A program made the translations under genes and the position numbers. 64,000 bases of DNA, from the NCBI GenBank assembly GCA_950295325.1, contig OX485803.1, positions 48,499,554 through 48,563,553 on the forward strand, written 5' to 3'. Position 1 is the stretch's first letter. Each line of letters begins with the position of its first letter. The notes below the pieces were generated by a model. It was given only the letters and a program-made list of their open reading frames with translations. It did no database searches and was not told the DNA's origin. This DNA comes from Polytrichum commune. Taxonomy: Eukaryota > Streptophyta > Polytrichopsida > Polytrichales > Polytrichaceae. Positions 1 to 64,000 of the stretch are shown one piece after another.

Positions 1-2110
1 TGATTTAATGAAATTGATGAATGATATGTTTACTATCACTATTTGTTTTTGTGATGCTAGATTTTTTTCGTAGTTTGTGGTGCCACAAACTTTTGGCTAA
101 TAATTTGCGCATCACTATTGTTTCAGGGGTAAAGTCATTTACCTTTTTATTTTCTCTTAATAAAAATAAAAATGTTTTTATATCAATTATTTCATTAGTT
201 TTTGAAACATTATCCTTGGCTAAAATCCTTCTTTTCAGTTCAGCAAGTCCATTTTTTCTCTTTGTAATTCACTGTCCTCTCATGTTTCTCCCTCACAAAT
301 TATTTTAGCTAATTTACTTTTAATTCAATAATTCATTTATTCTTAATTATTTCATTGTTTAAAATACAAAAATTGTGTATTAATACAAAAATTCCTATAA
401 TTTTGGGCATGATCCTTAAAGGTACTTCAGATTGTTTCATTATCAACCTTCATCTACCCTTCAAAATTCTAAATACCATTTCTACATACATTTTGATTGA
501 AGACTGAATAAAATTATAGTTTTCCTCTTTCCTGAATAATACAACATTTCCATCATTAAATAAATAATACATCCAAGGTCTCATCGGATATGCAACATCT
601 TCTATAAGTTTATATGGCTAAAACTCACTTTGTATGTATCCATGTCCAACTTTTGTAATTTGAAAAACAACCCAATCGTGAGGATTTTATTCCCAACCAA
701 ACTCATAATTCCATAACATACAATCAAGTCCAATAGTTTCCTATATAACGATTGAATGAAAAGACATTCTACAGTATAAGTCTTCTCTGCCAGTTACATG
801 AGCTAAAATATGAATATGTGATTCATCTATCGTCCTTTGATGTAAAATATGTCATCGATAAATTAACCAAACTAAAAATCCCTAAATCCAACATCAAATC
901 CCTCATGAAACATATACATCAAAACGCCATCAAATACCTCACATACCTAGTCCTAAATAAGAGAAAACTAGACAATAAACAAACCCCAGTCCCCCCGCCA
1001 TCGTAAAGTTGAACCTACTAATATAATATTAGAGCCCAAATCCCGTGGAGGCAAAACACCTTATATTGCATCACAAAACACCATGATCAACATAAGGTTA
1101 ACGGGCTCACATTCATGCCAATACCGAGATACGGGCGTTATTTTTTCTTTTCTTTTTCTTTCTACACATGTAAACTACCACAAATAAAAAATCGTACACT
1201 AGATTCATTTTGAAAGAAAAGGGGGGGGGGGGGGGAGAGAGAACTTGCATTTGATTTTCCATCATCCTTGAGTGGGCCTAGTTAAAACTACTCCCCCCCC
1301 CCCCCCCTCCCCCAAACTTCTTCCCCATAGTTCACATGGTCCCCAAGTGACCAATAATATAATCACTTGATTTTGGGGGTTTTTGGGTCTCGAACGCTAA
1401 TGTAAACCCACTAAAACTCTTTATTCTCCATCTTGAATTCCTTATTATCAAGTAATTTAGCTTTTGTGATAAGAGGGATCCTAATATAAGAAGAGAGTTT
1501 TTTTAAATGAGGGCAGTGAAGTGGAGGTTCTAATGGCTTCTCAAGTACACGGTGCCAACCACTTCTCTTGTCAAGTATTATCAGTCCCCACTCATACTCC
1601 TTTTAGGACGAGAAGCCATTCTTCAAGCCCGGGTTCGACCATGAGTCTCACATCATGTGCATTACGGTGTTTCGGACGCCAAGTATCTTGAGATCCGGAC
1701 CCTGACTTGAACCTAGAAGTGTTCTTGGATTTCACAAAAAGTTGAGTCTTTGGAGAAAGGCAAAATCACTGCTACAATAGAGTTATCTGCAAAGTTCATC
1801 GATCACTGAAGCACCAAACAAGGAATTCCGATTGCCATTCAAACTGTACACAATCTGCACTTGAACATTTCCATGGTTCTAGTACTTGGGAAAATATTCT
1901 GAAGGTTAAACTTTGCACAGACATTTGAGTGATGCGTGATAATGAGTTATCGATCGATGCAGGCTGAATTGTCCGTCGCTTGTGTGTGCAGATCAAAATA
2001 TCTGTTTCACCGATACCTACTTACACCTGGTGGTGAAAGAGGAGGAGCCATGGCAGGACAAATTAGGTCATCTTCTCCAACTATTGAAAGGCTCGCAATT
2101 TCGTGTGCAT
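1..2110. other. Intergenic, AT-rich, no gene recognised
   Basis: No coding region is supported here. The stretch is AT-rich and holds a run of about 15 G at 1221-1235, a run of about 16 C near 1292-1307, and one copy of a dispersed repeat at about 1045-1143. It ends downstream of the malate synthase stop codon, so the last few hundred bases probably include that gene's 3' UTR. Confidence 0.6.
1045..1143 (+). repeat. Dispersed repeat, copy 1 (second copy at 61019)
   Basis: This stretch matches 61019-61110 in the same orientation. Shared blocks include GGTTAACGGGCTCACATTCA and a terminal GGCGTTAT. In the 61-kb copy the left end (ATAACGCC) is the reverse complement of the right end (GGCGTTAT), which suggests a very small inverted-repeat element. 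The left end of this copy is more degenerate. Confidence 0.55.
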
Positions 2111-5100
2111 CTACATGCGAGCAGTGGGTGCAAATTGCACGATGCTGCGATACGCATCCAAGGTGAGGAAGTCATCCATCACCGGCGCTGTGCATTGCTT
2201 GGCAAACAACTTGGCAGCGTCGCGGTACCGGCCGTTCGCAAATTTGGCAGGCCCCACCTCTCGCTCAATCCTCACGAGCTCTTCGTCCAGCACCTGGGCG
2301 AACAATTCCTTCGTCACACGCACACCTGCAACCACACCAATAATCACAATTAAGGCTCACTCACAAAATCTAATCTAATGCTTATGCAACAGAACATGTG
2401 GTCGGTTATCAGGCCGTTCCTCGACTATTCCCCACCGTTACCCGTCATTCTGAAAGTAGTCAACAAGCGGCATGTTAAGTGGGCGGTGGTGGGGATGGCC
2501 CGGGAGCTGGGAAATTGATTCATATCCACGGCTGCAACATACCAGGACAGTTTGGACACACACTAAGGTAGACGTGTTTAATTTGGTTACTTATCTTGTC
2601 AGACACCTATATCTGATTGGCATGTCCTATGTTGTGTCTCCAAGAATAGATACCAAAAAGATATGTGTTTCAAAGAATTCGGATTGCATGCTAAAAGCAC
2701 GATAACAATTCTAGACTCCATACTCAACACAGTTGGGGGCATCTACATGACTATTTCATGAGAAAAATAATCTTCACTTGGAGAATGAATAAGATATCCG
2801 TATGAGCTCCGAAAAATATGAGGGAAGTGACTTCGGCTTCGATTTAAATTTGCTAACCATACTAATCACGTGTTTCATATCCTAGGAGAAGTGGTCTACT
2901 TGGGAAAAGTAGCCATTTAAAACCAATCTATCATAATTCAGTTGAGTTGAAATTGTATCCAGTGCATGAGGGTTGCACTGCTGCCTGCTGCTTTTTATTG
3001 CGAACAGGTTTTGTAGTTGAAAATGCAAACTACAGACTCTGAAAAGCATTTGAGATTGATAGTGCTTCTTCATTCAAGCGTTTCAAGGAAAAAGTGGCTT
3101 ATCCAGAGGTTTTGATGTTGACGAAATCGGAGTGACTCTGGATGTCGGGTTACAAATTTACCTGAAACAAGACCACCATCAAGAACCGCATTGTACTTAA
3201 TCCATTGCCAGTTCTGGACACGGCTGATTTCGGCGGTGGCCGCATCCTCCATGAGGCTGTATAGCGGCACAGAGCCTGTCCCGGTCATCCAAGCTGCTAG
3301 ATACTGCACTCCCACCCGGGTGTTCAACCGGAGACCTTCCAGAGATCGTTGCCCCTTCGGCATTTGGAGCAAATCTGCACAAATGACCTGCAAAACAAAG
3401 CACACACTTAGGGCAGGTTTGTTCCAAATTCCTTTGCACTAACTATGTAGTGCTCGAGTTGAGAGCTCGAACTTGCAATTTTCGGAAGTTCAATACTTGG
3501 AGTTGACAAGCTTTCATCCAAAGCTCAAACTATTTTTTTAAGAGCTTGACGAATCTTCAAGCTCAAAGCTATAGTTCAAGCAAGTGTAAAGCAGCCATGC
3601 CCAAAGTGAGATCAAGGAGGGAATGATAATATATAAAGAAGCATTCATAACAAGCCAAAGAATGCTTGAAAGCCCATTGACTTGGGGCCCACATAGGATC
3701 CATCAAGGGCACAATCTGAGCGTTGTAGGTCTAGTATAAACTTCAAGCTCTCAAGTTGAGAGTCGTGTGCAAAGTGGATTTAAGTGAACGAGCAGGCGTA
3801 AAAGGCACCTCGCCAGTGAGAAGGTTCCTTTCTTCGAGCTCTCAGCTCTCAGCTTGAGCACTAGTGGGCCTAACTAGGTAGTGCAATTTGTCAAGTGTTT
3901 CGTTTTATGTCAATTACCTGCACATCTTCACGTTTGACGTGTATCTGATGGTCTGAGGGCATGTTGGCGTCAAAGACTTCGAGGACTAGAGGAACAAGTC
4001 CAGGGTGTGCGGCCCAAGTGCCATCATGGCCCGCCTTCACTTCCCTCAGCTTGTCAGCCCTCACAAGAGCCGAAGCAGCTTCATTGGCTGCAGGGTTGTC
4101 TCTGATCGGAATCTGTGCTGCCTGCTCATTTAGCAATTCATCAGAATCATCATCAACAACCGGTTTCTGTCCAAAGTGCTCATCGAAATACTTTCACAAC
4201 TTTGTGCTCATTGTATGAGAGAATGATGGCAACCTTCAGCACACCCATGCCAATAACATCTACTAATACAAGGTGAAAGAACATCTAGAACTGATAATTC
4301 ACAGAACTTAGTAATAAGTAGTAGCAATTTTTATCAAGACAGCAAAATCGAATGATGGCATCCAGTAAAAAACTTCTCACTTACCATGCCACCCATGGCG
4401 TGTACACCTCGCTTGTGGCAAGTTTTAATCAACAATTCTGTGTAGCTCTTCAAAAAGTGCTGCGTCATCCCCACCTGCCCTCGACAGCCATGTCCCACGC
4501 TTAAGATTGTAATATAAATCAACTTCAAAATAACATCTACCGACCTTGCCAAACACCAGGATTACCACCTTGCAATATTCCTTGTTTAAGGCACCAATTA
4601 ACAGAAAGTAGAGCTGAATCGAATCATTCTTCATCATCAAAGATAACTTTGGTACTCACAAACTAAGAGGTACAAGTTACGAGGTATGCTGTGTTTCATA
4701 AAGAGCCATTTGATCATTGGATGCAAAAGAGAGGAGACAGTGAACTGCTGTGTGCAGTTCCACCTACCCCTGCACGATCAGGGAGCAGCCTGTCGGGGTG
4801 AGCTCGAACAGTCTTGATGAAACTGAAGATGTAGTCCCACCGTCCACAGTTCAGCCCTGCCGAGTGCTCACGGAGCTCATACAAAATCTCGTGCATCTGG
4901 AACACGGCAGGCAAGGTCTCAATGAGCACCGTGCCTCGGATACTTCCTCGAGGTACGCCATTTGAGTCTTCGGCATCCTCGAAGACGGAGTTCCATACAG
5001 CGGCTTCTCTGGAGTGCTGCATCTTCGGCAGGTAGAAGAAGGGGCCATATCCACCATGCCTGCAACAGACACTCGCAGTCCAAAATTAATTGAAATGCCT

Positions 5101-6532
5101 ACCTATGCAATCCTCACATATAATTCTGAACACGTCTAAAATGATCATTAGATTGCACGTAGTTGCAGGAATTTGCGTTTAGTTGGCTTACATGGAGGTA
5201 CGATGCTTTCAAGTTCAACGATATTACAAAACTAGTTGCAAAACTACTTCATTTCATTTGTGCTCAACTTCCAAAAGCTCAACTCTCAGCTGTTTAGACA
5301 GTTTTCGAGCAATGAACTGCTATTGGTGCAGTCAAGTCAAAATTACAATCTCAATCTTAGGTAGCACTAATACATATCTACTCTGATAAAATAGCAGCTG
5401 GAAAAGTTCGATCCAACTAACAAAGATTCCTGCTCTGTTTCCACAAACTTAACCTGAGAACAGAAAGCACGTAAGGGTATTTGAATTATGAGGGAGTGAT
5501 CATTACTTGGATCGGAAGCTGGAATGGTTGTGAAAGAAGTATAGGCCGAAGTCGACTAGAGCCGCAGTGGCAGGTTGTCCATCGATTTCAATGTGGGCTT
5601 CCTGCAGGTGCCACCCTCGAGGGCGGACCAGAAGAGTCGCGGTCTTGTTGTTGAGCTTGTAAGACTTGTTACGAGCTTTATCCTCGTAGGTGATCGTCCT
5701 GTTCACTGCGTCCCGCAAGTTGATTTGCCCGAGGACGATGTTCTCCCAGGTGGGTGACAGAGAATCCTCAAAATCTGCCTGCACTTCCAAATCATCAAAT
5801 AATCCGTCAAAACAAAGTTCCACCTTCAAAGCAAAGAAACTGCATCGAAAAACCTTTGAGCATGCCTTCACCTCCCATGCAAAAACTGCCACACGCAACT
5901 TGAGCTCAAGCAGAAGCTTGCGAGCTTGGTGAGCCAACCCCAAAAAAATCAGGCTTTAAATGTGCTTTAGAAGTTGGAGCTCTGTGTCAAGACTAATATT
6001 TTATCTATTCCCAAAATTTATCCCAGACTTGAACATGTAACACACGCTGGACAACCATTTCAGGAACATCCGAGGGTCAAAGGTTGCAAGCTTGAGATTC
6101 AGGTCAAGCTGCAAAGCTGAAATGGAATGTTCAGAAACTGGCCATGAACATTTTTGCGCCAGAGTTGAGGGCATTGATGATCATCTTGCGCTCCACTGGG
6201 CCAGTGATCTCCACTCTGCGGTCAGCGATGGCAGCAGGAGGGCCAGTGCAAGTCCAGTCACCTTCCCGGATGCTTTTTGTGGCCGGATCGAAGGCAGGGA
6301 GCTCCCCAGCGTCATAGCGCGCTTGCTGCTCCTTCCTGCACTCCAAAATGTACTTCACTCGAGGGCGAAACTTCCTCTCCAAATTTGCCACGAACTCCAG
6401 AGCCTCCCGTGTGAGGACTTTTTCGAATTCCGGCCTTGTCTGCCCTCGGATGCGCACTCCTGCTGGGTAAGGTGCGTCCCCTCTTGAGTTTTTTTTCTTG
6501 GGGAATAAGTCGTAACCCGTGCTAGAATCCAT
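2111..6532 (-). CDS. MLS: Malate synthase, glyoxysomal (7 exons)
   Basis: This enzyme condenses glyoxylate with acetyl-CoA to malate in the glyoxylate cycle of peroxisomes/glyoxysomes. Exons in gene order are 6532-6143, 5778-5507, 5059-4768, 4474-4385, 4121-3918, 3387-3162 and 2325-2111. They join in frame to 562 codons, the usual plant length. The family signature [16 protein letters not shown] lies at about residues 284-299. The conserved RPRGWHL arginine and the [12 protein letters not shown] segment are present; by homology D464 in the latter is the catalytic base. The last three residues are ARM, a weaker form of the peroxisomal targeting signal usually seen as SKL or SRL. All introns are GT-AG except the first, which fits the conserved ADFED sequence only if it is GC-AG. 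The start chosen is the first Met of exon 1, with an N-terminus close to known plant enzymes. Confidence 0.96.
3449..3866. repeat. Possible inverted-repeat element inside malate synthase intron 5
   Basis: The left side, beginning TAGTGCTCGAGTTGAGAGCT, is imperfectly repeated in reverse complement on the right side, read inward as TAGTGCTCAAGCTGAGAGCT. The stretch lies within the intron between exons 5 and 6. No clear target duplication was found, so the ends are approximate. It may instead be an unrelated run of AGCTC-rich sequence. Confidence 0.35.
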
Positions 6533-9500
6533 CGCGCCTCAGATGCAACACGCCCCACACAACTGCAGCATGAGAATCAAGGCGATGCAATCAATGGCGT
6601 TGAACCCACACAATACTGCAGTGAAGTAACCCAAAAATCATAGACATGAAAATTAAAGGTCAAAAAGGATATGAATGTTGCTACAAATAGAAACAAGATT
6701 CTTCAAGGTTTTTAAAAGAGCCAGGACAAAGATGAAAACGCTTACGACACTAGATGTCTTTCATATCTTTGTTTCTAAAAATTCTCCATGACCATTGTGA
6801 TTTTCGAAGCTCGAGGAAAAACTCAGGACTTTCACGACGTCAATCTAATCTAAACGCTTGCAACACACATGAAAATTTATAAATGAACCTATCGATGTTG
6901 AGAAGGGATGACAAAAAAAATCTCAATGACAGAAGTTCAAGTCCATCTCGTTATGCAGGAATTGAAACTAACCTATCAACAGGATTTCCAAGGATCCTCA
7001 ACCAGGAGCTCCTAAAGTGTGAAGGAAACCTGTGCAATGAAAATCTAACTGTTCCTGGGATAGAAGACAATGAGGTTTGAGAAGTGTAGCTGCAGGCTGC
7101 ACTTGACGAGGGATCTTGCAGATCGTAATGCTAGTGTAAAAGAGAGGGATGAGGTTGACGGTGCCAAGTCGGATTGCCACGTGATGATGTGTGCCGTATC
7201 TTTCTCATTTATTCTTGACGTGCTAAATCGGTGCCCCCCTCTTTTTCACCATGACAGCAGTTACCTAGAGACCCAGCTTGGGACCACAAGTGCCGCCTCA
7301 GCTGGGCCCTATTTACCTTGCTTCTTTCTTATTAAAACGCTCTTCCTACTAAGAAAACAGTGGTGGCTCCATCTTTCCCACATTTATAAGTCCGTAAGTT
7401 ACTGTAGCACTAGAACAGTGAAGTTGGGATTTGGAAACTGCCCAAGTTCTGAGAGTTAGTACTTTTGAGTCATTAGAGATGGAGTATATTCCAAAATACA
7501 AAATTCTATTGGTCCACGGTTCATTTATTTCACCATGTCTAGACATGACTACACTAGATATTGTGCTTGGTGCCATATGGTATTTTAAGTAACTGTTGTA
7601 ACTTTTCTAATGACAATGAATTGATACAGAATGTTCTTCATTCACACCTCCACACTATGGATAAGAATCTTCTTATGAATAAGTTTACAAGTATTCTCAC
7701 CCCAACTTACTTTTAGCTCACCCAAATGACAATTTTTGAAACAAAGTTTGGTATTTGTGCATCCTAACATTTATGTAACGGTATATTGGTCATGGATGAT
7801 TGAAATTTAGATGAAAAATCACTTAGTAAGGGACAGTAATTGCAACATTGGAATTCTATACTGTCCAAATATTTTAATAAGGATTGACAAATAATGTCTG
7901 GTTTACATTTATTGTTGATGACGCTACACGTCACCAATTAGTATTGAGCAAGAGAATATTTCGGTGACACTGATTATAATATTCAGTGTAGTAGAGATAT
8001 GCAGATAAGGATTCCCCTGTGGCAAAAACGGTGCAGTGGGCCCCTGAGACGGCACCAGAGACGCTTCCCCACGAAATTCCTGCTATCCGGTGGTCACAGA
8101 CAAAAGCATTCTCCGAATGTGAGTTGTTGAAAACGGTGTGGCAGCGCTTCTCACTGATGATTCACCGATACGGGAGCATGATGGGTTAGCTGTGACAAGG
8201 TAGGGTAAAGTGCCCAGTGGCCTCGGTGGTCCTGAGTCTACTGTCACCTTTTTACTTTTCAACTTAAAGGACACCTCGTTTCATTGTTCTGTACATGGTT
8301 TACTTGTTGGTTGCAATTTTAACTTGGACCCTCTGATGACTCGGTTCAGGTCCCTCGCACAATGATTTTGAAATATTTACCGGATACAAGTTGCTATTGC
8401 TTCGACTAAGTGTGGGTCATGCAAATAATTTGCTTTGAATGCTGAAAACATTTGTGAAGTGGAAGTTTTATGAGCTTCACCCGAAACTCAGAAGAAACAC
8501 CAAACATGTGGTCTACAGTTTTTGATTCTGTGGAGGCGCGAGTCTGAACAGGAAGAGCGGACACCAAAGCAGACATATGAAGTCACTTGTAGACCTCTGA
8601 ATGTTTGCATGCCATCCATGTGCTCCTGTAGGGACTCTTGCTTTGTAAGATGTGATGCTTTCTTTCATGTCTCTAATGGAGTGGAGGAACTTTGATAACA
8701 ATTTAAAAGAGGCCACGTGCTAGGATTTGTCAGACTAAGTGGTAGACAACAATCAACATACTCACACTCACAGAATCATACATTCAAGTTGGTCCATCAT
8801 TTAATGAGGTTGAAAACCCTCATGAGCCAACTCCAAGAAATCTTGTCTAAAGTGACTGGTCTTGGGACCGTGTCATATTTGCAAAGGTGTTCAACAGAAC
8901 AGGATCCAAGTATACCGTCCAGACCTTGCAAATCAGAATTCTTGAGATGACTGCAATACATGCTGGGAATTTCGATAGCTCACAATCACCGTCCCTTGCT
9001 TCACCTTGAAACTTGTACACCAATAAACCTGCTCTACTTATCACTATCTTCAGATTATCCAATCAGGTAATACTCTATCTGCAGGTTACTCATCTGTGCT
9101 TTAAGATAAGGGAAAATTTACCGGTACTGCAATGTAGTCTAAACGCTACCCCTAAAATTTGCAATAATGAAGTTCTGCCTGAAGCTCTGTTGAGAGTGAT
9201 GACAGTAAAGAGGGTGCTGCATTTCAATTCCATTCCCAAGCTTCCTGATCTTAACCCTGGGTTCCTGGACCTGGAACGATGAGGCCCGATAGATGTGATC
9301 AAAGTACAGAGTATGACAATTGAGCCAGTTGAAACAAGAGGATTTTGTCAAGCCTTACCTCTGGAATGAACCCAACAAACAAGAACTGCAGTTCAAAGTC
9401 ACTAGCTGATATACTAATACACTGCCACCCGCACCTCTGAATACCAGGCCACTTCTTCCAAGAGTCGAATGTATGTATAACTTGCGTGTGTTGCTATTAC

Positions 9501-10024
9501 AGAAAGTAAGCAATATTTCAGCCTCACAAATTCTGCTGTTCAAGCCCAGCCACTTCAAATCTCAGCGGGTAGAGTGACAGCAATAAATCAAGCATGTGTG
9601 ATATGGTCCTCACCTAGAGAACTGTTTGTTGGGATCTTTGCATTCCAACAATACAGCTTACAATCTACATCAGCTTGATCCAGTGTAGCCAACAAAGGTG
9701 ACATCCCACGTGAACTATGCTTGAAGCAGAACTTGCAGAAGCAAATTGAGGATACTTGGGAATGAAGATACCTTGACTGAGCCTCTACAGTTGAAACAAG
9801 TTTCTTACGAGACTCAAACGCAGATGAAAGGAGCCTCCGGCTTTGGCTAAGAATATAGGTAGATGAATATGTACAACTTCCAATGTGGAACGTGGGCTGC
9901 TGGGAAATATAACACTTCCTGCATGGACCAACTTACCTTGCTCGAGCACGCATCTGCTGGGATGCTAATATAACATTCACACCAAGTCCCCAGATTGGAC
10001 ACCTCTACTATACCAGATGATGAG
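6533..10024. other. Intergenic between two divergent-end minus-strand genes
   Basis: No protein family is recognisable on either strand. The right side (about 9.6-10.0 kb) is probably the 3' UTR of the F-box gene. The left side (about 6.5-7.2 kb) should hold the promoter and 5' UTR of malate synthase. No convincing core promoter motif was identified by eye. Confidence 0.5.
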
Positions 10025-12511
10025 TTAGACTGGCGAATCCAGCCTTGGGCTGAAGGGGAACCCAATGGTAGACCGGTAGTCCTCGATATCAGTAAGCAAA
10101 GGGCAGCTAGGAACCCATCGCCATGACCTCTTGATGAAGTCGTACACCAAGGCGTGTGGGCACTTATAACTTGTTAGGCAAATGAGATCATTATGGCCAA
10201 CACACATGAAGTCTCCATTCCTTGAATCTTTCAAAAACCGCTTACAAAGTGTGTGAGGCATTCGAACAACTTCCACCCAGTTCATTGTACTTTGTTCAAG
10301 CTCCCATATCCTTATGTTCTTTGGGATTGCATGCTTCTTCAAGCCCCCGACCATGAGTAGGCGCCGTTGGCATCCCACCAGGTGAGGTGACGTGAGAAAG
10401 GAGGGCATAGGGGCCCGAACAACACTCCACACACCATGTTGCATGTTGAAGGCTATCACCCCATAGGGATCTCGGGTAACCCAGAAATGAAAGCCATTGC
10501 AAAATGCATTACGGAGTGTATAATTGGCAATCGGCAAATGGTTTCCAGTTATACGCCAGCAATTTGAGAGGGAGTCATATACTTCTGTCCTTACATTATC
10601 CTCATAATAGTCACCTGCCACCACAATCTTGTAGGCTCGTGTCACTGGGTCAACCACCATGCCTACGAGATTTGGGAATCGCTTGTGTAACATGGGGGGC
10701 AGCTCTCTCCATCTAACAACCCAGAACTCTTTGTTTAATAAGAGAGACATTACATCACCCATGGCATCAACAACGATTTGTGAACAGAACGAAGTGCAGT
10801 GTAAGTTCTTGACTGCATGAAATGACCATTGAGAACTAAGAATAACAAGTTCAAAATATTTCTCATTTGTGTCAACAGAACCCCCTCTTGCGAAAATCCA
10901 TGACATGAAACGCCAATTTATACTCATAAAAATGATCTCTTTATTGCATAGTACGAAGTAACATTTCTTGGGGAGATTCTCTGAACAATACTCATCAGCT
11001 TGACGTAAAATGACTGCTATTGTATCTTTATGATTCAGCTAAAGTACTGGGACAATGTATCAAGGACACCTAATAACTCTCCAGCTCTGATGAAGATGGC
11101 ATCCTAAGGTAAGAACCTAACCATATTTGACAAGAAGCAGGAATATCATGGCAAGGATTTTGGCCCTCTTAAGAATGGCTTCTTAGTTTTACTAAGACAT
11201 AAAATACTCTTATGCATCCTAATAGTGAGATTTCATATTTGTACTATTCATACTGAAGTAACATTGTAATGATCTTATCTTGTGCAAGCACTGATTAAAA
11301 TCTCCTGCTCATAACAGTTCCTCCTGATAACCTAAAAGCCACAACCTAAAAGAAAGTTCACTCTTGAACTGCATGTGAACAGCCTTCAAAGGTCCTTGGA
11401 GCATCAAGAAGAGAATCAACACCCTTTTCAAGGCCCAGGCCAAACATTGAGTAATGAAATTTTTAAAAGGAGCTTTCAGGTTCATGTTCTAGGTTTAAGT
11501 CTATGTTTGATGTTTTAAGAGAATGAAATGTAAGGAATTAGCAAATACATTACATTGTGAAGAAAAGGGCTCGTTAATAATGACTTACCTGCGTGTCAAG
11601 GGGTTACAAACTGACAAGCTCGGATAGGCGCTGACACCACAGAAACACAGTAGACCCCCTGCTGCAGCACAAGGGAACTTCGTCTCATAGTGGAAAAACG
11701 TGAAGGGGATTCGGTGCCACAGATTCGAAGCAGGATTGTAAACAGAACACATGCTTCGATCTTTTGCCTCAAACATAAGGAAGCATGGATCTGGTGAGGG
11801 AACCCGCCGATACATCTCCAAGAAACTATGAGAGTACATTACAGAGTTCCACCTAGCAGTCAATGAGATAAAAACCACTTCATCAATTCAAAGGCACTAG
11901 CATATAAGGTCACACAATTTATTCTCAATATTTGATAACTCGAAGACAGAGCTACGACCTCTAAACCATGCCTTCCAACACTGTTGACTTTTCACCCAGC
12001 AATACTTTGCCCCAGCTCATGAGCTAATTAATGATGAAATTGGAGTGTTTCTGCAGTCTTAACTAAATAGACTTAGAAGCAATGTGCTTGATTGAAAACG
12101 CAATGTGCTTGATTGAAAACGCAATGTACTTCCTCTCCCTATCCTTGAGGCAATCATGCACAGACAGACAAGTGGACCTGCCACGACATTGGAAGAATGG
12201 AGCGAGGTGTAAGTTAAGTTATACCGTTTGCAGACGGTGCAAGCTCGGGCAAAAGCAGGGAAGGGCAGCCATGCAAGAATGCGGTCCTGGAGGTCCTCGG
12301 GAAGAGTCCCCCACAAGGCCTCATCCATGGGCGCCACATTGGGCGGGTCCGTCTCCATCTGAGTCGACCCTGCCACTCCCGCCCCCTCATCGTCCCCCTT
12401 GTCATCCGACAGTGAGGCCGGTGCTACTTGCGGCTCCCCGCCACTGGACAGAGACGTCCGCCCATGGCCACCGCTGCCCTCCAAATACACTCCGTGTGAC
12501 GTGCTACTCAT
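10025..12511 (-). CDS. F-box/kelch-repeat-like protein (3 exons)
   Basis: This is a probable substrate receptor of an SCF ubiquitin ligase. Exons in gene order are 12511-12225, 11852-11589 and 10712-10025. They join in frame to 412 codons with GT-AG introns. After an acidic, Gly/Ser-rich N-terminus of about 60 residues comes an F-box at about residues 67-105 (WGTLPEDLQDRILAWLPFP, then the CTVCKRW core completed across the first splice site). The C-terminal part has the pattern of plant kelch-associated F-box proteins: SVYNPASNLWHRIP, VCNPLTRRWRELPP, EVYDSLSNCWRITG and VGCQRRLLMVGG. Tryptophan spacing suggests a degenerate beta-propeller. The closest remembered families are the HAWAIIAN SKIRT, At5g15710 and FBX6/LCR types, without a firm assignment. 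The frame stays open upstream of the chosen Met, so translation could begin up to about 54 codons earlier. Confidence 0.88.
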
Positions 12512-12699
12512 TATTATGCTGCTGAACTCCTGCTGCAATTCGCCATTCTCTGTACTATTCCCATCCTCTTCTTCTTTTCGTCCCAGCAACCACCTCAACT
12601 CTATGCTCTCTACTCCCCTTCTCTTCTTCGTCACAGCTCCAGTACACCTCCAGCCATAGCTACATCGCCACACGGCAACAAAACCCGCACAAAACCCAC

Positions 12700-15038
12700 T
12701 CTCCTACATCACCTTACACAGAAGAAGAAAAAACCTCAAAAAACCTCAATGCCGCGTCAAACAGAAAATTTCCAGCTCCTGCCCACACCCTTAGAAATTT
12801 CCTCCGCCTCACCTGTCACCCCGCTTCCTGGATGGCAATCAGGACCAAACCTCCGGCAGCAGAAACCCAACACAGATGAGCTACATGAAGACCTAAAACC
12901 GGAAAATCAAACCAAATTCGCGGTGAACGAGTTGAAAATTTCATCGGCATTACGAGATTGAGTGGTGATGATCAAATTTGGTAGTCCACACTGTTATCGG
13001 AAAGTAGTGTGGCAAGTGCGCGATGGCAGGGTGCTAGGGGGAGGCCATCCTCGCCACATGGAGCAAAGAAAAGAGGGGAGGTAAGTTAGGTTTAGGGCGA
13101 AGGGGTATGAGAAGAAGGGGCAAGCACGGAAGCCCAAAGGGTGCAATCCAACCTCTCCAACGGGTGCCCGTCCTTCATGCTTCATCATCCCTTGATTGGA
13201 GGTGAAGAAGCCCCATTTTATTCATCAATCTCCTCTACTCCCAAGAGTGGACCCCCTTAAAAATAGGTATCCTATACATATTTGGAGAAAGAAATCTTTA
13301 TCTATTTTTTACACCTTGAACCCTTGGAACAGCGAGAGTGCATGGCCGTTAATGCAGTCGTCATTCCAAAGCTCCAAAATGGCCACGGACAACGGCATGT
13401 TGAGCAAAGGATGTGGGGATGGTCCAATTTGTAAGTCACGTTCACATGCGTGATGGGTTGGGAGAGCATAATCCCATGACAACATTAGATTACGTAACAT
13501 TAATATCCAACATTACTTGTGTTGTAGGGCTAGGCATACCTCCAAAAATGAGTGTTGAAAATCTCCCACAATAATGCTTAAAGTCCATAAAAAAATGTCC
13601 ATTTCAAACACGTCTACTCTAAATTCTTATTATTACTTAATTAGATTTCTTTGATGAAGTGCCAACAATAATATGTTTATTGCGACCATTGTTCTAAATA
13701 ATTTAATACTAAAATGACAAAGTGAAATGCATTCACCACATGAATAGTCGCTTGTCAAAAACCTGTCATTTATAGAAATTGCATTATTGTTAAGAGTAAC
13801 TATGAACTAAATGCAAAACCAAGAAGGCAAGACTAAACATGAATTCACCATGTCATTCAAACCAAAGCTCAAATGCATGTTGCCCATCCCAAGAAGGAAT
13901 AAAACCCACTGTTTCTTGCGGTAATTGAACCCATTATACTCTAAGTTACTTATAGATAATGAGGTTGTGCTCATTGGGTGTCGATTGAGTCCGAGTCATG
14001 AATGGAATCAAGTCCCAAATTTTAAATTTTAAATAAAAGAAAAGGAAAAGATATGGATGCTCTAAAATGTCATGGTACTACGCTGCATGTTGCGCTCAAC
14101 TTTAGTTCACTAGATATAACTATAATTAACTATATTTTTTAGCAAACTGAAATTAAAACAATTATAGTTAACTACATTTTATGGCAGGTCAAATCACGAA
14201 CAACTATAATTACGTAAGGCAACTAGTAAACTAATAGTTGAATTAGTTGGTTAACTATCCAAGGTCTACAATATTTCATCAAAAGTTGCTAACAAGAGAA
14301 GATAGGGTTTTGGCCAACGGATGAACTCGTCCATTATCCATGACAATATTTGTTCACTTATTCATAAGAAGTGTCACCCAAACAGTTACCTTAGTGGCAT
14401 AAACTACCATATGACAATAAATATCATACTTAGCGCTTTCCTCCTTGGCAAAGCAATAGGATTGGACAATTTGTGGGTGCACAAACTCATGCTCCTCAAG
14501 CATCTCTCAAGCTCTAGATGAAAAATGAAATGAAAATACAACTTTGAATCTATGTACAATCTACCCTCTCTAAGTGGTATTTTACCACAAGTGTTACATT
14601 TGTTAAACTCCCTTGAGAAATACACTAGTAAGTGTTACTATGTTACAAGAATTTTACTATGCTCTTTGTTAATTTACATTACATATAATTATTGCTTGCA
14701 TCCAAATCCATGAAATATATAATTTAATGCTATGAATTTATGATCACTATTGGGAGTGACACTGTTGGAGGGTGGAGAGTGAGCCAATCCTAGATAGAGT
14801 TTGACATTAGGTAATTGCAAAAAGAGGTTGGGAGTGAGCTGAGGCGGAGAGTGGTGGAGAGTGAGCCTCACTAGTTTGATTATCCAAACCAATCTAAGCT
14901 TGTCCATACTGACTCACATGTAAGCATTTTATTAGGGTGGCAAAGAGTTATGTTGTTGAGTCTCATATTTGTTTTGACGACTTAAGATTATGTTTGTTGA
15001 GTCATTGGTATGTCTATCAATGTCTATTTCTTATCTTA
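12700..15038. other. Intergenic, promoter side of F-box gene, then repeats
   Basis: No gene is recognised. The left part presumably holds the F-box gene's 5' UTR and promoter. Around 14090-14270 is one arm of a dispersed repeat that recurs inverted at 19042-19202. A stretch near 14340-14430 resembles 33520-33600 (shared TTATTCATAAGAAGTG and TACCATATGACA). Confidence 0.5.
14090..14270 (+). repeat. Dispersed AT-rich repeat, copy 1 (inverted copy at 19042)
   Basis: This stretch aligns with the reverse complement of 19042-19202. Shared blocks include CATGTTG(C/T)GCTCAACTTTAG and ACTAATAGTTGAATTAGTTG. Short related pieces rich in ACTATAGTT occur near 19440-19560 and 62455. No coding capacity was seen. 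Confidence 0.6.
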
Positions 15039-15196
15039 TAGCCCACCCACACTTACTAGTGCGGGCCATCAGCGAACGGTTCCTACCAGCAGGGGCCACT
15101 TTTAGAGTTGTTTTAGCTAGTGAGGGCCACTGAATGTAACTAGTGTTGGTACTCACTATTCACTAGTGTCTCACACCAATATGTGTGGGTGGGCTA
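15039..15196. mobile_element. MITE, 158 bp, TTA target duplication
   Basis: The element starts TAGCCCACCCACAC and ends with its reverse complement, GTGTGGGTGGGCTA. It is flanked on both sides by TTA (15036-15038 and 15197-15199). The 3-bp TWA duplication is typical of PIF/Harbinger (Tourist-like) elements. No coding capacity. Confidence 0.7.
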
Positions 15197-15199
15197 TTA

Positions 15200-17011
15200 G
15201 TTCATGTTCTTGTGACTTTCAATCTTATGATTGCCCACATGTCAAGTTCTATTCACTCGGTGTGTTGTATAACCTAGTCAAGTATTGCAAGTGCAAGCTA
15301 CCACTACATTGATTATCCCAATTAGTGCATGATACTAGTTGAGTTACACGATGCTATAACTGTGTATCAAGAATGTAATATTTTACCTAACGAAGTCATT
15401 ATGTTCTATATTGTCCAAACAACTATTGAACCTTTGTGACTAGGAATTGAACTCCATATGATGTTATTGCATTGTGTAACTTTGAATAGTAGTATGCACT
15501 AATCGAGATAATCAATGTAGTATCTTTGTAGGCTTTGATTTGTTGTAAGATCAAATATATTATAGCAACCCATCATTATTTCATGTATGCAAGAGTCTCA
15601 TCAGATTACAAAAGTCTCTTATTTTGGTCACTAAATCAGTGTGAGTTTTAATATTATTAATATGTGTTGATAATTTATGTGTTATAGTGGATCTATCTTA
15701 ACCACATAATTGTTACATTTATAAGTGTTATTTTTTGAATTGCCCACCCTCTCTAAATTGTTACTATATTGGAATTATGCAAGTGTTACAAAATACAAAT
15801 TCCGAAGAGGTGACACTTATAGAGGGTAGACTGTACAACAATGCTTGTGGTGGTAGTGGTGGGAGTCTACAAAAGATGGACGTAAGTTATGTCCAACTTA
15901 GCTTCATAAAGAATCATGGCCACATGCCAAGTTTTTTTTGCCAAAACAAACACGTGACATAAGAAAGAGGAAACAAATGGGGAAAGGTGAGGGACGACAA
16001 GTGCAAAAGGTGCATATGGTGGGAGAACCTAGGGGAGGTGGCGGGCATGGAGCTAAGGTGGAGACATGACATGGACAATAAGACAAAGTAAGACAACTTA
16101 ATTAAATGGGATTTTATGGTTCCCTCTTCATCGTTGAGCGGCGCACCCTGGGGACATGGTGGTGGGTCGTGGGGGGGGGGCTTATCAACATGAGTATGGG
16201 CATACATGCTTTTGGCAGGTATGCATGGGCATGGGCATGGTTGCATGGGTTTGGGTTCATCCATGATATTAAAATTATAAGCACATGTGCAATGGGCCAA
16301 GATGGCACGGATCTACACTAATGTTGCCTACAAGCATACCTCTCATCCATCCAAGATATATTCTTGACATATGACATGCTTGTGGTTGCATCATCTCAAA
16401 TGGCTTGGACTAGATTGATAAAATAGATTGCATGTTGAAAAGCAGTGCGAGTGGGAAAGAAGCCAATTTGAAATGGCTTCTTGAAGTGTCTCATGTAGTA
16501 GCAAGTAGCATGACATATCAACAAGCATGTCGTGGGCGAGATGGAACTTTTGCTTACGAGCCTACTTCTCATCCATTCAACATAAAAATTGATCCTCTCA
16601 AGGTTTGTGGCTGATTAATCTCAATTGACATCCACTGGACTAACTTGGGGTCTTCAAAGCTAGTTCCGGTGTCAAATCAACTTTCCAAAAATAAAATAAA
16701 ATAAAATGTATGCTAATTAGGGATTCTATGTTTGAGGAATGAGAAGTATGCTCATATGCGATAGTTCACTCATCCACTTCCTAATGTATTTATGGTAATA
16801 ATGCTTGTATCTTGAGCATTGGTGTAGATATGTGTGAGGTGCGAGGGACTAAAATTTCCACCACTATGAGAGATGGGCTAGCATGTATAAGTTAGTAGCT
16901 TAACATAGAGAGTGTTAATTCCAACTCCTTCCCAAAGGTGTTTCTTATGCCCGTCTCTTAATCCCGTAACCAAAGCAAACCTTAAGCTGCATGAATGTGT
17001 TTGGTGCAAAG
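15200..17011. other. Intergenic, no gene recognised
   Basis: Short open frames here show no conserved domain. The sequence is AT-rich, with a purine-rich patch near 15960-16080. Nothing else supportable was seen. Confidence 0.5.
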
Positions 17012-17281
17012 CTCGGGGGGTTCACTGGCGAAAAATCGTAGAACAACGTGCGATAAAAAATAGGGTCTAATATATTCATTGTAGATAAATTTTGTAAAAA
17101 ATTTACATATAATATAGGGGCTTTTAAAATAGTGAAAAAGGATTACATGTAAAATACCATCACACCTTTATTTTGAAAAATACCATACCTTATAATCTTT
17201 TCTGCAAGGTAAATAGCCCCCCAATCAATAGGTCCCGAACGCACGTGTATGCAAAATATAAGAGGGAGTGAACCCCCCGAG
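17012..17281. mobile_element. hAT-like MITE, 270 bp, 8-bp target duplication
   Basis: A perfect 15-bp terminal inverted repeat is present: CTCGGGGGGTTCACT at the left and AGTGAACCCCCCGAG at the right. The element is flanked by a perfect 8-bp direct repeat GTGCAAAG at 17004-17011 and 17282-17289. An 8-bp duplication with short inverted repeats is the hAT pattern. The inside is AT-rich and non-coding. Confidence 0.8.
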
Positions 17282-17289
17282 GTGCAAAG

Positions 17290-18316
17290 CGGGGGTAGAT
17301 TTGGGTGAAAAGCGAGGTGGTGTCAAGAAAATGTTGGTTTGGGGCGAAAGTGGAATGGATTTGGGCAAGTGCCAGGACGTAGTAAAAGTTGGGTTACTTA
17401 TATATTTTATTAAGAATTTGTATGCAAAAATCCTAAGGGCTTGATTATTCTATCAGGTGGAGTGTTGATTTTGGTGCAAAGTAGGTTTGGCGAAAGGTGG
17501 GGATAATTTTGGGAGAAAGTGGGGTTGGTTTTGGGCGCGTGTTGGGACGATTTGGGAAATCTTTGCAGTGGAAAGAATGTGGGTCTAGGCACGGATTTAG
17601 GGAGTAAGTGACACCAAGTAACTTTGTCACCATGGTCAGCAATCTCCATGAAAAGTTATGGAAAGACTTGATACCTTGGGGGCTTGCATGACTTCCACCG
17701 CAAATAGAATATTAGAACAACCCACATTATTTGTTTTTACATCAATTTACCACCTACATGAATAAGACTATTTTGTGTGTTTTTGTACTAGTATATTGCA
17801 TAGAAAAAGTGTAAGGATAAAATAGAGTAAAAACTTACAATTGATTATTTGTGCTATGATAAGGAGGGTGCCTTTATGAGTTAGGACTTAGACACATTAG
17901 AGTTATTTGTAAATTGAAGCATACGAAACCAAGGGTTTGAATTGACATTTAAGTATATTTGGACAAATCACTTGTCCAAAAACAATATAAGATGTGCCTT
18001 TGTGGGCGCAAAAACATCAAATGACAAGAGCAAAAGCAACAACGCAACAACCACAACTTTGAATGTTTGTATCCCATGTTTGCCAACCACCACATTTGTG
18101 TAGTTTTGCAATTTAGCATACGTTGTATTGGCGGTTGGAATTGTCCAAAATTCATGCATAATTCAATATACTTAAATTATAGTTTTGATCCCAAACCCTG
18201 AGTTGATGAAAATCAACACAAAGTCACCTAAACTCTCTCAATGCTAAATTTACAATACATCAGGAGTGGTGCCGGGCTATTAAAAATCGGCTTTCTAACT
18301 TGTCCTACTAATATAA
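17290..18316. other. Intergenic with degenerate G-rich iterations
   Basis: Between about 17290 and 17560 loosely repeated motifs of the type TTTGGGCGAAAGTGG occur several times, suggesting a worn tandem repeat. No gene was recognised. Confidence 0.4.
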
Positions 18317-18803
18317 GGGCCACTTTACACACGAGACTGAGATTCCATGACCATTACACTTCAAGCACTCTCATTGGTGGAAAAGGCGGAGTTGGTCCAA
18401 GTTTGTTTCACACTATGCTTGAGGGACCAACGGAGTATGTGAATGCAAGATGGATGTAAAGTCTACATGGACTCCTACATGGCATCCAATGGATCATGTT
18501 TCATGGTCACTTGGATTATTTTCAAAAACCACCTCTTGGAGGTAGGCCTAACACAAAATTGGGAGACCATGGCACTCTGAAAGCTCACAACCGTTGGTTT
18601 ATCCTATTTTATCATGTGTGAATAGAAATTCATTGAAATTGCATTTAGTTGAGGGCTTGGTCACATATGGCTTCACACTACACTTGAGGATTCGTGACCA
18701 CACTACGTGATTTTGGAGGTCTGTTGGGACGGCCTCTTGACACTTTCTTTTGGGCTTTCACAATTTCATGATCGCGGCTCTTGGCTCGTGTGTGAAGTGG
18801 CCC
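18317..18803. mobile_element. MITE, 487 bp, TAA target duplication
   Basis: The left end, GGGCCACTTTACACACGAG, is matched by the reverse complement of the right end, GGGCCACTTCACACACGAG. TAA flanks the element at 18314-18316 and 18804-18806. The ends and the TWA duplication point to a Harbinger/Tourist-like non-autonomous element. Confidence 0.78.
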
Positions 18804-18806
18804 TAA

Positions 18807-20031
18807 GAGCATCACCAATGGTCGCCCGTCAAATGCACCCGTCAAAGGCCATTTGAAGGGCTCCCGGGGCACTGTGGGCAAGTGGCGTGGGGAGGTGTTG
18901 GGCAATAGCCTCAATGTGGCATTTGCCATGCAGTCCCGGTACCTATTCCTGTGGCCATGGTGGCGTCGCGGGCCGGCCACGGTGGCGTGAGTGGGGTAGC
19001 CACGGAGGCATGGGCCAACTCCCAGAGAGTAGTTGCACTAATGCACACCTTGGATAACTCACCAACTAATTCAACTATTAGTTAACTAGTCACCTTTCAT
19101 AACTATAGTTGTTCATGATTTAACCTGCCAAAAACTCTAATTAACTATATTTATATTTAATTAACTAAATATGTAGTTAGCTAAAGTTGAGCACAACATG
19201 TTCACGGAATTCTATTGTAATGTTGTGGTGTCACTAGTGTATTATTTGTGTTGGTGGTGTACATGGAGAATGTTCCAGAGCCCAACATTGTGACGTATAA
19301 CATTGAGCCCAATCTATTATAATGATCGTATAAAGGCGTTTCTTGATGATCCTTAGTGGCCTAAGCATATTAAAGACCCTCAATTGAAGCAAATCAAGAG
19401 GCAAAGTTCTTTGAATATATAATAATACTTGGAAATTTTCTAGTTAATTATATTTGTTCAAATCGGGTTGAATTTTCTCTAGTAAACTATAGTTGTTCCC
19501 TAAAACATATCGAAAAAAAATAGTAAACTATAGTTATTTTGGCAGTTCTCCAAGGTCTGCACTAATGTGACTAATGTGACTAATGCCTTGTGAGGGTGTT
19601 AGTCACATTAGTCGCAAGGCACTAATGAGACTAATGTGATTGTGATTAAGAGTGAAGATGGGAAGAAAAAAAACTAGCATAAAGATACGAAACAAAAAGA
19701 AAAAAATCACGCCAGCATGAAGACATGAAACGAAGACCAAAAATTAGGCCACCATCCAAACACAAAACATAGACCAAAAAATCAGGCCAACATCAAACAT
19801 GAAACAAACACCAAAAAGAATCCTTGCCCTATCCACCTCTACGACTGCTATCCTGGTGTTGACTGCTTCTAGCGGGAGGAACAAAGCTCACGGCAAAAGG
19901 ACAAAACTTGCCGAGACCGGGAGGTATTTGGCGAAACACGGGAGAGTAACAATAGTTGTCCGGAGCCCGTTGAGGTGTACCGAAAATGCCACGCCCGCCA
20001 AGTGCCATTGGCAGGCGCATTGCGGATGCTC
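18807..20031. mobile_element. Larger inverted-repeat element, about 1.2 kb, TAA target duplication
   Basis: The left end GAGCATCACCAATGG and the inverted right end GAGCATCCGCAATGCG form an imperfect terminal repeat. Similarity between the two arms continues inward for roughly 100 bp. TAA flanks both sides (18804-18806 and 20032-20034), and the left TAA is shared with the neighbouring element ending at 18803. The inside contains the inverted dispersed repeat at 19042-19202, apparently a nested insertion. No transposase reading frame was seen. Confidence 0.6.
19042..19202 (-). repeat. Dispersed AT-rich repeat, copy 2 (inverted relative to 14090)
   Basis: The reverse complement of this stretch aligns with 14090-14270 over most of its length. 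It sits inside the 18807-20031 element. Confidence 0.6.
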
Positions 20032-20699
20032 TAAGTGGGCCAAGGTAGCCTTGCACATGCCGATCCAAGATTTAGAATAGTGAGTCCCATGGGCATACCC
20101 TATTTTAAATCCTAAGATTTTCTCAAAATTTGGGAAGTAAAAAGAGGAGGTCCCAAAACTTTCACTCAACTTTCAAAATAGGCTCAAATGCACAATGAGC
20201 TAATGAGCTCTTAATAGAATGTGTTCTCAAAGAAGGATCAAACCCACTAGCATCCAAGATAGGCCTCAACGCTTGGCTCGAGTATTTTGGAAGAATCTAT
20301 GGAATATACCTCATATCAATAAAGAAGAAGATAAATGGCTTCCATCTAGCCTAAGGCTAGATAGAGAGACCTAATTCATGGATAATGAATGGGGAACACC
20401 GACCTCTAAGGTAGATGAGGCTAATGTGGAGACCTCTAGCTATGTGGAATCATCCAACCAATGGAATCAAGCATTAGAAGCTTGAGCATGTTAGCAATTA
20501 TGAATCATGACCCAAATAAAAAACCAAAATCGTCTAAATCATGGTTGATGAAGGTGTTGATCTAGGCTCTGGAATGAAAGATTCTTCGCTTTTCAATTTG
20601 GTGTTATAGGGGGGGGGGGACTCTTTTATCATTCAATGTTGTATAAGTGGATGACATCATTAGGATATTCTATATGGTGCCATTTGCCAATACAAAACC

Positions 20700-21640
20700 A
20701 AGTTTAATGCCAATATTGGTTTTCTCATGTCTCTAAAGTGGTCACGGATAAGATGAAATATTTCTAAATTGGCGTTTCATTATAGAATACTCACAATACA
20801 AGATGGTCGGCACCTCATAGTCACATGCCAACCACAAAAGTCAAGCTCGGTGGATAGCACTCCTAATTATGGAGGATGGTGGGAGTAGTTTGATTTTTGC
20901 AAAGGTGACTAACCCAAATATCATCAAGGTGGCACCTAAATCAACATGTATTAGGGCAGCTTCACCCTATAGCCGAAGGTCGACAAGCCGTCAATTACCA
21001 CCAATTGGATTGCACGAAACCAAGAAGTTGGCCTCTCGACCCTTCACACTAGAGGCCAAAGTCCAAAGGTCGTCGCTTTTTAAAATGCCTACATGGCAAT
21101 ACTTTTTGACCAAGGCGGCGGACTCTTGAAGGAAGTTTGGGTTGGGCATGAATGGAAACCCAAACTATGGTTGAGAGGCCGTTGATTAATTTTCATGATA
21201 AAATAAAAAACTGATAAGATCTTGGCCATTAGATTGGAAGGGTTGTTTTGAGCAGGGAATATAGCGGGATGCTCCTTCATGGAATGTATTTGGACTTTGG
21301 GCTTGGCCTTTGGAGGCTTCACACTATGGCCGTCCAAGTTAAGAGGCCGTGGGAGTTCATGACCAGAGGTTTGGACTTTGGACTTGGCCTTTGGAGGCTT
21401 CACAATATGCCCGACCGAAAGCTCCAATTCCTGTCTTTCATTGGCTATTTTCAACCCATTTCTTTGGACTCTCAAAAAACTTTGACCATTCAATCTCACG
21501 CCCTCTTGACTTGGACGGCCATAATGTGAAGCGGCCCTTACCCACCGAATTAGAGCGACTATACTTTCCATTAGGAGCCAAAAATTGGTGTCCGATGAAG
21601 GAAGCTAACCGAATTAGACTCATCTGCCTCAGTTACAGAT
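20700..21640 (+). repeat. Dispersed repeat, copy 1, interrupted by a MITE
   Basis: The flanks of the MITE at 20954-21537 (about 20740-20953 and 21538-21640) align in reverse complement with 48675-48990. Shared landmarks are the TCATTATA(G/A)AATAC(T/C)CACAATACAA block, GGCACCTCATA, ATCATCAAGGTGGCA versus TTCATCAAGGTGGCA, and GGAGCCAAAA followed by GAAGCTAACC. The other copy lacks the MITE. Confidence 0.7.
20954..21537. mobile_element. MITE, 584 bp, TTA target duplication, empty site present
   Basis: The left end GGGCAGCTTCACCCTATAGCC and the inverted right end GGGCCGCTTCACATTATGGCC form the terminal repeat. TTA flanks both sides (20951-20953, 21538-21540). Internally a block containing CTTGGCCTTTGGAGGCTTCA is directly duplicated (about 21292-21340 and 21373-21420). 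Its ends resemble the MITE at 31265, so the two are likely one family. The related repeat at about 48.77 kb has a single TTA at the equivalent point. Confidence 0.82.
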
Positions 21641-24135
21641 GAACCGATCGAGTTTGAGGAATAAGCGGTTGAAGTTCAGGAAAATTACCGATCATGCAGA
21701 GGAATTTGAGGAATATAACCTCAAATTCATGAAGAAAGAACTGAAAAACGTGAACATGTCACCGATTTGATTTGGAAATGGATTCTGCCCCGACACGCTT
21801 CATTTGCAGATTTCTTTCCAGATTGCAGTTGTTGGGGATAGGGCCGCGCGAACGCGAGCCCCCGCTGCCACAAATTATGACGTGTATACCTCCCGGAGGA
21901 AGATACTGGAGTCACTCGGCCCGAAGTGCAATGGGGCAAGCTCCTCCAGGCCATCCACCTCCTGGATCATGGATGCGCCCCGCCCAGGTAAGTGGGTTCC
22001 GTTGTCTTCATCGGGGGGCTTTATTCTCACTCTCGTCGTCCATCGCATCCCCGGCCGTATGGGTTTTCTCAAATCTTTCTCCATCTTAGCAAGCGAGCAT
22101 GAGATCAACCGTGTGGAAGAAATTTTGCCCGAGCCTTGAAACTACAACGTCGCTTGATCGCAATCCTTGGCATTCAACCAGCATTCGAATGGTCCTCGTG
22201 CTTGCTTATGAACAGAAATAGTGATCGTTGTAGACATCGTTAACGTACTGTGGCAAAATGTTGTTGGGGTATTACAAAAGAATTCTGGAGAACACAGATC
22301 GCAACCCCAACCTCGATCTTCTTGAAGTTGGGTTTGGATGTATTTCCACGTCAGACTGTAGGGTTGTAAATCCGGCATGTGGGATGCCGGTTGGGTCCAA
22401 GTGTCATCCCCCGTGGAATAGTATATCTTTACTTTGCTGCAGTCTTTGGGTTTATTCAAAGACATACCATCCACCTCTCCTGCCTCGGCTCTTACAGTGC
22501 TCACCTCTGCGATACGCAACAATGTGTATGGGATAATATTTCTTGGCAGCATCGACGGTGTTTCTTGTGGGGAGCGGAGTTTGGGCCCAGCTCAAGCGAA
22601 TAAGTTATGTGACCCATCGAAATTACCTAAAAGTTGCAATGATATCTCCGATAGACCACACCCCTTTAATCTATGTAGCACAGTTTTAAAATGAATTCTG
22701 TAGATAGACGAAAGTGGTTCTCAACGTGGTCAACATGTCTGAAAAGCACAGAATCTGAGCTGTTTGCATGTCATTCTGGTTTCTCTCAAAGAGATCATGA
22801 CCTATGAATCACATAAGAATTGCATAAATGCTCCCAACCTGTAAGGTAGGGGAGAACCATGGCAGGGAACCACCAAAGATTTCTCACAATTTAATGGCAT
22901 TCGTATTTACTCCCGAATCTGGCCAAGTGTATATTTTATAGTTGAGATTGCTGAGCATCGTCGTAAGTTGGGCATGGCATTACAGACAGAAAGGAAACTA
23001 TCCTTCGAGTGGATTGATATTTTATTTCATTTCTCAAGCAACAAGTGAGTTCTTTGAAAAACATGCAGATGGAAGTGTTCAGCAGTGGAGGTGCCTGCTT
23101 AGTGTAGCAGCTCATTTTCGTGGAGTTTAAAAACGTGAGTGAAGGAAGGTACTGTAACTAGCCTCTTATTACATTCATTTGCTTAAGTAGTGTCTATGGC
23201 CACCTCCTGGTAGTTTCATACAAGTTATGCCGGTTCCTTAGGAACCAGCTGGTCAATATCATTCCTCAAACCTTCGCCACCACTGCAACATTCCACCAGG
23301 GACATGGATTAATCCAACTCCTTGAGTGTCTTCATCACAAAATCACGTACGGAAATCCAAAGGGTTTAACAACCTCGTACAAAACAAACCAGAAAGACAA
23401 ACCATGGTAACTCCTGATCGATTCCAACATGAGCCAAGAACCAAGCTCACCGTCTTAGTAAGGTTGAACGTTTGGTGATCCTAAGAGAGATCGATCATCA
23501 GATGGTATGTAGACATCCTCAAAAAAAATAACCACATTCTTCATTCTGTACATGAGTTGTGTTGTTGAGCTCATCACACATTTATCATCATCAGCTAAGC
23601 CCCGCCCCAATTTTTGTACACATTTCATACTGGAATCATGCATCTTTGGATTACTTCATTGGATCAGTGTCTTTATTTGCGGGGTTTTATACGTACAACC
23701 TTTGGTCCTTGGATCCCAACGCTACGGGGTTTCTCAAACATGAGCATCATGAACGCACCATGAATACGTTTTAAAGATGGAGGATGCATATCAGGAATTG
23801 AGCTTTCTTAGAACCATTTACCAACTCACTGCTACAATCTAGCTCTCCAATGCTTTCAAGCTTCACTCAAAGTATGGAGGTTGTTGAGATTGCTGAGCAT
23901 CGCCTCCAGGTGGACATGGCATGACAGATACAAAGAAAACTAAAATTTTCACACCTCCGCCTGGATTGACATTCTCTTTTGTGATCCATAGCGAATCTGG
24001 GAGACAAGATTAGATTCAAAACAACTATCACGGCTTCCGGAACTGTTCGAGTCGGCTTGCTCCGTGCTTTTCTTGATGCCCCCTAGGTCACTTCTCTTCG
24101 AGCATTCACTTAACTGGTTCTAACTGGTACAGGAA
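21640..24135. other. Gene-poor stretch with an internal duplication
   Basis: No intact gene was found. Segments at about 22943-23040 and 23880-23985 are diverged direct copies, sharing GAGATTGCTGAGCATCG and GACATGGCAT-like blocks. Some frames faintly recall a glycosyltransferase N-terminal half, but they are too broken to call. Confidence 0.4.
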
Positions 24136-24411
24136 ATGCACTGTTCTCTAGATATCTTCGAGGTTGCGCACTACAATAAGAAGCCCAGGGTTGATCACTC
24201 CCTGCGAGAACCAGACTGGAGTGCCTCTGATTTGATTATGCCCATGGAGTTGCCCAAGTATGTCATATCCGAAGGCGCCAAGGCTGTGACCAAACTAACA
24301 AGCGCTGACGTTATTCTTTCGTCTGCTCTGTACGAGATTCTGTTGTTTCAGAACGCCACCTTCGATATTGGGAAACCACGTCTACTTTGGAATACACTGC
24401 CCAAACTGTGA
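24136..24411 (+). pseudogene. Possible fragment of a family-1 UDP-glycosyltransferase
   Basis: An open stretch of 91 codons includes KAVTKLTSADVILSSALYEI. This recalls the segment of plant UGTs where a short helix precedes an (S/N)S-x-YELE-type motif. The usual YELE is changed to YEIL, and no PSPG box was seen downstream. Neighbouring sequence is full of stops. If the assignment is right, this is a relic; it could also be chance. Confidence 0.22.
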
Positions 24412-24880
24412 TGGCTTTCCTCATTCCTTGAAAACTCAAAGAGGGCGACTTTCAGCTCTATCCAATGAACGCGTTTCCTGTGGTAGACGAAAACATGCGT
24501 GTTAACGAACCGTGCACATGTGTGCGAGAGAAAACAATTCCCCCAATATGAAAATTGTGCAAGTTAGCATCACAAGCATTTCAATGGAGGACACAGCGAC
24601 GTCGTACTATTGTCAAATGAATACACACATGTTCTCCGATTTCGATAAGAAAATGAGAGGAATACGAAGATACTAAGATTGGTAGATTTGGAACAACGTG
24701 GATGAAGTCTCCAAGGTAGAAAAGAACGACGTGGCCTCACGATCGAGAGGCCAGAAGCTCATTTCACCTCTCATAGACTTCTTCTCGATTAACCTGGAGG
24801 TTTAGTGTTTCTGGGTTGCTTGCAACTGGTCTAAATCCCACCGGCAACACCTACTAGACATCTGTAAATTCGCATATTTA

Positions 24881-25463
24881 GGGCATCACCACCGATGATG
24901 GCGCCCTGAACTGATGCTTTGATGTTGTTCATCAGTTTTCAGTTCAGTTCAGTTCAGGTCGTAGATTGTTCAGGTGCCCCACCCATCGTTGCATTTTTAG
25001 GGTAATTTTCTTCGGGGTAATTTTCTGATACCTGAGGAGCTTCAACTGGTTACTTCTCAAACTCAACCACTTCATCAGTAAACTACGTTGAATATGATAT
25101 TTAGGACCATCAATTCTAATCGAAAATTGCGGTGTAGTGTCAGCAACACTAAATTTCAATCCAACATTGGCAGCCATTCCTTGTAATTTGTTTTTTGGTT
25201 AATTATGGATTAGGTTAGGGCAAAACTAGGGCCCCCGTTTTTTTCTCTCCGGGTAAATTGATTTGCTTGTCTTATTCTCCCATCGCGGCAATTCAGGGCA
25301 ACTTGTCCACTGCAAAACAACTAAGTTTTGCAAGACATTCACTGAAAATCGGATGTAGAGTAGTTCAGTTCATCCGTTTTGCAGATGGGTGGGGCAATTC
25401 CAGACTGAACTGAACTACTCTACACCCGATTTTCAGTGAAGTCTGGGATGGGTGGCGATGCTC
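24881..25463. mobile_element. MITE, 583 bp, TTA target duplication
   Basis: The left end GGGCATCACCACC and the inverted right end GAGCATCGCCACC form an imperfect terminal repeat. TTA flanks both sides (24878-24880 and 25464-25466). A strong internal palindrome lies at about 25340-25440, where CTGAAAATCGG and CCGATTTTCAG pair around GTAGAGTAGTTCAGTTC-type arms. No coding capacity. Confidence 0.7.
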
Positions 25464-25633
25464 TTAGGATATAATCGTAGCTCTGAACGGAGTGCATTTT
25501 CAAATGAAAGGCATATGAATGTAATACCATTGCTGTAGCATTCCAAAGCACCGTCAAAATCCATGGAAATCCTGTAATTTTTTGGGGAGAAAGAGCAGTG
25601 AGCAGTATGAAGGGGGCTAGGGTGAACCAACTA

Positions 25634-26033
25634 CACTAAATAGGTAGATTAGTGTTGGAAACACTAATAGTCGACGAAAACGCTAAATGTCAATTGTCTT
25701 CATAGTGTTAGAACACTAAATGTCAACTCTAACACTATTTGTACCAATTAGTAACTTTGAATATTTACAAAAGCGCATTTAGTGTTAGATGACATTTTTT
25801 GTAGATCTTCAAATGAAGAATTGGAGGTAGAATATGTGAACCTCATAGAAAATGTAATATGCTAGGAATTTGATATTACAAAATTTAAACTTAATGGAAC
25901 TCAACTTTGACAATGCAAAATAAAGACAAAGGAAATTGTAACACTAATTGTACTTTCAAGTGACATTTAGTGTTTTGGGTAACTATTGGCTCTAACACTA
26001 ATCTTCATCTAACACTAATCTACCTATTTAGTG
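25634..26033. mobile_element. CACTA-like MITE, 400 bp
   Basis: The stretch begins CACTAAATAGGTAGATTAGT and ends with its reverse complement, ending TAGTG. That is the tip signature of CACTA elements. The flanking 3-bp duplication is not clean: ACT can be read on both sides if one more base is included in the repeat. Internal AACACTAA-type motifs recur, as is common for subterminal transposase-binding repeats. Non-coding. Confidence 0.62.
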
Positions 26034-26516
26034 TACTACACTCGTACCCTTGGGGGATGAAGGCCTCGCGGATGACACTCAAAAGTTCATCCTTTCTTTT
26101 TGGAAAGCCCCCCTCCCTTAGAAAGCCTATCTTTATGGCATGGTCAATATAGGACCTACACGAGTTGGCTACCAAAGCCCGTATTAGATTAACTACAAGC
26201 AATGCATGAATCAAGGGTTTGGGGTTTAGGTTTCTTCTTCCACACTTGCAAGCTTACTTGCATCAACTTCGTGAGTACAATTGTGTTTGTGGGTTGTCAA
26301 TCTTTGGAGAATTCATGGTGCAAGTATATGAAGGTGAAGCTATGAAGGCGAAGCTGTGAAGGTGAAGTTGAGGAAGTGAAGAAACACTTTTGAGGATTTT
26401 TGTGGTTGTTCAGGTGAGTTGTAGCAGATTCCCTTTAGCTGCTAGGCATTGTGCTGGATCCATCCGGAATTGTATAGATAAGCAGTGTGTTCATTGTAAG
26501 GCACCCATTAGCAGAT

Positions 26517-26960
26517 TACTGAGAATTTTGGTGCTCATTCTGCTTGTTGAGGGTTTAGGGTTTCCTGTACATGAGGTCTTGGCATTTGGGGATAAATATG
26601 GGTGAATGAATTAATCAGAATCCAGACATTGCAGGGTGTTTACAGTGTAAGTTTCCTATGACATCCATGAGGTCTTGGCATTTTGGGTATGTAGTGATTC
26701 TTGGAAGCTCAAGTGTGCTTCAATTTGGGATTCTGAAGGAGAAAGTTTTTGGGCTTGGTAATGGAACTTAAAAACAGTTTATTCAACATTAGACACCGTC
26801 AGCAGAATCCTGAGAAACTCGGTGCTCATTTCTACTTTTGAGGCTGTCTTGTTTCCTATCCATGAGGTCTTAGCATTATAATTAGTGAGATTCCAGAGAA
26901 ATTTGGCTGCCCATCTCTACCTTTTGAGGTTATCCTGTCTCTTGCCCATGAGGAGTTTCA
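26517..26960 (+). repeat. Diverged tandem repeat, family A
   Basis: Units carrying a (G/C)GTGCTCATT block followed by CC(A/T)(A/G)TACATGAGGTCTTGGCAT-like sequence recur near 26517, 26650, 26810 and 26890. Spacing is irregular, about 80-160 bp. No protein is encoded. Confidence 0.5.
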
Positions 26961-26998
26961 TCATTGTGTTCAATTGCCTTTCAGGACCGTCCTAGCGA

Positions 26999-29900
26999 AT
27001 TTTTGTGCTTTTCAGTTTTCTTGAGGGGTAGCTATGGGTTGCTTAGGCTTGCACATGTGAGTTTCAGTTTGATTTGCAGTGGGTTTTTAGTTTGCTCATC
27101 CGGATCCAGTGGTTCATAAGGTGTGCATATGCAGACAATGGTCACATTTCATCATAAGCAATTTCATCATGACGTTCAATTTTCTTTTTAAGACTGTCCT
27201 TCCAAGTTTTTGCGCTTTTTAGTTTTCTTGAGGGGTAGTTATGAGTTGCTTGAACTTGCAGATGTGGGTTTCAGTTTAATTTGCAGTGGGTTTTTGTTTG
27301 CTCATCTGGATCCGGTGGTTCGTAAGGTATACATCTGCAGACAATGGCCATGTACCATAAGTAGTTTCGTCATTGTGTTAATCAATTGTCTATTAGGACT
27401 ATCCTGGCAAGTTGTTGTGCTTTCAGTTTTCTTGAGGGGTAGCCATAGATATGCGTCACTTAGTCATGGGTGACTTGAACTTGCACATGTGGGTTTCAGT
27501 TTGATATGCAAGGAATGGCCATGTTTCATTGTAAGCGGTTTTATCATTGTGTTGATCTATTGCCTAGTAGGGTTGTCCTTGCAAGTTCTTGTGTTTTTTT
27601 CAGTTTTCTTCAGGTGTAGCTATGGTTTTCCCTCACTTAGCCATGTGTTGCTTGCACTTGCACATCTGGGGTTTTGCATTGAGCTCTCTGCATCATCCAA
27701 GAGTTTTTGGGTTTCAGTTTGATTTGTTGTTGTCGCAACCCTTGCTAGCCCCCCTTAATAATCTTGCCAATTTTCGTTTCTAGCAAAGGTTACGAGCGCT
27801 AACCCCTCGCATTCCCCCATGCTAATGATTAGCTCCTCCTACCCCGGACCTTATAGTTCATAGGAGGGGAACCAACCCTCCTACTTTGCTTTCGGGACTC
27901 ACCCCTTAATCGGTAGCCCATTTCTTCGATGTGAACTTCCATCCATGGAAGTCCAATCCTATGTTGATCATCACATTGCCGGAGCATCACAACAACAACC
28001 CGAAGCATACTAGGCAACTATGGCCTCACAATGGGCCAAAGCCCATGGAGGCTGTGCCGTTCCGCCTCGGGTGGGTGAGGCCACACCACCTCACCCATAT
28101 AAGCCTCTAGGACTCTACGCGGGGCCCCTACCCCACCGTCAAGAAACCTCTTGTTTCTCTACCAAGAGTTGGGGCCAAGTAGACATTTTCCCTTAGCCGC
28201 TGGGCCTATAAGCCCCCAGCAGCTTCAGACCATCATAACTTCCTTGTGATGTCTGATGCTAACAAGCAACCACTCCATCTTCATCTACACTTCACGTAGA
28301 TGCCAATGGATGCCTCACTTGCCCCATTCAGGCAAGTATTAACGAAGTTATGCCTGTTTGAACCTTGGCAGTCCCGGGAATCACTCCCAGGCACTGCTGT
28401 ACCAGGGCGCTGTCCCGGGACAGCGCCCCACTCAAATTGCCATAACTCTTAGCTCACACCTCCGATTGAGGTGCTCTTGAGCATTCTAGAATCATCACGC
28501 CATAAGCTACGCATAGCTTATGGCCTTACCCTTGTGCCTCCTAGTCTCCGTGGGTGGGAGGCGTTCCCAACGCCCGGGGCCCTCACCCACACTAGGATCA
28601 CTTGGGCCCTCTCACCAACGGCGCCTATGAGCCCAAAATGGTTGCTCATATTTGTTTTATGTTAAAACTTGCTTGAAGTTGCAATTGACGTCGTTATTGA
28701 AACAACAAAAGTATTAAAAAGAGTGAGGATTGGTGTGGATTTATGTTTTAGGCCTTAGGCTTATTTAGTGTGTTTAATTAAAGGATTAGTGGCATTAGGG
28801 GGTTGGGTGAATTAAGTTGATAGTATGTGTGTTAAGTAAAGGGAAGGGGCCTCGGGGTTTAAATGTTTGAATTGGGACCTATCGTGTTGGTTTAGGGGGT
28901 GAGGGTTTAGTGGATAAGATGAGGTCCTACTAAGTAGGAGGGATGTAAGGGGTTAAGCTCTCTCGAGGTTCTTGTGTGGCTCTCTCTTTGTTTTAGCTTC
29001 TTTTTTGTTTAGTAGAGCGGGGAGAGCTCGGTTAGGAGCTGCGGTTGGAGACTAAGCTAAGGTTGCTGGTTTGATTAGCTAAGGCTGCTGGTTAGATTGG
29101 AGCTAAGGAGCTGTGGTTGGAGGATATCCCATTAGGAAATGGGGGAAAGATTAAACTAGGGACTTAACCCATTAGTGAATTAGGGGGGTTTGGCCACACA
29201 TAAATTAGAGGGTGGCATAGGAGAATAAGCTTTTGGTAGGGATTTGAGTGTTGGGTTGTGAAGTAGTGTAGGAAGAAGGGAATAAATAGAGAAGAGCATT
29301 TTTCAATGCTTGTACTCGTATTATGGAATAAATTGGTGTGCAAGAGTGGATGGGCAATGTAATGGATTTTTATGACGTTGGAAAGAGGGAGTTATGTGAA
29401 CATGAATGTGATCCCCAAGCCCTCACCCGGACTAGGACGCATAAAGGTGGGTGGTTTGGCCTCACAGCGCCACAAGTCCCGGGTGTCACTCTGGGGTCCC
29501 CCTCGTGCCCATGGTGTTTCGGGCACTCCTCATGGAGAGGTGTGCGAGAGCTATGGGTTTTTGTTTGGTCATCATCCCGGATCTGGTGATTCCCAAGGTG
29601 TGCTTATGCAGAGAATGGCTATGTTTCATCATAAGTAGATCCATCAATGTGTTCAATTGCCTTTTAGGACGGTCTCTGTAAGTTCTTGTGCTTTTCAGTT
29701 TTCTTTTCAGGAGTAGCTATGGATTTCCTCCACCCAGTCATTTGAACTTGCACATGTGGAGTTTTTCTCTCACATGGGATGAATCACAGACTGCTCGTGC
29801 ATCTTCCAAGAGCTTTGTGGGTTAAACTATAGTTGGAATTGCAGTGGGTTTTTGTTTGCTCATCCGGATCCGGTCGTTCCCAAGGTGTGCATACGCAGAG

Positions 29901-30010
29901 AATGGCCACATTTTATCATGAGTAGTTTCATCATTATGCTCAATTGCCTGTAGGATTATCCTTTAGAATTTTTGGACTTTCAGTTTTCTTCAGACATAGC
30001 TATGGTTTTC
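26999..30010 (+). repeat. Diverged tandem repeat, family B, about 200-bp units
   Basis: At least six units follow one another, each beginning near TTTTCAGTTTTCTT. Each continues with ACTTGCACATGTGGGTTTCA, GGGTTTTTGTTTGCTCATC and CAATGGCCATGTTTCAT-type blocks. Unit starts are near 26999, 27206, 27412, 27583, 29680 and about 29965. The unit that starts at 27583 breaks off at about 27727 and resumes at about 29552, so an insertion lies between. Confidence 0.65.
27727..29551. mobile_element. About 1.8-kb insertion splitting one tandem-repeat unit
   Basis: The family B unit reads normally to GTTTCAGTTTGATTTG and resumes at GGGTTTTTGTTTGGTCATC. The 1.8 kb between is unrelated and much more GC-rich at its ends. 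No transposase or reverse transcriptase frame was found, and I could not define terminal repeats or a target duplication. The class is therefore unknown. A degraded LTR-type or foldback element are both possible. Confidence 0.5.
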
Positions 30011-30576
30011 CAAGTGTGGGTGACTTGAACTTGCGCATGTGGAAATTTTTGCAGTGGCTCGCTCTTTTAGTTGTTCACGAGGGGGTGAATGTGCAGAGCA
30101 TGTATGTTTCATAGCAATTTGTGTCACAAATGTCTGAGGAGTTATGTGTCGGTGGGTCCTTGTGCTTCTTCAATACCCTTTCAATAGGGTTGGGTGTGGT
30201 TTTTTTTGTGGGTTCGCTTGAATTACTTTCTGGGTGATTGTGGACTTCACTTCTCAGTGTGAGAGTCGAGTTGTCTCATTGTAGATTGTGGGTTTGTCCT
30301 ACAATTTCATTCAAGCGCACGTGAGCTTTGGCCTTTGTCGGTGATAAGTTGATGACTTGATCACAGGCTTTGTGGACTTGTTTTAAGGCCACGTTTTCTC
30401 TTTTGGTGTGTGAGTCTTTCTCTTTTGTAGGTTGTTATGAACATGTATAAAGATGGATATGTTGTGGATCCACATATTCTATGTTTAGTTTGTTGCAGTT
30501 GAATCAATGTGACATAATGTGTGAATTTAGAGGTTTAAAATGTACTGATGTGCATGATTCTGGATCAATTGTGCAG

Positions 30577-30695
30577 GGCTTTTGTACAGGGATTGTTGTG
30601 TTGGTCACTAGCAAGGGAGCAAGCTCACATGTTCTCCAATTCAACGAAGAGCTTTTCTTTATATATTTATTGCCTCCTATCATATTCAATGTTGG
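30577..30695 (+). pseudogene. NHX: Isolated exon of a vacuolar Na+/H+ antiporter (NHX1-4 type)
   Basis: A 119-bp stretch encodes GFCTGIVVLVTSKGASSH, then FFIYLLPPIIFNVG. This matches the membrane segment of plant vacuolar NHX antiporters that carries the amiloride-binding motif FFIYLLPPI. It is bordered by an AG acceptor (30575-30576) and a GT donor (30696-30697) in phase with the family's exon. No other NHX exon was recognised within several kilobases on either side. The upstream sequence is tandem repeat and the downstream sequence is transposon. It looks like a captured or leftover exon rather than a working gene. Confidence 0.75.
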
Positions 30696-31264
30696 GTAAG
30701 CCTCAAAGGAAATGCATGATACATGTTGTTAGTTACTGTTGTCACTAAATTTTGACACTGCAATTTCCAAGGTTTCTAACTATTGTTGATTTGCCTCAAA
30801 TTTGCATGTTTGAAGGCATTAAGCTCTTATTAACTCAATTTACAGGATGATACAAGTTTGCCTTTTAGAAGAGTTAGTATGTTGGTTTTTTTGGACCCCA
30901 GTAAAGAGTCCTTAGTATGATGATCTACAATTGCTTGAGCATACACTGCAAAGGCCTTAGAGCAAAACCATACAACACTGCAAATGAAAGTAACATACAA
31001 GTTAGTCTTCCCGTAGTTAAAAATTAATCTTCCCATCTCAATATCCTCACATCAAACCATGTAGTGAGTAGATACTATTGCAGAGCAACCAACATCTTAA
31101 TCAAAATGAAACAAAATTCCAACTATAGCAACACAATATCCGCTTCGTATATATTTTTAGAATCGAATGTTTGCACAAACATAATTCACCATAGTTCATG
31201 GGGGCATTCAGTTTTATGAGCACTCCCCCTTTTTGAAAAGCCACTCCCAATAGGATGACAATTA

Positions 31265-31607
31265 GGGCCGGTTCACACTATGCCCAAGTCGAGAGGATAA
31301 GCCTTTGGGCTGAAAAAGATATTAAAATAATCCACTGTCAGATTTTGAATATTTTAATGAAAAAAAGTCGGCCTCTCGACAGAAGTTTGGGTCGAGCATT
31401 TTGCTCAACCCAAACTTTGCTCGAGAGGCCGAACTCTTGGCGCCATAACTTCCTAAAAGTGCTGCCACCTAGGCTCTTTTGGAGGTGACGTCCTTTGGAC
31501 TTTGGCCTCTAGTGTGAAGGCCAAGAGGACGGACTTTGGACATTTATGCATTTTCATTGGTCCAAACGCTTCTCCTCTCGAAGTTTGGCCATAGTGTGAA
31601 CCGGCCC
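31265..31607. mobile_element. Tourist-like MITE, 343 bp, TTA target duplication
   Basis: The left end GGGCCGGTTCACACTATG is matched by the exact reverse complement at the right end. Looser similarity continues inward to about 45 bp. TTA flanks both sides (31262-31264 and 31608-31610). Ends and duplication are typical of PIF/Harbinger MITEs. Non-coding. Confidence 0.88.
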
Positions 31608-31610
31608 TTA

Positions 31611-33596
31611 ATACTTCAGCAAAGGAGGCACTTTATCCATGTAATACCTTCTCTTGGAGATCTGGGTGGTGAGTAGAAGCTAGGGCAGCAATGATCACCA
31701 AATGGATCACATACACCTGGATAAATCATTAGGTCTACGAGATTCAAAATAACATAAAATATTCAAGTTATGACTAGGCTACGATTTTGTCACAAATTCA
31801 TTAAGAGAGGCAACATCTACAAGATCTAAGGAATACAAATTGGTGTTTGAATTAAAAGACATAGTCACTATGGAAATTATAGAGTCCAAATCAGTCCATT
31901 TCCAATCGCTATGGTCATATTTAAGTTTCGATTGACCAGGTGCCTTCTTAACCCATGCCAACATGACCATGTAAGTGGGTAAGGTTATTCCCTTTTTGCC
32001 CACTTGAGCTGATCTATTTTGCAAGTCAATCGCATGCCTACATTGTTCCCATTGGTCCCAAATTTATCCATCTAAAATCTATAGGCTACTATAATTCAAT
32101 AAGACTGGAACCAATTTTGATCATTTCATTTTGTGAATGATTAAAATAAGGTTTTATGTTTCGCGGTTTGGGCTTTATACATAATAGGAGACGATGGTTA
32201 GCTTTACGTTAATTAAAACACGAGTTAGTGAGAATGTCGAAGTTATTAAAACTAATCCAATGAAAGTATTTCCAGAAAATACAAGTTTGTTGGTAATGAG
32301 CAACAACAAACCAAGGTTGGTGTATCAATGCACCAACAAAACACTAGTATAAATAATATGGATTTTGGGACATGGGTTGAACCTATTGCACTCATTGATG
32401 TTGTTACAATGTAGAGATTTCATTGATTCATTTATACAGTTCTTATGATGTGCCAAGTATCAAATCACGTGTTGATGGACCAATATAGGTTGTGAAGTAG
32501 ATAAATGATTAGAAATAATAATGCCAGTGAAGGATTTCGAAGCGATGTCCAACAAGTGTCACATTTGATGAAAATGTAGTTAACACATGCTCCAAAACAA
32601 GGTTGCAAGATCTTGGAATGAGTGAACTTCCGTGTTACAATGGAATGCTTGAGGGAAAAATTTAAAGGCTTGTGCAAGAAGTTGAAACCTCACAAGCCCT
32701 ATGAGACAATCCCGACAAGGGCTTCAAAATGAGGTTGGAAGGAGAAAACCTCACAATCCCCTTTGAGGTAGCAAAAATCATGACTTCAAAACAAGTTAAC
32801 AAGAGGAAATGTCCTCGCTAAATTTACTATTGTTAAACTCCAACACGTGCAATATGATGCAACATCTATCCCAAAACAACATGTGTTGCAATGTCTATAT
32901 GCAAGCCTCAAACCACTAAACCAACACCAAAACACCAATGCAATGTGAAATATTGGGCACTACATTATACTTGAGCAAAAGGTTAATATTTTTCATCCAT
33001 TCAATACCCTAGGGTTTCATTAGGGTTTCCTTGGCGGTTGATGCCACCTATATCTAGTTTCAAAATAATAGATCTATTTAGGAATGTCGCTTGGTACATG
33101 CATGCATGATGGTTTGGATGTTCATGTTCAAAAATGTTGTACCAAAGTGCAACTTTGTTCGAGACATGTTCTTTTCCCAAAACATGACCCATGTTTCCAG
33201 AGGTCTGATGCCTCGTAGTTTCCAGATCCAGATCCGGGGACACGGGCAAGGTTCAAAGCGGGTGACAAGTTAACCTCCCGTGACCTGAGTTGAAGGTTGC
33301 CTCATAGTATCACATACCCATTTAGGTTATCTAAAGGGGGCCAATCCAAGATTGTCCTTTCCCTCTACTAGGACAACACAAATTTTCAACGATGTAAGAA
33401 CACACCGTTGTCATTCCATATTCTATGGTTAAGCCTCGCCACCTGCCACAGCTGGTAGTGGCGGATTTACCCTTCATCTTTTACAAACCTTAGCTCATAT
33501 AATGTGAGGGTGTGAACCAGCCTTTATTCATAAGAAGTGCCATTGGCGAAGTTATCACAATGACATGAATTACCATATGACACTAAATACAAAAAA
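31611..33596. other. Intergenic, no gene recognised
   Basis: The stretch is AT-rich with only short open frames and no conserved domain. Confidence 0.5.
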
Positions 33597-33599
33597 TTA

Positions 33600-33985
33600 G
33601 AGCAAGCCCAGTCGTCCCTGGATCTGCATTTGCATCCGGGAATGAAAAGTGGCCTCCACCCAGAATGCAGATGCAGACCCAGGCAAAACTGCCACTCATT
33701 CTACCTTACTACCTCAGAATTTCCTCTAAAATGATTTGTAGTTTTCCGCGGCCCTACCATATTGAGTTGTCTTTAGTTAAAAGCCGCCATGAAGTTTTTG
33801 TCCTTAGCTGATAGCAAGCTCCTTGCATATCTCGCCGAAATGCAGGGAGTTCTGCACTTCCTGTATTATTTTACATCCAATTTTAGGGTATAGCAGGGTG
33901 ACTGGACCAATATCCTGCATCTGCATCCGCATCGCGATGAGAAAGCGCAAATGCAAATGCAGGTGTAGGGTCACTGGGCTTGCCC
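33600..33985. mobile_element. MITE, 386 bp, TTA target duplication
   Basis: The left end GAGCAAGCCCAGT and the inverted right end GGGCAAGCCCAGT form the terminal repeat. CTGCATTTGCAT is shared further in. TTA flanks both sides (33597-33599 and 33986-33988). Non-coding. Confidence 0.8.
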
Positions 33986-34414
33986 TTAGTGTAGTTGGAG
34001 CAAGAGGTGTAATATATGGAGCACCTGCCACGTCAGCCGCACTAGTGACCATCTTTAGTGGGAAACGCTGGGGGGCCACGAGCAGTCAATCATATGCATG
34101 GAGTCCAAGTTGGCATCCAACGCTTGTCCTTTGCAACCTGTCCGCCACGTGTCCCCGTCTCCCCTGCCGCTGGCCATGGCCACAGCTTCCCCTGCCTCCA
34201 GCTCGCCATGTCCGATCCAAACCCTGGTTTAATAAGCTCGCCTGACTCCGTTACTTGTCTCGCATGCGCTCTTCCCGCCATGATCATTGCTTCTCCGATC
34301 CCAGCGGAAGACAATTCGTTTCAGTAACACTTACAAGTTACCACGTGCCTTTTTCCCTACCATATCTCATCAACAGGCACACAAAGACTCCGACAATAAG
34401 GATTTGAAATAAGC

Positions 34415-34870
34415 AACAACAAGTAAGGTTTCGCCGCACAATCTGCATGCGCTGCACTCCTGTAGTTTGTTTTGTTCTGTAGTTTTAATGTGGAGGCATG
34501 TGTAAGTGACTTCTCGATAATGGACATGTAGCACAACTTTCTCGTTAATGAGCAGAGGTTTGGGAAGCCGGTTTTGGAGATTGACTTCTCTGAGTATTTT
34601 CGCACAGTTTGGACGTTGTCCGGAATTTTTGAATTGTCCTCATCTTGATGATGGCAATGTAGCGCAGTTTTCTTGTTCATTACCAGAGGTTGGAGGGTCG
34701 ACTTTCGAGATTGGCTCATAAGTAAGGTTTCGCACAATCTGGATGCAGTCCGGAATCTTGTTATGTCCTTTAATTTGGAGGCTTATGGAAGGTACATCTC
34801 TACAATGGTCATTTTGCGCAGCTTTCTTGTTCATAAGCAGAGGTTTGGGGAGTCGAACTTGTAAGATTGT
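34415..34870 (+). repeat. Three diverged tandem units, about 130-180 bp
   Basis: Units near 34419, 34600 and 34726 share a TTTCGCACAATCTGGATGC-like head, a GTCCGGAAT block and a TTTCTTGTTCATAAGCAGAG-like tail. They lie upstream of the sterol glucosyltransferase gene. No protein assignment was made. Confidence 0.55.
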
Positions 34871-36819
34871 CGCATAGTCGGAAGAGATCTTGACATACAG
34901 TGAGGAAGTTTTGTGCTGTAGCTCATTTTCTATGCTCGGAAGGCGATAATGCAAGTGATGTAAGTTTCCAGTTGGAAATTCTGAGAACTAAAGCTATAGT
35001 TTGGTTTCCGCGTCTTCACTCCTGACCTTTAGATAATGTGAAATGCGGAGAGTCTGTTGAGATCAATTGTACTGTGGTTTGTGGATCAATGGGTCTCTGT
35101 AGAACTTCAGCTAGTGCCGTCCTCGGCAGGTGGAGCAACATCATGAACTGGAGAAGAGGACGCGTGCTCTGGTTGTCGTCCACAATATGATGAAAAATGC
35201 CTTTCGTGAAGCCTTTTCTGTAGATTCCCTTTTCCGTACGATGTTGTGGCGCCTCCCCCATCCAGACACTTGGAATTTCTGCATGTCTTCTATGACTGAG
35301 GAAGGCCGCCTGTGTTCTTCTCATGTGAAGTCTACACTGCGTGTTAACCAAGAGAGTTTCGCATACTTGATGAGTTGGCAGGAGTTGCTGTTGAATGACC
35401 TTAGCACTGATTGAACTCATGATCGTGTTTTGGCTACCTCATCGTTACAATGTTCATGGTATAACCGTCTATGCGATGTTGCTGTACACTGGTAACGGAG
35501 GTGAGGATATCGTTCAGAAGCTGCGATGCATCCATTCCCTTCCATTGACAGGATAAACTCCTCATTATTCAATTGTCACCTCATTGTTCTTTGCGTTTTC
35601 TGGTTACCCAAAATGTGATAGTTCACTCTCTAGAACATGTAAAGATAGCTGGTAGTGCCTATATGTAAACTTGAGCCATTAGTTGGAGCTCTACTGAGGT
35701 TTGTATTAATTGGTTGTTTATTCTGGTCGGTGTGGTGCTCGCCGCATTACCTGGAAAGAAATTGATAAAATTAATCTGAGACTTGGAAAGTTGGCACACC
35801 TCGAGAGAGGGCAAGTGAAGAAACGGATCCAACATACATTTCGAACTATGTAGATATCATCGTCGATCGTCGATCTTCGTTCTGTCTTCGTGTAATTTTG
35901 AAGAGGGTAATGGTAGAGTGGTGGCACAACCTCAAGCACTCTCGAACCACAATAGCCTTCTAGAAGATATTTGAAATACTATGGTGGCAATTAGGTTACA
36001 CTGCGAAAGGTCCACGCATCCGACATTCTAAGGCTATAATAGTTCGTTCTCGTTTAAATCTCAACAACCTAAGTCTTTTTTTATAGGAGTTGTGGTTTTA
36101 GCACCGGGAGCATTCCATTAGGGTTACCTGTAATCCGATAAAAGATTAGCATGAGCTCCAATAGTGATGTAACATGGAGGAATATGCGTTCGATTATTTC
36201 TATTCCGAAGAATGCTAACCTATTGTACAGAATAATGGCCAACTTTAATCAGTTTTCGTGTGATACTCAATGCTGAAACTTCCAACCTTGAGTACATGAA
36301 AATGCCACGCGGTTTTAGGATTGTCATTTTTTTTGGGGGATAAGAACCGACTTAATATCGACACCCTGGTGTTTTAATTATTACAACAATAGAGCCTTAT
36401 TAAAATAAAAAAATTGCGTGTCATTACGCTTTATGCTTAGAAGATTCTTCATGTATCGATTGGTATCAATGAGGGATAGACGAGCAGCAGAAGGCACTTT
36501 TTTCAAGATCATCAAGTCAATTTTTCATGTACATGGCAGGTCGCGGGTTTGTATGACTGCAATAGTCACGTCAAAAAGAGAATAAGGTTTATAGTTGGAA
36601 GAATCTTGTTTTAACAGGGGCTAATCTGTTGGTTTTAATTTTTCTTTGCAGATTCGTCAATATTCAGAGGTCAACTTCTGCATACAGATTAGATGGTTTT
36701 TCAACATCTCATATATTAATGCACATACAGGATATACTTCTCCGTTTTCCTGGGTGTTATGAGACTACTACATTGCGAAAGACCTCACGTCTTGCCTTCA
36801 CTATCATGCCTGCCATTAG
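34871..36819. other. Upstream region of the sterol glucosyltransferase gene
   Basis: No separate gene is recognised. Non-coding first exons and the promoter of the downstream gene may lie here. Open frames near 35.1-35.4 kb on both strands overlap each other and match no family I know. Confidence 0.4.
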
Positions 36820-36975
36820 TTGTACAGTCTCCTCATCACTGTGGTAATCTTGATCTTCCCTAATTATTCTCTGGAGTGTGATGACTGCAAAAGTGAAATC
36901 TATCAACATCTTATTGACTCCCGGAAGACCTCTAAATGCTACATATGCAAGTCAAAATTCACAAGCTCAGCAGGA

Positions 36976-39900
36976 ATGGTTGGAATTCAACATACTAATG
37001 CGAAGGGCATGAATGGTAAAATGGCCCAAAATAATGGGAATGTATATATAATGAAGGACGCTCAACAAGGACCTCTGGAACTTCAAATGGGTAGTGATTC
37101 GTTCTCCAGGTTTGTTATTGTACTATTCCCTGATATTGAATGCCTGCATTTAGGTGTGATTCGAAGGAGCCAAAGGTTGTTCCAACATTTTTTCAATCGA
37201 AGAGAATATAGAAGTGCAAGGCTACGTTTTTCCAAACAACTTTATGCACATTTTGGAGAGGCCTATGCGACTGGTTGTTCAGAATCAGAAGGGTGTCAAT
37301 GCCCTGCATTTGGAAATATGCCTTGACTTGAGATTGTTCCTTGATAGCAATTACAACATTGATATTATCTTCGTCTTCAGAGCTTGTTAGTGTTTCTTGA
37401 GGCGTTTGATTCTATTACAAAATGCACATCAGGAATTGAGGCGTGCTGTGGGTTTCATATGGAGAGCAATTACCATAATATATATACATGTATATATATA
37501 AAGAAGGTATTTGAAACATATTGTACACTTTTTAACTCCAACTTTGGTCTGTTGCTTTTTAAGCAGGTCTGTTCCAGAATGTGACCATTCTTTTGGAAAT
37601 ACAAGTAATGGTGGTGTCAATGGAGAGAAAGTACCATCATCCCACCAGCATTTAGAAGAGATAGACCCAAAGAATGACAGTAGCAATTCACCAAGTTCTT
37701 TGAAGGTCTTGGCTGGCAAGGTGCCAACTGGTCATAACGAAGGTCATACTTTGAGTTTACCTAAGCTTCGACATGAGTATAATATTGATTCTTCAACCTC
37801 TGAGAATTTGGAGCACAAAAGAGAGAATCTGAGTCCAGAAAACGTATTAGACAACATACAGGAGAATCACCAACTGCACAATACGCAATCATTGCCTGTA
37901 TGGATGCCATCTGTTGTTGCAACGACTGTAAGCGAGGATGCAGAGGAGCAAACCTTTGATAACATAGGGAAAATTTCTCTGGGTCAGTTGAAAGTTGAGG
38001 TCAACGACATATATGGAATGGGTACATTTCTTGCCAATTTAAGAATCTTGCACTTTTTTGGACCAAATTATTTTGTCTGTAGGAAAGGCAGTAGAGAAAA
38101 GGCACCCATCAAGTCCTTACAATCTTTTGGTGGTCTTCCTTTCATGCTGTGGTTAATGTCCAAACCATGGCAAAACAGGTTGGTGTTCACAACTGAGGAA
38201 TTTAGATCAAAGAGAGATTCGATGTGCAATCAATGGCAATTGTGTTTTTGGTACAGAGAGGCAGCTCGTGAAAGCAAAGTCTATGACAAATATGTCATCT
38301 CCCACAAGCACTGGTAGCCTACCTTGCACTGATAATACGAAGAGGAGAGAGAAGAAAAATACCGAAAATGCCAACATCCGAAATATTGCAGAGAAGATTT
38401 CTGATCGGAAAAAGGTATTGCTTACTGCCTTTCGTGATAATTCATTTATTCTCATATAGAGGCCATAGTAATTTTAGTAACTCTTCCTTGAATGGTTCTT
38501 TACTTTAGATGGATTCCCTTCTGCACTTTTGAGTCCACTATGAAGAAGTTGGGGACCGCAATAGATAACGATCATGTTCCACAAATATGGTAGTTAGGTT
38601 CTTTAATACTTAAATTAGGCGAGGTGCAACCTTATGACACTACGAGCACTGAAGCACTAATGGACTTTTCTTTAGTTGAGATCTGGTATCTCAGACATCT
38701 TATTAAAGAACATAGGCACCCTGACTTTTGTTTGCAGTGTAGATGCCGTTCACATGAACAAGTTACATTTCGGATATGCACCTAGTATCTGTATGTTACA
38801 TTTTGAAGGTATGATTTGAGGAATGTAACACATTTCAAACTTATCTAAACTGATGTTCAAGAACTCCTCCACTGTTTTCACTCTGATGGGTAGGGAAATT
38901 TGGTGGAGAACAATAGGAGAACTGTAGGAGAACAATTTGAGGCTCTGATAGTTTGGCTGGAAGAGGGCATCTGGTTACTTCAGTGCTGCTATTGATGTAG
39001 GCGTCATTATTTGTGGCAGAAAAAAATCATGAAAAAGATGACTAGGGTTCGGGATGATGGAACCATAGACTTTGATCTTGGGGGAAGTGAGCGACTTGCG
39101 GAAGGTCTGTTTGGGGCCCAAAATAGGCAGCCTACGGATGAAGAATACATGGAAGATGGTGAAGATGAGACTAGGCAGACAATTCCTCCTCTCAGAATTG
39201 TGATGCTGATAGTTGGTACACGAGGTGATGTTCAACCATTTTTGGCTATTGGAAAAAAAATGCAGGTTTTTTCCACATCCTCTCTTGTGTACTCTGAAAC
39301 AGTATTTATAGCTCAAAATGTTGTTCGTCCATAGATGACCGTGAGTGAAGCTCATGATGTACTACTGCTTTTTTAAGAGATGCCAATGCTCATATGCCAT
39401 GTTTTGAATGTATTTGTGAAGCATGAAAGTCAGTGTAATTCTCAAGCTTCTAAGTTGGTCTTTACTTCTAAGCAGATTTAGATTGCTTTATAGGAATTTG
39501 GGCATCGGGTGAGGTTAGCAACACACGCCAACTTTAAGGACTTCGTCAAATCAGCAGGCTTAGAGTTTTATCCTCTTGGAGGGGATCCAAAGGTTCTTGC
39601 TGAATGTACGTCCCATTCATTACCTTGACAATGTGATTGATTGGTATTGATAACATGGCATAAATAGAATATGAAATCATGTCTTGTCCATAGATGCAGT
39701 ATATCGCATTCCTTCATTTACTTTCCTGTCATATGGAATTTGCGGTATGCAGAAGAATGATAATGTCTCTGCAACAGATATGGTGAAGAACAAGGGGTTT
39801 CTATCCTCTGGTCCAAAGGAAGTTAGAACACAAAGGAAACAGATAAAGTTAATTGTAAATTCATTACTAGCACCATGCATTGAGCCAGATTTGGATACCG

Positions 39901-42900
39901 GTGTCTCCTTCAATGCACAAGCAATCATTGCCAACCCCCCAGCCTATGGTACTACTTCTGCTCCTTCCTCCTATCTACATGTGCAAATGGTTCCATGGAT
40001 GTGGGAATTCAAGAAATCTGAGCTATCACGCAGATATGTTAATTAATTGCATCATTTTCCTTACTTTTTTGTTTGCTGTGGTGTTGTGGAATACATTCTG
40101 AAGTTGGTTGGTCAACCCTTTTTCACCTGATAACTATTTTGGTGCAGGACATGTTCATGTTGCAGAGTATCTCAAAATTCCTCTTCATATATACTTCACA
40201 ATGCCATGGACGTAAGTCCTCCAACTTTCTTCACTTTGCCGGATGACCACATGAACTTCTCGAAATAAATCATCACGGCAATATCATTACAGCGTGCAAA
40301 TTCTTAATACTACATCAATTTTTGGATCTTTGACCTCTGTATTGGCATGTCAATTAGACCTTAATTGAAAGTGAAATAAACTGTGACAATGTTTTACTCC
40401 CATTATCTACTGATCAATTCGTCTGCTGTGTATTTTTGAGGTAGAGCAGACCAACTAGCGCTTTTCCACATCCACTGTCACGTGTGACCAAACCCGCCGG
40501 TTACAAAGTAAGTGCTGATTCCTATAATACCAGTTACCATCCATTGAATAGAAGCCAATGTTACACTTTGTGGCATGTTCATGCTTGCACACCTTCTGTT
40601 TGTTATCATGATGTAAAGCATAATTATCTTGTCCTTGTTTTTCCTCAGCTGTCATATCAAGTTGTAGATACAATGATCTGGTTGGGTATTCGAAGCATCA
40701 TCAATGATTTCCGCAAGAAGAAGTTAAAACTTCGTCCCATTCCCTACCTAAGTTCTCAAGGTTCCATTGCTGATTTGCCAACGGGGTACCTCTGGAGCCC
40801 CCAACTCGTACCAAAACCTAACGGTATGTTTGTAGGGTATTCATATTAGCACAAGTTGTGTCCATATCAACCAATATCTAATTTGCAAGTCAATTGTGAA
40901 GGAATAAATATTTACAAAATCAATATCACTTCTAAAAGTAACTGTTTTGTAAATTTCTAATCATCTGTACTCTGTCAAGCTCTATCTCGGACATGGTCTC
41001 TTGGTGCAGAGATTTAGTGGTATAAAAGCAGCACATGTCTTACACATTGCGTTGCTCTATCTGGCTGTTTTCTTGATAGATTGTATAGTAGGATTTAGTA
41101 TTACAAGGAGGTTCACTGTAATAGTGTGTGGAGTAGTGACGCTTGCAGGATCTGGAGCAAGTCCTTTTACTTTTGGTAGTTTATTCTTATTATCAACAGA
41201 ATGCTGTATATACAAGCATGACAGTGTATACCTGTTGCATGTGCAGATTGGGGACCATTAATTGATGTTGTGGGTTTCTGCTTTCTGAAACAAGCAAATG
41301 AGTACAAGCCTCCAGAAAGTCTGGTCAATTGGTTGAAAGCTGGACCAGCACCCATATATATTGGCTTCGGAAGCCTTGTGAGTCTCAGTGAACATATCGG
41401 GTCTACTGTGCTTGGATTGATTCTTTATGAAGTGGAGAATACATTATTAACACCGTTGCTGTAAAACCAAAACCGGTCCTTTCTACCTAAGGATTTGAAT
41501 GGTGTTTGTGTGTCTTGAAGTAAAAGTGAGGCAAATGAACGAAACACTTGATGTTATCATTCATGAAGATGAATGATAGGACTTGATCAACTCTAGCTGG
41601 CTACCTTCAGATTCTTACTCTTCCTTGCTACGAATATCCCGATTTTATGCTCTTTTGTTGCTCGAAATTTAAATGGTCCTCACCCACCTGACTGGTCCAA
41701 GAACAAATTTCTCTGCTGCTTTTATATCAATTCATTGCATCCTCTCTGTCAGAATTATCGAAAGGACTTGATTGTTACATTCAGGGCTGTTCAAAGTTTG
41801 ATTATAAATGAAGAATTGAAAAGTTCTTCTGAAGGTAGTTGGGACTTCTGACTTTTATCTGCATCATAGGGGTTTTGTAACGTGTTTGTTGGTGGGATGT
41901 GATGTTATGGGTGTTGATTAAACTTGTGTATGTGTTACAATAGCCTCTTGCAGATCCCAAAGGCATGACGAAGATCATAGTTGATGCTTTGAGGAAAACC
42001 AACCAGCGAGGTCTCATCAATGAAGGTTGGGGTGGAATGGGAAAGAGTACGATTCTATCCCTCTTTCAATTTCATTTTTATGATCACGACAGATGTTCTG
42101 TTTCATACGTCATTTGATAAACGCAGATAAATATGCATGAGCCAATTATTTTCCTTAAGAGTAAGGGCTATTGTACCATTAATAACTGCTTGCAAGGCTG
42201 TCACTTGGATTGACTTGCAGGTGGTGAAGTGTAATGTTGTGTAGTGTACTACAGTTTGTGATATTTTGAAAGATACAATCTGTAAAGACATGGAAAAGAT
42301 TAGTGCTTACATCTTAACCTAGTTCTGAAAAGTTTCCCAATTTTACATTATTGGTACATTACTGATGGACATGTAGTCGTTGGCTCCACTCACAACATTT
42401 CTTTTCTTTTGCAGTGGACAATCCACCGGATTTTGTGCACCTTGTCCAGGATTGTCCTCATGACTGGCTTTTCCCTCAGTGTGCTGCTGTGGTGCGTCTC
42501 AATCCTTTTGATTTTTGAGTGCAACATGCCTCCTACATGTCTAGACAGCACTGAATTTATTGTCTCTCCTATAAACATCTATGCCTCAATTGTTGAGGAT
42601 GAAGTGTCGCAGTCCTCTCCAATTTAAGCTGTCATTATGGGTTGTTACACATGCAGTGACAAATTATCTTAAATACTTATGCAGCTTCTTATGTACTTAG
42701 TTGTTTATCTTTCATAAACTTCTCACAGTAAGCTTTTTGATTGTGCGATTGGATGAGGTCTAATGAATAGAATGCAGGCCACTATGAAGCTGGAGTGAAA
42801 ATTACTACTCCTATAAACATGACCCTGGACATTGCGATGGCTGGACAGGTACACCATGGCGGTGCAGGCACTACAGCTGCAGGTCTTCTGGCTGCGGTAA

Positions 42901-43891
42901 TTATAATGCTTCCCGATATCACCATTATTTGAGTTTAGGAAGATGCCACTTTATAGTATCTCTGTTCACCCAGCCAATCTTTTATGCTTGGTTGTTCTTG
43001 GATATCAAATTGGTGTAACAATGTGACATCAAATTGGTGTCAAACTCAATTCTAAACATGATACAAGTGTAAACAACAACATATGCAATGTAATGTTCAG
43101 GCTATCCCATTATGGTCCTCCAGGTGCAAAGTAGATTCAGGAAAAGAATTGATACGCATGCCTCACAACTGATTGTCAAGTAATTAGCGTGCAATTGACA
43201 CCTATGCACCAACTTACCCTGACTTGATTTTGTCGCTCCAGTGCCCAACAACAGTGATTCCATTTTTTGGTGACCAGCCGTTTTGGGGAGGCCGCATACA
43301 TGAGAAGGGTGTTGGGCCTGTACCAATTCCTGTAAAGAGTTTCTCTGTAGAGAAGCTTGTTGACGCCATCAAATTCATGTTGAACCCTGAGGTATGTTAC
43401 CCACGGCTAGACATTCATGAACATCTTCCAGAAACTGAACCCCATGTCCAACTAGATCTTTAAAATAGATAACTGTAACAAACAGGTTAGTGCAAAAGAT
43501 TGATAAAAGTGTTGGCCACCCTGTACACGTTGAGCAAACGTCAAGTTTCCTCACACATGACTAAGCTTTTTTCGTTGAAACAACCAAACTGTGTTTCAGT
43601 CTATGAATGATGTCATTGATAGTGTACTCACATATTTATAATGCATCTTGGTTCATCCTTTAATGTTCCTGTGGACAGGTCAAAACGAAAGCAACTGAAT
43701 TATCTGAGAAAATGGTGAATGAAGATGGTGTTCAAGGTGCGCTTGATGCATTTCACAGACACATCAAGAAACACATTGCAGACATTATGCAAGAAACAAC
43801 GCCCCCATCACCGCACAAACCTGCCAAAAAGAAATTCAACCACTTCTGTCACTCATGTTGTTCATGTGGCAAACACCATACTTTAGAATGA
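36976..43891 (+). CDS. UGT80: Sterol 3-beta-glucosyltransferase, UGT80 family (15 exons; 5' end uncertain)
   Basis: This enzyme transfers glucose from UDP-glucose to the 3-OH of membrane sterols. Exons are 36976-37109, 37567-37982, 38257-38414, 39020-39265, 39494-39605, 39778-39948, 40148-40211, 40450-40507, 40649-40823, 41247-41377, 41944-42046, 42415-42491, 42849-42896, 43242-43391 and 43679-43891. All join in frame with GT-AG borders, giving about 751 codons. Family landmarks are [10 protein letters not shown] (about residues 301-310), [54 protein letters not shown] and the UDP-sugar-binding [12 protein letters not shown] with [10 protein letters not shown]. The C-terminus is rich in Cys, His and Lys. 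It is closest to UGT80B1 by eye. The N-terminal 236 residues are longer than in Arabidopsis and poorly conserved. The frame stays open upstream of the chosen Met to about 36820 with two CxxC pairs. Exon 2 could also end at 38021. Confidence 0.92.
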
Positions 43892-44440
43892 TTTTTATAT
43901 TCAACCATTCTTGGATTCAAGAATAGTTAGGAATTCATAATTAACACACACATATTTATGTATCATAGACCATAGAAAGCATGTCAATTACGAAGCATTT
44001 TTGGTTTAGTCTCAAACCTAGTTAGCGTTTGAGAAGTTTTGTTTGAATTTTGTGTTGAGAAAGGAGCATGAAGCTCAGAAGTATGAAATACAAAAGTTGA
44101 ATCCATTTGTGATGTTTCTTAATGTTGTTTGAGTGCTTTTTGTTCTTCAAGTTCATTTCTTGCAGTGAATTGCTTCCTGAGAAATCTCCACCACAAGCTT
44201 ATGACAATATTTCCTACATTTTATACAAGAGAAGGAACAATCACTGTGACCACCACACACGCTATTTCGCATAAACCTTTCTACGACTCAGATTTTTACT
44301 CGGAAAATCTAGAATGAGAAACTTATCAGGAGGAATTCGGTAAATGAATCTATGCACCAATTATAATTGGTTTGATCCAGGCTCACTTTAGAACAACTGA
44401 CTACAGTGTCCCGCGGAGTGGACATAATTCAAGCGAAGGT

Positions 44441-44456
44441 GGTGTTAAATAACACC
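44441..44456 (-). promoter_or_regulatory. Histone-type 3' hairpin of H2A gene 1
   Basis: In the mRNA sense this reads GGTGTTATTTAACACC: a perfect 6-bp stem, a 4-base loop, then ACC. It lies 39 bases past the stop codon. The same hairpin occurs at the same distance in the other two H2A genes. The 6-bp stem, 4-base loop, GG/CC base pairs and trailing ACC resemble the 3' stem-loop of replication-dependent histone mRNAs of animals and green algae. Confidence 0.7.
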
Positions 44457-44477
44457 ATGTGAGGGTGTGAAGCGCAA

Positions 44478-44495
44478 GCTTCCGTCAACAGAAGC
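44478..44495 (-). promoter_or_regulatory. Hairpin directly after the stop codon of H2A gene 1
   Basis: In the mRNA sense GCTTC and GAAGC pair around an 8-base loop, immediately after the TGA. The stem is unchanged in the other two H2A genes while the loop differs, which supports a real structure. Confidence 0.55.
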
Positions 44496-45038
44496 TCAAG
44501 CGGAAACCTTCTTGCTGACGGCAAGTCCCTGAGAGCTTTTCTTCGGAAGCAAGATGGAATGAATGTTCGGCAGAACGCCTCCGTTCGCAATTGTCACGCT
44601 GCCAAGCAACTTGCTCAGCTCCTCATCATTGCGGACGGCAAGCTGCACATGTCGGGGCACAATCCGAGTCTTCTTGTTGTCCCTGGATGCGTTTCCCGCC
44701 AATTCAAGAACCTGCAAAATCATCCATTCTGCGTTTGACAAAAAGTTTCTAGAAATACGCCAACCTGCATAGATGATAAATACTAGAAGATCATCCCTTA
44801 AGAAAACCCTTTACTAAGAATGCAACGTCTGCAAAAAAAATCATGAGTGCAACAATGGCCTCACCTCAGCGGCAAGATATTCCAGCACGGCGGCTAGGTA
44901 TACGGGGGCACCAGCGCCGACGCGACTAGCGAACTTGCCAGCCTTGATAAGCCGAGCAATCCTGCCCACGGGGAATTGCAATCCCGCCTTGGTGCTGCGA
45001 GAAACGGCCTTCTTACCAACAGTCCTTCCTCGAGACAT
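44496..45038 (-). CDS. Histone H2A, gene 1
   Basis: This is a core nucleosome histone. Two exons (45038-44865 and 44711-44496) join at a phase-0 GT-AG intron between codons for ..YLAAE and VLELAGN, giving 129 residues. The histone fold is complete: [20 protein letters not shown], the [19 protein letters not shown] helix, the acidic-patch [10 protein letters not shown], and the docking segment [15 protein letters not shown]. The short tail ends in VSKKVSA. It has no SQ(E/D)phi motif and is therefore not H2A.X; it lacks H2A.Z features and the SPKK tails of H2A.W. The N-terminus [17 protein letters not shown] differs from the usual MAGRGK. Upstream lie CCAAT, TTCGCGC and CACGGATC. Confidence 0.96.
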
Positions 45039-45350
45039 TTTCACCTTGTTACAAGAACTCCACACTGCAAGAACCAGCACAAATATCACAGCCACAGAAA
45101 TGAGAACCCTCTCAAAACAGCACAACCCGCAGATACTTGCAAAATCACAACAAACTGAACAGAATTCGCTACAGAGCACCAAAATCACGCAGAAATGGCT
45201 CATCAGCTGCGCGATCAGTATGGCCAGGACGAATACCAGATAGCACAAGTTGTAAGAGCGCAATCGAATTGCGGAAGACGAGGAGCGATTTGAAAGCAAG
45301 AGCAAGTTGAATGCAAATTCAGCGCTGGTGCTTCCTTTTGTACTCTAGAG

Positions 45351-45395
45351 TTCGCGCTCTAATTCTCGGCCAATGAGAAGCAGGTCACACGGATC
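45351..45395 (-). promoter_or_regulatory. Promoter elements of H2A gene 1 (E2F-like, CCAAT, octamer-like)
   Basis: TTCGCGC (45351-45357, E2F-type), CCAAT (45370-45374) and CACGGATC (45388-45395) occur in this order. CACGGATC is one base off the plant histone octamer CGCGGATC. The same three elements occur in the same order and with similar spacing upstream of the other two H2A genes. Confidence 0.65.
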
Positions 45396-46074
45396 GAGCC
45401 TCTGCGCCGTCAGGTCTACCAGATTGACGGATGCGATGCCCTCTTAAATTTGAAAGTTTGAATTTGACGCCAAAGCAGGGTTTGCGCGTGAGTATGACAC
45501 TTTCTTGGCACTTGGATGAAAACATGTGTCAAGTGGATCATCCGTCCACTCACTTTTCCATCCTATCATTTCGATACAAACGTGTAAGCCATTCTCAAAC
45601 CTAAAAAATTGTATAACACAGAGCTTCCGCTACACTGACTAGGATGCATATGTGCTTGGAAATAGAATAAATTGTGACATAATAAACTTATATGTATATA
45701 TGTATAAATGTATAAATGTCACCACTTGTTGCTTCTTGCGTGCATCACAAGGATCATAAGTTTGTGCTTATTTTGGATTGTTGTGTTGGTGTTACATAGA
45801 TCATGTGTAAAAGTACTTTGTATTATTCAAATTTTTTGTTGCACAGATGACATAAACTAGTGGGCCTTGATGATTTGTGGACACTCTAATTACCATGTTA
45901 CCATGGTGATTTTGGAGTTTGATATTACATTTGGGGATTTGGTGGAATTTTCGAAGAGTGTTTTTATTTGCAGTTTTGATTTTTCAGAAGAAGATCTCAA
46001 GACGCAATAATCTGATCACATAACCCATTTGCCAAGATGGAATTTTGGAAATAATTTACTTACCATTTGACACA
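45396..46074. other. Intergenic upstream of H2A gene 1
   Basis: A GACGCCAAA site (E2F-like TTTGGCGTC on the gene strand) lies near 45460-45475. Beyond that the sequence is AT-rich and nothing else is recognised. Confidence 0.4.
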
Positions 46075-46146
46075 TGTGGCTATTGGATTTCGAGCCCGTG
46101 TCTCCATAGCTACAACGTGAAAATCTCACCGCTAAACTATAGCCAC
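46075..46146 (-). pseudogene. Decayed tRNA-His copy
   Basis: Over its full 72 bases this aligns with the tRNA-His at 47454-47525 in the same orientation. Changes in the anticodon loop turn GTG into GTA and break the anticodon stem, and the T stem is broken. The acceptor stem stays fully paired, because the seventh pair changed from G-C to A-T on both sides. It is probably not a functional tRNA. Confidence 0.8.
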
Positions 46147-47453
46147 TTGTCATCATGAGTGTTTTTAATACCCATGACCCATCGCCCATCCAAGAGCAAA
46201 AGATTATTCAAAATTTGTCACAAGCTTTCATCCATGGAGGCAAGATATCATCCATTATTACCAAAGTATGTCCATGAGCGAATCAATTATGACTAATGAT
46301 TAGTTCAACTTAGGTGGGCAATTTGTCAGTCCTATAGATCATCATCCACTCTCGTCTCGTTGGTTATCTACTCCTAACTCTCCACATTTGATTCCGTTAA
46401 ATGTGCTTTGAGTTTTATCCTTTGTAAGTTTTCCTTAAATAGTTTTTTTGGTTAAAAGAATCATTGTAAAGGAAAAAAACATCAATACTATTGCCAACCA
46501 TCATCATACCATGGCCAAATTTGCACTACCTAATTAGCACTATTTTACTTTCTATAGGCAACCAAATTCATATGTCTAGTTCGAGATGTTACTCATTATT
46601 AACCGAATCATTACTTGTGAATACACAGATTCTTGCATGTGGTTATACCTAACAAGTATCATGTTTGATCGGTACTCTAATGATAACAACGGTTGGTAAG
46701 TTTTTTGAATAATTTTTTGTATTGATACCATGCGTTCTCCTAATTATTTATGCACAATTAATGGAAACCCAATCGCTGGCTCCAACCTCCTACATAGTAT
46801 ATGTGGTATTTGTACAAAAGACGAAGAAGGAGAAGAAGAAGCACTATTGTCATTGGAGGAGGTTGGAGGAGGTTGGAGTTTCTTTTATAAAACATCCTTG
46901 ACCGTGCTCAAAGGACAATGGCATTAGATGTAAAACTACTTCACCCTTTACAAAGAGTAGACACTACATTAGTGACTGGTAAAAATACCAAATAACCAAT
47001 AAGACGTATTCGGGGCATCATGTTATCGTGGAACCAAGATTACTTGTATTCATTGGTTCATAATTGAAAATTCCTCTTATTATGAACAACTCAATTCCTC
47101 AATGTTGGTTTCAACTTACTTATGAAGTTAGACCAACCAATGACTTGAGCTTACGACTTCATGTTACTTTTATCTTTACTAGTGTTGAAATGTAGGTTTT
47201 ACTTGACATTCAAGATGGTCTCAACCAATGTAAGACTGACACATGAAAAACTTGAGGTAAAAATGATTAATTTTTGTTCGGAATAGAGAACCCTCTACAC
47301 TAGTCCAATCCTAGATATTCAATGGCTAAATTTGGATCTCCAATTCAAACTTGCACATTTTTGTGGTGCTTCTAAATTGACCATTATGAGGACCAAGTTA
47401 ATTTTTTCGTTCCGAAAAATGCAAAGGGATAATAAAACAAAATCGGTTTAAAT
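46147..47453. other. Intergenic between tRNA copy and tRNA gene
   Basis: AT-rich, with no recognisable gene. A short GAAGAAGGAGAAGAAGAAG simple repeat lies near 46820-46840. Confidence 0.5.
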
Positions 47454-47525
47454 TGTGGCTGCTGGGATTCGAGCCCAGGTCTCCACGGCCACAACGTGGA
47501 ATTCTCACCACTAAACTACAGCCAC
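47454..47525 (-). tRNA. tRNA-His (anticodon GTG)
   Basis: A 72-base cloverleaf. The acceptor stem GTGGCTG/CAGCCAC is fully paired and is followed by A. The anticodon stem CCACG/CGTGG holds the loop TTGTGGC with anticodon GTG. The T arm CTGGG-CTCGAAT-CCCAG is intact. The internal pol III A and B boxes are present. CCA is not encoded, as expected for a nuclear gene. The sequence matches the standard plant cytosolic tRNA-His as I remember it. Confidence 0.95.
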
Positions 47526-47980
47526 TTGTGCATGGAGCTTGACTTCATCAGTTAGTCCATGATTAAATTTTTGCTTTGTGATTCTCATTAATTTCTCCCT
47601 TAGGAAAGTTTCCTTATAAGATTCGCCATTAAAGAAACTACAATTTAAGGCATCAATGTGCTTAACACAATGTTTTTGACCGATTTTGGCCCGCTATGCA
47701 ACTCACGATTTTGACCACTTGCCATTTCATCATGTCAAGGTCAATGTTACCTGATAATATTATTTTTGAATTAGCAAGAAACAATGGAAAATTCAAATCA
47801 ATTTTTAGATGTGAAATTATTATCCCTCACAATTTTCTTAAATTGGCGATGGTGGTATAGTATCCCACAATTCGAATGATTGAATCAATTGAAACTATAC
47901 TTCAAGATGTAATGTATTCTTCAACATGGCTTAAAAACTATACTCTTTAGTAGGTACACCATACTATTACTCATCGACAT

Positions 47981-48081
47981 GGACCCTCAAAATATAACAG
48001 TGGGATGTTTGGGAACTCAGTCTAATTATGAGTCTCCATGCGCAAGTTTTCGAGCATCTAACTGTTATATTTTGAGGGCCC
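47981..48081. mobile_element. Small palindromic element, 101 bp
   Basis: The left end GGACCCTCAAAATATAACAG is matched by the reverse complement at the right, CTGTTATATTTTGAGGGCCC, with one mismatch. ACAT occurs on both sides (47977-47980 and 48082-48085), a possible 4-bp duplication. It would fold into a long hairpin. Class unknown. Confidence 0.6.
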
Positions 48082-48674
48082 ACATAACAAAAGTTGAATG
48101 TTGAGTAATGTTATGACTCCAACCCAAGTCTTGCAGTCATACTTTATGATACATCTGTGACATTAGGTCAAGCTCTCCCCCCTCTCAAGTCCTTAGAGGG
48201 TTAATAGTTGTAATGAGCCTTGAGCGGGTATGGACATGCGACCACCAACCACATATATGTGAGGTGCAAATTGATGTTAGTAAGTTTGGATGACGAGTCT
48301 GATTTCAGATGAATGTTAAATTGATTAATTTAAAAAATAGTATTTAGGTAATTTTGGACATTTTGGCCCATTATGGACAAAACCATTGGTTGATATCATC
48401 ATTCGAATTCCCTCGATTTTGTGACTTCTACCCTCAACTTTGTTGTTGTAATTCATATGTGGCTTCCATTCATTCTTATCATGCATTATGACCATAAAAC
48501 GTGTGTTTGCACTATGTTTTTGTTTGTTATCACAAAATGCATGCATAATAACAAACTATTCGAAAGCGTGGAATTATCTAAGTACCAATTTCTTACTTGA
48601 TACTAAAATAATATTGATATAAGCATTTTAACATAAACCCATATCAAACTAGTTTGCGTATGAAACATTCACTA

Positions 48675-48990
48675 TCATTACGGTAGATGAGGCCAATTTG
48701 GTTAGCTTCCTTAATCATACACCTACTTTTGGCTCCTAGTTGGCAATACACTCTTTCTAATGTGGTGGGTGAGTAATGCAAGGTTGTTTAGCTGCCACCT
48801 TGATGAAATTTTGGTTAATAACAATTGTAGAAATCAAACTATACCACCATCCTCTATTATTAAGAGTGCTATTTACCAAGATATGACACGCTTGTTTTTT
48901 TGTGGGCAAGGTGGACAAATTAGGAGGCGTCATGTGGTTATGAGGTGCCAACCAATTTGTATTGTGGGTATTTTATAATGAAAAGCCAAT
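48675..48990 (-). repeat. Dispersed repeat, copy 2, without the MITE
   Basis: Its reverse complement aligns with the flanks of the MITE at 20954-21537. At 48774-48776 there is a single TTA (on the minus strand) where the other copy has TTA-MITE-TTA. Both copies are non-coding and diverged. Confidence 0.72.
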
Positions 48991-49433
48991 TCGACAACAT
49001 TCAATTCCTCTACACAATTGCTAAGCTGTTAGCAAGAAACATCAACTACATCCTGTTTGCGGAAGCAATTCTACTTTTTCATATTTTCTCATGCCTAAGT
49101 CCAGATTACAATTATGAAGACCACAGCACATTCACATGGATTAAATGTATTGATCTATTTACATTGTCTGAGAACACGGATATGATTCAATAGCATCGAT
49201 TGAAGGTGACCTGGGTATTTCATATTTGGCACTCAGGATTCACACAAATATGATCCTTGTCCGGCCCACTATACGCAACTCTCAATGAGAAGCATCAAGA
49301 TTGAACGCATAGGTAGTCTGGTCATCTGATGGCCATTTTCCAGGCTTTCACTGTGGGAGAACTGACTGTGTTTAGTTCAGTGCTTGTGGAATAGACAGTA
49401 TCCCCCAGAGTTGACGAAATCAAAGAGAAAGGT

Positions 49434-49449
49434 GGTGTTAAATAACACC
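49434..49449 (-). promoter_or_regulatory. Histone-type 3' hairpin of H2A gene 2
   Basis: In the mRNA sense GGTGTTATTTAACACC, followed by ACC, lies 41 bases past the stop codon. It is identical to the hairpin of gene 1. A second stem, GCTTC/GAAGC, lies between it and the stop at 49473-49490. Confidence 0.7.
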
Positions 49450-49490
49450 ATGTGAGAGTGATATGAGCGCAAGCTTCGGTGAACAGAAGC

Positions 49491-50056
49491 TCAAGCGGAA
49501 ACTTCCTTGCTGACGGCGAGTCCCTGCGCGCTCTTCTTAGGAAGCAAGATGGAGTGAATGTTCGGCAAAACGCCTCCGTTCGCAATGGTCACGCTCCCGA
49601 GCAACTTGCTCAGCTCTTCGTCATTGCGGACGGCAAGCTGCACGTGTCGGGGCACAATTCGGGACTTCTTGTTGTCCCTAGATGCGTTTCCTGCCAATTC
49701 AAGAACCTGCAAAATCATCCGTTCTGCGTCAGAGAACCATTTTCTAGAAACGTTCTTACAACTGGCGCAGCTGATAACTCCTACAACGTCATCCTTTGTT
49801 AGACACCTTCATTCACCGGAACGAACAAGAATGCAAAATGCGGAAGAAGAAAACAAATTCAAGAATACACCAACGGTCTCACCTCAGCAGCAAGATATTC
49901 CAGAACGGCGGCCAAGTATACGGGAGCACCAGCGCCCATACGAGTGGCGAACCTGCCAGCCTTGATGAGCCGCGCAATCCTGCCCACTGGGAATTGCAAC
50001 CCCGCCTTGGTGCTACGGGAAACGGCCTTCTTACCAACAGTCCTTCCTTGAGACAT
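49491..50056 (-). CDS. Histone H2A, gene 2
   Basis: Exons 50056-49883 and 49706-49491 join with the same phase-0 intron as gene 1 and encode 129 residues. It differs from gene 1 by a few residues: MSQGRTVG at the start, [14 protein letters not shown] in the loop-1 region, KKSRIVPRH, and a tail ending VSKEVSA. All histone-fold and acidic-patch residues are kept, so it should be functional. The ATG lies in a CAGGTGAAAATG context also seen in gene 3, where the CAG may be the end of a 5' UTR intron. Confidence 0.96.
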
Positions 50057-50342
50057 TTTCACCTGAGCACAAGAACTCCACACTGCGAGACACACCACAA
50101 ATATCACAACCACAGAATGACAACCCTCTGAAAAGAGCAACCTCAGCAGATTTCGTTACAGAGCATCAGAAGCAACGGCAAAAGGATCGCCAGGAACGGA
50201 AGGAGACAGGGCGAAATTACCAGATAGAAATTGAATCCTAGAAGAGCCGAATTGAATTGCAGCAGACTAAAAGAACGATTGAACGCAGGAGCGAGAGGAG
50301 TGCGAATCGATCATTGTTTCATCCTAATTTGTACTTCGGGAG

Positions 50343-50387
50343 TTCGCGCTCTATTTCTCAGCCAATCAGAACTTGGTCACGCGGATC
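50343..50387 (-). promoter_or_regulatory. Promoter elements of H2A gene 2 (E2F-like, CCAAT, octamer)
   Basis: TTCGCGC (50343-50349), CCAAT (50362-50366) and the exact plant histone octamer CGCGGATC (50380-50387) lie about 290-330 bases upstream of the ATG. Confidence 0.72.
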
Positions 50388-50674
50388 GAGTATCGGGATC
50401 GTTCATTCTCAGAATATGGACGATGTCGATGCCCTCCTAGATTTGAATGTCTGAGTTGGACGCCCACGTGGCACGATTTGAATTTGTGCGTGATTGTAAC
50501 TGTTTCGTTTGATTGCGCTCTGGTCATCGTTTCTGGTTTCATCCAGTGGATGTGGAAACTGTTGATGCAACGTGCATGCGAGGGTATATTCTCATCCATC
50601 CATGTTATAAAACTTTGCTTCTTTAGGTTAAAGGTTGATTGGTTTCATGAAAAGAAAAGGAAAACCAATTTTAA

Positions 50675-50890
50675 GCAATCCGACATGAATTTGAGATTGT
50701 TGGCCCTATCCTGCTCAAGAGTCCCCTCGATTGATTTCATTTGTGTCTTGAGGCGCGTGGTCACATAAGTAGTAGTAGGTTTTCTTTTTTTCTTTTTTTT
50801 CCCCTCAAGTAGAGAGAAGATTTCACAACCGGGAATCGAACCGCCAACCACTCCATTCGGTCTTGGGTACCTCTCCACTATCATCTGGTA
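50675..50890 (-). mobile_element. tRNA-derived SINE, copy 1
   Basis: On the minus strand a pol III A-box-like TAGTGGAGAGG is followed about 27 bases later by a B-box GGTTCGATTCC. The order and spacing are those of a tRNA-derived SINE head. The rest of the stretch, including CAATCCGAC(A/G)TGAATTT and CCTATC(C/A)TGCTCAAG blocks, is shared with 63817-64000. The element is short, non-coding and dispersed. Exact ends and target duplication were not fixed. Confidence 0.65.
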
Positions 50891-50899
50891 GTTTAGAGT

Positions 50900-53800
50900 C
50901 ATCTCAGACCTTAGTTCAAAGTTATTTCAATGTATATCTATTTGCTTAGAGCATAGTTCTAACAAGTGGGCGTTCTTTTTATGATTATGTTGTCTAAATC
51001 ATTTATTCGTACATTTTAAGGAACAAATCTAGAAATATGTATAATACCTCCTATAAGTTGATATTTAATTTGACACTAAATACCATAAACAATTTGATCT
51101 TTTCACAAGGCCGACACTCCTTGAAAATTAGAAACTAAGTGCAACCGAAGATAAGGTTTCTTTGAATGATGGTAGCAAAACAATAGCAAAACGATAAAAT
51201 AGGCCCCACACAATATGTAACTTTGAGTTCAACATAGTGTAGGGTATTATAAATTCCATGAAATAAGGTTTGTGAAAATGATATGTTTGTAAAAATGCAA
51301 AAGGATGAAAATGTGTTAAAGAACGTTGGATGACAAGGTTTAGGTAAGCCATTTGGAAGAGTTTGGTTTAGGTCATAGCATTGCATTATGAGAATTCAAT
51401 ATTTTGTTGGCATCTACAAATTCAATACATTCCAGCGGTTTGGTGTTGGCATTGTTTTTTGTTTTTTTTGTTTTTTTTGTTGACATGAATAAGAATGCAA
51501 CACTTTGCTTGAGGATAGGGAAGCTAGCATGTGAGCAGTGGGAGGTGAGCAGTGAGCAATAACATGAGATATAAGTTTTCCATGTTTAGAATATATTCCA
51601 TAAATTTTGAATAGTTTGTCTACAAATGAAATGCAAGGGGACATTTGACATTTGAAAAATAAACCATATTATCGTGGAATTCATGCTTTACAACTGGTCA
51701 AGGGGTCTATTACCATGTAATCATCCTGGTATTTGTAGATCTCTAAATAAGTCATAATATATCATTATATATAAGCTTGAATGTTAACAAATGGCACTTC
51801 AAAATAACTACATTTACCTACATAGATTGAAGATTCACAAAATTCATTTATGAACAATTTACTAACATCACATCATGAGAATATATTATTGAGTATTAGT
51901 GCTCAACAATAGTTGCAACCCTTTATGATTTGGGTATGATGCGCATGACCATGTTGTAGTTCAAAGTGATAATTGCATACATGAAGGTGTTCACCACCAT
52001 GTAGTCTACCTTGCATAAGATATATGAATGCATAATACACATGTGTTTGTAATATAACCCAGTGGCATACATTATAAGTGCTATACTCTCCCTTTTATTC
52101 CTATGCTTTAAAACATGTGCGTTTGGATTGTGCCAAAATTGAGAAGTTGAAAACCAACATCTTCTTGATTGAATATCTCATCCCACGGTTTGCTTTCAAA
52201 TTAAATACCTCATCCCCAATTCACTTTCAACAATCTAAAATCTACATGGTATTGTATCCATGTATTGGTAAAAGTCTCAGCGTGGTTGGTGCTTTTGAAC
52301 AACAACATAAGATGTTCTCACTCTATATGATCCATTTCAGCCAATGTTTGCCAAAGCATAAGGAAAACAAAGCACTCAATAAGGTGCATAACATTACCTA
52401 GCTCCTTGGTTATGGTCTATTGGACCATGTACCAAATAAGCATAACTCTCATTTAATTATGGGATTGCCAATTTATGCAAAGCACTCCGACTGTATATTT
52501 TGAATTTTTCAACAAGCAATTGTAAATTATCAAACTTTTTTTTATCATAACCTTTTTCTTTGGGAAGAGACCACCATGAAGCTAGGTAGTAATGTGTTAT
52601 CTAGGGTTGGGGCTAGAGCTCATGCCATTTGGGCAACTCTAGCCAAGTCAACCATAACCCAATCATTGGGGGATGGGGTGTCGGGGCTAGGGCCCATGAT
52701 CTGGCCACCCCATGTAGCCCCACCAAATCTTTTTCAATCTTTTTGATCCCAACCAACAACTACCCTGCCCCCCCCCCCCCCCCACACGCATGCCCGATTT
52801 CAAAAAACACTCGCCCTTGCATTCTTAAAGGCCGCTTGTCCACAAATCCCATATTCAGCACATTTCACGTTGGAAGTCCAAAATTCAATATATATGTTCA
52901 CTTCCCCTTAGTAAATAAGCAATTGATTGGGATTTCATGAGTATAGTTCAAAAGAAAAAGAAAAAACTATGTTCATGGGTTCTTATTTTGTTTTTCCCTC
53001 TTGGCTTGCGAATCCTAAGATTTGCAATCCACACAAGCTTACGAACATGTTGATAACAACGTACCTAATCATGGTTAGGGTTAGGAGGGTGAGCCCAGAA
53101 TAAACTGAGCGTTTACCAAGACTTTGAAAACCTGTAGTGTACTTGGGTTTCAACGCAGCCTATTTTAAAGATTTTCAAGATAATCGAGCCTTCAAAGGCA
53201 ACCAATGGTGGTCTTGCTTGCTATAATTAAGTGCCGCAATGCGATAAGTTAATCTAAATCATACGCATGCGTGTTAGGGAATTAGTACATGCAAGTGTAC
53301 CCTCATCCTTCCTTGTTAAGAACATGCCTCCTACATTGAAGCTAAATATGGTGTCAAGCCATTCAAAAAGATTATAATAACAATCAACCACCATAGTACC
53401 CCTTTGGTAGGATGACTTTAGGAAGTGCATAGTCAATTTCGTGAAGGTTCCAAGCTACTTCCTGAACCTTTCAACCCGTGTTATTGGATTGTTCTACCAA
53501 TTTTATGAATCATTTAAATTGTTTCACGGTTCTTTTAAAAGCAACTTGACATGTGGCACACCTCGACTTCATGATAGTGGATTTTTACTTCTAGCGACTT
53601 CATGATTTTTTCAAACCAAATTTCATAAATTTTCCAAACCAAGCAGTTCTCATATCCTCACCTTCTCGCATTCTCGTTTCACATTCTTCGTCTTCTTGTT
53701 TCACAACATGTGGTTATTGGTGAGAGTCTTTGTACCCAGCTTGACAATAGAATGGATTTGAACGCGGTGTAGGTTGCATAATGAGTTGTGTTTGTAGTTT

Positions 53801-54169
53801 CCAGCTCTCGTCGTAGCCATTAGTACAAGAACACCTTAGTCGTAGTTGGATTGCTTCCACAAGGTGCGTCAAGTTTAGTGGAGGCGATAATAGATAGATA
53901 GATAGATAGATAGATATCACTTAGTTCGAGGAATAAAAATGATCCACTTGCTTGTGATGCTCCTTTAAATGTCAAGTTGCAGATGCGCAACACTTAGACC
54001 AACCATTAAGAACTCGGTCGTCACAAAGTTTGTAGGCTCAATTTGTTACGATTTTGTTAGAAAACTAAATTGGTTCAATTCAGAACCTATGCCTAGTCGT
54101 CCACATAAATATACATGCATAGATGATACACTTTACTTACAACTCACACATTTTTATTTGAATGAGGGC
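50900..54169. other. Intergenic, no gene recognised
   Basis: AT-rich. It contains T-rich simple sequence near 51460-51480, a run of about 16 C at 52768-52783, and a (GATA)n microsatellite of six to seven units near 53890-53916. No coding region is supported. Confidence 0.5.
53889..53917. repeat. (GATA)n microsatellite
   Basis: GATA is repeated perfectly for about six units, then ends in TATC. Confidence 0.9.
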
Positions 54170-54892
54170 TTATCTTATGCTGGCATAATTGAATGTTATA
54201 GGCTCCGAGTCGGTAGTTTGGAGTTCCCACATGAACTGATGCGATGTCCATTGGGTTTCCTCTTCGTCTGTGAGTAGGTTTCCGTGTGCGTAAAGGTGGA
54301 ATAGGAAAGGCCCAATGTAGGAATGTTGGCCGCGCTTAGTGTTGGTTGCCAACTTGTGCACCAACTCCCCAATGATGCTTCTCCAATCCACCACCTTCTT
54401 CTCGGAGTATGCAAGAAGTAAGGTGGTGGCAAGGGTAAGAATGATGTTATAGGGCTTCTCCGGACTAAAGATAGGCACTAGAAAAGCTAACATCCTCCTT
54501 TCCTTCTCGTCTTTACAATCCTTCACAAAGTAGCCATACTTGGGGTCCAACCTCTAGGAGAATTTGTCCTTGGTACAATCCTCTTTCTTAGTGGCCATAC
54601 CTTCTCCTCCCTGCTTGAACCCGTAAACCCTACTCCACAATTCCGCATTCCACCTATCCGGTCGGCCCCGGATGGTGGAAGCGTAAACTTGGTCCACCTC
54701 TCCAGTGACCAACTCCCTCACCATCTCCTCACAGCGTACTCTCCAAGATTTTTCCCATAACCTGAGGCAGCTCATGTGCCTCAAGTCTGCCTCCAACTCA
54801 TTGCTCTCCTCTCGACTAGTGGGGGTGACCACGTGCACCTTGCGGAGGGCTAGCAGCTTGTCCGCGATCCTCTTCCGAGTTTGGGTCGCCAT
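54170..54892 (-). pseudogene. Unknown single-exon protein gene with one in-frame TAG
   Basis: From the Met at 54892 the frame is open for 112 codons (MATQTRKRIADKLLALRKV...), meets TAG at 54556-54554, then continues in the same frame for about 127 more codons to 54170. The reading therefore has about 240 codons with a single stop. The sequence looks like real protein: a charged helical N-terminus, RGRPDRWNAELWSRVYGF, then IFSPEKPYNIILTLATTLLLAY and IGPFLFHLYAHGNLLTDEEE. I do not recognise the family. It may be a transposon-linked or lineage-specific plant gene. The TAG suggests a recent pseudogene, though readthrough or a sequencing error is possible. It lies alone in AT-rich sequence, and its own composition is higher in GC. 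Confidence 0.6.
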
Positions 54893-54899
54893 GGTGGTT

Positions 54900-57800
54900 G
54901 CGGCCCGCCGTCGCCTGTGCGGTCCGCTCCGCTTTAAGGTTTCCGAGTCGAAACGGAATTCCTAACACTAACTTAATTTGATGTTTTAAACTACTTTAAG
55001 GATTTTAATTTTTCTTCTCAATTCTAAATAACCTACCTAACAATCTACCTATAAAGTATTCTACTTATTATGTTTTTCTTGGTCAAACCTATTATTTAAA
55101 CTTAAAACAAGGTTACTTAATATTTTAAGAAAATGTGGGCCGCGACAATGGGTAATATCATTTGTTCACACAAATCACATAAAATAAATCTCACTTCATA
55201 CATGATTTAGTGTGGGCCATTTTATAGGTTCACCTTTTTGCACTAATGTTTATCATTGTGGGGACATGATTAAAAAGAATGCATGTTATTGTGGGTTATG
55301 AATATTGATGTGACTCACAATAAACATGTGGCACAAGATTTCTAAATGTCATGCTACATCGAGTGCATGGTATAGTATGTGCATGAAAGAACATGACATG
55401 ACATGAATGAGGGAAAAAAAATCCTCAATAAAATAAATTACAACAATGTGAAATTCCAAATGATAACCCACTCCACCATAGCACCATGACAAACGTTCAA
55501 CAATTTGTGCGTGGAAATGTAAATCATGTGTGTGCCACATCAGCTATTCATGGGTTTCAATCAATAGTTATGTGACATTAGGCACTTCCACCTCATGAAC
55601 GATACAATGAATGGCAAAGTTGCCATGTTATATGATACAAAGATTAATTGGTGTAGTTGACTTACTTACTACAATGGGTTAGACCTAGAGTTCAGGTGGG
55701 GAGAGGGCCCCGTAGAAGAATGGTTTGAATACCAATGTGACCCACAATAAATACATGGCACATTCATTCTAATGGAACTCTAGACCTTAGATATATTGTC
55801 ATATGCACATCCACATAACATCATTCAAATTCATAATCGTGTTATGTGGGTTATGTGGGTTATGTGGGATTGATAATATTTCACATAAATATTTCCACAT
55901 TCAATCTGAATATGAAGAATATTCTATGAAATATTGTCAGTCCCATAGAACATTGTTATGAATCTGAATAATGTTATACTAACTAGTCATAAAATGTGAA
56001 ATAACTTGGTTGGTAAAAGAGTATAGTTACAATACCTTGGAACTCCAAATTATAACCCACATTACCGCAGTACGCTCACACATTTAACACTTGCCGAGTC
56101 AAAATGTAATTTCTTTTTGTGGCGCATCAGCTTATCAATGGGTTCCAATCACTAGTTATGTGACACGTGGCACTATCAATTCATAAATAGATTATTGTGT
56201 GTTGACAATGTCAATCATGGTCCAACAATTTTCAGATTATATCCGGTGTAGTTGATTGACCCGCTACACTCGCCTAGCCTTATAGTTGATCATGAAGGTA
56301 GATAGAGGATGTCATGGTAAAGAATGCAACATTTTCGGTGAGGTACTTGTTTCATAATTAGGAAAAAATAAAAAATAAAAAATAACGTAATATATGGTGG
56401 GTGGGTTTGATACACCAATTAACACCTACTTTGGTGGATTATGCCCTAACTTAGATTACACACAAGAGGAGAGTGGATGACAAGCCGAGTCAACACCAAT
56501 CAACTCATGAACATGATATGAAAAAATATGGATGATATTAGACCTCTGTGAATGACAAATCATGACGAGTTTTTATAATCCTTATGTTCTTGGATGAGAG
56601 ATTGGTTAGGATTTTTATTTTTTTAAATGAAATTCTATGTGCTTCACTACATCTATCTTCATTTGCAGAAAATGAATTATTCATATTGTGCTCACCTTAA
56701 TTAAAAGGTTGTTTTGAAACACAATCCCTTGTTACATAGCCTAACAAAGGACTGCATATACATAAACATATGATTTGATGTGGCCCATACTACTCTTGTT
56801 TGCCTAGAATAATTATCTTGCAATGAGAGAGAGTGTTGTTTCACATGTGTTGCTACATAATATGTAACAAAGACCCCAATACTACTTTTGGCACACCATT
56901 TTGAATGCCACACTAAATCATATGTTTATGGTCACTTTACACTAGAGCATGAGGGCCATTGACCCATAATATATAAAAATTTGTGATTGGTCAAGAAGCC
57001 ATAGACGGTCCAAGTTCACTTTCCAGTAGACCTTGAAAGCATGAGGGACTAAATGAAATTCAAATGGATGAAAATCTACGTGGCATCCTACATGGCAACA
57101 AGTGCAAAATGGTCCATGGTCTACTAGATATTGCATGACACCCATCAAAAAGAGGTGGGTCTAAAGCAAAACTTAGGGTTGTGGCAAGCAATCAAATTGC
57201 CATTGGCTCCTATAAATATTATAATGCCATGGTGAGGTCTTGGACTACTAACTAGTTTACATTGTCCATAAAATATGTTACAATCCCTTAATATGGTCTA
57301 CTTTCACTTTACACAAGAGCCCATCAATTGTAAAATTTGAATGTACCATATGAACTTTGGATGATTTTCAAGGGCCCTTAGATTTTCATGGTCACAACTC
57401 TTGGTCCATGCGTAAATCAACCCTTAGTGTAGTAAAACATCATTAGAAGCCTATTTGATCTTGTGGACCACAACCTCCATGCGCCATGTGAAGGATTATG
57501 TCTCAAATTGAATTTATGTTGATTTGAGGTAAGTATTTTATGTATATTGTATTAGAATGGTGAGCATTTTACATCAAAATGCAATTTTTTAGAAATCATG
57601 GTTTCACATTGCAGTTTACCATCTCATTTATAAAAATTTCTTTAGATATCAAGCTTAAAAGTACAACCAACAAATACTATCATATCCACTTTTCCAACTT
57701 GGATATTAAGCTAGGGCCATGCAAAAAGAAACCCAAAATGACCCACTCATCCTACATGACAACCAAGAAAGCCAACTTTCAATAGTCCAACACCACTCTT

Positions 57801-58250
57801 TGAGCATGTTAATTTAAGTCTCAAAAAGTACTAGAGTGATCCTATCAATTAGTTCCTATTTTCATGTTTTGGTCAATTGATTAGGAGGAATTTGATCCGG
57901 AGACTTCACAGTGCTTCACAACAACTCTATTATACATTACAATTTAGTGACAATTTAGTTCTTTCCAAGCTTTTGGAGATATGTGAGCTTTTAGAGCTTA
58001 CTGATGCTGTTACAATGAGCCTCGCTTCGACTGAGGAGGCGAACTTGCATGTGCAATTCGATCAATTCGATTAGGGGACCTGCTGCTACCATCAATTTGA
58101 GGATGAATCCATCTCAGAAGACTCCTACTTAGCAGTTATTTCTTGAATGGAGGCCATCTGTCTCGATGTATGATGTCCACCTCTATATGGTTTTCATTAG
58201 TTATTTGACAGACTGCATGGTGTTACGGAGCGAATAAACACACGAAAGGA
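54900..58250. other. Intergenic with diverged direct repeats
   Basis: No gene is recognised. Segments at about 55440-55700 and 56040-56300 are old direct copies: ATCAGC(T)TATC(T)AATGGGTT(T/C)CAATCA and TAGTTATGTGACA occur in both, as does GGTGTAGTTGA. A GTGAC(T/C)CACAATAAA block near 55312 and 55738 is also shared. Short GTTATGTGG iterations occur at 55842-55868. Confidence 0.5.
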
Positions 58251-58254
58251 TGGT

Positions 58255-58270
58255 GGTGTTAAAGAACACC
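58255..58270 (-). promoter_or_regulatory. Histone-type 3' hairpin of H2A gene 3
   Basis: In the mRNA sense GGTGTTCTTTAACACC, followed by ACC, lies 41 bases past the stop. The stem is identical to that of genes 1 and 2; only the first loop base differs (C for A). The second stem, GCTTC/GAAGC, lies at 58295-58311 with a different 7-base loop. Confidence 0.7.
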
Positions 58271-58311
58271 ATGTATGAATGTTGTGAGGCGCAAGCTTCA
58301 GAAATCGAAGC

Positions 58312-58874
58312 TCAAACGGGAACCTTTTTGCCGACGGCCAGACCCTGTGCGCTCTTCTTAGGGAGCAAAATCGAGTGGATGTTTGGCAAGACTCCTCCAT
58401 TGGCGATTGTCACACTCCCTAGCAACTTGCTCAGCTCCTCATCATTGCGGACTGCAAGCTGCACATGTCGGGGCACAATGCGGGACTTCTTGTTGTCCCT
58501 AGATGCGTTTCCCGCCAATTCAAGAACCTGCAAAATTATCTTTTCTGCGTCAGATAGACAGTTTCTTAAAAAAGCCACAGCCTGATAACACCTACAACGT
58601 CATCCTTTGCGAGAAAAAAAATTCCTAACCTGCATCCGCCGGAACGAACAAGAATGCGAAATCCGCAAACATGAAATCACGGGTATAGCAATAGGCTGAC
58701 CTCAGCAGCAAGATATTCAAGAACAGCTGCTAAGTATACGGGGGCACCGGCTCCAACACGAGTGGCGAACTTGCCAGCCTTGATGAGGCGAGCAATCCTG
58801 CCCACGGGGAATTGCAATCCCGCCTTGGTACTGCGGGAAACTGCCTTCTTCCCAACTGTCCTTCCTCGAGACAT
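58312..58874 (-). CDS. Histone H2A, gene 3
   Basis: Exons 58874-58701 and 58527-58312 join at the same phase-0 intron and encode 129 residues. The N-terminus [17 protein letters not shown] matches gene 1. Loop 1 reads [14 protein letters not shown] and the tail ends VGKKVPV. All canonical H2A features are kept and no H2A.X, H2A.Z or H2A.W hallmark is seen. The intron donor is GTCAGC, in place of the GTGAGG/GTGAGA of the other two. It lies 8-9 kb from gene 2, in the same orientation. Confidence 0.96.
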
Positions 58875-59184
58875 TTTCACCTGATTACAAGAGATCCACA
58901 CTGTAAGATACACCACAGAATCGTGATCACAAAAATGAGAACTTCTCAAAACAGCACAACCTGCATAATCTTAAAAAAATTAGACAGTTTAGCAGATAGC
59001 TATACAGAGCACCAGAAGCATTGGAAAGAGACGCATCGGACACGCACAGAGATTCGAAAGTACCGGATATGAATTGAAGGCTGGAACGTTGAGCAAGAAT
59101 TGCAACAGAGGGAGAGAAATTGAAGCAGGGGCGGATTGAATGGGAGTGACGATGAATGTGCTGCTCCTATTTGAACTTGGTCGG

Positions 59185-59227
59185 TTCGCGCTCATTTGTA
59201 CCCAATAAGAGACGGGCCACACGGATC
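59185..59227 (-). promoter_or_regulatory. Promoter elements of H2A gene 3 (E2F-like, CCAAT, octamer-like)
   Basis: TTCGCGC (59185-59191), CCAAT (59202-59206) and CACGGATC (59220-59227) repeat the order seen at the other two H2A genes. A GACGCCAAA site follows near 59300. Confidence 0.65.
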
Positions 59228-59309
59228 GGGCGTAGAAACCGTCCGATTATTCTAGCTCAACGGCTGCGATGGGCTCTTGGATCCTGAGTTTGAACTTGAC
59301 GCCAAATAG

Positions 59310-61018
59310 TCTCCATTTGAATTTGCCCGGCTTCATGTCCAAGTTCTTGGCACGTAGATGAATGATTTATTTCTTGTTGAAAGGAAGTTCATCCCTTCTC
59401 CAAATCTTCTGTTCATCGAGTTCATCTTCTGTCCAATGTTAGACTCCTATAGCTCTATTTTTAATACATTACTCAGGTGAGGATTTTACTCTTATTTTAT
59501 ACTCGTAGGGTACGCCCTAACCTCCGAAGTAACACCCTCCGTAATGTCACTCCCTCCCTTATATCCCAAAACCTTAGGGAGCAGATGTGCTCAGTTTAAA
59601 TATCCTCCTCGTTGTCACATTTCCTTCCCATATATCACGAGTCTTGACATTAAAACAATCCACCAAAGAATTCAAATTACTTGCTCGCATGCATCACATT
59701 GTCATTATTGTCAATATTGTAATGTTGACTTTGTGTTATTCCATAATGTCACATACTACACTGATCCTTTATTATCATGCATTTATGTTAACACTAGAAA
59801 TCTCCTTAATATTACGTGCAGTTTGGTTGCCACAAGCGTAATATTAGGGAGGTTAAAGTGTACTACGGTTAATATATGAGGGTATTTGTTGTTTTTGATA
59901 CCATTTGGGTCGGCTAGGGATTTGTGGTGTCTATCTACTTACACTTATGCAGTAGCAAGGTGAAACGCAACAAACTATTATATAGTTTGAGAAAACTAAG
60001 ATTTTATTATTTGCCTTCGGAAATGGCATCAAAGACCCGAACTAGTATAGTGAACTTCAATTGGAATGAATCAACCCACAACTTTGTCTTGTTTTTCTTG
60101 GAGCCCCTTCATCCACGATGGATGACTTTTCGTAAACACCACAAACTCCTATGATATAGGTATACCATGTAAGACCCTTCACCTAAGTTACATAAAAATA
60201 TCAAGTATCAACATGGTGTTCAGATTATAATGAGATTGTATAAACCAATGAATGATGGCTTAAATTTTTTCAACTCAAGTAAAGGGGTTTAGTAATAGCC
60301 GTTTCATACATGTTTATAGTTGAACTATCCCAACATCTTTTCACTAGACTAATTTGGGGTCTTGAATGTTATTTCCATAGTCAACTTTTGTTTGATTAAA
60401 CATTTTCCCTATAAAGAGTTCCCAAAAAATTTCACCTTCAATTTACTTAGGTAGCACGAATCCTTTACCACATATGAGTTATGCATACAAAGATTTTCTT
60501 ATATGATGTACCCACCAAGCAATGGGATTCCAGTGTGGGGATAAAGGACAACTCCAAAATTATCGGAAGAAGGCTCCGGTGATGGCACATTGATCTACAC
60601 TCAATGGTCTTAGGCGTCTGTGCAAAATCCTCGATGGCACCACCTTCAACAAGATTGCAATTTCACTACAAAGTGTATATATATATACTTCTATCCACCC
60701 CACCACCAAGGCTACGCACTACAAAACCTTCCTCGACACCCTTGTCAATATTGAGTTTCCAAGTGACACTTCAAACATACAACCAAAAACTAACCACAAC
60801 ATCAACATAGACACATTGCCACATGAGGAGGGGATAAGTATGAGGGTTAGGAGGCATATATGACGAGGAAGGGGTGGTGTGGGTTTATTACGTAGGATTA
60901 TAATTTGTATGTATGGGGTGATTTGGGCTAGGAATTTGATGTGTTCTAGTTGTAATTAGGTGTGGTGTTTGTAGTGGATGGTGAGCATTAACCTCCCTCT
61001 CGTGGGCATGTAAAAGGA
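59310..61018. other. Intergenic, no gene recognised
   Basis: Short open frames show no conserved domain. A TATATATATA tract lies near 60677-60686. Confidence 0.5.
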
Positions 61019-61110
61019 GGCATAACGCCCTATACTGCATCATGGGAACCGTGATCAATACAGGGTTAACGGGCTCACATTCACGCTGGTATGATATACA
61101 GGCGTTATAT
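61019..61110 (+). repeat. Dispersed repeat, copy 2 (first copy at 1045)
   Basis: It aligns with 1045-1143 in the same orientation. Its ends ATAACGCC and GGCGTTAT are inverted copies of each other. It is followed by a short (ATATT)n tract at about 61105-61130. Confidence 0.6.
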
Positions 61111-61299
61111 TATATTATATTATATTTCTTTGGGCATGTAGTTAGTTGACAACAACATAAGTAGTTGGTAAAGGTATGTGTCCTTCCATGTACATGGTTG
61201 TGATTAGGAATTTTAGTTTCTTGGAAAAATCAAAACGAAGGAGATTGTTTTCCATGTGGTAGTTTGTAATCATGTTACTTACTTGGAGTTGAAGCAAAA

Positions 61300-63470
61300 A
61301 ACAATCTACATTCTCATAGCAAAATCACACACCTCACCCTATCTACCACATCAACATCTACCATACATTGAGCATCCACCGCCTCCACCTTTAATTACTC
61401 AAATTGTTTCTTTGACCTACTGACCTCAACCATCCCTATCTCGCACTCAAATCTCTCCAACACCATTGCCCTTCAACCACCAAGTGCGCTCTCCTCTTGA
61501 TTTATTGCCTCCAAATGCTCAAAACCCCAACTCCACACACCATCACCACGTACCACAATCACACTCACACTCAACAACCATGCCTGTTATTCCAACATAC
61601 TCACTACCACCACCAACTTCTAAAAGCAATAACACCTCTCCACTGACAAAACCAACACAACCTTTAGTACTTACCACCTTCATCTCAACACAACAAACAA
61701 AAACTACAAAAACACAACAACACCAGCATTCTCACCTCAATCCACGTTCCTTCTCCAAACCCACATCAATTCCCACTCATCCAATCATATCTAACCTCAC
61801 TGTCCTTGCATCTCAATTCTCACCACACTTGCAACAATGAAACACGTCAAATCATCCCTCCAACCAATGTTCTTTCATGTAAACTTACTCTCCTCCTCCG
61901 TCCACTCCCCTTCATCCATTTGTTCCACCACAACCTCTACCTTCCCCCTCAACCTTCCAACTTCTACCTATCCAACTTCTACCTATCCAACTCCCCATTT
62001 TTTCATGCACACACTAACACACTTACGTCACAATTGTCTCCCCACAACTTATCCTACCCAATTTGCTCCCCACCCTCTTTCCCTTCTTCACCCAGTCCCA
62101 TAAGCCCACCTCATTAGCATCCCCCACATCTTCCCCCCCCCCCCCCCCGCCCCTTTCATTGAACCAAAATCGCTACCACCCACTATGAAACACCCAACCC
62201 TTCCTACTCCCACTACATTAGGTTGCTATCAACAACCTTAGGTATGTTTTTCAACGTTCAAATTCTTTTTGTTGGCTCTGTCAGTAGGACATAGACTATG
62301 CATCAACTTCTTCGTTTCAAGGGCAAATTTCGTAACCACTTTGTGTTCACACTTGGACGTTACTTGTTCTTGTTATTGTTGGTCCACTTTATGTAATGTG
62401 GATGTTATATGTAGTTTATATATATAAGTGCTCCCTAAATTGCATTGAATGAAATCTAGTTAACTATAGTTATTTCGGCAGTTCTTGATTATTTATTTTA
62501 AAATTTTCGGGTTATAAATGAGTAGCTTCAATCCTTGACCCGTATTTGAGAAGAAGGTGCACAAAATCCAATAAAAGTTTGGTATAGTGAATAGCCATGA
62601 ATTGGCATGAGCAAAGTGGACAACTACAATTGTAGTCTTTCATAATAAAGGACAGAGCCTCACGGTTCTACCGTTTTCTTGTTTTGCAAGCACTCATTTC
62701 TAGTTCAATTTACCCAATGTGCGCTACATGTTACATGCCACTATCTCCATTGAAACTTGTCCCTCCTCTCCTACTCCACTTTCACTTCCATTCCACCATC
62801 ACCAAATTTACATTTCCAATCTTTAACCACTACATCCTTTTTTGTCCCTTCCATGTTTTGCGCAACATTGCTTCCTCGACCATCGAATCAATCAATCCAC
62901 CATTCCTCAATCCACTCAAGCGACAACGATAATACATGTCAATATTCAAGACGAACACCAATCTACCCTTCTACTACTACACCAATCGTAGCTAGACATG
63001 CTCAACTTCCCATTGACATCATGCCTCAATATTCACCTGGGATCTTCCAACCCTCCCAACATCTTTTAGACTCGTGACATATATATTCATTTGCCACCAC
63101 CACCAAAACCCCTTGCTCCACCCCTTGGAAATCATGTGCACAACACATATAAAACCACAACCACCACCTTCAAGAGTATGGCCTCTCCATCCACATCAGG
63201 AGTCAAACGAGTCCGCAATACCAACTCACAAACGGACATGCCTTCCCAACAACACCACTCACAACAACCACATTCTAGAAGCTCCCCTAGCTACTCCACT
63301 GCGCATGGGACCCGTTTTGCAGCCCAACCACAAGCACATACTACCCACCACGATCTTCCAAGCACTCCAAATCATTCACCACAACCACAACTCTCAAAAC
63401 AACCACACATCAACAACAATTCAACCCCAAAATTCTAACATCACATTCCACACCTTCCACTAAACCTAAG
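61300..63470 (+). other. Strand-asymmetric C/A/T-rich, G-poor tract
   Basis: For about 2.2 kb the plus strand is very poor in G and rich in C, A and T, with many CCAC, CAAC and ACAC runs and a run of about 17 C near 62130. All three plus frames have open stretches that translate to Pro/Thr/Ser/His/Gln-rich sequence without a known domain. It may be a relic of a low-complexity coding region of a transposon, or simply biased non-coding DNA. I do not call a gene. Confidence 0.45.
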
Positions 63471-63816
63471 CGACCATTTATGGTACCATATCGAGCAAGA
63501 GCTCTACACGAGCACGGGGCTCCCAAGTAACAAAGACTCACACTCAACTTTTGAGCCTCTTGCCTTGTGAAATTCACCCCAAAAACAAAGTTGGATCAAA
63601 TGCTTGCGTGCCGCTTAGGATTTCATGGCAATTCCCTAGCTCCTACTCCCGCATGCGCGTCTAGACTTTGCCCCGGGACAAGCCCTCCACTTCAACGAAC
63701 CTCTCCACCCATTTTCAAACCCACGTCCAATATGGCAAGGGCGACTCAATTCTCAAGACTTTGGATGATGGACTCGTACCAGCTCGACTAAAGGATGATA
63801 ATAATATACAACGTCG

Positions 63817-64000
63817 GGCAATCCGACGTGAATTTCAGCCCGTTGGTCCTATCATGCTCAAGGATTTCCTTGGTGCAAGGTGGGGTTTACTGTCTACCGT
63901 GCAGTGGACGAACTCTTGATTTTTTTGTCAAGTAGAGAGAAGATTTCGCAACTGGGATCCGAATCACCAACCCCTCCGTTTAGATTTGGGTATGTCTCCA
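63817..64000 (-). mobile_element. tRNA-derived SINE, copy 2 (cut by window end)
   Basis: It aligns with 50675-50880: a CAATCCGACGTGAATTT block, GTCAAGTAGAGAGAAGATTT, and the degenerate B-box region. The A-box end runs to the last base of the window, so the copy is incomplete here. Its B-box is more damaged than that of copy 1. Confidence 0.6.

Follow-up and report, generated by a model that had tools for sequence, protein, structure and literature searches.

Judged from sequence, the hairpin that stands shortly behind the stop codons of canonical histone genes in this moss genome is a real, selectively kept, and histone-specific RNA element, and the domain of its binding protein is encoded in the same genome. 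It very probably forms the 3′ ends of replication-dependent histone genes in a bryophyte that retains the ancestral SLBP/stem-loop pathway with a divergent stem and loop. The architecture of the element together with its partner protein argues strongly for membership in this pathway; because the loops depart from the animal consensus, we file the element as a variant of the histone stem-loop pathway.

Hairpins behind three H2A genes

The window, which is the whole 64,000-nucleotide stretch of DNA analyzed here, contains three H2A genes on the minus strand, each composed of two exons. The first-pass annotation had placed a hairpin 39 to 41 bases behind each stop codon, with a 6–base pair stem, a four-base loop, a GG/CC base, and an ACC 3′ flank. 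We found all three at the positions it gave and on the same strand as the genes, and the layout GGTGTT-NTTT-AACACC-ACC was borne out. In gene 1 (exon 1, 44865–45038, ATG at 45038; exon 2, 44496–44711, stop codon TGA at 44498–44496), the hairpin GGTGTT-ATTT-AACACC occupies 44441–44456, 39 nt past the stop, and is followed by ACC (44438–44440) and by GAATTAT (44424–44430), a candidate downstream purine element that lies one or two bases 5′ of the consensus spot. Gene 2 (exon 1, 49883–50056, ATG at 50056; exon 2, 49491–49706, stop codon TGA at 49493–49491) carries the same hairpin at 49434–49449, 41 nt past the stop, with ACC at 49431–49433 and a candidate purine element, GATTT, at +13 (49417–49421). 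The hairpin of gene 3 (exon 1, 58701–58874, ATG at 58874; exon 2, 58312–58527, stop codon TGA at 58314–58312) reads GGTGTT-CTTT-AACACC (58255–58270), also at 41 nt, and is flanked by ACC (58252–58254), with no clear purine element downstream of it.

Allowing up to two mismatches, GGTGTTNTTTAACACC matched the window five times as compared to 0.22 expected, two of the five being the same palindromes read on the opposite strand, and the hairpin with ACC matched three times without mismatch as compared to none in 100 shuffles. Folding each hairpin gives the expected stem, with energies from −7.3 to −7.6 kcal/mol and z of −3.4 to −4.7. In pairwise ungapped comparisons of the three genes, the stem and ACC were 100% identical and the five bases 5′ of the stem 80 to 100% identical, as compared to 10 to 60% identity at −40 to −6 and 0 to 50% from +4 on. 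Thus, because the stem and ACC are identical while the flanks of these genes diverge, shared ancestry alone does not explain the conservation of the hairpin.

Distribution over the histone genes of the genome

We searched the 408-Mb assembly of 64 contigs, in which contigs C1 to C4, C6, and C7 (42 to 78 Mb each) together account for ~353 Mb. Exact matches to GGTGTTNNNNAACACCACC numbered 36, as compared to three for the reversed control, and 34 of the 36 lie 27 to 70 nt past a histone open reading frame (ORF), one of them belonging to an H3 pseudogene. The matches comprise three in the window, 17 adjoining PF00125 matches, and 16 that were fetched and read; 14 of the fetched ones follow a histone ORF (four H2A, nine H4, and one H1) and two do not. 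The remaining histone-associated matches belong to the three H2A genes of the window, 13 H3 genes, three H2B genes, and the H3 pseudogene. Because a PF00125 search alone missed the H4 genes and the H2A genes of the window, we added protein searches; the counts per histone class given below are lower bounds, since genome searches may miss genes. The first-pass annotation had pointed to other core histone genes as a place where its reading could be checked, and the hairpin was indeed present at further H2A genes as well as at H2B, H3, H4, and H1 genes. In total, 36 intact canonical genes carry it (seven H2A, five of five H2B, 13 of 14 H3, 10 of 10 H4, and one H1), always 27 to 70 nt past the stop.

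H2A genes were found at 11 places, seven with the hairpin and four without, the latter being two H2A.Z genes, one H2A.X-like gene with an SQEF tail, and one divergent gene. All 10 intact H4 genes carry it, although in one the sequence is GGTGTT-CCTG-AGCACC, which includes a U-G pair and is followed by ACA; at the 11th H4 place, there is a pseudogene with a broken stem. Likewise, all five intact H2B genes have the hairpin, two of them with five-base loops, and the other five of the 10 H2B places hold divergent fragments, of which we read the one lying in the window. This H2B-like fragment (YNKKPRVD...YVISEGAKAVTKLTSA; 24124–24411, plus strand) lies in a 95–amino acid open frame; because such fragments occur in equally long frames at three other places in the genome, they may be part of a repeated element. 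Among 14 full-length H3 ORFs, 13 have the hairpin. The 14th (C4:40.34 Mb) is intronless and encodes a 99% identical protein, and its hairpin, which sits behind a duplicated C-terminal tail, has decayed, with the outer pair and ACC lost and the GAAATG spot still in place. One H3 pseudogene keeps a perfect hairpin.

The hairpin divides canonical from replacement genes, being present in the former and absent from those of the latter whose 3′ flanks were read. No such hairpin was found past the stop of one H3.3-like gene (L019). The intron-containing H3.3-like gene L017 and its duplicate L018 (C1:36.6 Mb) carry a different one, GGGTTC-TTTT-GAACCC-ACC, 52 nt past the stop, which may be either a chance occurrence or a variant stem. 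Contig C7, which carries the CenH3-like gene, had no exact match, and the locus of this gene as fetched ends before the last exon. Only one of six places with an H15 domain has the hairpin, and it is the one with an H1-like tail rich in lysine and alanine; the H1 match extends across one TAG located 5′ of the frame that we read, perhaps an exon edge. For the other H15-domain genes (L056 to L060), the flank considered is the one past the stop of the exon read. With loops of three to five bases allowed, the scan of the replacement and H1-like loci added to the hairpin of L017 and L018 only two distant matches with three-base loops, one at +285 (L059) and one at +277 (L060).

The two exact matches outside histone genes were both treated as chance. 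Immediately 5′ of one (C6:24918448), no histone ORF comes to an end, and the other (C3:22423220) adjoins a CCHC-type gag-like remnant. In the latter, the remnant contains a perfect hairpin-ACC that likewise has GAA at +13 to +15 and scores 27.3 bits with RF00032.

The first-pass annotation had suspected a divergent version of the animal stem-loop. RF00032 matched all three hairpins of the window at the right place and on the right strand, but only at 17.6 to 19.4 bits (E of 0.3 to 1.5), below its gathering score of 34, and it stayed below this threshold in every stretch scanned, in keeping with that suspicion. At 15 intact hairpin loci, 12 scored 21.4 to 28.4 bits and three (L033, L044, and L054) gave no match. 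RF00032 detects this variant poorly, and in the whole genome, with 75 of 91,826 first-look candidates scored, nothing reached E ≤ 0.001. The gathering score is a threshold of the library and not a feature of the mechanism. We also built a model from 26 of the hairpins, leaving out 10 of the 36 genes, two of them for their five-base loops. Among the 73 sequences scored with it, all 36 canonical genes reached 25.5 to 61.5 bits, including the 10 outside the building set, eight of which are close copies of genes used. Replacement-gene loci either were absent from the list or scored at most 14.0 bits; the palindromes read in antisense reached 17.4, other window sequence 15.9, and the two nonhistone matches 18.2 (C6) and 27.9 (C3); two histone pseudogenes scored 45.2 and 51.3 bits.

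Binding protein, downstream element, and alternative readings

An SLBP RNA-binding domain, which the first-pass annotation had suggested looking for, was found in the same genome. The PF15247 search hit one place, two exons on C7, and, when joined over one intron, these matched PF15247 at 113 bits. The joined exons also matched solved chains of histone RNA hairpin-binding proteins, namely 4tux, 4tv0, and 4tuw (E of 7e-24 to 6e-23), which we take to be the fly protein, and 4l8r (E of 7e-20), presumably the human one. The motifs RQKQIDYGKNT and HPRTP are kept in the alignment.

Over the 36 canonical genes, the stem is invariant except for one U-G pair. No covariation was found among the hairpins, and it is unusable as a criterion because the stem hardly varies. 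The 5′ flank is A-rich and favors AAT or AAC, and on the 3′ side the stem is followed by ACC in 34 genes, by ACA in one, and by GCC in one. Loops are more variable: ATTT occurs in 12 genes and TTAT in 10, the rest being other sequences, including the two five-base loops of H2B. U stands at position 1 in 19 of the 34 four-base loops and at position 3 in 19 of 34; the loops therefore do not follow the animal consensus of U at both positions.

Downstream of the stem, a purine is found at +13 in 35 of 36 genes and at +14 in 34 of 36, and a pyrimidine at +26 in 35 and at +27 in 34. In a set of 21 nonredundant genes, 20 have the purine at +13, a level that none of 5000 shuffles reached at any position; the most pyrimidine-rich column was equaled by 56 of 5000. 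The exception at +13 is H2A gene 3, and the GAA of gene 1 is shifted 5′, so the downstream element is weakest in the window itself. Thus, with gene 3 excepted at +13, a purine-rich downstream element at fixed spacing accompanies the hairpin. The purines at +13 and +14 recall the animal downstream element, and AAGAATTTGTATCAATTC-like strings occur in H4 genes.

In animals, SLBP binds the histone hairpin, the transcript is cleaved and receives no poly(A), the message is under S-phase control, and the downstream spacing is measured from the stem. By analogy, RNA polymerase in the moss would read through GGUGUU-NNNN-AACACC-ACC and the purine-rich downstream spot, and SLBP would bind both the hairpin and the flanking bases. 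The machinery that also cleaves polyadenylated messages, aided by a recognizer of the downstream element, would then cut a few bases past the stem, leaving an mRNA that ends in the hairpin instead of poly(A). SLBP would substitute for the poly(A)-binding protein and tie the message to S phase. If the cutting machinery measures its distance from the stem, it would require a fixed spacing of the purines.

A stricter version of this explanation, whose odds overlap with it, holds that the downstream element is recognized in just the animal way, through pairing with a U7-type snRNP. The fixed-spacing purines at +13 and +14 and the AAGAATTTGTATCAATTC-like strings of the H4 genes fit such pairing; we consider this version possible but less likely than not. 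No RF00066 match exceeded the threshold (best, 22.7 bits, E of 2, with 65 of 90,221 first-look candidates scored), and the subthreshold scores resemble those in 12 of 14 control genomes. We found 19 Sm/Lsm places and read the exons at 18 of them, which look, as far as we can assign them, like SmB, D1, D2, D3, E, and G and Lsm1, 2, and 4 to 8. No Lsm10 or Lsm11 look-alike was recognized at these 18 of 19 places, where SmF and Lsm3 were likewise missed, so that Lsm10 and Lsm11 may have been overlooked as well. As a separate observation, a second, diverged SmD3-like exon lies at C6:21.53 Mb, the ordinary one being elsewhere.

Failure to detect U7 would suit another account, in which the hairpin is a conserved stability or translation element of the 3′ untranslated region, bound by SLBP, and the mRNAs additionally undergo downstream cleavage and polyadenylation, either always or outside S phase, so that they have dual 3′ ends. 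However, a hairpin acting only within a longer mRNA would have no need for a position-constrained element past the expected cut site, and we regard dual ends as unlikely. Far less probable is that the palindrome acts as DNA and not as RNA, serving as a transcription factor site, cruciform, or terminator. An invariant stem with no covariation to prove an RNA helix is in line with a DNA role, but the orientation is fixed relative to the gene, 34 of the 36 genes have ACC 3′ of the stem, and the nearby stop codon, the A-rich 5′ flank, and the presence of an SLBP gene all speak for RNA.

The conservation pattern bears on descent as well. Many histone genes are close tandem copies, and the nonredundant set leaves out 15 of the 36 whose flanks had an identity of at least 0.6 to a gene already kept. 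In ungapped comparisons of the 21 genes, mean pairwise identity was 0.99 for the stem and 0.94 for ACC. It was 0.26 to 0.30 for the outer flanks (0.26 from −40 to −21, and 0.28 between +28 and +60). The filter itself lowers identity within −25 to −1 and +4 to +33; it was not applied to −40 to −26 and +34 to +60. Functionless inheritance, whether by common descent or through gene conversion between tandem copies, has practically no chance of being the explanation: Although the tandem copies and the H3 pseudogene with its perfect hairpin would suit it, an element common to five histone classes with flanks near background identity contradicts it, and the stem is broken in the H4 pseudogene and decayed behind the odd H3 copy.

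Known stem-loops and lineage

The retained SLBP/stem-loop pathway that we favor for the moss shares with the metazoan stem-loop (RF00032) the 6–base pair stem, the four-base loop, the GG/CC base, and the closing U-A pair. The A-rich 5′ flank, the ACC 3′ flank, the purine-rich downstream element, the link to canonical histones, and SLBP are also alike; the animal 3′ flank consensus is ACCCA. The moss stem is GGUGUU/AACACC as compared to GGCUCU/AGAGCC in the RF00032 consensus. The first-pass annotation had noted departures at two positions: the fourth pair of the stem, which has a purine on its 5′ side, and the first loop base, which is A, U, or C. Five-base loops in two moss H2B genes and the RF00032 scores below threshold are further differences.

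In the literature, the animal loop consensus is given as U at loop positions 1 and 3, and plant histone mRNAs are generally described as polyadenylated and free of the stem-loop, with the histone 3′ stem-loops of Volvox and Chlamydomonas named as exceptions (PMC6827988). These two offer a precedent, by description, within the green lineage, but they are algae and not land plants. The first-pass annotation had set the hairpin against seed-plant histone mRNAs. The host, however, probably lies outside the seed plants and is very unlikely to be a flowering plant, which makes this a contrast between lineages. The dynein heavy chain domain DHC_N2 gave 38 exonic matches, 34 of them over the cut-off, and three H15-domain proteins (L056, L059, and L060) have long arginine-rich tails resembling sperm protamine-like linker histones. 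The dynein heavy chains and the protamine-like proteins together point to motile sperm and therefore away from a flowering plant.

Wheat H3 mRNA is polyadenylated. A 3′ element, AATGGAAATG, is reported for wheat H3 (Ohtsubo and Iwabuchi 1994, cited in PMC7457121). The downstream spot in some moss H3 and H2B genes (GCTGGAAATG and TATGGAAAGC) is weakly similar to it, best at a fixed +9. The fit averages 4.2 of 10 letters and was matched by none of 2000 sequence shuffles but by 138 of 2000 letter-permuted queries; because of the latter, we keep the resemblance only as an idea. A tentative scenario, which we think has clearly less than an even chance, would be that land plants inherited the SLBP/hairpin pathway from algae, that bryophytes continue to run it throughout the genome on all five histone classes, and that seed plants lost both the hairpin and SLBP, their conserved histone 3′ element AATGGAAATG being what is left of the element for downstream processing. 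In moss, the pathway would work with an unrecognized guide or without U7.

If true, a genome-wide set of hairpins together with SLBP in a bryophyte would place the loss of the pathway inside the land plants. It would then be possible to date the change from one mode of mRNA 3′-end formation to the other and to test it in a transformable moss, and canonical histones may be undercounted in poly(A)-selected moss RNA sequencing. No report of SLBP or histone hairpins in bryophytes appeared among the best matches in the open-access literature, which mostly leaves out subscription journals, and earlier reports are possible.

The window also contains other noncoding RNA features on the minus strand. 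A U1 snRNA gene lies at 21837–21995 (108 bits); inspection by eye of the preceding 155 bases revealed no recognizable upstream sequence element of the plant type. A subthreshold match to RF04027 (mir-1422; 38.5 bits as compared to a gathering score of 60) is found at 55864–55946. Between H2A genes 1 and 2, there is a tRNA gene (47454–47525), whose anticodon reads by eye as GUG (His).
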